Assembly (NCBI RefSeq): GCF_029245835.1
Contig: NZ_JAQWOO010000008.1
Location: 1-36,435, forward strand
Length of the DNA: 36,435 nt
Origin: Algibacter sp.
GTDB taxonomy: Bacteria > Bacteroidota > Bacteroidia > Flavobacteriales > Flavobacteriaceae
Direction of reading: 5' to 3'
Shown here: piece by piece, positions 1-36,435 of the stretch
Layout: the number at the start of each line of letters is the position of its first letter
How positions within the stretch are numbered: position 1 is the stretch's first letter
Translations under genes and position numbers: made by a program
The notes under the pieces: model-generated
Seen by the model: the letters and a program-made list of their open reading frames with translations, nothing else
The model's database searches: none
What the model was told of the DNA's origin: nothing

Positions 1-120
1 TTTCAACGGTTATTCAAACAGAAAGCAGAGGACTGATACGCACGATAGGGCTAACCTAGTTAGGGATATAGTTCACCTCTGTTTTCTTTTGAATAAATTT
101 AAAAATTTATTTCAATTACA
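1..120. other. Left edge without a confident gene
   Basis: No gene can be assigned. Several frames are open for a short distance, so the tail of a gene entering from the left is possible but its frame cannot be chosen. An imperfect inverted repeat pairs 21-31 with 76-86 (10 of 11 positions match). A second AT-only palindrome lies at 92-111 and may act as a terminator. Confidence 0.3.
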
Positions 121-243
121 AACTAAAGGTTAGGGATTGAAACGGCATCCTTTTTTGTTTTACGAAAAGCCCTTTTTAAATAGGCTCAAGGTGCCAAACA
201 AAAAAGATATAGTGCAAAGCCCGACCCTTGTGGTAACGCCCAA
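121..243 (-). repeat. Dispersed flavobacterial-type repeat, copy 1
   Basis: Read on the minus strand this element starts tttgggcgttac, continues aagggtcgggcttt, has a ctatatctttttt arm and a partly complementary aaaaaaggatgcc arm, and ends caatccctaacctttagt. The same ordered blocks recur at 16103-16310 on the plus strand, so this is a dispersed repeat with a hairpin core. It begins just after the stop codon of the thioredoxin-like gene. It has no coding capacity. The pairing of the arms is seen in the sequence; any role (transcription end, mobile remnant) is inference. Confidence 0.7.
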
Positions 244-268
244 ATAGTTATAAAACTACTTTGAGTAT

Positions 269-565
269 TTAGAAATATTCTTGAATAATACTTATAAGTG
301 TATTGGCATCTTGCTCGCCACTTTGACGCCATTTCATCTCACCATCTTTGTAAATGATAAGTGTTGGTAAGGTTTTCACTCTTAAAGCTTCAGCAAGTTC
401 TTGATTTTTTTCAACATCAATTTTTATAACCTTAGCTTTATCTCCTAGAGCCGCAGCAACATCTCTTAAAATAAGATGCATCGTCTTAGATTGATTGCTC
501 CACTCTGTGTAAAAATCTAGTAAAACTGGAATTTCTACATCTATAAGTTCCCCAAATTTTGACAT
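269..565 (-). CDS. Thioredoxin-fold protein lacking cysteines
   Basis: This 98-residue protein has the length and fold signature of a single-domain thioredoxin: a central strand VLLDFYTEW (residues 14-22), KVIKIDVEKN (45-54) and the cis-proline region TLPTLIIYKDG (65-75). The active-site CGPC that should follow W22 is replaced by S23-N24-Q25-S26, and the protein contains no cysteine at all. It therefore cannot do thiol-disulfide exchange and more likely acts as a cytoplasmic binding or chaperone-like protein; that role is inference. It has no signal peptide. It is transcribed alone, with a repeat directly downstream and a -7 box upstream. The fold call is firm; the function is unknown. Confidence 0.85.
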   Translation of the reverse strand: MSKFGELIDVEIPVLLDFYTEWSNQSKTMHLILRDVAAALGDKAKVIKIDVEKNQELAEALRVKTLPTLIIYKDGEMKWRQSGEQDANTLISIIQEYF

Positions 566-598
566 ACTTTATTGTTTATTAGTCAAGTGCACTTATTA

Positions 599-606
599 CA
601 AACCTA
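599..606 (-). promoter_or_regulatory. Putative -7 box for the thioredoxin-like gene
   Basis: The minus strand reads TAGGTTTG, a full match to the Bacteroidota TAnnTTTG -7 consensus, 34 bases before the start codon. No well-spaced -33 TTG is visible. Confidence 0.4.
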
Positions 607-712
607 CGTAATTTTTTCATATTACATATTATCGCAACTGCATATCGCACACATCTATAAGTATTCTTATAAAAATAAGCAATTTCTTCACAAAAACAAG
701 GGGTAACAAAAA

Positions 713-1942
713 TTATGAAGTTGCTGTCCCTTTTTTAAGTTCAATAACGGTTATTTCTGGCCAAATACCAACACGCCCAGGATAACCTAAATAACCAAAA
801 CCTCTGTTTACGTTTATATACTGCCCCATTTCTTTGTAAATACCTGCCCAGTATTTGTAACGCCATTTTACAGGGCTCCATTTAATCCATCCAGGTATTT
901 CTATACCAAATTGCATACCGTGGGTGTGTCCACTTAAAGTTAAATGGTAGTGATAATCGTCTTTAATAACTTCCTCTTCCCAATGCGATGGGTCGTGGCT
1001 CATTAAAATTTTAAAATCTGTAGCGTTTACATCTTGGGCTGCTTTTTTTAAATCGCCCGCTTTTTTAAAACCGCCTTTACCCCAATTTTCAACACCTACA
1101 ATGGCAATACGTTGTCCGTTTTTTTCAATAAACCGACTTTCATTTAAAAGCACATCGTAGCCCATTTCTTTTTGTAAACTGACTAAATTTTCTAAATTTT
1201 TAGTTTTGTCTTCGCGTGATGGCCAACTTACGTAATCGCCATAATCATGATTTCCTAATACCGAAAACACCCCATCTTTGGCTTTTAGTGTTCCAAATAA
1301 GGCCTTCCAAGGTTCCATTTCAGTAGACTTATTATTTACCATATCTCCGGTAAATAAAATAGCATCCGACTGCTGCTCATTAATTAAATTGACACCATAT
1401 TCAATTTTTTCACGGTTATCAAAACTACCCGAATGGATATCACTAATTTGTGTGATTTTATAACCATCAAAGGCTTCTGGTAAATCTTCAAAATGCAAGG
1501 TATAATTTAAAACCCTAAAACGGTACTTCCCTCTGTACATACCGTATAAGAGTGATGCAAGAGGAATAGCTGCTAATCCCAAAGCTATTTGACTAATAAA
1601 CTTTCGTCTTGAAGGCAAGTAAAAGGCCTCATTTTTAGTTACTAACTTATCGTAAAGTCCTAAAATAAATCTAATAATATCCTCGCCCAATAAAATGGGA
1701 ATGATAACTAAGCCAAACGACATAAATGCCAATAGAAACCCAAAGGCATAACTTTTTGCTGGATTTAGTACCCGCCCTTCTGAATATACCGTAAACTGAA
1801 TGATAAAATTACCTGCTATAATTAGCCCGACAGCAATAAACAAATAATGCAACCAAACATTTTTTGTAATCGTTTTAATAGCTTGAAAACCATAAAAACT
1901 GATGAAAAGATAAAACAATATAAAAATCACCCAACGGAGCAT
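713..1942 (-). CDS. Membrane-anchored calcineurin-like metallophosphoesterase
   Basis: This 409-residue protein belongs to the YkuE-like metallophosphoesterases. Hydrophobic segments lie at about residues 3-20, 31-50, 65-85 and 116-134, the last just after an SRRKF sequence. The C-terminal catalytic domain (about 160-400) has the full metal-binding set: D168-x-H170, GD (D200), GNHD (N231, H232), H316 and GHTHG (H339, H341). It is therefore expected to be an active two-metal phosphoesterase, probably facing the periplasm. Family members act on phospholipid-linked or nucleotide substrates, but the substrate cannot be told from sequence. It is encoded alone and read towards the thioredoxin-like gene, with 147 bases between them. 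Confidence 0.9.
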   Translation of the reverse strand: MLRWVIFILFYLFISFYGFQAIKTITKNVWLHYLFIAVGLIIAGNFIIQFTVYSEGRVLNPAKSYAFGFLLAFMSFGLVIIPILLGEDIIRFILGLYDKLVTKNEAFYLPSRRKFISQIALGLAAIPLASLLYGMYRGKYRFRVLNYTLHFEDLPEAFDGYKITQISDIHSGSFDNREKIEYGVNLINEQQSDAILFTGDMVNNKSTEMEPWKALFGTLKAKDGVFSVLGNHDYGDYVSWPSREDKTKNLENLVSLQKEMGYDVLLNESRFIEKNGQRIAIVGVENWGKGGFKKAGDLKKAAQDVNATDFKILMSHDPSHWEEEVIKDDYHYHLTLSGHTHGMQFGIEIPGWIKWSPVKWRYKYWAGIYKEMGQYINVNRGFGYLGYPGRVGIWPEITVIELKKGTATS

Positions 1943-1956
1943 ACTTCTTTTTTAAT

Positions 1957-1964
1957 CAAAGTTA
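1957..1964 (-). promoter_or_regulatory. Putative -7 box for the metallophosphoesterase
   Basis: The minus strand reads TAACTTTG, matching TAnnTTTG, 14 bases before the start codon. A TTTG lies further upstream, but the spacer of about 26 bases is longer than the usual range. Confidence 0.4.
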
Positions 1965-2299
1965 GTGATTATGTTTTCCTTTTTTCTTATCAAATTGTTA
2001 AAGCTTGTATTTGTTAACTTCAGGAGTTAATTAAGCCAGTATAAATCCCCTTCTTGTTTCTTGATGTTTAAGTTTTATTATCTATTTAAACTACTGAGTG
2101 TTCCAGTATTCTTTATTCAAAAATTACCGTATTATAAATTTATAATATCTGAGTTAAATCTTAAATTATAGTTTGTATTTTCAACATCTTACTAAATTAT
2201 TAAAACACCTTTTAACCATTTTTCTTACATTTAATCGAATTCACTACATCCTTGTAAGTATTTTTTTTATTTTTCTAGCTAACTAATTAAAAACCAATT
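1965..2299. other. AT-rich divergent intergenic region
   Basis: About 335 bases between divergently read genes. I see no open reading frame worth calling, no strong hairpin and no clear TAnnTTTG match for the plus-strand operon. It presumably carries the promoter of the 2300-6346 gene group. Confidence 0.4.
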
Positions 2300-3268
2300 A
2301 TGAAAAAAATATTATTTACCTGTGTTTTACTTTTTTTACAATTATTCTATTCGTTTTCATATGCTCAAAACAATAGCATAGGTGCTGCCTTCAATCAAAG
2401 CTGGAGTAAAATTACCTACAAAGTAGATAAACAACCTGTTTTTGATATTTCAAACATAAAAACAGTAATTATATCTGAAGTTGTTAATCGTCAAAATTAT
2501 GCTGATTCACACAGTATAGATATGTATGATGAGCTAGCAAACAATATTACAAGCATAAAAGGATTAACCTTGGTAGATAGAAGTAAAACAAAATCATTGT
2601 TAAAAGAGTTTAATTTTCAAGAAAGCGGTTATGTTGATGAAAATCAAATTAAAAAACTAGGTAAATTTTACAGTTCTGGACTTATAGTTTTTGTTAGAAT
2701 ACAAACAGATAATTTTAGTCAGACTGTTAAAAAAACCGATGGACTTTTTAACAGTTCTCCGAGTTGGAAAAGAACAGGTACTTATAACCTTGATGTTAAT
2801 TTTAAAATTATCGACCTAAAAACAGCAAGTATTCTTTTTTCTCAGAATCTAAAATCAAAAATAAAAGGATCTGGCTCAAGTTCTAACAACCAATATCCCC
2901 CAGAGTTAGACCCTACAGAATTTTACCAAGACGCAAAAGAAGATATAGGCTTAAAGTTTAAAGAACTTTTTATTGTACATCAAAAAGAATATGAGATTGA
3001 TTTTCAAACACATAGAAAGTTTAACAATGACCTAAAAAAAGCCATAACCCTATTAGAAATTGATGACTTTGAAAGTGGTTTTACCCAAATAAAAGAAATT
3101 GCAAAAAACATGAAAGACGAAAAAGCAATGTCTTTCGCAATTTATAATCTAGCAAAAATGCAAATGTTTAATGGCGAATATGATGAAAGCTTAAAAAACG
3201 CAAAAAAAGCCTATTTATTAAACCCAAAAAACGATGCATGTTTAGAGATTATTAATGAATTGAAATAA
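2300..3268 (+). CDS. Secreted CsgG-like protein with C-terminal TPR
   Basis: The 322-residue product begins with a signal peptide (hydrophobic 4-19, likely cleavage after SYA22). Residues about 50-190 resemble the CsgG/LpoB-type fold: a strand with TVIISEV (55-61), the LVDRSKTKSLLKEF block (91-104), then IKKLGKFYSSGLIVFVRI (117-134). Here this family detects or anchors partners at the outer membrane rather than acting as an enzyme. The C-terminal 60 residues contain at least one TPR-like helix pair ending in YLLNPKND. It leads a same-strand group with three further envelope genes, 13 bases before the next start. The CsgG relation is by motif only; no lipobox is present, unlike classical CsgG. 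Confidence 0.7.
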   Translation: MKKILFTCVLLFLQLFYSFSYAQNNSIGAAFNQSWSKITYKVDKQPVFDISNIKTVIISEVVNRQNYADSHSIDMYDELANNITSIKGLTLVDRSKTKSLLKEFNFQESGYVDENQIKKLGKFYSSGLIVFVRIQTDNFSQTVKKTDGLFNSSPSWKRTGTYNLDVNFKIIDLKTASILFSQNLKSKIKGSGSSSNNQYPPELDPTEFYQDAKEDIGLKFKELFIVHQKEYEIDFQTHRKFNNDLKKAITLLEIDDFESGFTQIKEIAKNMKDEKAMSFAIYNLAKMQMFNGEYDESLKNAKKAYLLNPKNDACLEIINELK

Positions 3269-3281
3269 AATCTAAATTATT

Positions 3282-4358
3282 ATGAAATTACAAAATTTAA
3301 AACATTATGTTTTGTCTGCCTTGTTGAGTATACTATTTGTATCATGCTCTAGTGATTCTGGAGAAACCAACAAGGAAACGAATAGCAGTTTCTTAGACCC
3401 TGATGAGGTATCTGAGAATGTAATCATTGCGGGTAGCAACTATATAAACGGTAAGTTACCCAATCCTAATGAAAAGATATCTTTTGAATTATTGGAAAAA
3501 GACCAATTCGCCATTCCTCTGGAGGGGTTCGATATTCCTTTAGAAACCGAAGAGCCAATTGTTGGTGCCTATATTCAATTTGAACATAATGATGGCACAC
3601 CAGCCTCTGGCTATTTTGATATTAACATTAAAGCAAACCTACTTGGAAAACCATCTAATATTAAAAACAACATAAATTTCAACCAGCAATCTAGCATTGA
3701 TGTTGATTTTAACAAAAATATACCACCGGCTAAATTTTGCTACACCATTTGTGTTTATGATGAAGCACAGAACATTAGTGCGCCGCAAAGGATCTGTATA
3801 GAAGTAAGTCCTTTAGGAAAAAACTCTGTTTTGGCTAATGAATGGAACTTTCTAAAAAGAGAAACCTTTGCTATTTCAGATGGCATAACAGAACCCTTTA
3901 CGTATGAAGTAGGAGATGTTGTCATAAATATTGGTGGAAGTGCGGATTGTGCAGAAGCAGGTCTTAGGTATGAATATAGCGGAGAAATTGTACAGGGCTC
4001 TGGAAAGTTGGTATTAAATAGCGATGGTACTTATTTGTACGAGGACAATTCAACAACAGATGTTCTAGATTACATAGCTACAAAACAACAATGCAACCCC
4101 GTTTGGCTTGAAAAAATCAATAGAAAATTTCAAAACTCAGGAGTATGGTCTTATATTGAAGAAGACAATCGTTTGATATTGATTTCTTATAGACGCTTTA
4201 GAATAGATGGAGATGAAATAGCTTTTGATCAAATTACCGAACCTGGTGATGGATATTTGTTCTGGGATGCTACTATTGTTCTAAACGACAACACAATTCT
4301 AATTAAGAATGGGGATGGTGTTACCGAAGATTCTGCTTGGTATACATATATAAAATAA
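3282..4358 (+). CDS. Lipoprotein with a possible lipocalin-like C-terminal domain
   Basis: The 358-residue protein has an SPII signal with a lipobox FVSC (C22), followed by a Ser/Asp-rich linker, so it should be a lipoprotein of the cell envelope. Residues about 65-180 look like a beta-sandwich region. From WNFLKRE (about residue 187) to the end, alternating strands with regularly placed Trp and Gly resemble the lipocalin-like domains common in Bacteroidota lipoproteins; this is a tentative resemblance. No catalytic motif was recognised. It follows the CsgG-like gene by 13 bases and slightly overlaps the next open frame, so the three are probably co-transcribed. Confidence 0.75.
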   Translation: MKLQNLKHYVLSALLSILFVSCSSDSGETNKETNSSFLDPDEVSENVIIAGSNYINGKLPNPNEKISFELLEKDQFAIPLEGFDIPLETEEPIVGAYIQFEHNDGTPASGYFDINIKANLLGKPSNIKNNINFNQQSSIDVDFNKNIPPAKFCYTICVYDEAQNISAPQRICIEVSPLGKNSVLANEWNFLKRETFAISDGITEPFTYEVGDVVINIGGSADCAEAGLRYEYSGEIVQGSGKLVLNSDGTYLYEDNSTTDVLDYIATKQQCNPVWLEKINRKFQNSGVWSYIEEDNRLILISYRRFRIDGDEIAFDQITEPGDGYLFWDATIVLNDNTILIKNGDGVTEDSAWYTYIK

Positions 4359-5020
4359 TTAAGTATGGATTCTATACATTAACCAATACTGCAATAATAT
4401 TAATAAAAACTGCTATTATTAACAAAACAACTAAAGCAAATTATAATTTTGAAGTAAACCAAGTAGGTGATGATTACCATATTACTTATTCCAAAGATAA
4501 ATTTGGAGCTGGCTTAGGTTGTGGTATCTTCTTTTTAGTCACTATTGGTATTGTTCCAGCCCTATCTTACATGCTAGGCACTACAGATTCAGTTGCTTTT
4601 TGGATTGTTGCGCCTATTACTCTCACTATTTTGATAATGTACCTGATTAAAAAATCAAGAAAGGACAAAACTTTTACAATTGGTAAAGATTTTATTGGCG
4701 CCCACGGAAATAACTATGCAAAAGCAGATATCAAAAAAATTTACATCAAAGACCCTAAAGGGAATCTTCACAGAACAACAAACAATGGTGGTTCAGGATT
4801 CATCATTGGAGGTTCAGGCATGGGTGCTGTTGCGGTTGGTGCAGCATCGGTAGCATCACCCGGAGCAAGAGCTACATCAGAAATAATGAATAGTGCCATT
4901 CATAAAGCAAGTTACAAAATCGAGTTTCTATACGGGAATAAGAAAGTAGCTTTAGCTACGGGACTTTCTGAAAACAATCCCTTTGTGCTTTTTGATAAAG
5001 TCATTAAACTATTAAATTAA
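4337..5020 (+). CDS. Membrane protein of unknown function, start uncertain
   Basis: The frame encodes up to 227 residues. Two hydrophobic segments (about 58-79 and 87-104) are followed by a short basic stretch, a soluble domain, and a Gly/Ala-rich segment (about 150-175, with repeated GGSG). This resembles a two-helix membrane anchor plus a small beta domain. The start is the problem: the first in-frame ATG lies at about residue 79, inside the membrane region. The earliest usual start is a TTG at 4337, which overlaps the previous gene by 22 bases. Initiation may instead occur at an ATT or ATA codon nearer residue 30, or the true start may have been lost. I do not recognise the family. Confidence 0.6.
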   Translation: MVYIYKIIKYGFYTLTNTAIILIKTAIINKTTKANYNFEVNQVGDDYHITYSKDKFGAGLGCGIFFLVTIGIVPALSYMLGTTDSVAFWIVAPITLTILIMYLIKKSRKDKTFTIGKDFIGAHGNNYAKADIKKIYIKDPKGNLHRTTNNGGSGFIIGGSGMGAVAVGAASVASPGARATSEIMNSAIHKASYKIEFLYGNKKVALATGLSENNPFVLFDKVIKLLN

Positions 5021-5032
5021 TAAACTTAAACC

Positions 5033-6346
5033 ATGAAAACACTACTATTCACTTACAAATTTTTATTCGTAACACTTATGTCCTTACCATTAGCATTGTG
5101 TTCAAATGATGACACTGAAGATAAGGACGATTCTGATTATACTGAAATTAGTTGTACAGGAGAAATGGTAGCTCATCCAACAGGTTCAGGATATAATCGT
5201 AATCATAAATTATTTGACGCAGATTTTCTTGGTTGGAAACAAATAGAAGAAGGTAACGGTGATGATTTTTCAAGAAAATTTATTCATAATAATGGAGTAT
5301 TTGTATGTACAGGCACATTTAACGAAACGAACAACTCCGAGAACGGGAATTTGGCTCTATATGCAGTAGATAATGACTTTGAGATTCTTTGGACTTTTCC
5401 AGAACAACCGGGTGAATTTTATGATGTGATTCATTCATCAGACAATAATTATGTCGCTGTTGGTCGTATAGGAGATGGAGATGTTTCTAAAATTTACGTA
5501 GTAAAAGTGTCACTTAACGGAGACCTTATTTGGGAATATACTGTTGAGACTTCTAATGAACAAAACCTAGGAGCATTTGCAACTACAATCGTAGAAAGCC
5601 CTAATGGTGAATATATTATTGCTGGTGATGCTCCCTATAATTCAAATCTATTTGACTTTGGCGACAAGTCATTTATTCTTTCATTAAATAAAACAGGTCA
5701 GCAACAATGGGTGAAACCATTAAGTAATGTCTATGTTCCATTAGATATGGTAGTAAACAATAATGGGAATTTTATTGTGGCATATTATTCTTCTGATTTT
5801 ACTATTGATAAAGTAGGAACTGATGGAGAAATATTAAAAGAGGTGTCTTTTGGTTCAAGCGATTGGGATAGACCAAATCATATATTACAGCTAAGTAATG
5901 GAAATTACATAATAACAGGAGCTACCAGAGGTAATGATGGAGATGTAAGCGAAAATGAAAATTATGGTCTTTCTCAAATATGGGTACTCAAAGTGGATAC
6001 CAATTTAAATTTAATTGACGAACAACCTATTGGCTTTTTCAGCGACCAAAATGGTAAAAATATGGCTGAAATGGATGATGGTAACCTACTCTTATCTGCC
6101 GATAGTACAATCCAATATGCACAAGGTGAGAGAACACCAATCTTTATAAGGCTAACTAAAGATCTGTGTATTGTAGATTGGGATGATTCTCTAGGGCATG
6201 ATGATTATTCATTGACAGATGCTATATGGTTTGAAGAATCTAAAGAATTGGTAACATTTTCCCATGAAAATGATAGAGGTAACATATACGATACTACAGA
6301 TGATTTTTACCATAATTTGCTTAAATTTAAATTAGAAGATAATTGA
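5033..6346 (+). CDS. Lipoprotein with beta-propeller-like repeats
   Basis: The 437-residue protein has an SPII signal ending LALC (C23) and an acidic Asp/Glu-rich linker. The body contains recurring units of the form G-(N/E)-Y-I-I-(T/A)-G followed by a Lys-Val-Asp or Leu-Asn strand, for example near GEYIIAG and GNYIITG. These resemble the blades of a beta-propeller or delta-60-type repeat protein and suggest a surface binding protein. No enzyme motif was seen. It starts 12 bases after the preceding gene and closes the four-gene envelope group; nothing obvious follows except a 238-base gap before polA. Confidence 0.75.
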   Translation: MKTLLFTYKFLFVTLMSLPLALCSNDDTEDKDDSDYTEISCTGEMVAHPTGSGYNRNHKLFDADFLGWKQIEEGNGDDFSRKFIHNNGVFVCTGTFNETNNSENGNLALYAVDNDFEILWTFPEQPGEFYDVIHSSDNNYVAVGRIGDGDVSKIYVVKVSLNGDLIWEYTVETSNEQNLGAFATTIVESPNGEYIIAGDAPYNSNLFDFGDKSFILSLNKTGQQQWVKPLSNVYVPLDMVVNNNGNFIVAYYSSDFTIDKVGTDGEILKEVSFGSSDWDRPNHILQLSNGNYIITGATRGNDGDVSENENYGLSQIWVLKVDTNLNLIDEQPIGFFSDQNGKNMAEMDDGNLLLSADSTIQYAQGERTPIFIRLTKDLCIVDWDDSLGHDDYSLTDAIWFEESKELVTFSHENDRGNIYDTTDDFYHNLLKFKLEDN

Positions 6347-6554
6347 TTTCATACAAAATAGGCTAATATGTCATAATCTATTAACTACTTACTTATAAAT
6401 TAGACTTACAGCAAAAAATCAAATATGACCTTTTGAAGCTTTTTTGTAGAGGATTACAATTGAATAATACTGATATGTTACCAACATAAACGAAAAATTT
6501 TTAATAAAACAAATATCCAATAAGTAATAACTTAAAATTAGCCCTAACTTTTTG

Positions 6555-6562
6555 TAGCTTTG
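6555..6562 (+). promoter_or_regulatory. Putative -7 box for polA
   Basis: TAGCTTTG matches TAnnTTTG and lies 22 bases before the polA ATG, implying a short leader. A convincing -33 element at the usual distance is not visible. Confidence 0.45.
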
Positions 6563-6584
6563 ATTTTCCATCAAAACAAACAAA

Positions 6585-9434
6585 ATGTCCGACAACAAAC
6601 GTGTCTTTTTAGTTGATGCATTCGCATTAATTTTTCGTGGCTATTATGCCTTTATAAAAAACCCAAGAATTAACTCCAAAGGTGTTGATACCTCAGCCAT
6701 TATGGGGTTTATGAACTCCTTATTAGATGTTATAAAACGTGAGCGCCCAGACCATTTAGCAGTTTGTTTTGATAAAGGTGGAAGCGCAGACCGTGTGGAA
6801 CTATTTGAAGCTTACAAAGCCAATAGAGACGAAACACCCGAGGCGATAACAATAGCTGTTCCTATCATTCAAGACATTTTAAAAGCCATGCACATCCCCA
6901 TTATGGTAAAAGCAGGATATGAAGCCGATGATGTGATTGGAACGCTCGCAAAACAAGCCGAAAAAGAAGGCTACCAAACGTTTATGGTTACGCCAGACAA
7001 AGATTTTGCACAGCTTGTAAGCGAGAACATTTTTATGTACCGACCTGTTTTTGGTGGCGGTTACGAAACTTGGGGCATTCCTGAAGTTCAGAAAAAATTT
7101 GAAGTGACCGACCCCTTACAAGTGATTGACTTTTTAGGGATGATGGGCGATTCTAGTGACAATATTCCCGGGCTCCCGGGAGTTGGCGAAAAAACAGCAA
7201 AAAAGTTTTTAGCAGCATATGGTAGTATGGAAGGCTTACTAGCAAACACCCACGAGCTAAAAGGCAAAATGAAAGAAAAGATTGAGGCCAATGGCGAATT
7301 AGGCCTTTTGTCCAAAAAGCTTGCGACCATCATGCTTGATGTTCCGGTGACTTTTGATGCCAAGGATTTCGAATTGGACCAACCTGATATTCCGAAAGTA
7401 ACCGAGATTTTTCAAGAGTTGGAGTTTAGAAGATTGATTGATAATTTCACAAAAACATTTACTGTTCAGGCTGAAACGACGCCATCTGAAACAACAACAA
7501 AAGCCTCAGAAACCAAAACAACCCCTAAAGAGCAGGCTTCGGCAGGTGCAGGACAATTCTCGTTATTTGGAGCCGACCCTTCTAGTGCAGCACAAACGGA
7601 AACAACTTCTGAGTTTACTCGAAAAACAGCAGAAACTACGTCGCATTTTTATCAAAGTGTGGCGCCTGGTATGGCCACCAAACTTTTTATTAAAAACTTG
7701 ATGAATCAAAGTTCCGTGTGTTTTGATACGGAAACTACAGGTTTAAATCCGCTAACTGCCGAATTGGTTGGGATTGCTTTTTCTTGGGAAGTGGGTAAAG
7801 GTTTTTACATGCCATTTCCAGAAAACAAAGACGAGGCGCAAGAGCTGATTGAACAATTACGTCCGTTTTTTGAAAGCGAAACCATTGAAAAGGTGGGGCA
7901 GAATTTAAAATACGATATTAAAGTGTTGGCTAAATACAATGTAGATGTTAAAGGCAAATTGTTTGACACCATGTTAGCGCATTACCTCATCAATCCAGAT
8001 ATGCGCCACAATATGGATGTATTGGCTGAAACCTATTTGAATTACACACCCATTTCTATCGTAGAATTGATAGGTAAAAAAGGAAAGAATCAACTATCGA
8101 TGCGTGATGTGCCTTTGGAAAAACAAACCGAATATGCTGTTGAAGATGCTGATATTACCTTACAACTCAAAGAACATTTTCAAAATGAATTAGGCGAAGC
8201 CAATACTCAGAAATTATTTGATGAGATTGAAATTCCGTTGCTTCGCGTTTTAGCCGCTATGGAATTAGAAGGTATTAACCTTGACAAAGATTTCTTAAAT
8301 GCATTATCTGAAGAACTTAACAGTGATATTGCAACGCTTGAAAAACGTATTTATGACGCGGCAGGCGAGGAATTTAATATCGCTTCACCAAAACAACTAG
8401 GAATCATTTTATTTGAAAAATTGAAACTGGTTGACAAGCCTAAAAAAACCAAAACAGGACAATATGCCACTGGCGAAGATATTTTAAGTTATTTAGCCAA
8501 AGACCACGAGATTATTCGAAATATTTTGGAATATCGCGGACTCGCCAAATTAAAAAGCACTTATGTGGATGCCTTACCAACGCAGGTAGATGAAGTCACA
8601 GGGCGTGTACATACGGATTATATGCAAACGGTTGCAGCTACAGGACGTTTAAGTAGTAATAATCCAAATTTACAGAACATACCTATTCGTACCGAACGGG
8701 GGCGACAAGTGCGTAAAGCATTCATTCCTCGCAATGAAGACTACATTTTATTAGCTGCCGATTATTCACAAATAGAACTCCGTATTATTGCTGCTTTAAG
8801 TCAAGAAGAAACCATGATTGAAGCGTTTAAAAACGGGGAAGATATTCATGCATCAACCGCTTCAAAAGTATTTAATGTCCCATTAAGTGAAGTCACCCGA
8901 GAGCAACGTAGCAATGCCAAAACCGTTAATTTTGGGATTATTTATGGGGTTTCTGCTTTTGGATTAAGCAATCAAACCGATTTATCGAGAACCGAAGCCA
9001 AAGAATTGATTGACACCTATTACGAAACTTACCCTAAATTACGCGCTTACATGAGCCAACAAGTCGATTTTGCTCGCGATCATGGTTATGTGCAAACCGT
9101 TTTAGGACGTCGTCGTTATTTAAAAGATATTAACTCTAGAAATGCCGTAGTTCGTGGTGCTGCAGAACGTAACGCTGTAAATGCGCCCATTCAAGGAAGT
9201 GCTGCCGATATTATTAAAGTGGCCATGATTAATATTTACAACAAGCTAGAAGCCGGAAACTATAAAACCAAAATGCTTTTACAAGTGCATGATGAATTGG
9301 TTTTTGATGTGTATAAACCGGAATTAGAGACCATTAAAACCTTAGTTAAAACGGAGATGGAAAGTGCTTTTGTGATTGATGTTCCTTTGGATGTGGAGGT
9401 TGATACGGGGTTGAATTGGTTGGAGGCGCATTAG
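6585..9434 (+). CDS. polA: DNA polymerase I
   Basis: At 949 residues this is a full-length family A polymerase. The N-terminal 5'-3' exonuclease (about 1-290) has the acidic cluster GYEADD (111-116), TPDKD (136-140) and GDSSDNIPG (188-196). A Gln/Thr/Ala-rich linker (about 295-355) joins it to the proofreading exonuclease, whose active residues are intact: D381-x-E383, D444 and Y517/D521. The polymerase domain has DYSQIELR (D726), the O-helix R775-K779-F783-Y787 and HDE (D903, E904). It fills gaps in lagging-strand synthesis and excision repair in the cytoplasm. It is a single gene with its own promoter and converges on the mcrC gene. Confidence 0.98.
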   Translation: MSDNKRVFLVDAFALIFRGYYAFIKNPRINSKGVDTSAIMGFMNSLLDVIKRERPDHLAVCFDKGGSADRVELFEAYKANRDETPEAITIAVPIIQDILKAMHIPIMVKAGYEADDVIGTLAKQAEKEGYQTFMVTPDKDFAQLVSENIFMYRPVFGGGYETWGIPEVQKKFEVTDPLQVIDFLGMMGDSSDNIPGLPGVGEKTAKKFLAAYGSMEGLLANTHELKGKMKEKIEANGELGLLSKKLATIMLDVPVTFDAKDFELDQPDIPKVTEIFQELEFRRLIDNFTKTFTVQAETTPSETTTKASETKTTPKEQASAGAGQFSLFGADPSSAAQTETTSEFTRKTAETTSHFYQSVAPGMATKLFIKNLMNQSSVCFDTETTGLNPLTAELVGIAFSWEVGKGFYMPFPENKDEAQELIEQLRPFFESETIEKVGQNLKYDIKVLAKYNVDVKGKLFDTMLAHYLINPDMRHNMDVLAETYLNYTPISIVELIGKKGKNQLSMRDVPLEKQTEYAVEDADITLQLKEHFQNELGEANTQKLFDEIEIPLLRVLAAMELEGINLDKDFLNALSEELNSDIATLEKRIYDAAGEEFNIASPKQLGIILFEKLKLVDKPKKTKTGQYATGEDILSYLAKDHEIIRNILEYRGLAKLKSTYVDALPTQVDEVTGRVHTDYMQTVAATGRLSSNNPNLQNIPIRTERGRQVRKAFIPRNEDYILLAADYSQIELRIIAALSQEETMIEAFKNGEDIHASTASKVFNVPLSEVTREQRSNAKTVNFGIIYGVSAFGLSNQTDLSRTEAKELIDTYYETYPKLRAYMSQQVDFARDHGYVQTVLGRRRYLKDINSRNAVVRGAAERNAVNAPIQGSAADIIKVAMINIYNKLEAGNYKTKMLLQVHDELVFDVYKPELETIKTLVKTEMESAFVIDVPLDVEVDTGLNWLEAH

Positions 9435-9484
9435 AAGATTGTACATGAAAACTATTTCTGTCACTTGTTCACTAAACCAGATAG

Positions 9485-9518
9485 TTCTCATTCACAATGT
9501 TAATGAGAAGTGTTTTTT
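9485..9518 (+). terminator. Likely polA terminator
   Basis: The arms ttctcatt (9485-9492) and aatgagaa (9502-9509) form a perfect 8-bp stem with a 9-base loop, followed shortly by six T. It lies 50 bases after the polA stop and overlaps the last codons of the convergent mcrC gene. Confidence 0.55.
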
Positions 9519-10873
9519 CTTTCAATCTCATTAAGTTCATTTATCAACAATCTTTTTATTTCTTTTATGCTGTCCTTTCTTAAAGGTACGCCTAAAATTA
9601 ATATTGTATTTCTTGCTTCATTTAATCCGTTTTTAAAGTGTATACTTTTTATTTCTATTTGGTCTGATGGGTAACAAAGAAATCCATATTTAAAATCCGT
9701 TTTACTAAATGACGAATATGCCATTATTTGATGTAGGTCGTGTCGATGATCTTCTTTCAGTTTATCGCTCTGAACAAACTTGTTATAAAGGTTAGATTTG
9801 TATTTGGCATCAATAAAAACTAAAACGTTTTTTTTTTGAAAAATAGCGTCAGGTTCAATATGCTTTAATTCCCAAGAGTAATGCTTCGTAGTGCTAGAAT
9901 GGAATTTAAAATTTGAATAAAGTCTCCCACCTGTTTCTTTAGCAACTTCCTTAAAGATATGTTGTATAAATTTCTCAAATACATCTGAGAAGTCAACACG
10001 CCAAGATGTACTATCAACAAGATTAAAGTTTAGAATTTTATTAGCTTGTTCCTTGCAGTTTTTGACTGTTGGACTATCTGAAAACCTAATAATTGTTTTA
10101 TTAGTTGCTTTTGGCTTATGATGATATAACCGCTCTTCAAGAAAGTTTAACTTATTTCGAAGTGTGTTTTTTATTCTTTGTGGCGTATTAGCTGATAAGA
10201 GTTCGCCTTTACAAATATCAAAAACATATCTAATTTCAGCGTATTCGTTATGAAATTCGCTTAATACATTGATTCTGGCTGGAAACTTTAAACTATTTTC
10301 AACTTTGTATTCCGAATTAATATATTTAGTCCAGTTTATTTGTCCAATTGGTTGATTTGAAATTTTTTCAATATTATCAAACTTACGCCAAGGTCTCATT
10401 GTCAGAATTTCAAGAGATGAAATGAATTTTACAGCTTCTAAATACAATGGTGGCCTAAAATTATTTCCTGACGCTAGTGGCAAACTATCAATGACTTCTG
10501 GACTTATTTCAGCTCCAAGTAGGTTTAAAATTTCAATATAATCTTCAAATCTATCTCTACCGGTAAATCTGGGCACTACAACAAAGTCTCCAATTTGCTT
10601 TCCAGTATCAGAAGCTCTTAGAGGAATAGAACCTATAAAACCTGATGAACGAAACGATAGTGCGGTACTTTTGTCAGAGCCAATTATGTAAGGTTGCACA
10701 CCCAGGAATTTAAATTGCTCGGAATTGTAATCAATAAACTTTTGAAGATACTGTCCAATAACTCTTTTATCTGCTGACTTAAACCATTTTTTTTGCAATG
10801 CAATTCCACTTAACTGTCTTGATTTTTCCGTTAAGCAAGGTATTTCATAAAAAACATCTAATGGTTTTGTCAT
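9500..10873 (-). CDS. mcrC: McrC-like nuclease subunit of a type IV restriction system
   Basis: The 457-residue protein pairs with the McrB-like GTPase encoded directly upstream. The C-terminal part (about 295-400) carries a PD-(D/E)xK nuclease core: E300, D342 in EPDAIF, then D355-A-K357 in FIDAKYK, and HQIMAY (381-386) as the trailing helix. In McrBC the McrC subunit supplies the nuclease and stimulates the McrB ring, cutting DNA with modified cytosine. The N-terminal 290 residues are McrC-like in size without motifs I can name. Its ATG overlaps the mcrB stop in an ATGA, so translation is likely coupled. The target modification is unknown. Confidence 0.85.
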   Translation of the reverse strand: MTKPLDVFYEIPCLTEKSRQLSGIALQKKWFKSADKRVIGQYLQKFIDYNSEQFKFLGVQPYIIGSDKSTALSFRSSGFIGSIPLRASDTGKQIGDFVVVPRFTGRDRFEDYIEILNLLGAEISPEVIDSLPLASGNNFRPPLYLEAVKFISSLEILTMRPWRKFDNIEKISNQPIGQINWTKYINSEYKVENSLKFPARINVLSEFHNEYAEIRYVFDICKGELLSANTPQRIKNTLRNKLNFLEERLYHHKPKATNKTIIRFSDSPTVKNCKEQANKILNFNLVDSTSWRVDFSDVFEKFIQHIFKEVAKETGGRLYSNFKFHSSTTKHYSWELKHIEPDAIFQKKNVLVFIDAKYKSNLYNKFVQSDKLKEDHRHDLHQIMAYSSFSKTDFKYGFLCYPSDQIEIKSIHFKNGLNEARNTILILGVPLRKDSIKEIKRLLINELNEIERKNTSH

Positions 10874-12306
10874 TCGAAAAGAGATAAATTTAGCCTTGTT
10901 GAGAAATAGTTATTGAACTCCTCTTTCGCACTCCGCAATAGCCCTTCTTGTAAATATTCTTTAATCAAAGGAAAGACTTCGTAACGTATTCTATTAAGCA
11001 TTTCAGCTTCATTTTTCGCAATGAAATATCCTTCCCCGGGCTGAAGATTTAATTCTGGACTTGACGCATACCAATTAAAAATTTCCTCGATGACAGCAAA
11101 ATCTTCTTTAAAGAAAAATTCTTCTTCTGTTATTTTATTCACAGATACACTATCAAGTCTTTTACTTGACCCCTTAATAATTCTCGGGGATTTATTATAC
11201 CAAGCGAACCTTCTTCTTAATGCAAAGTCTACAACTGCCAAACTTCTATCGGCTGTATTCATAGTAGTAATGACAAAAAAATTATCGGGCAGTTTTTTTA
11301 CTTTGAAATTAGGGGAAATTTCAATTTCAACGTTTGAAACATCCATCTTATGTTCAAACAGGTAAAAAATAGGTCCTAACACATTTGAGAGATTTGCTCT
11401 ATTTATTTCATCAATTATTAATATGACCTTTTCTGTGCTATTATCAACTGCATACTTCAAGGCTTCCGAGAAGCTCCCCAAATATTCTTTATATCGAAGT
11501 TTTTCGTTTGTAGTGTCAGGTCTAATTCCGAAAATAAAATCTGAAAAACTAGTTTCCGCGTGAAATTGCGTAAAAAATGTCTTTGTACCAATTTGGTCTG
11601 CTACACTTTTTGCTGTTCTTGTTTTTCCTGTACCCGGAGGTCCTTGAAGTACAATATATTTTCTTTCGTTTAGAAGATTTTTTATTTCTCTTTCTTCATC
11701 TTTAGTTTCTGTTTTAATAAAAGGTTCTAAAGCCTCTGTAATTGCTTTTCGGTGGTCTTTGTTAGAAGGCCAATCCCTGAGCTTCGCATAACCTGCTACA
11801 AATGCTGAAATTACTTGTTTTCCTTCTTCACTTTCTGGGTCGTCAACAATTTGGCAACTAGGTAAAACTTTGGTGTAAGTCTTAATTGTGTTTTTTATGT
11901 GCTGTAATTCTTGGCTTCCAGTGATAGATTTAGGCAAGCCAGTTTCTATATCTGAGAAATCAGATTTACAAAAGCCTTTTTCATTGATAAGCTTCATAAA
12001 CAATCTTCTTAGTCCTGGATAGGTTGCAAGTTCGTAGTCATTTTTAAAACCACTGGAGCCAATTCCTAGACAAATTAACCAAGGTTTATTCTTATCGTTG
12101 GGAAATATTGTCAATGAAAAGTCGTGAAATGGTCCAGATGCTTCTTCTTCTGGGTGAATAAAACCAAAATATGCACCATTGTCATTTAGTGCTTCTTGTC
12201 CAGTGTTGTTCCTTTCAACATATGGCTTGTTGAATTCGTTGTCTGTCTTAGCACCGAATTGTTCGGCTTGTGCTTTTATAAATTCTCTAATATTCTGTAT
12301 GCTCAT
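10870..12306 (-). CDS. mcrB: McrB-like AAA+ GTPase of a type IV restriction system
   Basis: The 478-residue protein has a unique N-terminal region (1 to about 190) that presumably reads the DNA target and that I could not assign to a family. The AAA+ domain follows: Walker A GPPGTGKT (222-229), Walker B LIIDEINRAN (296-305) and MNTADRSL (349-356), followed by ALRRRF (362-367). That last block is nearly the classical McrB signature and separates it from other AAA+ proteins. The protein should form a GTP-driven ring that moves DNA to McrC. A short hairpin lies between this gene and the regulator gene upstream (90-base gap), so weak internal termination is possible. The family call is firm; the substrate is inferred only. 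Confidence 0.9.
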   Translation of the reverse strand: MSIQNIREFIKAQAEQFGAKTDNEFNKPYVERNNTGQEALNDNGAYFGFIHPEEEASGPFHDFSLTIFPNDKNKPWLICLGIGSSGFKNDYELATYPGLRRLFMKLINEKGFCKSDFSDIETGLPKSITGSQELQHIKNTIKTYTKVLPSCQIVDDPESEEGKQVISAFVAGYAKLRDWPSNKDHRKAITEALEPFIKTETKDEEREIKNLLNERKYIVLQGPPGTGKTRTAKSVADQIGTKTFFTQFHAETSFSDFIFGIRPDTTNEKLRYKEYLGSFSEALKYAVDNSTEKVILIIDEINRANLSNVLGPIFYLFEHKMDVSNVEIEISPNFKVKKLPDNFFVITTMNTADRSLAVVDFALRRRFAWYNKSPRIIKGSSKRLDSVSVNKITEEEFFFKEDFAVIEEIFNWYASSPELNLQPGEGYFIAKNEAEMLNRIRYEVFPLIKEYLQEGLLRSAKEEFNNYFSTRLNLSLFE

Positions 12307-12396
12307 ATTTCTTATTTAAACTTAGTTGGTAATAAATTAAATTGAATCTTCAGTTAAAAAATCTGAGATTATATTATTGTAGTAAACTCTCTTCAT

Positions 12397-12666
12397 TTAA
12401 CTATCAGTCTTAAGTTTATAATCTTGATAGCTCAGTTTTGGATTCTGAGTTTTGAAGTTTAATAAATCAGAAATATCTATTTCAAATGCTTTTGAAAACA
12501 CAGCAATATTAGTAAGTGAAATATTTCTTTCACCTCTTTCAATCATACCAATATATGTTCTGTGAAAGCCTGTTTTAAAAGAAAGCTTTTCTTGACTTAG
12601 TTTATTTTCAAGTCTTAACTCTCGAATTCGTAGCCCAAATTCTTTTAGAAGAAATTCATTTACCAT
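12397..12666 (-). CDS. XRE-family regulator, controller-protein-like
   Basis: The 89-residue protein is essentially one helix-turn-helix domain (about 11-66), with SQEKLSFKTG (24-33) and RTYIGMIERGERNISL (36-51). The IERGERNIS block is typical of small controller (C) proteins of restriction-modification loci. It is the first gene of the minus-strand xre-mcrB-mcrC group. A perfect inverted repeat lies 13 bases before its start codon and is a natural binding site, which suggests autoregulation and control of the restriction genes and of the divergent small genes. The C-terminal 20 residues are polar and lack a recognised domain. Confidence 0.85.
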   Translation of the reverse strand: MVNEFLLKEFGLRIRELRLENKLSQEKLSFKTGFHRTYIGMIERGERNISLTNIAVFSKAFEIDISDLLNFKTQNPKLSYQDYKLKTDS

Positions 12667-12678
12667 TTATCGAAACTA

Positions 12679-12714
12679 TACTTATTGTATGCACAAATCA
12701 ACATACAATAAGTA
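12679..12714. promoter_or_regulatory. Inverted-repeat operator between xre-mcrBC and the divergent genes
   Basis: The arms tacttattgtatg (12679-12691) and catacaataagta (12702-12714) are perfect reverse complements of 13 bp with a 10-bp spacer. The site covers the expected promoter region of the XRE gene and ends 10 bases before a TATATTTG -7 box for the plus-strand gene. The geometry suits a dimeric XRE protein binding one or two sites. The symmetry is directly visible; the identity of the binder is inference. Confidence 0.7.
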
Positions 12715-12723
12715 GCATTTTAT

Positions 12724-12731
12724 TATATTTG
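12724..12731 (+). promoter_or_regulatory. Putative -7 box for the divergent small-gene pair
   Basis: TATATTTG matches TAnnTTTG. The start codon of the first small gene is 39 bases after it. The right arm of the operator sits where the -33 region would be. Confidence 0.45.
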
Positions 12732-12769
12732 GTATTTAATAATTAACTACTTAAACAAATATATTTAAT

Positions 12770-13045
12770 ATGGCAATTCTAAATTTTGAAGAAAAGGTAG
12801 ATTATTTAAAAAAGCAATTAGAAAATATTGAAGACAATTATGCTGATAGTTTTAAAAATGATATATTTTTTTTCATTTATAATTTTGAAACTTCAAATCC
12901 TAGACTATTTTTCATAAAAAACATATCTTCTAAAGTTGAAATTGACAATTGGATAAATAAATTGACGTCAAGAATAGTTTTAAAATTTGATGAAGAGTAT
13001 GAAACAATTAATGATTTCATTTACGATTATATCGCGAACGGTTAA
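12770..13045 (+). CDS. Small acidic protein of unknown function
   Basis: The 91-residue product is acidic and aromatic-rich, with a predicted helical N-terminus (FEEKVDYLKKQLENIEDNY) and a hydrophobic FFFIYNF stretch in the middle. It has no signal peptide, no cysteine and no motif I recognise. It is the first gene reading away from the XRE-McrBC locus and shares the intergenic operator with it. A second small gene follows after 35 bases, so the two probably form one transcript. A role in regulating, guarding or supplementing the restriction system is inference from position only. The start codon ATG is the first available and follows a -7 box. Confidence 0.55.
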   Translation: MAILNFEEKVDYLKKQLENIEDNYADSFKNDIFFFIYNFETSNPRLFFIKNISSKVEIDNWINKLTSRIVLKFDEEYETINDFIYDYIANG

Positions 13046-13080
13046 TTTATCATTTACATAATTAAACTATAAAAAAAATA

Positions 13081-13266
13081 ATGATGGACTATTCTATATT
13101 ACCTATTCCTTCTGTTCTGGATTTACCTTTTAAACTTAAAGATATTTTATATAATTGTCCTGTTTGTAATTTCGAAATTGAAATAGATTTAATCTTAAAC
13201 GAAAATAGTTTTATTGAATGTGATAATTGTGAACACAGAATTAAACTTAGGCTAAAAAAAATTTGA
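13081..13266 (+). CDS. Small zinc-ribbon protein
   Basis: The 61-residue product contains two CxxC knuckles, CPVC (C26, C29) and CDNC (C47, C50), separated by 17 residues, the pattern of a zinc ribbon. The N-terminus is short and hydrophobic (SILPIPSVLDLPF) without a membrane segment, and the C-terminus is basic. Such proteins usually bind nucleic acid or a protein partner. It follows the acidic small gene by 35 bases. The start may be either of two adjacent ATG codons (13081 or 13084). Function unknown; the metal-binding call rests on the four cysteines. Confidence 0.6.
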   Translation: MMDYSILPIPSVLDLPFKLKDILYNCPVCNFEIEIDLILNENSFIECDNCEHRIKLRLKKI

Positions 13267-13378
13267 ATAAAACTAGCAAGCGATTATTGGTAAATCATAC
13301 TTTTCCTAAATTTATGCAATGCCATATTAAAACAATTAATCTGCTAAATTATTACTCCAAAACTTTAATCGAAGGTTT

Positions 13379-13405
13379 GTCCCCTTGAGGGGACTTTAGG
13401 GGTGT
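13379..13405 (+). repeat. REP-like repeat, left copy beside the DUF559 gene
   Basis: A 27-base unit: the palindrome gtccccttgaggggac followed by tttaggggtgt. It ends 22 bases before the DUF559 start codon. The copy at 13815-13841 is its inverted partner, with 26 of 27 positions identical. Confidence 0.85.
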
Positions 13406-13427
13406 CAGAGTAGGATACACAAAACAA

Positions 13428-13793
13428 ATGAAAAACAAAATAATTCCATACCACCCAGAATTAAAACGACTAGCCAGACAGCTCCGAAAAAACAGCACCT
13501 TACCAGAAGTGTTCTTATGGCAACATATAAAACAACGCGCATATGGCGTGCAATTTCACAGACAAGTACCCATGCTACATTATATTGTCGATTTTTATTG
13601 TCATGAAATTAGGTTAGCCATTGAAATTGATGGGCATAGTCATGAGCATTCTTTTGAATATGATGCTAAAAGACAAGGAGAATTAGAAAAATATGGTGTC
13701 AAATTTTTGAGGTTTTCGAATGATGACGTTAAAAAGAATATGTTTAGTGTGTTGTTGGTTATTGAAGAAAAAGTTAAAGAATTGAGTGACTGA
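13428..13793 (+). CDS. DUF559 (Vsr-like) endonuclease-domain protein
   Basis: The 121-residue protein is a complete single-domain DUF559 protein. The N-terminal part has ARQLRKNSTLPEVFLW (16-31), then FHRQVPM (43-49), and the PD-(D/E)xK-type core with Y52-I-V-D55-F and E66-I-D68-G-H70. This fold is shared with the Vsr mismatch endonuclease. The likely activity is DNA cleavage in the cytoplasm; the substrate is unknown. The start ATG is preceded by a 27-base REP-like repeat, and an inverted copy follows 21 bases after the stop. It is unrelated in strand or spacing to the ygiQ gene behind it and looks like a stand-alone insertion between the defence locus and ygiQ. Confidence 0.9.
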   Translation: MKNKIIPYHPELKRLARQLRKNSTLPEVFLWQHIKQRAYGVQFHRQVPMLHYIVDFYCHEIRLAIEIDGHSHEHSFEYDAKRQGELEKYGVKFLRFSNDDVKKNMFSVLLVIEEKVKELSD

Positions 13794-13814
13794 AGCTTAA
13801 AGTATGTTCTAAAA

Positions 13815-13841
13815 ACACCCCTAAAGTCCCCTCTAGGGGAC
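13815..13841 (-). repeat. REP-like repeat, right copy beside the DUF559 gene
   Basis: The reverse complement of this stretch matches the left copy at 26 of 27 positions; one T/A change lies in the palindrome loop. Confidence 0.85.
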
Positions 13842-14046
13842 ATTCCAAATATTGAAATTTTTAGTATAAATTATTGTTACAAAAATAAATTATGAAATGA
13901 TCACTTCTATATCGTGCGCAAAGATATGCCCCTATAATTGTTCCCTTGAGGATTATCGAAATGAATATGTTTTTATTGAAGATACCGAGCGTAGCTTATA
14001 GGTTTGTCAAAATAAATAAATAACACTTTTATTAACGTGAACAATT

Positions 14047-14073
14047 GTCCCCTTGAGGCGACTTTAGTGGTGT
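14047..14073 (+). repeat. REP-like repeat, third copy downstream of ygiQ
   Basis: This copy is in the same orientation as the left copy and matches it at 25 of 27 positions; one change breaks its hairpin. A shorter fragment ttgttcccttgagg lies at 13938-13951. The 13842-14097 stretch otherwise contains no gene that I can support. Confidence 0.7.
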
Positions 14074-14097
14074 TGGCATAAAAGATCAAAAATGAAC

Positions 14098-16050
14098 CTA
14101 CCTCCGCTTCTTCTTACTCTTAAACTTAGCCTTATTCTTCCGCTTATTAAACGGAATAGCGTCATCATAAGTGTTTTTTGCTTCACCAGTGGGCTTATTT
14201 TTACGCCATTTCTCTGTCTTTGCAGGAAGCAATACATCTAGTAAATCTTGACGCCCAAGTTTATTCAGCGTTTTTTTAATCCAAGCTTTATTTTCATCTT
14301 TATACCAAAAGAAAAAACGGTGTTGCTCGTCTTTTTCCTTTCTAGTAATTGGTGTCTTTACTTTTTGGAGTGTGTAAGGATGATACCCGCTATAATAAAT
14401 TACGGTCGCCACCGTCATAGGTGTTGGAGTAAACCCTTGTACTTGCTCTAACTGGAAACCCATATCTTTAGTTTCGGCAGCAAGATTAGCCATATCTTCA
14501 ACTTCACAAGCCGGATGATTAGAAATAAAATAAGGTATCAGTTGCAATTTTAAGCCCTTCGCTATATTAATCTTATCAAAACGTTCCTTGAACTTGTGGA
14601 AATAACTAAACGATGGTTTCCGCATCAACTTCAAAACAGGATCACTGGTATGTTCTGGCGCTACTTTAAGGCGTCCAGACACATGCTTAGTCATCACTTC
14701 CTCAGTATAATCGTCTAGTTCCTTTGGGTCAGCATTTTTATTAAATTCTGGCACCAACATATCATGTCGGATTCCAGAACCTATAAATGATTTTTTTACT
14801 TTCGGATGACTATCAACCGCTTGGTACAAATCTGTTAACGGCTTGTGCGAGGTGTCTAAATTGCTACAAATAACAGGTGAAATACACGAAGGTGCCACAC
14901 ACTTATCGCATATAGATTGCACCTTGCCTTTCATCTTGTACATGTTGGCACTCGGCCCACCAATATCAGATAAATACCCTTTAAAATCGGGCATATTCGC
15001 CACCGTATCTACTTCTCGCAATACAGATTCCTGACTTCGAGAGGCAATAAATTTACCTTGATGTGCAGAAATCGTACAGAAACTACAACCACCAAAACAC
15101 CCACGGTGAATGTTAATGGAAAACTTAATCATTTCATAAGCTGGAATTGGTCCACGCTTATTATATTTTGGGTGTGGCATTCTTGTATACGGCAACTCAA
15201 AAGACGCATCAATTTCAGCTTCCGTCATGGTAGGACAAGGCGGATTAATCATCAAGGTTTTATCGCCTACTTTCTGAAAAATACGTCTTGCTGCTAACTT
15301 ATTAGATTCTTGTTCAATAATCTTAAAGTTAGACGCATACTTTTTCTTATCTTTTAAACACAGCTCATGCGATGCAATTTCAACATCTTCCCAATTACTA
15401 TTTTTAGGAATTTTTGCTCCAGCATCCAACAAAACAGCTGTTTGCTTAATGGTTGTAATACTAGAAAACGGCACCCCTTTTTGCATTAATCGCACCACTT
15501 CACGCAAGGGTTGTTCGCCCATACCGTACACCAACATATCGGCTTTTGAGGTTTCTAAAATAGTTGGCATAAGCTTGTCACTCCAATAATCGTAATGCGT
15601 CACTCGGCGTAAAGACGCCTCAATACCACCAATTAAAATAGGCGTATCTGGCCATTTTTCTTTTAGAATATTTGAATAAACCGTTGTGGCATAATCTGGC
15701 CTAAAACCAATATCGCCATTCGGTGTATACGCATCTTTATCACGGCGCTTTTTATTCGCGTTATAATTGCTAAGCATCGGGTCCATACAACCACCTGTAA
15801 CACCAAAAAACAATTTTGGCTTACCCATTTTCACAAAATCCTGAAGATTATCATTCACATTCGGCTGCGGTACGATGGCAACGCGTAAGCCATAACTCTC
15901 TAAAATCCGACCAATAACAGCGGGCCCAAATGATGGATGATCCACATAAGCATCACCACTAAATAGTATAACGTCTAGCGCATCCCATCCGCGTATTTTC
16001 ACCTCTTTGTTTGTGGTAGGTAACCAATCTGAAAGTTGTAATTCTTGCAT
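14098..16050 (-). CDS. ygiQ: YgiQ family radical SAM protein
   Basis: The 650-residue protein matches the YgiQ (UPF0313) family in length and order. The N-terminal half (about 25-200) resembles a cobalamin-binding-type Rossmann domain (LFSGDAYVDHPSFG, 29-42; ILIGGIEASLRR, 138-149). The radical SAM core begins at HRGCFGGCSFC, giving the CxxxCxxC cluster C318, C322, C325 for the 4Fe-4S centre. The C-terminus is a DUF3362-type region ending in a Lys/Arg-rich tail, which may contact RNA or DNA. The reaction is not established for this family. It is encoded alone, with a -7 box close to its start codon and REP-like repeats downstream. Confidence 0.95.
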   Translation of the reverse strand: MQELQLSDWLPTTNKEVKIRGWDALDVILFSGDAYVDHPSFGPAVIGRILESYGLRVAIVPQPNVNDNLQDFVKMGKPKLFFGVTGGCMDPMLSNYNANKKRRDKDAYTPNGDIGFRPDYATTVYSNILKEKWPDTPILIGGIEASLRRVTHYDYWSDKLMPTILETSKADMLVYGMGEQPLREVVRLMQKGVPFSSITTIKQTAVLLDAGAKIPKNSNWEDVEIASHELCLKDKKKYASNFKIIEQESNKLAARRIFQKVGDKTLMINPPCPTMTEAEIDASFELPYTRMPHPKYNKRGPIPAYEMIKFSINIHRGCFGGCSFCTISAHQGKFIASRSQESVLREVDTVANMPDFKGYLSDIGGPSANMYKMKGKVQSICDKCVAPSCISPVICSNLDTSHKPLTDLYQAVDSHPKVKKSFIGSGIRHDMLVPEFNKNADPKELDDYTEEVMTKHVSGRLKVAPEHTSDPVLKLMRKPSFSYFHKFKERFDKINIAKGLKLQLIPYFISNHPACEVEDMANLAAETKDMGFQLEQVQGFTPTPMTVATVIYYSGYHPYTLQKVKTPITRKEKDEQHRFFFWYKDENKAWIKKTLNKLGRQDLLDVLLPAKTEKWRKNKPTGEAKNTYDDAIPFNKRKNKAKFKSKKKRR

Positions 16051-16057
16051 AGCGCTG

Positions 16058-16065
16058 CAAAAATA
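16058..16065 (-). promoter_or_regulatory. Putative -7 box for ygiQ
   Basis: The minus strand reads TATTTTTG, matching TAnnTTTG, only 7 bases before the start codon, so the transcript may be nearly leaderless. Confidence 0.4.
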
Positions 16066-16102
16066 AGTAAAAATTGATGCTTAAATGTTAAAAGTCAATT
16101 AT

Positions 16103-16310
16103 TTTGGGCGTTACTCAAGGGTCGGGCTTTTATTCATGGTTTTCTATTTAATATTATCGAATTCATGAACATAAATGTTTCGCTATATCTTTTTAAAACG
16201 TCATTGCGAGGACGAAGGAGGTGGCAATCTGCCTAACTTCAGTTCTCCCGCATGTATTATGTTATTTAAGCTTTTAAAAAGATGTCGCTGCAATCCCTAA
16301 CCTTTAGTTT
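16103..16310 (+). repeat. Dispersed flavobacterial-type repeat, copy 2, interrupted
   Basis: Same ordered blocks as the element at 121-243: tttgggcgttac, aagggtcgggctttt, cgctatatcttttt, then aaaaagatgtcgctg and caatccctaacctttagtt. The inner arms cgctatatctttttaaaa (16181-16198) and cttttaaaaagatgtcg pair with each other. The sequence between these arms contains a different repeat (16199-16232), so the copy is longer than copy 1. Confidence 0.7.
16199..16232. repeat. REP-like element nested in the repeat loop
   Basis: The sequence cgtcattgcgagga followed by gtggcaatctg is a familiar REP-type motif of Bacteroidota and other phyla, with attgc/gcaat pairing. It lies exactly between the hairpin arms of the larger repeat. 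Confidence 0.6.
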
Positions 16311-16409
16311 AATAGCTTGTGTTAAATGGTTAAAGTTGATTCTTATTTGAAGAAGTTCGCTTAACGTTTTTGGGCATTATTGCAAATTTATAGCGTTTCT
16401 ACATTTAGG

Positions 16410-16550
16410 TTAATTTGTACATCCTAAAAAGTTTCCATATTTCCCTTTTCTCTTAGTTATAAAACCACTTCTGCAAACAGGACATACGTTCAATTTTTTA
16501 AGTTTAGACTTGAAAAGAGTTATTAAAGTACTCCCAAAAAAATAGAGATT
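16410..16550 (-). pseudogene. Zinc-ribbon C-terminal gene remnant
   Basis: On the minus strand a 46-codon open stretch between a TGA and a TAA encodes LNVCPVCRSGFIT followed by KYGNFLGCTN. This is the C-terminal zinc-ribbon pattern of type IA topoisomerases and NERD or restriction-type nucleases, cut off before the final cysteine. It has no ATG and no upstream body, so it is most likely a fragment. A small real gene with a rare start cannot be excluded. Confidence 0.5.
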
Positions 16551-16568
16551 TCAGTGGTTTAAAAATGT

Positions 16569-16964
16569 CTAAATTGTTAAATGGAGATTGTGGGCTAAGG
16601 ATTTTTCAGGTTGAAGATAGCGCTCAATGGAATACGCATAGGTTAACTCTTCATTAATTAAGTTATATAGTTTTATAATATTTTGAATACGCTTTTTTTG
16701 GATATAAGCATTAATTTCAGGTTTTGTATAGGCTTGCACACTTTTTATAAATTCTAAATCTTTTTTAAGATTATCTTTTATACCCTTATAAAACTCTTCT
16801 TCTGCTGTAGCCTATTTTCTGTTTTCATTCCAATTATTAATCTGTAATGCAATGAGAACACCAATCAACACAAGGATTATTTCGCCAATGCATATTTAAA
16901 GTATTTGGTTGTTTTAACTTCTTTGAGAGGATTTTGGCAGATTTTTCAAAAAAAAATTAATCAT
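16569..16964 (-). pseudogene. DUF6090 family pseudogene
   Basis: The minus strand from an ATG at 16964 first reads MINFF and soon loses frame. A second frame carries GEIILVLIGVLIALQINNW and NENRK, the membrane segment typical of the Bacteroidota DUF6090 family. An in-frame TAG (16812-16814) follows NENRK, after which the frame reads on (ATAEEEFYKGIKDNLKKDLE) to a stop at 16569. Intact members are about 250 residues, so this copy has a frameshift near the N-terminus, a nonsense codon and a missing C-terminus. No function is expected. Confidence 0.75.
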
Positions 16965-17052
16965 TTACTTTCATTAAAAAGTAAATTAGGGGTGATGGTA
17001 ATCTTTGAGGTTTACTAACTATTTGTATTTAAAGATATTGAATTGTTATAGA

Positions 17053-18102
17053 TTAATCTTTAAACATCCCAATATATAACTCGCCTTTAGCATTCATAAT
17101 GGCGCGAAACATGCCTTGGGTGTTAAATTCCATTACCATATTGCCATCTTTATCTATCGCTACAATACCACCAGTGGCGCCTTGATCTCCAATGTTTGGA
17201 AGTTTATTTTGAATAACCTCTTTTGCTGCTTCTTTTAAAGATAAGCCTTTATATTCCATAAGTGCGGAAATATCGTAAGCGACCATACCTCTGATAAAAA
17301 ACTCACCCCAACCTGTACTTGAAACGGCGCAAGTATTGTTATTGGCATAAGTGCCTGCTCCAATTATAGGAGAATCGCCTATGCGTCCCCAACGCTTATT
17401 GGTCATCCCTCCAGTTGAAGTTCCAGCTGCTAAATTCCCGTGTTTGTCTAGAGCAGCGCAACCAACCGTTCCAAATTTTGAATCTTGTAAGTCTGCATCA
17501 TAGAACGAAGCGACTTTGTTCTTTTCTGAAGCTTTAACACGCTCTAAAGATTTTAATTTCTTTGTTGTAGAGAAATAATTAGGTTCAACAATCTCCAAAC
17601 CCTGTTCCTTAGCAAAGGTTTCAGCCCCACCTCTAGAAAGGAAAACATGAGGTGAATTATCCATAACTGCTCGTGCCAAATTAATGGGGTTTTTAATGGT
17701 TTTTGTCCCTGCTGAAGCTCCTGCATTTAACGTTTTTCCATCCATAATGGAAGCATCATGTTCGTTAAAACCCTCGTGTGTAAAAACAGCACCTTTCCCT
17801 GCATTAAAAAGTGGTGAATCTTCCAGAATATTAATGGTGTTTTGTACGGCATCTAAACTTGTACCGCCCTCTTTCAAAATAGTATAACCAACACGAATGG
17901 CTTCCTCTAATTTTTGTCGATATTCGGCCTCTCTTTCTTCTGACATATTATCTCTTCGGATACTCCCTGCTCCACCGTGTATGATAATCGAAAACTCGAC
18001 TTTTTCGGTTTCATTTTGAATAGCTTCTGAAGGTTTTTTTGATTCATTTTTGCAAGCAGAAAAGATTAATAGAGCAAAGATTAAATAGATACATTTTTTC
18101 AT
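17053..18102 (-). CDS. Isoaspartyl peptidase / L-asparaginase lipoprotein
   Basis: The 349-residue protein is an N-terminal-nucleophile hydrolase of the plant-type asparaginase family. It starts with an SPII signal ending FSAC (C17), so it should be exported and lipid-anchored, unlike cytoplasmic IaaA. The core has IHGGAGSIRR (41-50), NAGKGAVFT (100-108), and the autocleavage site G211-T212 in KFGTVGCAAL, where T212 becomes the nucleophile. Substrate-binding residues TSTGG (T230), GRIGDSPIIGAGTYA (239-253) and GATGG (308-312) are present. It should cleave isoaspartyl dipeptides and asparagine. It is divergent from the aldehyde dehydrogenase gene, with 121 bases between their starts. Confidence 0.93.
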   Translation of the reverse strand: MKKCIYLIFALLIFSACKNESKKPSEAIQNETEKVEFSIIIHGGAGSIRRDNMSEEREAEYRQKLEEAIRVGYTILKEGGTSLDAVQNTINILEDSPLFNAGKGAVFTHEGFNEHDASIMDGKTLNAGASAGTKTIKNPINLARAVMDNSPHVFLSRGGAETFAKEQGLEIVEPNYFSTTKKLKSLERVKASEKNKVASFYDADLQDSKFGTVGCAALDKHGNLAAGTSTGGMTNKRWGRIGDSPIIGAGTYANNNTCAVSSTGWGEFFIRGMVAYDISALMEYKGLSLKEAAKEVIQNKLPNIGDQGATGGIVAIDKDGNMVMEFNTQGMFRAIMNAKGELYIGMFKD

Positions 18103-18130
18103 GAAAATTATGATTGATTTGTAGACTAAG

Positions 18131-18152
18131 TTACTAATTTTACTGTTAGTAA
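18131..18152. promoter_or_regulatory. Short inverted repeat between divergent genes
   Basis: Arms ttactaa and ttagtaa, 7 bp each with an 8-bp spacer, lie midway between the peptidase and the dehydrogenase. It could be an operator but is short and AT-rich. Confidence 0.25.
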
Positions 18153-18179
18153 ATTTTAATAAAAACGGCTATTATTTAG

Positions 18180-18187
18180 TATATTCG
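18180..18187 (+). promoter_or_regulatory. Possible -7 box for the aldehyde dehydrogenase
   Basis: TATATTCG differs from TAnnTTTG at one position and lies 36 bases before the start codon. Confidence 0.3.
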
Positions 18188-18223
18188 CAAATAATTTCAA
18201 TATAATCAATAAATCAATAATTA

Positions 18224-19777
18224 ATGAATGCAATAGCGACTGATTTTGGTATAGATAAAGCTCTTAAAACTTTAGGTGTAAAAGCTATAAATGAGGGCTC
18301 CTCTACAGGGTCAAATAATTTTTCTAATGGTGAAATTATTGAATCTTACTCTCCTGTTGATGGACAATTAATAGGAAAAGTAAAAACAACCACAAGAGCA
18401 GATTACGATAAAATAATGGATGCAGCAACAAAGGCATTCAAACCTTGGAGAGATGTTCCAGCGCCTCAAAGAGGAGAAATTGTGCGTCAATTTGGGAACA
18501 AATTAAGAGATTTAAAAGACCCTCTTGGGAAACTTGTATCCTACGAAATGGGAAAATCTTTGCAAGAAGGCTACGGCGAGGTTCAAGAAATGATTGATAT
18601 CTGTGATTTTGCTGTAGGATTGTCTCGTCAGTTAAACGGGCAAATAATTCCTTCTGAACGCCCAGGACATGTTATGAGAGAACAATGGCACCCAATTGGG
18701 GTTGTTGGCATTATTTCAGCATTTAACTTCCCTGTTGCTGTTTGGGCGTGGAATACAGCTTTGGCTTGGATTTGTGGCGACGTGTGTGTTTGGAAAGGCT
18801 CTGAAAAAGCACCTTTATGTTCTATTGCTTGTCAAAATATTATAGCAGCAGTTTTAAAAGATAACAACTTACCTGAAGGTATTTCTTGTATTATCAATGG
18901 GGATTATAAAGTAGGAGAAATGATGACCACAGATTCTAGAATCCCTTTAATTTCTGCTACAGGTTCTACAAGAATGGGGCGACTTGTTGGTACCACAGTT
19001 GCTAAACGTTTTGGAAAATCTTTATTAGAATTAGGAGGAAATAATGCCATTATTATCACGCCTTCAGCTGACTTAAAAGTGGTTGTTCCCGGTGCTGTTT
19101 TTGGAGCTGTTGGTACTTGTGGACAGCGTTGTACATCAACACGCCGATTAATTATACATGAATCTGTTTACGATAAAGTCAGAGATGCCATTGTTGGTGC
19201 GTATGGTCAATTAACTATTGGGAACCCATTAGATGAAACCAATCATATAGGACCTTTAATTGATAAAGATGCCGTTAACACCTATTTAGCTGCTATTGAA
19301 AAAGCAAAAGCAGAAGGTGGAAAAGTTTTAGTTGAAGGTGGCATTTTGGAAGGTGAAGGTTATGAAAGTGGATGCTATGTAAATCCAGCAATTATTGAAG
19401 CAAAAAATCATTTTGAAATTGTACAACATGAAACGTTTGCTCCAATTTTGTACCTAATAACATATTCTGGAGAAGTAGAAAATGCAATCGAACTTCAAAA
19501 CGGAGTTGCCCAAGGATTATCATCAGCAATTATGACCAACGACATGAAAGAAGCTGAAAAATTCTTGTCTTATGCGGGTTCTGACTGTGGGATTGCAAAC
19601 GTAAATATCGGCACTTCTGGCGCTGAAATTGGAGGTGCTTTTGGAGGTGAAAAAGAAACAGGTGGCGGCCGTGAGTCAGGATCTGATGCTTGGAAAGTGT
19701 ATATGCGTCGCCAAACAAATACAGTCAATTATTCAGACGAGTTGCCTTTAGCACAAGGCATTAAGTTTGATTTATAA
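18224..19777 (+). CDS. ALDH7-type aldehyde dehydrogenase
   Basis: The 517-residue protein is a complete NAD(P)-dependent aldehyde dehydrogenase. Catalytic C303 lies in GTCGQRCTS (297-305), the general base E269 in LLELGG, the oxyanion residue N168 in FNFP and K191 in WKGSE. The C-terminal motif GRESGSDAWKVYMRR and overall length place it in the ALDH7 (antiquitin, alpha-aminoadipate semialdehyde dehydrogenase) subgroup. A role in lysine or pipecolate breakdown is the usual one, though no other lysine-pathway gene is nearby. It is cytoplasmic and monocistronic, with a strong terminator 25 bases after its stop. Confidence 0.92.
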   Translation: MNAIATDFGIDKALKTLGVKAINEGSSTGSNNFSNGEIIESYSPVDGQLIGKVKTTTRADYDKIMDAATKAFKPWRDVPAPQRGEIVRQFGNKLRDLKDPLGKLVSYEMGKSLQEGYGEVQEMIDICDFAVGLSRQLNGQIIPSERPGHVMREQWHPIGVVGIISAFNFPVAVWAWNTALAWICGDVCVWKGSEKAPLCSIACQNIIAAVLKDNNLPEGISCIINGDYKVGEMMTTDSRIPLISATGSTRMGRLVGTTVAKRFGKSLLELGGNNAIIITPSADLKVVVPGAVFGAVGTCGQRCTSTRRLIIHESVYDKVRDAIVGAYGQLTIGNPLDETNHIGPLIDKDAVNTYLAAIEKAKAEGGKVLVEGGILEGEGYESGCYVNPAIIEAKNHFEIVQHETFAPILYLITYSGEVENAIELQNGVAQGLSSAIMTNDMKEAEKFLSYAGSDCGIANVNIGTSGAEIGGAFGGEKETGGGRESGSDAWKVYMRRQTNTVNYSDELPLAQGIKFDL

Positions 19778-19802
19778 GCTAGAATTTTATATAAATTGTT
19801 TA

Positions 19803-19834
19803 AAAACCGTTTCATCTTTAAAACGGTTTTTTTT
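19803..19834 (+). terminator. Rho-independent terminator after the aldehyde dehydrogenase
   Basis: Arms aaaaccgttt and aaacggtttt form a 10-bp stem with an 8-base loop, running into eight T. Confidence 0.85.
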
Positions 19835-19932
19835 GTATCTTCAAAGCTCATATTAAACTGTTTCAACGTATTGAAGTCTAAGAATTCACATATCATTTTT
19901 TGATTCGTTTTATTTCTTAAAATCATCACGCT

Positions 19933-21321
19933 ATGAAAGCTAAGCACATACAACATTTATACAGACGTATTGGTTTTGGGATTTTACCAACCGAACTCGA
20001 AAAACTTTCTAAGAAAAGAAAGAAGGATGTTGTTAACTCTCTTTTTAAAGCTTCAAAAAGCATGACGCTTCTTGAGGTTGATACTTCAGAAATAAAAGAC
20101 ATTTTTAGTGGTATGATGAACGCCTCAAAACGTGACTCTGAAACTCTTAGAAAAATTCAAAAAATAAGTCGTAAAAAACAAATTGAATTAAATGCGGCTT
20201 GGATAAATAGACTTACTAAATCACCCGAAGTTTTAAGAGAAAAAATGACACTCTTTTGGGCCAATCATTTTGTTTGTGAAGATAATAGCATCATTTACAT
20301 TCAACAATTTAATAACACACTTAGAAAATATGCCTTAGGCGATTTTAGAGATTTTGTAAATGCCGTTTCAAAAGAAGCTGCCATGACAAAATATTTAAAT
20401 ACTAAACAAAATAGAAAGCAAAAACCTAATGAGAATTTTGCAAGAGAATTAATGGAGTTGTTCACACTTGGAGTAGGTCATTATTCCGAAGAAGATATAA
20501 AAGAAAGTGCAAAAGCATTTACAGGCTACAGCCATAACTTACGTGGCGAATTTGTTTTTAAACAACGCGCTCATGATGAAGGAGAAAAAACTTTTTTCGG
20601 AAAAACCGGGAACTTTTCTGGAGAAGATATTATCGATATTATTTTAGAACAAAAACAATGTGCCAAATACATTTGTGAAAAAATATACCGCTACTTTGTA
20701 AACGATGTTAGTGATAAAAACCATATTAATGCCATGACAGAGGTGTTTTATAAAGACTATAATATCGAAAATTTAATGCGATTTGTATTGCAATCAAATT
20801 GGTTTTATGAAGACAATAATGTGGGCACAAAAATAAAATCGCCCATTGAGTTTTTAGTGGGTATGAAAACTATGGTGCCTACAGAATTTAAGGAACCAAA
20901 ACAACTATTATACATTCAAAAATTACTGGGTCAAATTCTATTAAACCCACCAAATGTTGCAGGTTGGAAAGGGGGCCGAAACTGGATAGATAGTAACACT
21001 ATTGTGCTGCGCTTAAAACTACCGTCGCTATTACTTAATGACGCTTACATTTCTAAAGTAAAAGACGGACATGAAGATGCGCAAATAGATGCGAAAAAAG
21101 CAATGTTTAATAAAAAATTTGGTAAGCGTTTTAAAACAGAAGTTAATTGGAAATATTTCAATAATCAATTTCAAAATGTTGGAATAAACGATTTTCAAAA
21201 CCATCTATTAGCTTGTGACGTTAATGACAGTGCAAAAGCATATTTACAGTCTTTAGAAAAAGTCTCCAAACAAGAGTATTGCATACAACTTATGTCATTG
21301 CCCGAATATCAAATGTGTTAA
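19933..21321 (+). CDS. DUF1800 family protein
   Basis: The 462-residue protein shows the DUF1800 order: HLYRRIGFGILPTELEKL near the N-terminus (residues about 9-26), FWANHFVCED (about 112-121), NENFARELMELFTLGVGHY (about 166-184) and AFTGY shortly after. No clear signal peptide is present, which differs from some relatives. The family is almost always paired with a DUF1501 gene, as here (106 bases downstream, same strand). The biochemical role is unknown; the pair is thought to act together at or beyond the envelope, which is an inference from the Tat signal of the partner. The stop is followed by a short imperfect palindrome and a REP-like element. Confidence 0.9.
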   Translation: MKAKHIQHLYRRIGFGILPTELEKLSKKRKKDVVNSLFKASKSMTLLEVDTSEIKDIFSGMMNASKRDSETLRKIQKISRKKQIELNAAWINRLTKSPEVLREKMTLFWANHFVCEDNSIIYIQQFNNTLRKYALGDFRDFVNAVSKEAAMTKYLNTKQNRKQKPNENFARELMELFTLGVGHYSEEDIKESAKAFTGYSHNLRGEFVFKQRAHDEGEKTFFGKTGNFSGEDIIDIILEQKQCAKYICEKIYRYFVNDVSDKNHINAMTEVFYKDYNIENLMRFVLQSNWFYEDNNVGTKIKSPIEFLVGMKTMVPTEFKEPKQLLYIQKLLGQILLNPPNVAGWKGGRNWIDSNTIVLRLKLPSLLLNDAYISKVKDGHEDAQIDAKKAMFNKKFGKRFKTEVNWKYFNNQFQNVGINDFQNHLLACDVNDSAKAYLQSLEKVSKQEYCIQLMSLPEYQMC

Positions 21322-21366
21322 TAAAAAAATTTTACCGATGCTTAGCATTGGTGTATCCGTTGAAAT

Positions 21367-21392
21367 TGTCATTCTCGCGAATGCGAGAATCT
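21367..21392. repeat. REP-like palindrome between DUF1800 and DUF1501 genes
   Basis: The sequence ttgtcattctcgcg followed by aatgcgagaatct forms a perfect 8-bp stem (attctcgc / gcgagaat) with a 4-base loop. It is the common tcattc(c/t)cgcgaa-type intergenic repeat; a variant is at 25929-25955. Confidence 0.75.
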
Positions 21393-21427
21393 AAAAAAAG
21401 AATTTTGCCTTAAAAAATTATTTACTT

Positions 21428-22618
21428 ATGGACAGAAGAAAATTTTTAAAACAGTCATCTTTAGCTAGTAGTTTATTTTTTGTTCCAAGTTTTGTAAGAG
21501 CATTCGAAGACGTTGCAAGTAGTAAATTAGGCTACAAGCGCTTGGTTATTATTCAACTTTCAGGAGGTAATGATGGTTTAAATACAGTGATTCCTTATAG
21601 AAACGATTTGTATTACAAGGAGCGACCAAGGCTTGCCATAGCTAAAAATGACATTATAAAGCTTACCGACGATGTTGGTTTAAACCCCAGTTTAGAGCCT
21701 CTAAAACGGCTTTACGATAAAGGCTATTTATCTATCATTAATAATGTGGGATATCCAAATCCTATTAGATCTCACTTTAGATCGATGGATATTTGGCAAA
21801 CTGCCACAGATTCTGATACATATTCTCAAAGTGGTTGGATAGGGCGCTATTTAGATAACTACGGCAAAACCCCACACAGCGCTATAGAGGTTGATGAAAG
21901 TTTATCTTTAGCTATGAAAGGCGAACATTTAAACGCTATTGCTACTCAAGATGCCAAAGCGCTATATAACTTATCGAAAGACCCATATTTTAAAAACATT
22001 CATGGGCATCAAAACGATGCGCATTTAAGTGAGCATAATTTAGGCTATTTATATAAATCTATGATTGCTGCAGAATCTTCAGCTAAATACATTTTTGAAA
22101 CCAGTAAAACTGTTTCTAGCAAAAAAGAGTATCCAAACAATAAATTTGGAAATCAAATGAAAACCACCGCGCAGTTTATTAATTCACATCTGGAAACCAA
22201 AGTATTTTATACCTCTTTGGGTGGTTTTGATACACACGTAAACCAGTTAAGCAGGCAAAAAAGACTATTAGGTATTTATGCCGATAGTGTTGAAGCTTTT
22301 GTGCAAGATTTAAAAGATAACGATACCTTTAAAGACACTTTAATTTTAACCTTTTCAGAATTTGGTCGTCGTGTAAAACAAAATGCCAGTGTGGGTACAG
22401 ACCACGGTACAGCCAATAACGTATTTGTAATTGGCGAAAATTTAAAGACCCAAGGTTTTTATAATGATATGGCAAGCTTAAGTGATTTAGATGATAATGG
22501 CGATTTAAAATTCGAAATAGATTTTAGAACCATTTACGCCACCGTACTTGATAAATGGCTCGAGGTAGATGATACAATAGTGCTTAATAAATCTTTTAAT
22601 CCGTTAGGTTTTATTTAA
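21428..22618 (+). CDS. DUF1501 family protein with Tat-type signal
   Basis: The 396-residue protein begins with DRRKFLKQSS and a hydrophobic segment ending near AFA-like residues at 24-27, a twin-arginine export signal. The mature part has VIIQLSGGNDGLNT (40-53), a metal- or substrate-binding block, then about residues 308-330 with FSEFGRRVKQN and GTDHGTANN, typical of DUF1501, a relative of the alkaline phosphatase/sulfatase superfamily. A catalytic activity has not been shown for the family. It is probably co-transcribed with the DUF1800 gene upstream and is followed by a hairpin terminator. Confidence 0.92.
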   Translation: MDRRKFLKQSSLASSLFFVPSFVRAFEDVASSKLGYKRLVIIQLSGGNDGLNTVIPYRNDLYYKERPRLAIAKNDIIKLTDDVGLNPSLEPLKRLYDKGYLSIINNVGYPNPIRSHFRSMDIWQTATDSDTYSQSGWIGRYLDNYGKTPHSAIEVDESLSLAMKGEHLNAIATQDAKALYNLSKDPYFKNIHGHQNDAHLSEHNLGYLYKSMIAAESSAKYIFETSKTVSSKKEYPNNKFGNQMKTTAQFINSHLETKVFYTSLGGFDTHVNQLSRQKRLLGIYADSVEAFVQDLKDNDTFKDTLILTFSEFGRRVKQNASVGTDHGTANNVFVIGENLKTQGFYNDMASLSDLDDNGDLKFEIDFRTIYATVLDKWLEVDDTIVLNKSFNPLGFI

Positions 22619-22670
22619 AATTAAGTAGCCTTTATTCTGTGCGGGTTAATAATAAGGTTGCTCTAAAAAC

Positions 22671-22715
22671 AAAAGCCCCTTAAAAAGGCGCTTTTGAGTT
22701 AATATTTATTTTTTT
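22671..22715 (+). terminator. Likely terminator after DUF1501
   Basis: Arms aaaagcccctt (22671-22681) and aaggcgctttt (22685-22695) pair with one mismatch and a 3-base loop; an AT-rich stretch ending in eight T follows after 12 bases. The T run is farther than usual. Confidence 0.5.
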
Positions 22716-22755
22716 AAGCCCTTTGTGCAACGATTACCGGTGTTAGGCAACGTTT

Positions 22756-23457
22756 TTATTCAATCGTTAAATCTTTTATTGTTTTTCCTAATCTTCCTTG
22801 ATGTGCTCTACTTAAATTTAACTCTCGTTTTACTAATCTCAAATTTGCTTTTTCCTTATGATATTCTCTAAATTCAGCTTTTAATTTTTCATCTGCAATT
22901 TCATTCGGTCCTCCTTCAATTTGTAATAATTCGATTTCCTTTATATTCAAGTTTTTGATTTCAATAAATCTATCTACAATTACAGAAAATGTATTTGGTT
23001 GTCGATGGTCAACATTTAATTCTTCATAAGCTAAATATTCACCCGATTCTTGACATTTCACTTTGCTTTTTTTGGCTTTAATTTCAAAATATTTCTGTTT
23101 TACATTTATTAAATCTTCTTGAATTGCTTGCCTGCAAGCAATTCTAAATTTTGAAAAGTGGTCTTTTGGTTTATTAATTTGTTTAGTGTATGATAAAAAC
23201 TCAGAACTTCCATCTTTTCTTACAATCTCAAAACTTTTCGTATTAAATTTTGCCTTTCCAATTCTAAAATATTGAATACCACTACCAATTTTTTTTTCTT
23301 TTTCAGGATGGATTTCTATTAACCCATAAACATTTTCAAAATCGGTTGGATTCAATGTTTCTCCAAACTCATAAGAATTCAATATTCTTTTATAAAAATC
23401 AAGTGCATCTTTCTTATAAGTAAACTTATTTTCTCCAATTTCTATCGGTTTTTTCAT
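22756..23457 (-). CDS. Possible DCL (DUF3223)-HNH-like nuclease
   Basis: The 233-residue protein appears to have two parts. Residues about 40-105 (LIEIHPEKEKKIGSGIQYF, then FEIVRKDGSS) resemble the DCL/DUF3223 domain seen next to nuclease domains in bacteria. The second part has a cysteine-containing CQESGEYL, then N-V-D-H-R-Q-P, and a downstream ANLRLVKRELNLSRAHQ, a spacing reminiscent of HNH nucleases. A DNA nuclease role, as a solitary restriction or homing-type enzyme, is inference. It is a single gene on the minus strand, convergent with the DUF1501 operon. Both edges have short gcaac-type repeats (gtgcaacg, ttaggcaacg), which may mark an inserted cassette. Confidence 0.55.
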   Translation of the reverse strand: MKKPIEIGENKFTYKKDALDFYKRILNSYEFGETLNPTDFENVYGLIEIHPEKEKKIGSGIQYFRIGKAKFNTKSFEIVRKDGSSEFLSYTKQINKPKDHFSKFRIACRQAIQEDLINVKQKYFEIKAKKSKVKCQESGEYLAYEELNVDHRQPNTFSVIVDRFIEIKNLNIKEIELLQIEGGPNEIADEKLKAEFREYHKEKANLRLVKRELNLSRAHQGRLGKTIKDLTIE

Positions 23458-23630
23458 TTCTCAAATGTTGCCAAATACAAAGACAAGTTTCAATTTCTAT
23501 ACTGAAACAAGTTCAGAACAGGTGAAATTTACGGATTGTTAATCGAATTTAGTTAGTTTTTCTGAGAATTTGAAGCTGCAATCCTTTCAAACCCTTTTTT
23601 TTAGGTAAAATGGTTTTGCCCAACCGTTTT

Positions 23631-24395
23631 TTAATAGAAAAACTTTCTTATTCCAATTAAAACAAAAATCATAAGGGTATAAACCAAAAAGAAAGGTAGA
23701 ATAAATGCTTTTAAGCCTAATACAAGCATAGCTGCAATAATGAGTAATTGGAAACCTAAACCAAAGGTAGAAACAACTGTCATCAACCAATTTGGCAATA
23801 TTCTACCTTTGTCTGCATTACTATCTAAAGCATAAATGATTTTATCAAAAACACCATAACATAGTTTATACAAACCAAAAAGAATATTTACGTGCTTTTG
23901 TGTTTCCCCTTTTAAGGCAATTGGTGTTTCGTTTTCAAAAACACGACTAGTAGTATCGCCATTAAACTTATTTCTTAAAATAACATAGTAGTAATTGTAA
24001 AGTGTTCCTTGTAATTGCATGCCGAAGAATGCTAAAAAGCATATCCAAATGGATGCCTGGTTAATATACCATATAGAAATAAAAAATAAAGCATTTAAAA
24101 TGATGTCTGCTACAGAATCTAAATAACGACCAGTATACGAGGGTGTGTTTTTTACGCGAGCTAATTCGCCATCTGCAGCATCCAAAATAGACTTAAAAAT
24201 TAAAAAGAATGCAGCTAGCCAATAATAACCTTGTAAAATACAATAAACAGCGATGAAGCCAGATATTATAAAACCAAAAGTAACGTGAATAGGAGTGAAA
24301 TTAGTGTGCTTAAGTGAGTTTGCTATAACTTTAGCTATTGGTCTTCCATAATCAGAAAGATCAATAAATTTATGTTCTTTTGGTAATTTGGACAT
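23631..24395 (-). CDS. CDP-alcohol phosphatidyltransferase family protein
   Basis: The 254-residue membrane protein carries the complete family signature D-x2-DG-x2-AR-x8-G-x3-D-x3-D at D72, D75, G76, A79, R80, G89, D93 and D97 (beginning DAADGELAR). Several hydrophobic segments follow at about 38-70, 96-120 and 205-250. Enzymes of this class move a phosphoalcohol from a CDP-linked donor to an alcohol, mostly in phospholipid synthesis at the inner membrane. The particular substrate (glycerol phosphate, serine, inositol or another) cannot be fixed from this sequence. It is encoded alone with its own -7 box. Confidence 0.92.
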   Translation of the reverse strand: MSKLPKEHKFIDLSDYGRPIAKVIANSLKHTNFTPIHVTFGFIISGFIAVYCILQGYYWLAAFFLIFKSILDAADGELARVKNTPSYTGRYLDSVADIILNALFFISIWYINQASIWICFLAFFGMQLQGTLYNYYYVILRNKFNGDTTSRVFENETPIALKGETQKHVNILFGLYKLCYGVFDKIIYALDSNADKGRILPNWLMTVVSTFGLGFQLLIIAAMLVLGLKAFILPFFLVYTLMIFVLIGIRKFFY

Positions 24396-24444
24396 ATAAT
24401 TTCATAGAAAGCTGTATTGTGGAATATACCAAGTTATAAAAATG

Positions 24445-24452
24445 CAAAGATA
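24445..24452 (-). promoter_or_regulatory. Putative -7 box for the phosphatidyltransferase
   Basis: The minus strand reads TATCTTTG, a full TAnnTTTG match, 49 bases before the start codon. No -33 TTG at normal spacing is seen. Confidence 0.4.
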
Positions 24453-24662
24453 CAGTTAAAATTATAGCTTATGCATTGGTATTAGGATGTATTTATATCG
24501 AAAAATGCGTGGTCTATTTTTATGTTTTTCTGATAAAGTCAAGGTGCAATCGCATTAACATTAAAATCGATTACGAAATTATTCTATTTTAGTAGACATA
24601 GCGACATGGTTAATCTCTAAAACAAGTCTGCATTAATGTATACAGTAATTTAAAATTGGCCA
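24453..24662. other. Gene-free stretch
   Basis: This stretch between the phosphatidyltransferase promoter and the terminator of the next gene contains no open frame or repeat that I can support. Confidence 0.4.
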
Positions 24663-24711
24663 TAAAAAAAACCTTGTGCCTATATTCACCTATTGGGCGA
24701 CACAAGGTTTT
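24663..24711 (-). terminator. Terminator-like hairpin after the AlbA_2 gene
   Basis: Arms aaaaccttgtg (24668-24678) and cacaaggtttt (24701-24711) give a perfect 11-bp stem with a 22-base loop. On the minus strand the stem runs into eight T, which suits termination of the AlbA_2 gene 81 bases upstream on that strand. Confidence 0.7.
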
Positions 24712-24792
24712 ATAAATAAAGATTAATAGCGTAGCAAAGGTAGTATTTTTTCTATAATTCTAAAATTTTAAGCTTATATTTATTAACATTTG

Positions 24793-25926
24793 TTAATTAT
24801 ACTTCATTTTTCGTAATATTCGTAAAGATTCCTTATATAAATTATAAATCTCTCTATTATAGACTTTTAAATAAGGTTTAGCTTCTTGAAGTTTATGAAT
24901 AGCATCATGAAATAGATTAAGGTAACAAATTAAGTATGTAGCGGGTAAGTTTTTTAAATCGATTTCTTCTCTTTTTGAAAGTGTAAACCCATTTTTTAGC
25001 TTTTCTAAAATAGCATTGTTGTTATTGTATATATGATGTAAAACTTTTTTATCAAATTGAGGTGGCTCAAATAATAATTTGGTTTCTATGTTATAATGTG
25101 CGTTGTCTTCAAATTTAATTATGGTTTCTTCTAATGGGTAATATTTATTAGAATCTTGAAGCCCAAGGTTAACATATTCAATAATTTTAAAACTATCATC
25201 GTTAATAGTAATAGAAACTTCATCTAAAGCCGAAAAAAACAAACGTACCTGCTCATTAATCAATTCAATATCTACTCTAGAATAAAATACTTCTTTTTTT
25301 GTTAATTTTTTTTGTCCTGCCCAACATACTACAAAATATTCTTTAAAGACTTTGTATTGCGCATTAAAGTCTTTTCGGTGATTCATAAAGTCGAAAACGC
25401 CATTTAAGGTGTGCTCCATATTGTTTTGCGCATGCTTTTCAATAGCATCAACAATTTTAGAATTAACATCCATTATCTCGATATCAAAAACTTTAGGCAT
25501 ACTGATGCTTCCGTCTCTAAAAAACACAGAACCTCCATAGTATTTCCAGATATTCTTTCTAAGTGATGTGATTTTCCCAGTAGGTCTTATGGTTACCAAA
25601 CCAACAACTTTATCATCGGGTAAATGCGGAAACGGAATGTTTTCATACTGCACAATTGGCGGATGATTTAAATAAGCATTGATGAGGTTTTGTATTTTGC
25701 TATCATCAAAAAAATCGACACCGATAATTTTATTGTCCTCATCTTCAACACCAATAACGATAAACGAATTATTTTTCGGATTACTGTTAGAAAGCGCGCA
25801 AATATGCTTTAAAAATTTCGCTTTTCCTTCCTTATGACTAATGTCAATTTTTCGCTTTTTATCATAAAAACTATTCTCATCGTTGTGAGCTAAAAGGTGT
25901 TTTATGAGGAGGCGTTTGTTAATCAT
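24793..25926 (-). CDS. AlbA_2 (Schlafen-type) domain protein
   Basis: From the start chosen here the protein has 377 residues. The N-terminal 130 residues match the AlbA_2 putative DNA-binding domain: KIDISHKEGKAKFLKHICA, then NNSFIVIGVEDEDNKIIGV and a PHLPDDKVVGLVTIRPTG strand. The rest is a helical domain with no motif I can name; such proteins are often annotated as ATP-binding, without clear proof. An ATG three codons upstream (25935) is also in frame, but it lies inside a REP-like element, so M at 25926 (MINKRLLIKHLL) is the likelier start. The gene is 34 bases downstream of the SDR gene and probably shares its transcript. Confidence 0.8.
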   Translation of the reverse strand: MINKRLLIKHLLAHNDENSFYDKKRKIDISHKEGKAKFLKHICALSNSNPKNNSFIVIGVEDEDNKIIGVDFFDDSKIQNLINAYLNHPPIVQYENIPFPHLPDDKVVGLVTIRPTGKITSLRKNIWKYYGGSVFFRDGSISMPKVFDIEIMDVNSKIVDAIEKHAQNNMEHTLNGVFDFMNHRKDFNAQYKVFKEYFVVCWAGQKKLTKKEVFYSRVDIELINEQVRLFFSALDEVSITINDDSFKIIEYVNLGLQDSNKYYPLEETIIKFEDNAHYNIETKLLFEPPQFDKKVLHHIYNNNNAILEKLKNGFTLSKREEIDLKNLPATYLICYLNLFHDAIHKLQEAKPYLKVYNREIYNLYKESLRILRKMKYN

Positions 25927-25928
25927 AT

Positions 25929-25955
25929 TTGTCATTCCCGCGAAGGCGTGAATCT
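25929..25955. repeat. REP-like element between the SDR and AlbA_2 genes
   Basis: Sequence ttgtcattcccgcg followed by aaggcgtgaatct; the attcccgc/gcgtgaat arms pair with one mismatch. It fills the short intergenic gap. Confidence 0.7.
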
Positions 25956-25960
25956 TATTT

Positions 25961-26713
25961 TTAAAATTCCTTTTTTACAGTTATACTATTCGCTTGTGCA
26001 GTGCAAAACATTAAAACATCAGCAATATTTACATGGGCAGGCCTAGAAACCGCAAAATAAATAACCTCTGCAACATCTTTAGCTTGTAACGCTTTAAAAC
26101 CTGTATACACTGAATCGGCTTCCTTCCCATTTTTAAATCGCACTTTCGAAAATTCGGTTTCAACTAAACCAGGATTTATTGCGCTAACTTTAATTCCAAA
26201 CGCATTTAAATCAATTCGCATCCCCTCGGTAATCGCTAAAACAGCATGTTTACTAGCACAATATACGTTTCCTTTTGGGTAAACTTCTTTTCCTGCCGAT
26301 GACCCAATATTGATAATGTGCCCAGATTGTCGCTCAGTCATTTGCGGAATAACAGCTTTACTTACATATAATAAGCCTTTCACATTAATGTCCATCATAG
26401 CATCCCAATCATCTAAATTTCCAGTTTGTATAGAGTCTAAACCATGAGCATTTCCTGCATTGTTTATAAGAATATCGATATTTTTAAATCCTTTTGGAAG
26501 GGATCCTATAGCCTTGAAAGTTTCGTCTTTATCGCGTACATCAAAGTTTAAAACATGTACATTGGTTAAACGCTCTAAAGCTTTTTTTATCGTAATTAAA
26601 CGCTCTAAACGTCTTCCGCAGAGTATTAAATGGATACCTTGTTTTGCAAACTCGTATGCAGTAGCTTCACCAATTCCGCTTGTAGCTCCAGTTATTAGGG
26701 CTGTTTTTTTCAT
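25961..26713 (-). CDS. Short-chain dehydrogenase/reductase, YdfG-like
   Basis: The 250-residue protein is a classical SDR. The cofactor site is TGATSGIG (G9, G13, G15), followed by NNAG (84-87), N110 and the catalytic set S138, Y151, K155 (YCASK). R34 and R35 after the second strand favour NADP. Sequence order and length fit the YdfG type, which oxidises L-serine and other 3-hydroxy acids such as 3-hydroxypropionate; the exact substrate is not certain. It is the first gene of a likely two-gene transcript with the AlbA_2 gene. Confidence 0.9.
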   Translation of the reverse strand: MKKTALITGATSGIGEATAYEFAKQGIHLILCGRRLERLITIKKALERLTNVHVLNFDVRDKDETFKAIGSLPKGFKNIDILINNAGNAHGLDSIQTGNLDDWDAMMDINVKGLLYVSKAVIPQMTERQSGHIINIGSSAGKEVYPKGNVYCASKHAVLAITEGMRIDLNAFGIKVSAINPGLVETEFSKVRFKNGKEADSVYTGFKALQAKDVAEVIYFAVSRPAHVNIADVLMFCTAQANSITVKKEF

Positions 26714-26960
26714 GTATTATATTATTATCCTGTTTATAAAATTACTTAAAAGTGGATTTATAATCTGATACTTATCAAATTATAAAAGTTATAATCCGTA
26801 AGTATTTATGATAAACTTATAATAATTATTTGTTAAATGCCATCTACATTGACTTCCCTTCATATTTTTAACCATTTTTTAACACCTTTACAATATTTTT
26901 TTTAACATTTTGCAGTGCTCAAATACTAACCGTAAATTCGAGCTTTTAATAAAACAAAAA

Positions 26961-27965
26961 ATGATGGAAGAAACAGGAACAATTGATATAAAATCAATTA
27001 ATGAGAAAATTGAAAAAGAGAGTGCTTTTGTTGATTTACTGATGTTAGAAATGAATAAAGTCATCGTGGGTCAAAAACACATGGTAGAACGGTTACTAAT
27101 TGGTTTATTAGGACAAGGACACATTTTATTAGAAGGTGTTCCTGGATTAGCAAAAACATTAGCGATTAATACTTTAGCACAGGCTGTAGATGGGAGCTTT
27201 AGTAGAATTCAATTTACACCAGATTTATTACCTGCAGATGTTACTGGAACGTTGATTTATAACATGAAGGTTAACGATTTTTCAATCAAAAAAGGACCAA
27301 TATTCGCAAACTTCGTACTAGCAGATGAGATAAATAGAGCACCAGCAAAAGTACAATCCGCTTTACTTGAAGCAATGCAAGAAAAACAAGTGACTATTGG
27401 TGATGAAACGTTTATACTTGACAAACCATTTTTAGTAATGGCAACGCAAAACCCTGTTGAGCAAGAAGGAACGTACCCATTGCCTGAAGCGCAGGTTGAC
27501 CGTTTTATGCTAAAAACAGTTATTGACTATCCAAAAATTGACGAAGAGCAAATGATTATGAGAGCCAATTTAAAGGGCGCTTGGGATAAAGTAAATCCTG
27601 TGGTTTCAATATCTCAAATATTAAAAGCTCAAGAAGCTGTTCGTGAAGTATACATGGATGAAAAAATTGAAAAATACATTCTAGATATTATTTTTGCAAC
27701 ACGTTATCCTGATAAATATAGGCTTCCAGCTTTAAAACCCTTAATTTCTTTTGGAGCTTCACCTCGTGGAAGTATCAATTTAGCTACTGCTGCAAAATGC
27801 TATGCGTTTATTAAGCGTCGTGGGTATGTTATTCCAGAAGATGTGCGTGCTGTTGTTTATGATGTTTTAAGACACAGAATAGGTATTACTTATGAAGCTG
27901 AGGCTGAAAATGTAACTTCTGAAGACATCATTAATAAAATAGTAAACGAAATAGAAGTACCATAA
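26961..27965 (+). CDS. MoxR-type AAA+ ATPase
   Basis: From the ATG at 26961 the protein has 334 residues; an in-frame TTG at 26910 is less likely because the extra 17 residues are not family-like. The AAA+ core has Walker A GVPGLAKT (59-66), Walker B LADEINRAP (about 121-129) and the sensor region ATQNPVEQEGTYPLPEAQ, then DRFML. MoxR proteins act as chaperones that load or assemble VWA-domain partners. It heads the long Bat operon. A 121-base gap with two inverted REP-like repeats lies between it and the next gene. Confidence 0.95.
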   Translation: MMEETGTIDIKSINEKIEKESAFVDLLMLEMNKVIVGQKHMVERLLIGLLGQGHILLEGVPGLAKTLAINTLAQAVDGSFSRIQFTPDLLPADVTGTLIYNMKVNDFSIKKGPIFANFVLADEINRAPAKVQSALLEAMQEKQVTIGDETFILDKPFLVMATQNPVEQEGTYPLPEAQVDRFMLKTVIDYPKIDEEQMIMRANLKGAWDKVNPVVSISQILKAQEAVREVYMDEKIEKYILDIIFATRYPDKYRLPALKPLISFGASPRGSINLATAAKCYAFIKRRGYVIPEDVRAVVYDVLRHRIGITYEAEAENVTSEDIINKIVNEIEVP

Positions 27966-27968
27966 AAA

Positions 27969-27993
27969 AGCCCCCTAACCCCCAAAAGGGGGA
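27969..27993 (+). repeat. REP-like repeat, left member of an inverted pair
   Basis: A 25-base unit agccccctaaccccc followed by aaaaggggga, with an internal ccccc/ggggg hairpin. The inverted partner is at 28079-28103; 21 of 25 positions match. Confidence 0.75.
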
Positions 27994-28078
27994 ATACTTA
28001 CTCATATGTGCTAAAAAGAAGGGCTAATAAAAAAATGTTTAATACAATTATTTCAAAATCAAGTTTAATCGCAATCAA

Positions 28079-28103
28079 TACCCCCTTTGGGGGCTAGAGG
28101 GCT
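28079..28103 (-). repeat. REP-like repeat, right member of an inverted pair
   Basis: Reads taccccctttggggg then ctagagggct on the plus strand, the inverted partner of 27969-27993. It ends 4 bases before the DUF58 start codon and would create a false 7-codon extension from a TTG. Confidence 0.75.
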
Positions 28104-28107
28104 GGCT

Positions 28108-28974
28108 ATGGATACTAAAGAATTACTAAAAAAAGTACGTAAAATAGAGATTAAGACACGCCGTTTGTCTGATCATATTTTTGGAGGTGAATATCATTCC
28201 ACCTTCAAAGGGCGTGGTATGACTTTTAGTGAAGTACGTCAGTATCAGTTTGGTGATGATGTTAGAAATATAGACTGGAATGTTACTGCGCGCTACAACG
28301 AACCTTTTGTAAAAGTATTTGAAGAAGAACGCGAACTGACCATGATGCTTATGGTAGATGTTTCGGGCTCTGAGTTATTTGGTACCGAGCAGCAATTTAA
28401 AAATGAAGTGGTTACTGAAATTGCTGCAACTTTAGCCTTTTCAGCAACACAGAATAATGATAAAATAGGGCTTATTTTATTTTCAGATAAAGTTGAATTA
28501 TTTATCCCTCCTAAAAAAGGGCGTTCGCATGTACTCCGAATTATTCGCGAATTGATTGAATTTAAACCCGAAAGCAAGCAAACCAATTTAGTAGAAGCTT
28601 TAAAATTCATGCAAAACGTTATGAAGAAAAAGGCGATTGTTTTTGTCTTGTCTGATTTTATTGTAGACGACTACCATCAAACCATGAAAATAGTTTCCGG
28701 TAAACATGATGTCACAGGCATTAGAGTCTATGATAAACGAGAGGAAGACATACCAAATTTAGGGATGGTACAAATGCAAGATGAAGAAACAGGAGAATTA
28801 ATGTTGGTAAATACATCTTCAAAAAAAGTACGCCTCAATTACCGAAAATTCTATCATCAAAAAGTGGATTATTATAAAGAAAGTTTTACTAAATCTGGTG
28901 CAGGCGCTATTGATTGTCGAGTAGATGAAAGCTATGTAAAAAAGCTTTTGGGGTATTTTAAAAGAAGAGGATAA
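28108..28974 (+). CDS. DUF58 family protein
   Basis: From the ATG at 28108 the protein has 288 residues. It contains the DUF58 signature GRGMTFSEVRQYQFGDDVR (36-54) with NIDWNVTAR following, and a VWA-like metal site D84-V-S86-G-S88 in the next strand. Proteins of this family work with MoxR and Bat VWA proteins, and may carry a substrate or adaptor role. The gene follows moxR by 142 bases and precedes the next membrane protein by 7 bases. An upstream TTG at 28087 is excluded because it lies in the REP-like repeat. Confidence 0.93.
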   Translation: MDTKELLKKVRKIEIKTRRLSDHIFGGEYHSTFKGRGMTFSEVRQYQFGDDVRNIDWNVTARYNEPFVKVFEEERELTMMLMVDVSGSELFGTEQQFKNEVVTEIAATLAFSATQNNDKIGLILFSDKVELFIPPKKGRSHVLRIIRELIEFKPESKQTNLVEALKFMQNVMKKKAIVFVLSDFIVDDYHQTMKIVSGKHDVTGIRVYDKREEDIPNLGMVQMQDEETGELMLVNTSSKKVRLNYRKFYHQKVDYYKESFTKSGAGAIDCRVDESYVKKLLGYFKRRG

Positions 28975-28981
28975 AAAAGTT

Positions 28982-30640
28982 ATGAGTTACGAGTTACGAG
29001 TTATAAAATCTAAATGTTCCGTCTTCTGTCTTCGGCCTTCGGATATCTTTTCTTTGGTCTTTATTCTATGCTCTTTCGTTTCTTTTTCCCAAGTGTCATC
29101 AACAATCGATTCAACAACTATAAAAATTGGTGAGCAAATCACCTATCATATTCAAGTTGAAACAGATACTACAGATTTAGTTGTATTTCCTGAAGGGCAA
29201 ACATTTTCGCCTTTAGAAATGATTGAATCTTATGCGATTGATACACTTAAAAAAAAGGACAAATTCAATCTGATTAAAAAGTATGGATTAACTCAATTTG
29301 ATTCAGGGGCATATATTATTCCTAGGCAAAAAATAATAATAGGAGATAAAACCTTTTTTACCGATTCTTTAAAGGTTGAGGTTAACAATGTTGAGGTTGA
29401 TACCACGCAAGGTATTTACGATATAAAACCAATTATTGGGGTTGAGAAAAGTGGAAGTGATTGGTGGAAGTATCTTTTAATTACATTATTAATTATTGGT
29501 GGTATAGCATCTTTACTATATTGGTTAATTTGGAGAAAGAAACCTTTAACCGAAGAAGAAGAAATTGCCTTGCTACCGCCTTACGATAGAGCAAAATTAG
29601 CACTAAAGAAGTTAGACGAAAGTCCATATTTAGAAAATCAAAATTTAAAGGAGTACTATTCTGATTTAACGTTTATCATAAGAAAATATCTTGATGAAAA
29701 AGTGTATAACAAAGCTTTAGAAAGTACCACAGACGAATTAATTACAAGGCTGAATATTCTTAAAGAAGCCAATCAAGTCGATTTGAGTAATGATGACATT
29801 AAGAATCTTGAAAGAATTTTAAAGCGTGCCGATTTAGTAAAATTTGCAAAATCTGCTCCTGATGTGGAGTTGGCTAAGATAGATAGAGAAACTATAGATG
29901 TCGAGATAGATCATGTAAAAGAAGCATTACCAGAACCTACCGAAGAAGAAAAGCTTTTAGACGAAAAATATAGAGCAGAACAAGAGCGAAAAAAGAAACG
30001 TAATAAGATTTGGCTAACCGTTGGGATTAGTGTTTTTTTACTGTTAGCTACCTTTACAGGGCTTTCTATTAAATATGGCTTTGATTTAGTTAAAGACACC
30101 ATTATTGGTCATGATAGTAAAGAACTTTTAGAGGGCAATTGGGTACGAAGTGACTATGGTTTTCCGCCTATAATGATAACCACACCTAAAGTTTTAAAAC
30201 GTATGGATGCTGGTTTGTCTGAGAAAGTAGCGCAACAAGTAGATATTACAATTTTTGGTTATGGTAGTTTAATTGATAAGTTCAATGTTGTTGTGGGGAC
30301 ATCTAAATATAAAAATTTAGGAGAAAATAAAATTGATTTAGAGCAAATTATTGATGGTAGTTTAAAGACATACGAAGCAGCAGGGGCTCAAAACATAATT
30401 ACTAAAAAAGATAAGTTTGTTACACCTAATGGAGCCGAAGGGCTAAAGGTTTATGGAACCTTACAAATGCCAATTCCAGGTACTGAAGGTGTTGAGGATG
30501 GGAAATATATACTTTTAGCATTTACATCAGAAAATGTAGTACAGCAAGTGTCTTTATCTTGGAAACAAGATGATACTTACGCAGATCAAATAATTGAACG
30601 TATTTTAAATTCAGTTGAACTTAAACCAGCAGAAGAATAA
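28982..30640 (+). CDS. Bat-operon membrane protein with two transmembrane helices
   Basis: The 552-residue protein sits where a BatD-like or DUF4381-like partner is expected. It has a long N-terminal signal (hydrophobic about 22-36, cleavage near SFSQ), an exported beta domain (38-155), transmembrane helix 161-184, a cytoplasmic helical region (190-340), a second helix 343-364, and a C-terminal outside domain (375-552). That last domain ends RILNSVEL and looks PsbP/DcrB-like by pattern, which is uncertain. The first codons contain the tandem repeats gagttac and gtcttc-like units. The stop overlaps the batA start in TAATG, so coupling is expected. Confidence 0.75.
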   Translation: MSYELRVIKSKCSVFCLRPSDIFSLVFILCSFVSFSQVSSTIDSTTIKIGEQITYHIQVETDTTDLVVFPEGQTFSPLEMIESYAIDTLKKKDKFNLIKKYGLTQFDSGAYIIPRQKIIIGDKTFFTDSLKVEVNNVEVDTTQGIYDIKPIIGVEKSGSDWWKYLLITLLIIGGIASLLYWLIWRKKPLTEEEEIALLPPYDRAKLALKKLDESPYLENQNLKEYYSDLTFIIRKYLDEKVYNKALESTTDELITRLNILKEANQVDLSNDDIKNLERILKRADLVKFAKSAPDVELAKIDRETIDVEIDHVKEALPEPTEEEKLLDEKYRAEQERKKKRNKIWLTVGISVFLLLATFTGLSIKYGFDLVKDTIIGHDSKELLEGNWVRSDYGFPPIMITTPKVLKRMDAGLSEKVAQQVDITIFGYGSLIDKFNVVVGTSKYKNLGENKIDLEQIIDGSLKTYEAAGAQNIITKKDKFVTPNGAEGLKVYGTLQMPIPGTEGVEDGKYILLAFTSENVVQQVSLSWKQDDTYADQIIERILNSVELKPAEE

Positions 30641-31644
30641 TGTTTGAAGGGATTGAATTTGTAAATAAAGAATTTTTCTGGTTGCTATTAGCACTTCCTT
30701 TAGCTGTGCTTTGGTATATTTTTAAGCATAAGAAACAAACTGCCGAACTTAAAATTTCAAGTTTAAAAGGCTTTAAAATAACCAACTCATGGTTGCCAAA
30801 ACTAAGGCACGTGTTATTTGCGCTGCGTTTAGTAGCATTGGCATTATTAATAACAGCTTTAGCAAGACCGCAATCTGTTGATGTATCAACAAAAACAAAA
30901 ACAACGCGAGGTATCGATATTGTTATGGCTATTGATGTTTCTGCAAGTATGCTGGCCAAAGATTTATCACCCAATAGACTAGAAGCTCTAAAAAAAGTGG
31001 CCGCAGAATTTATAAAAGGCAGACCTAACGATAGAATTGGTTTAGTAGAATACGCAGGTGAAAGCTATACCAAAACACCTATTACTAGTGATAAAGCCAT
31101 CGTGATTCGTTCGCTAAAAAGCATAAAATATAATACCATTATTGAAGGCGGAACTGCCATTGGTATGGGTTTAGCAACATCGGTAAATCGATTAAAAGAT
31201 AGTAAAGCCACAAGTAAAGTGATTATTTTGTTAACGGATGGCGTAAATAATTCAGGGTTTATAGACCCTAAAATTGCAAGCGAATTAGCTGTTGAATATG
31301 GCATAAAAACCTACACCATTGGTTTAGGGACTAATGGAATGGCATTATCTCCAGTTGCTATTTTACCAAACGGTAATTTTCAATATGGCCGTATTCAAGT
31401 GGAGATTGATGAAGATTTACTTAAAGAAATTGCTGAGGTTACAGGCGGAAAATATTTTAGAGCTACCAATAACAAAAAGCTTGAAGAGATTTATGAGGAA
31501 ATAAATAAGCTAGAAAAAACAGAAATAGAAGAATTTAAATATTATAATTACGAAGAAAAATATAGACCGTTAGTAATTTTAGCAGGGTTATTATTGCTTA
31601 TAGAATTACTATTACGCTATACCCTTTTTAGAAGTTTCGTATAA
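30640..31644 (+). CDS. batA: BatA, membrane VWA-domain protein
   Basis: The 334-residue protein has N-terminal membrane segments (about 9-27 and 57-75), a VWA domain with the metal site D99-V-S101-A-S103, T172 in GGTAIG and D200 in LLTDG, and a C-terminal membrane helix (about 309-330). This is the BatA architecture. BatA is part of a MoxR-served envelope complex whose name comes from aerotolerance in Bacteroides; the biochemical role is open. Its ATG shares one base with the preceding TAA. Confidence 0.93.
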   Translation: MFEGIEFVNKEFFWLLLALPLAVLWYIFKHKKQTAELKISSLKGFKITNSWLPKLRHVLFALRLVALALLITALARPQSVDVSTKTKTTRGIDIVMAIDVSASMLAKDLSPNRLEALKKVAAEFIKGRPNDRIGLVEYAGESYTKTPITSDKAIVIRSLKSIKYNTIIEGGTAIGMGLATSVNRLKDSKATSKVIILLTDGVNNSGFIDPKIASELAVEYGIKTYTIGLGTNGMALSPVAILPNGNFQYGRIQVEIDEDLLKEIAEVTGGKYFRATNNKKLEEIYEEINKLEKTEIEEFKYYNYEEKYRPLVILAGLLLLIELLLRYTLFRSFV

Positions 31645-31666
31645 ACAAAAACGACTAAACAAGTTC

Positions 31667-32704
31667 ATGTATCAATTAGAAGAAAAAATATGGTTTTGGG
31701 CATTAGTAATTATTCCAGTAATAATTCTACTCTTTTTGGTGCTTCAGTTTTGGAGATACAGAACGCAAAAAAAGTTTGCTGATATCGCATTACTTAAAAG
31801 ACTAAGTCCAAATAGGTCTATATTTAAATCTGTATTAAAAGTTAGTGTTTTAAGTTTAGCATTCTTTTGTTTAGTTATCGCTTTAGTAAATCCAAAGATT
31901 GGTACAAAACTTGAAACTGTAAAAAGAGAAGGTGTCGATATTGTTTTTGCTCTCGATGTTTCAAAAAGTATGTTAGCAGAAGATATTGCTCCAAATCGAT
32001 TAGAGAAATCAAAACAACTCGTTACACAAATCATTAACAATTTGGCTAGTGATAGAGTTGGAATTATCGCTTACGCAGCAAAAGCATTTCCGCAATTACC
32101 CATAACAACAGATTATGCTTCGGCTAAAATGTTTTTACAAAGCATGAATACAGATATGTTATCCTCACAAGGAACAGCCATAGATGAAGCCATTAAACTA
32201 GCTAAGACGTATTTTGATGATGAAGAACAAACCAATCGTGTACTTATTATCATATCAGATGGTGAAGATCATAGTGAGCAAGCAGCAGTAATAGCAGAAG
32301 AAGCTAGTGAAGAAGGTATTCGTATTTTTACTATTGGAGTTGGTGATGTAAAAGGAGGACCAATTCCAGAAAAGCGTAATGGGGTTGTTTTAAATTATAA
32401 GAAGGATAGCCAGGGCGAAACAGTCATTACAAAACTTAATGAAGAAACACTTCAGAATATCGCATCTGAAGCTAACGGCGCCTACATTAATGGTAAAAAC
32501 ACAAAAGATGTTGTTGAAAATATTCGTGAGGCATTAAATGCCATGGATAAAACGGAGTTTGAAGCCAAACAGTTTGCAGATTTTAAAGATCAGTTTCAAT
32601 GGTTTTTAGGTTTCGGAATTTTCTTTTTGTTGATTGATATTTTATTATTAGAACGAAAAACAGCATGGTTAAAAAAGTTGAATTTATTTAATGAAAATCT
32701 TTAA
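31667..32704 (+). CDS. batB: BatB, membrane VWA-domain protein
   Basis: The 345-residue protein has two N-terminal helices (8-28, 55-74), the VWA metal site D97-V-S99-K-S101, GTAID and IISDGED, and a C-terminal helix (about 314-332). It is a paralogue of BatA with the same topology and follows it by 22 bases, so the two probably assemble together. The gap to batC is 108 bases and contains an AT-only palindrome. Confidence 0.93.
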   Translation: MYQLEEKIWFWALVIIPVIILLFLVLQFWRYRTQKKFADIALLKRLSPNRSIFKSVLKVSVLSLAFFCLVIALVNPKIGTKLETVKREGVDIVFALDVSKSMLAEDIAPNRLEKSKQLVTQIINNLASDRVGIIAYAAKAFPQLPITTDYASAKMFLQSMNTDMLSSQGTAIDEAIKLAKTYFDDEEQTNRVLIIISDGEDHSEQAAVIAEEASEEGIRIFTIGVGDVKGGPIPEKRNGVVLNYKKDSQGETVITKLNEETLQNIASEANGAYINGKNTKDVVENIREALNAMDKTEFEAKQFADFKDQFQWFLGFGIFFLLIDILLLERKTAWLKKLNLFNENL

Positions 32705-32812
32705 TTTCCGCACATACAGAAATCTTTTAAATTTAAACGATTCATATTTTATAAAATTTTTAACGAACAAAAATTTTGGGTTTTATATCTTAGAATTTAG
32801 AATAAAATAAAA

Positions 32813-33664
32813 ATGAAGCATATCGTATTTTTTATAGTAATGTTTACCATTTTATTTTCTTTTGCACAAGAAGATAAAGCAAAATTACAGGCTTTAAAGA
32901 AAGCTAATAATCACATCTACGAAGCAAATACTTTAGCTAAAGATGATGATTTTGTTTCTGCAGAAATGGAATATAGAAAAGCCATTTCAGAACAAGCTTC
33001 TAACGTGGCGGGTACTTATAATTTAGGAAACACCTATTATGAAAAAGGCAATTATGAAGAGGCTTTATATAGACACCAACAAGCTGCTGAAGTGGCGACT
33101 ACAAAAGCTGAAAAACATCGGGCTTTTCATAATATAGGTAATACATTAATGAAAAATAAAAAGTATAAGGATGCTGTAGAGGCTTATAAACAAGCATTAA
33201 GAAACGTCCCTACTGATGAAGAAACACGATATAACTTAGCAGTGGCTAAGAAGAAACAAAAAGAACAAGAAGATAAACAAGACAAAAATAAGGACGATAA
33301 AGAGAATAAAGAAGATAATAAAGAAGATAAGGACAATAAAGAAAACGAAGACAAAAAGGAAAACCAAGAGAATAAAGATAAAGAAGGCGACGATAAAGAG
33401 GATAAAAAAGATAAGGGAGACGACGAAAAGAAAGAAGACGAAAAAAAGGATGATAAAGGTAAGCCTAAAGATGAAAAAGAGAATAAAGGTGATGAAGACA
33501 AGAAAAAAGAACAGCCAAAACCTAAACCACAACAAGGCCAGTTGTCTCCTCAGCAAATAAAGAATTTATTGGAAGCTATGAATAACCAAGAACAGAAAGT
33601 TCAAGAAAAAATGAACGCTGAAAAACAAAAAGGAGTTAAAATTAAGACCGCTAAAGATTGGTAA
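32813..33664 (+). CDS. batC: BatC, secreted TPR protein with a Lys/Asp/Glu-rich tail
   Basis: The 283-residue protein has a signal peptide (cleavage near FAQ19), TPR units (about 28-62, 66-98, 103-135; for example AGTYNLGNTYYEKGNYEEAL) and then a highly charged low-complexity tract (147-234). The last 40 residues (LSPQQIKNLLEAMNNQEQ) are a conserved BatC ending. It is likely a periplasmic scaffold for BatA/BatB. The charged tract creates long open frames on the opposite strand that are not genes. Confidence 0.9.
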   Translation: MKHIVFFIVMFTILFSFAQEDKAKLQALKKANNHIYEANTLAKDDDFVSAEMEYRKAISEQASNVAGTYNLGNTYYEKGNYEEALYRHQQAAEVATTKAEKHRAFHNIGNTLMKNKKYKDAVEAYKQALRNVPTDEETRYNLAVAKKKQKEQEDKQDKNKDDKENKEDNKEDKDNKENEDKKENQENKDKEGDDKEDKKDKGDDEKKEDEKKDDKGKPKDEKENKGDEDKKKEQPKPKPQQGQLSPQQIKNLLEAMNNQEQKVQEKMNAEKQKGVKIKTAKDW

Positions 33665-33691
33665 AAAACGTCTTCCATTATCAGTTAGACT

Positions 33692-33718
33692 CCTACAAGG
33701 TTTTAAAAACCTTGTAGG
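33692..33718. repeat. REP-like palindrome inside the Bat operon
   Basis: Arms cctacaaggtttt and aaaaccttgtagg pair over 13 bp with a single-base centre. It lies between batC and batD, 18 bases before the batD start. It has no T run of terminator type beyond the stem and resembles an intergenic repeat. Confidence 0.75.
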
Positions 33719-33736
33719 CATAATGAAAAAGTTATA

Positions 33737-35512
33737 ATGAAATTCATTAAAAACATATACATACTACTATTCATACTTTCTACAAGTATCATATCCGCAC
33801 AAGTAAAATTTGAAGCCAAAGTAAGCAAGCAAAAGCTTGGTGTAAACGAACGTTTGCGAATTGATTTCGAAATGAATCAAGATGGCGATAATTTTAACCC
33901 TCCAGGTTTTTCAGGATTTACTGTAGTTGGTGGTCCAAACCAATCGGTAAGTAATTCTTGGATTAATGGGAAGCGTTCTTTTAAAAAAACCTATACCTAT
34001 TTTTTAGCACCAAAAAAACGCGGGAGTTTTGAAATTTCTCAAGCCACAATTAATATAGATGATGAAATTTATAAAACAACGCCCATAAAAATCCAGGTAA
34101 CGGCTGCGGTAGATATTCCAAAAGACCCAAATGATCCAAATTATTTAGCATCAGAAAATATTCATTTAGTTGCTGAGATTTCTAAAGCTAACCCGTATTT
34201 GAATGAGGCTATAACCGTAGTCTATAAGTTGTATGTGTCGCCTAAAATAGCTGTAGATAATTGGAATGAAATTGATACGCCACGTTATAATGATTTTTGG
34301 AGCCAGAATATAAACACCCAAGGTCAAAAAGTTCAAAACGGAACTTATAACGGTGAAGATTATCGTTATTTAGTATTAAGAAAAACAGTTTTATATCCTC
34401 AAAAAACAGGAAGATTAAATATTGAACCATTAACTCTTGATCTCTCCATGCGCGTGCCTACAAATAGACGCGATATTTTTGGAAGTCTTTTAATGACACG
34501 AATTAGCAAAACGGTTTCAGCAGGAAACAAAACCATTAATGTTAAAGCGCTTCCTGAAGTTGGAAAACCAGTTGATTTTACTGGAGCTGTTGGAAATTTT
34601 AATCTAGATGTATCCTCATCAAAAACCCAATTGGATGCTACCGAGTCGTTTCAGTTGAAAGTGAATGTAAAAGGAAATGGAAACTTAAAACTATTTAAAC
34701 TTCCAAAAATCTCATTACCAAGTTCGTTAGAGGTTTATGAGCCTGAACATAAAGAAGCCGTTAGAACAAATTTATCTGGTATGCAGGGTAGTATTTCAGA
34801 TAGTTATACAGTAGTACCTCAGTATAAAGGTAAATACCCTATACCAAGTATTTCGTTTTCATATTTTGATTTACAAACAGAAAGCTATAAAAGGTTGTCT
34901 TCAAACGAAATAGTAATTAATGTTTTAAATGGGCCATCAAATAATACCATTTCATCTAACAATAATGTGGCTTCAAGTAATAATAAACAAGCTGTGGTTT
35001 TAAATAGTGACCAATTTGCATTTATTAAAACTAAAACTGATTTTTTTACAATTAAAACAAGTCATTTTTTCAAAACCAATACATTTTGGGGTTTACTTTT
35101 GTTACCATTTCTAGCCATTCCGTTAGCTATTGTTATTCGAAAAAAGAAAGCCACTAGAGATGCTGATGTTTATGGTAATAAAATTAGAAAAGCGAATAGG
35201 TTAGCACGTAAATATTTAGGGAATGCTAAAAAATCGTTAGGCAAAAAAGATACGTTTTACATCGCTTTAGAAAAGGCATTACATAATTATCTAAAAGCCA
35301 AACTAAATATTGAAACTAGTGATTTAAGTAAAGATAAAATCCATGATTTACTAACTAAAAAAGGCGTTAACGAAACTGTTATTAAAGATTTTGAAAGTAT
35401 TTTAGAAAGCTGTGAACTGGCTCGATATACACCAATTGATATTGTGACTATGAAAGAAGATTATGATAAGGCAGCAAAAACAATTGCTTTAATTGATAAA
35501 CAAGCGCGTTAA
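33737..35512 (+). CDS. batD: BatD, exported membrane-anchored protein
   Basis: The 591-residue protein has a signal peptide (cleavage near SAQ22), then several beta-sandwich domains (about 22-400) including the GFSGFTVVGGPNQSVS stretch typical of BatD. One transmembrane helix (about 449-466, FWGLLLLPFLAIPLAIV) is followed by a cytoplasmic helical tail of about 125 residues. The large outside part probably contacts BatA, BatB or substrate; the family has no known enzyme activity. The stop is one base from the batE ATG. Confidence 0.93.
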   Translation: MKFIKNIYILLFILSTSIISAQVKFEAKVSKQKLGVNERLRIDFEMNQDGDNFNPPGFSGFTVVGGPNQSVSNSWINGKRSFKKTYTYFLAPKKRGSFEISQATINIDDEIYKTTPIKIQVTAAVDIPKDPNDPNYLASENIHLVAEISKANPYLNEAITVVYKLYVSPKIAVDNWNEIDTPRYNDFWSQNINTQGQKVQNGTYNGEDYRYLVLRKTVLYPQKTGRLNIEPLTLDLSMRVPTNRRDIFGSLLMTRISKTVSAGNKTINVKALPEVGKPVDFTGAVGNFNLDVSSSKTQLDATESFQLKVNVKGNGNLKLFKLPKISLPSSLEVYEPEHKEAVRTNLSGMQGSISDSYTVVPQYKGKYPIPSISFSYFDLQTESYKRLSSNEIVINVLNGPSNNTISSNNNVASSNNKQAVVLNSDQFAFIKTKTDFFTIKTSHFFKTNTFWGLLLLPFLAIPLAIVIRKKKATRDADVYGNKIRKANRLARKYLGNAKKSLGKKDTFYIALEKALHNYLKAKLNIETSDLSKDKIHDLLTKKGVNETVIKDFESILESCELARYTPIDIVTMKEDYDKAAKTIALIDKQAR

Positions 35513-35513
35513 T

Positions 35514-36272
35514 ATGAAGCATATTTTTTACATACTATCGTTTTTATTTAGTTTTGGGCTTTTTGCACAAAACCAAGAATTGTTTGAAAAAGCAAATGCG
35601 TTATATAATCAAGGTAAATACGCCGAGGCTATAGATAATTATAATGCTATTTTAGAAACTGAAAATCATTCTGCTGATTTGTATTTTAATCTAGCTAATG
35701 CACATTATAAGCTCAATAACGTAGGTCCAAGTATTTACTATTATGAAAAGGCACTACTATTAAATCCTGAAGATTCTGATATTATAAACAACATAGCGTT
35801 TGCAAAAAACATGACTATTGATGCTATTGATATTGTTCCTGATGTTGGTTTTTCAAAGTTATTGAATACAACAACTCATAAAATGTCTTTTGATCAATGG
35901 GCAAAAACTTCCATTGCCATAGTTTTCTGTTTTGTAGTATTGTTTTTAGTCTATTATTTTGCTTACTCAACCTCAAAAAAACGTTTAGCTTTTATGGGAA
36001 GTATTTCTGCATTAGTATTAGTTTGTATTACTCTTGCATTTGCTTTTCATAAGTTTAACCTAGATAAATTAGACAATCCCGCTATCATTTTTGCTCAAGA
36101 AAGTAAAGTAAAAAGCAATCCTAATTCTAGAAGTGAAGAATCTTTTAGATTACATGAAGGCACAAAAGTTCAAGTTCTGGAAACTTATGAAGATTGGAAA
36201 AAAATACAACTATCTGATGGTAAAGTGGGTTGGGTTATTAATGATGACATTAAGATATTGAAGGATTTTTAG
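35514..36272 (+). CDS. batE: BatE, TPR and SH3-like protein
   Basis: From the ATG at 35514 the protein has 252 residues. A signal peptide (cleavage near FAQ) is followed by TPR units (KANALYNQGKYAEAIDNYN, then YFNLANAHYKLNNVGPS), two transmembrane helices (about 131-150 and 160-178) and a C-terminal SH3b-like domain (KVQVLETYEDWKKIQLSDG, then VGWV). An ATG 7 codons upstream at 35493 gives a non-signal leader and overlaps batD, so it is less likely. This is the last gene of the operon. Confidence 0.9.
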   Translation: MKHIFYILSFLFSFGLFAQNQELFEKANALYNQGKYAEAIDNYNAILETENHSADLYFNLANAHYKLNNVGPSIYYYEKALLLNPEDSDIINNIAFAKNMTIDAIDIVPDVGFSKLLNTTTHKMSFDQWAKTSIAIVFCFVVLFLVYYFAYSTSKKRLAFMGSISALVLVCITLAFAFHKFNLDKLDNPAIIFAQESKVKSNPNSRSEESFRLHEGTKVQVLETYEDWKKIQLSDGKVGWVINDDIKILKDF

Positions 36273-36294
36273 TACTTAAAACTAAAAAAATTAG

Positions 36295-36328
36295 AAAAGA
36301 GGCTGTCTAAAAAGGCAGTCTCTTTTTT
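36295..36328 (+). terminator. Hairpin after batE, possibly the insertion-sequence end
   Basis: Arms aagaggctgtc and ggcagtctctt pair over 11 bp with two G-U type positions, followed by six T. The gaggctgtct ending also resembles the terminal repeat of IS elements, so it may serve as a terminator and be an IS end at once. Confidence 0.55.
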
Positions 36329-36435
36329 ATTGTTTTAGATTTTAAAAAAAGTATTGGTTTTCGTATCTTAAAGGTATGAAAAGCAACATCGTTTGGAAGA
36401 CGAATAGTCAGTCTCAATTAAGTCTTCTCCCACCA
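36297..36435 (+). mobile_element. Partial insertion sequence at the right edge
   Basis: Starts with agaggctgtct and contains the start of a transposase-like frame; the rest is outside the window. Confidence 0.45.
36376..36435 (+). CDS. Transposase, N-terminal fragment (runs off window)
   Basis: The last 20 codons encode a peptide with SQSQLSLLPP, the N-terminal pattern of DUF772/IS5- or IS1182-type transposases. It is open to the window edge. The family assignment rests on few residues. Confidence 0.45.
   Translation, partial: MKSNIVWKTNSQSQLSLLPP

Follow-up and report, generated by a model that had tools for sequence, protein, structure and literature searches.

A probable two-part system of small Vsr-like DUF559 nucleases and associated intrastrand-triplex-type repeats

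The closest described counterpart of the locus considered here is the REP/REPIN-RAYT system, in which a small endonuclease gene is flanked by short tailed hairpin repeats, the repeats also occur as inverted pairs and as dispersed copies, and repeat and enzyme form cognate pairs; the RAYT enzyme is of the Y1 HUH type, and one end of the REP repeats is marked by GTAG or CGTC (PMC3733652). A further class, the BoxC or PIT repeats, has been known since the 1990s, and its E. coli form (TM_ECO), 5'-CCCTCNCCC N3-6 GGGNGAGGG N3 GGGNGAGGG-3' (Holder et al. 2015, PMC4666352), is recorded there from 262 genomes, in which it marks sites of instability. The same survey describes these intrastrand-triplex repeats as forming inverted pairs, with strong copy-number differences among relatives and genetic instability, and reports that genetic-mobility activities were never found near them (PMC4666352). 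With regard to the protein, E. coli YcjD of the DUF559/YcjD family (PF04480; NGO0050 structure 3hrl) has been placed among the PD-(D/E)xK members (PMC1189080), and the Caulobacter DUF559 protein VsrA has been tied to a DNA damage response upon loss of cytosine methylation, for which a role in mismatch repair was proposed (PMC12907096). A literature search, conducted without most subscription papers and preprints, returned no link between DUF559 and repeats of this kind.

The window analysed here, a stretch of 36,435 nucleotides from Algibacter sp., carries a gene of 121 aa (13428-13793, + strand) that is predicted to encode a Vsr-like PD-(D/E)xK nuclease of the DUF559 family (PF04480). As an earlier note on this DNA had described, two near-identical 27-base repeats enclose this gene in inverted orientation: copy 1 (13379-13405, + strand) lies 22 bases upstream of the start codon and copy 2 (13815-13841, - strand) 21 bases past the stop, with 26 of 27 positions identical and the tails of both directed towards the gene. 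These copies, which read TGTCCCCTTGAGGGGACTTTAGGGGTGT, consist in the case of copy 1 of the hairpin GTCCCC-TTGA-GGGGAC, the spacer TTTA, a second G-arm (GGGG) and TGT. The further copy and the intervening fragment mentioned in the same note were recovered at 14046-14072 (copy 3, + strand, slightly decayed with two mismatches) and 13936-13951 (+ strand), respectively, and copies 2 and 3 together form a tail-outward, REPIN-like pair. A simple base-composition model predicts approximately 1e-11 further copies at ≤1 mismatch in the window by chance, and the genome to which the window belongs holds 17 copies at ≤3 mismatches, as opposed to none for a reversed-pattern control. Folding as single-stranded DNA, for which hairpin energies were computed, was modest for both copies (z -2.0 and -1.9), and the notion that each repeat is a hairpin followed by a tail applied to copy 1, whose best fold is the GTCCCC/GGGGAC hairpin plus tail, but not to copy 2, in which the C-arm pairs preferentially with the second G-arm. 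The GTAG/CGTC tag is absent from the window copies, and the window system additionally differs from REP in that its repeat possesses a second G-arm and its gene can be fused in frame, via the repeat, to host genes. A search of 13000-14300 against Rfam gave nothing up to an E-value of 1, so that an RNA element at the locus was discarded, as was assignment as a defence gene, for which PADLOC matches were weak at best.

The DUF559 gene is situated in a variable interval bordered by polA (DNA polymerase I; 6585-9434, + strand) and a gene with a Radical_SAM_N domain (PF08497; 14098-16050, - strand), and this interval also contains other variable genes. In the window, two overlapping genes (9500-12306, - strand) lie between polA and the DUF559 gene; one encodes an AAA_5 ATPase for which PADLOC gives type II restriction matches, its partner is without a Pfam or PADLOC match, and together they may represent a McrBC-like defence pair in this variable interval.

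Pfam analysis assigned the window ORF (13428-13793) to PF04480 at 108.4 bits (cut-off 20.6), a sub-threshold MTES_1575 match being the only other hit and a Y1 (HUH) domain being absent. The AlphaFold2 model of the protein (mean pLDDT 87) was matched best by Foldseek to the DUF559 structure 3hrl (E 2.5e-6) and next to the catalytic domain of the homing endonuclease I-Bth0305I (3r3p, E 1.5e-3), and more weakly to Vsr (E 0.07). The same model also retrieved mitochondrial ribosome chains of Toxoplasma and Tetrahymena (E 0.01-0.03). Among 36 sequences D55 and E66 are invariant and D68 is nearly so; we take these three to be the catalytic residues. Family profile, fold and conserved acidic residues all place the protein in the Vsr-like PD-(D/E)xK family DUF559, and the gene is under strong purifying selection (median dN/dS of 0.067 over 109 unsaturated pairs of 378). 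While the catalytic fold is shared with I-Bth0305I, the surroundings of the window gene showed neither an intron nor an intein; the gene lies between repeats and has a repeat as its partner.

Of 349 genomes belonging to the same family, 131 contained a match to the window protein, and DUF559 matches were found in 20 of 60 relatives. Many stand-alone DUF559 copies proved to have hairpin-plus-tail repeats in their flanks, with a repeat sequence that differs between DUF559 clades. To describe the clade closest to the window protein (type A), a collection of species genomes was scanned and the best 80 of 184 relatives were taken, of which 79 loci were used; going by the record titles, they come from Flavobacteriaceae genera or from metagenome bins, two of the latter being assigned no further than order or class, and a few of the 79 share a genome. 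At 74 of the 79 loci, one or both sides of the gene had a repeat no more than 400 bases away (upstream at 62, downstream at 51, on both sides at 39), and both tails pointed gene-ward at 30 of the 39 both-sided loci. Repeat density amounted to 2.84 per kb within 400 bases, compared to 0.051 per kb beyond 1000 bases. Inverted repeats as a general rule had to be abandoned, as only 5 of 98 loci exceeded the 99th percentile in a flank-against-flank test; the corresponding number for direct repeats was 58 of 98, which is not used as main evidence because some of these represent second gene copies (L051) or coding repeats (L114, L123 and L131). Many homologues possess direct repeats, or repeat pairs flanking both sides, and the inverted orientation is one form only of a general gene-beside-repeat pattern.

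The coding repeats at L131 (reverse strand, approximately 586-2579), L114 and L123 flank DUF559 genes of the MHDGATP clade and correspond to the start of a small membrane-protein-like gene (KFFRHIR...YAIGEIVLVVIGI), with L131 containing two tandem DUF559 copies. At L028 (approximately 2035-2430), tandem units of about 187 bases are joined by tail-less palindromes (TGTCCCCTCGAGGGGACA) and tails are present at the outer ends only, which suggests recombination at the palindrome centre. The highest repeat-A counts were obtained for genomes G108 and G165, with 26 and 27 copies, respectively, at ≤1 mismatch.

Similarity of the 200-base flanks rises with identity of the DUF559 proteins (rho 0.45, 95 loci; permutation sd 0.025, with none of 999 permutations as high). 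At the 90 loci for which more flanking sequence was available, outer flanks at 500-700 bases gave a rho of 0.056, a value reached by 6 of 499 permutations. When pairs without outer similarity were considered, flank repeats were shared by 92% of those above 80% protein identity, by 74% at 70-80%, by 38% at 60-70% and by 0.3% below 40%; the repeat type thus tracks the DUF559 clade beyond synteny, within Flavobacteriaceae and their order. Across 349 genomes, gene A (28 genomes) and repeat A (39) occurred together in 21 (odds ratio 50, p 1.9e-17), and gene B (37 genomes) and repeat B (28) in 19 (odds ratio 36, p 7e-15), using bit cut-offs of ≥150 for gene A and ≥130 for gene B that were chosen after the lists were seen, and with counts that partly reflect the gene-flanking copies themselves. 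Crossed gene/repeat pairs gave odds ratios of 6 (p 6e-4) and 3 (p 0.01), which are also above zero association. The repeat-A pattern was missing in 7 of 28 gene-A genomes and present in 18 of 321 genomes without the gene. At least 13 of the 28 gene-A genomes have copies located over 5 kb away from the gene, as compared to a copy at any position in 18 of the 321 genomes without it (p 2e-8). Y1 matches, which were detected in 135 of 349 genomes, are weakly linked with repeat A (odds ratio 2.9, p 0.003), and the association of gene A with repeat A persists when genomes lacking a Y1 match are considered by themselves (counts of 7, 3, 8 and 196; p 1.9e-7).

The earlier note had made its proposal dependent on such flanks being common among DUF559 homologues, and this was found to be so for most of those sampled. 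A detector specifying a C-arm, loop, G-arm and second G-run within 16 bases, with rules written after examples were seen, was applied to ≤200 bases from the gene. It identified repeats at 17 of the 19 closest loci, at 52 of 77 further loci within the family and order (weaker type-A relatives among them) and at 12 of 14 belonging to cyanobacteria, Deinococcus and Proteobacteria, these 14 having been picked for spread out of 36 matching plasmid-collection records. Control genes rarely scored (radical SAM 0/16, TetR-like 0/12, Y1 transposase 1/10). Outer windows scored in 12 of 180 cases when taken from the first two sets and in 5 of 26 when taken from the other-phylum set, so that the contrast is weaker in the latter. 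Long DUF559 proteins scored in 3 of 8 cases, all upstream of the chosen domain start, which may lie within the ORF, and in none of 9 in the first repeat test. The two other-phylum loci missed by the detector were those of E. coli and N. gonorrhoeae (2/14), though E. coli has exact published motifs. The sampled DUF559 genes elsewhere mostly carry other repeats that share one architecture, namely a C-arm, a loop, a G-arm and a second G-arm.

E. coli ycjD is a DUF559 gene, and exact copies of the TM_ECO formula are located beside it: at L138, one copy (1834-1868, - strand) contains the ycjD stop codon and another (2040-2074, + strand) lies about 180 bases past it, and in K-12 (L176) the second TM_ECO copy is present at 2014-2048. 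TM_ECO/BoxC/PIT repeats resemble the window repeat in their order of C-arm, loop, G-arm, short spacer and second G-arm, in their inverted pairs and in a copy number that varies between relatives; the TM_ECO arms measure 9 bases, as compared to 4-6 bases in type A, and with the same arm order and shorter arms the window repeat is an analogue and not TM_ECO itself. In 3333 of 5426 genomes a place was present that matched the ycjD query stretch over 80% or more of its length. E. coli did not serve as a clean empty site, since the three inspected strains lacking ycjD have a multidrug efflux gene after sapF, and the one such interval that was fully read contains an efflux operon up to fabI. An efflux operon at this site has been published for other lineages (PMC12817139), and its presence indicates replacement rather than an empty site. 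In E. coli strain 167 (L177) the region around ycjD, annotated there as incomplete, is 106 bases shorter than in L176, and the difference is located between direct repeats that duplicate the ycjD 3' end.

The comparison of orthologous loci for absence of the unit, as proposed in the earlier note, could be made at the aquaporin-TetR site in 10 genomes, five of which were uninformative. G003 and G006, which belong to the window's genus, hold a repeat pair, DUF559 (with an internal stop in G006) and a second repeat pair at this site, whereas in G000 (the window genome), G007 and G008 the two genes are approximately 95 bases apart without a repeat. Additionally, three orphan repeat sites of the window genome, comprising two pairs and a single copy, were compared. 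The first pair is absent in both of the two relatives having the gene, and the second in all eight relatives listed, of which G006, G007, G008 and G009 clearly share the upstream gene; in the window genome this second insertion lengthens the upstream ORF in frame. The single copy (L005 site) was uninformative because upstream contexts differ among relatives. In cyanobacteria, three plasmids could be compared at a single methylase site. That of Synechocystis sp. B12 (L272) carries DUF559 inside the methylase gene, enclosed by repeats with outward tails of which the right-hand one is decayed; the Pseudanabaena galeata plasmid has in this position a repeat pair alone, approximately 95 bases long and read through in frame, and the Oscillatoria plasmid has neither gene nor repeat. 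The methylase gene is split by the DUF559 insertion (records L272 and L284), and P. galeata shows, further upstream in this gene, another in-frame insertion that resembles a repeat. Read by eye, the flanks of empty sites were too diverged to establish a target-site duplication.

In 22 of 79 loci DUF559 neighbours polA and/or the radical SAM gene, in one orientation at 14 and in the other at 8, and in G009 polA adjoins the radical SAM gene with just a repeat scrap between them. The 80 type-A loci fell into 24 groups by shared neighbours (single linkage, rough). On a gene tree of 118 columns with weak support (8 of 73 branches starred, four rows dropped), in which 31 of 76 rows lie outside labelled groups and some orientations were taken from a single neighbour, the five labelled sites require four changes in total, three of them in the polA group alone, and at the polA site one switch of orientation suffices. 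With four site changes for five groups and a single change of orientation the gene appears to move rarely, and free transposition of the gene is unsupported, as sites follow the gene tree; the DUF559 gene is mostly inherited at its site. The earlier suggestion of a minimal mobile element is thereby supported in part: the unit is absent at some orthologous sites, but the gene is mostly inherited in place under purifying selection, neither a target-site duplication nor a transposition event was demonstrated, and the system is far wider than the 463-base unit.

At 19 of the 79 type-A loci the domain continues in frame into a host protein, these partners being a PALP-family enzyme (13), RNase P protein (5) and CutC (1), of which four were checked by Pfam and the others assigned by similarity. 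The join holds the translated repeat (TPLKSPQGD-type) in 17 of the 19; at L078, where tandem DUF559 copies occur, the repeat in another frame supplies the stop codon. DUF559 precedes RNase P protein in frame at L221, L222, L223, L255 and L256 (Muricauda, Maribacter and Croceitalea-type), and four of these five rnpA joins contain the translated repeat. In-frame insertion of palindromic repeats into coding genes is shared with the Rickettsia palindromic elements, for which we know of no resident nuclease gene.

We consider it probable that these observations describe a widespread two-part system, composed of a small Vsr-like PD-(D/E)xK nuclease (DUF559/YcjD) and its own intrastrand-triplex-type repeat. 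The DUF559 nuclease is a good candidate for an activity that spreads or maintains a common repeat class of uncertain origin, and the protein would cut or move the repeats; we infer recognition, cutting and copying by the protein from the cognate pairing, from the conserved fold and acidic residues and from presence and absence at orthologous sites. The protein would recognise the folded repeat (as hairpin or triplex), probably exposed as a single strand, and would nick or cut the repeat or a target, upon which repair would copy or insert repeat pairs at other places and occasionally move, invert or tandemly duplicate the gene between repeats, in a homing-like mechanism. The gene would stay long at one site, as RAYT genes do, and the repeat pairs would turn over faster. 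The likeness to REP-RAYT drawn in the earlier note holds for the layout, with a gene flanked by its own repeats, for the REPIN-like pairs, for the cognate pairing and for the dispersed copies and repeat pairs, but does not extend to the enzyme, which is unrelated and Vsr-like. The broader formulation has, in our estimation, an even chance of being correct: DUF559/YcjD proteins may be the missing dedicated enzymes of the BoxC/PIT superfamily across bacteria and a second, non-homologous solution to the REP-RAYT arrangement, in which a Vsr-like nuclease would copy folded G-rich repeats, use them as borders and be repeatedly welded in frame to host genes (e.g. rnpA) by a repeat-encoded linker.

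Alternatively, the repeats may be spread by a RAYT/Y1 transposase or by host replication errors, with DUF559 as a passenger that survives inside repeat clusters because breaks within repeats admit foreign genes harmlessly. The occurrence of repeat A in genomes devoid of gene A (18/321), the weak enrichment of Y1 matches in repeat genomes (odds ratio 2.9), the weak association of crossed gene/repeat pairs and the other variable genes housed in the polA-radical SAM interval are in keeping with such a passenger. It is nonetheless rather unlikely, given that repeat type follows the DUF559 clade where outer flanks are not shared, that matched pairs are far more strongly associated than crossed ones, that the link between gene and repeat persists in genomes without a Y1 match and that a repeat of this plan was present beside only one of 10 Y1 control loci. 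We hold it highly improbable that the repeat-gene-repeat arrangement is a classical MITE-generating autonomous transposon of which the repeat pairs are internal deletions: the tails are inward in 30 of 39 both-sided type-A genes, gene sites follow the tree, target-site duplications were not seen by eye in the diverged flanks, and PD-(D/E)xK is, to our knowledge, not a known sole transposase type. Such a transposon would nevertheless account for the Synechocystis sp. B12 gene between tail-outward repeats where P. galeata has the repeat pair only, and for the flanking repeat at 74 of 79 type-A loci.

As a further possibility, DUF559 may act as a Vsr-like nuclease in repair or restriction, with the repeats serving the control of its expression as a terminator, regulator or protective site. 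The response of Caulobacter VsrA to lost cytosine methylation (PMC12907096) agrees with a nuclease of this kind, as does the position of the repeats, which are separated from start and stop by a few to some tens of bases and supply the stop codon at some loci. This appears clearly improbable, however, as the repeats are dispersed to other sites, are found in frame inside or ending other genes and often occur on both sides of the gene and in arrays; furthermore, PIT repeats were reported to be without promoter or terminator activity in PMC4666352, which cites earlier work.

Should the proposed two-part system of DUF559 nuclease and repeat be correct, it would provide a function for a common family of unknown function (DUF559) and would add to REP-like elements a second class of enzyme, independent of the first. 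With a cognate nuclease, the origin of the BoxC/PIT repeats could furthermore be tested directly, laboratory E. coli K-12 being one of the places to do so.
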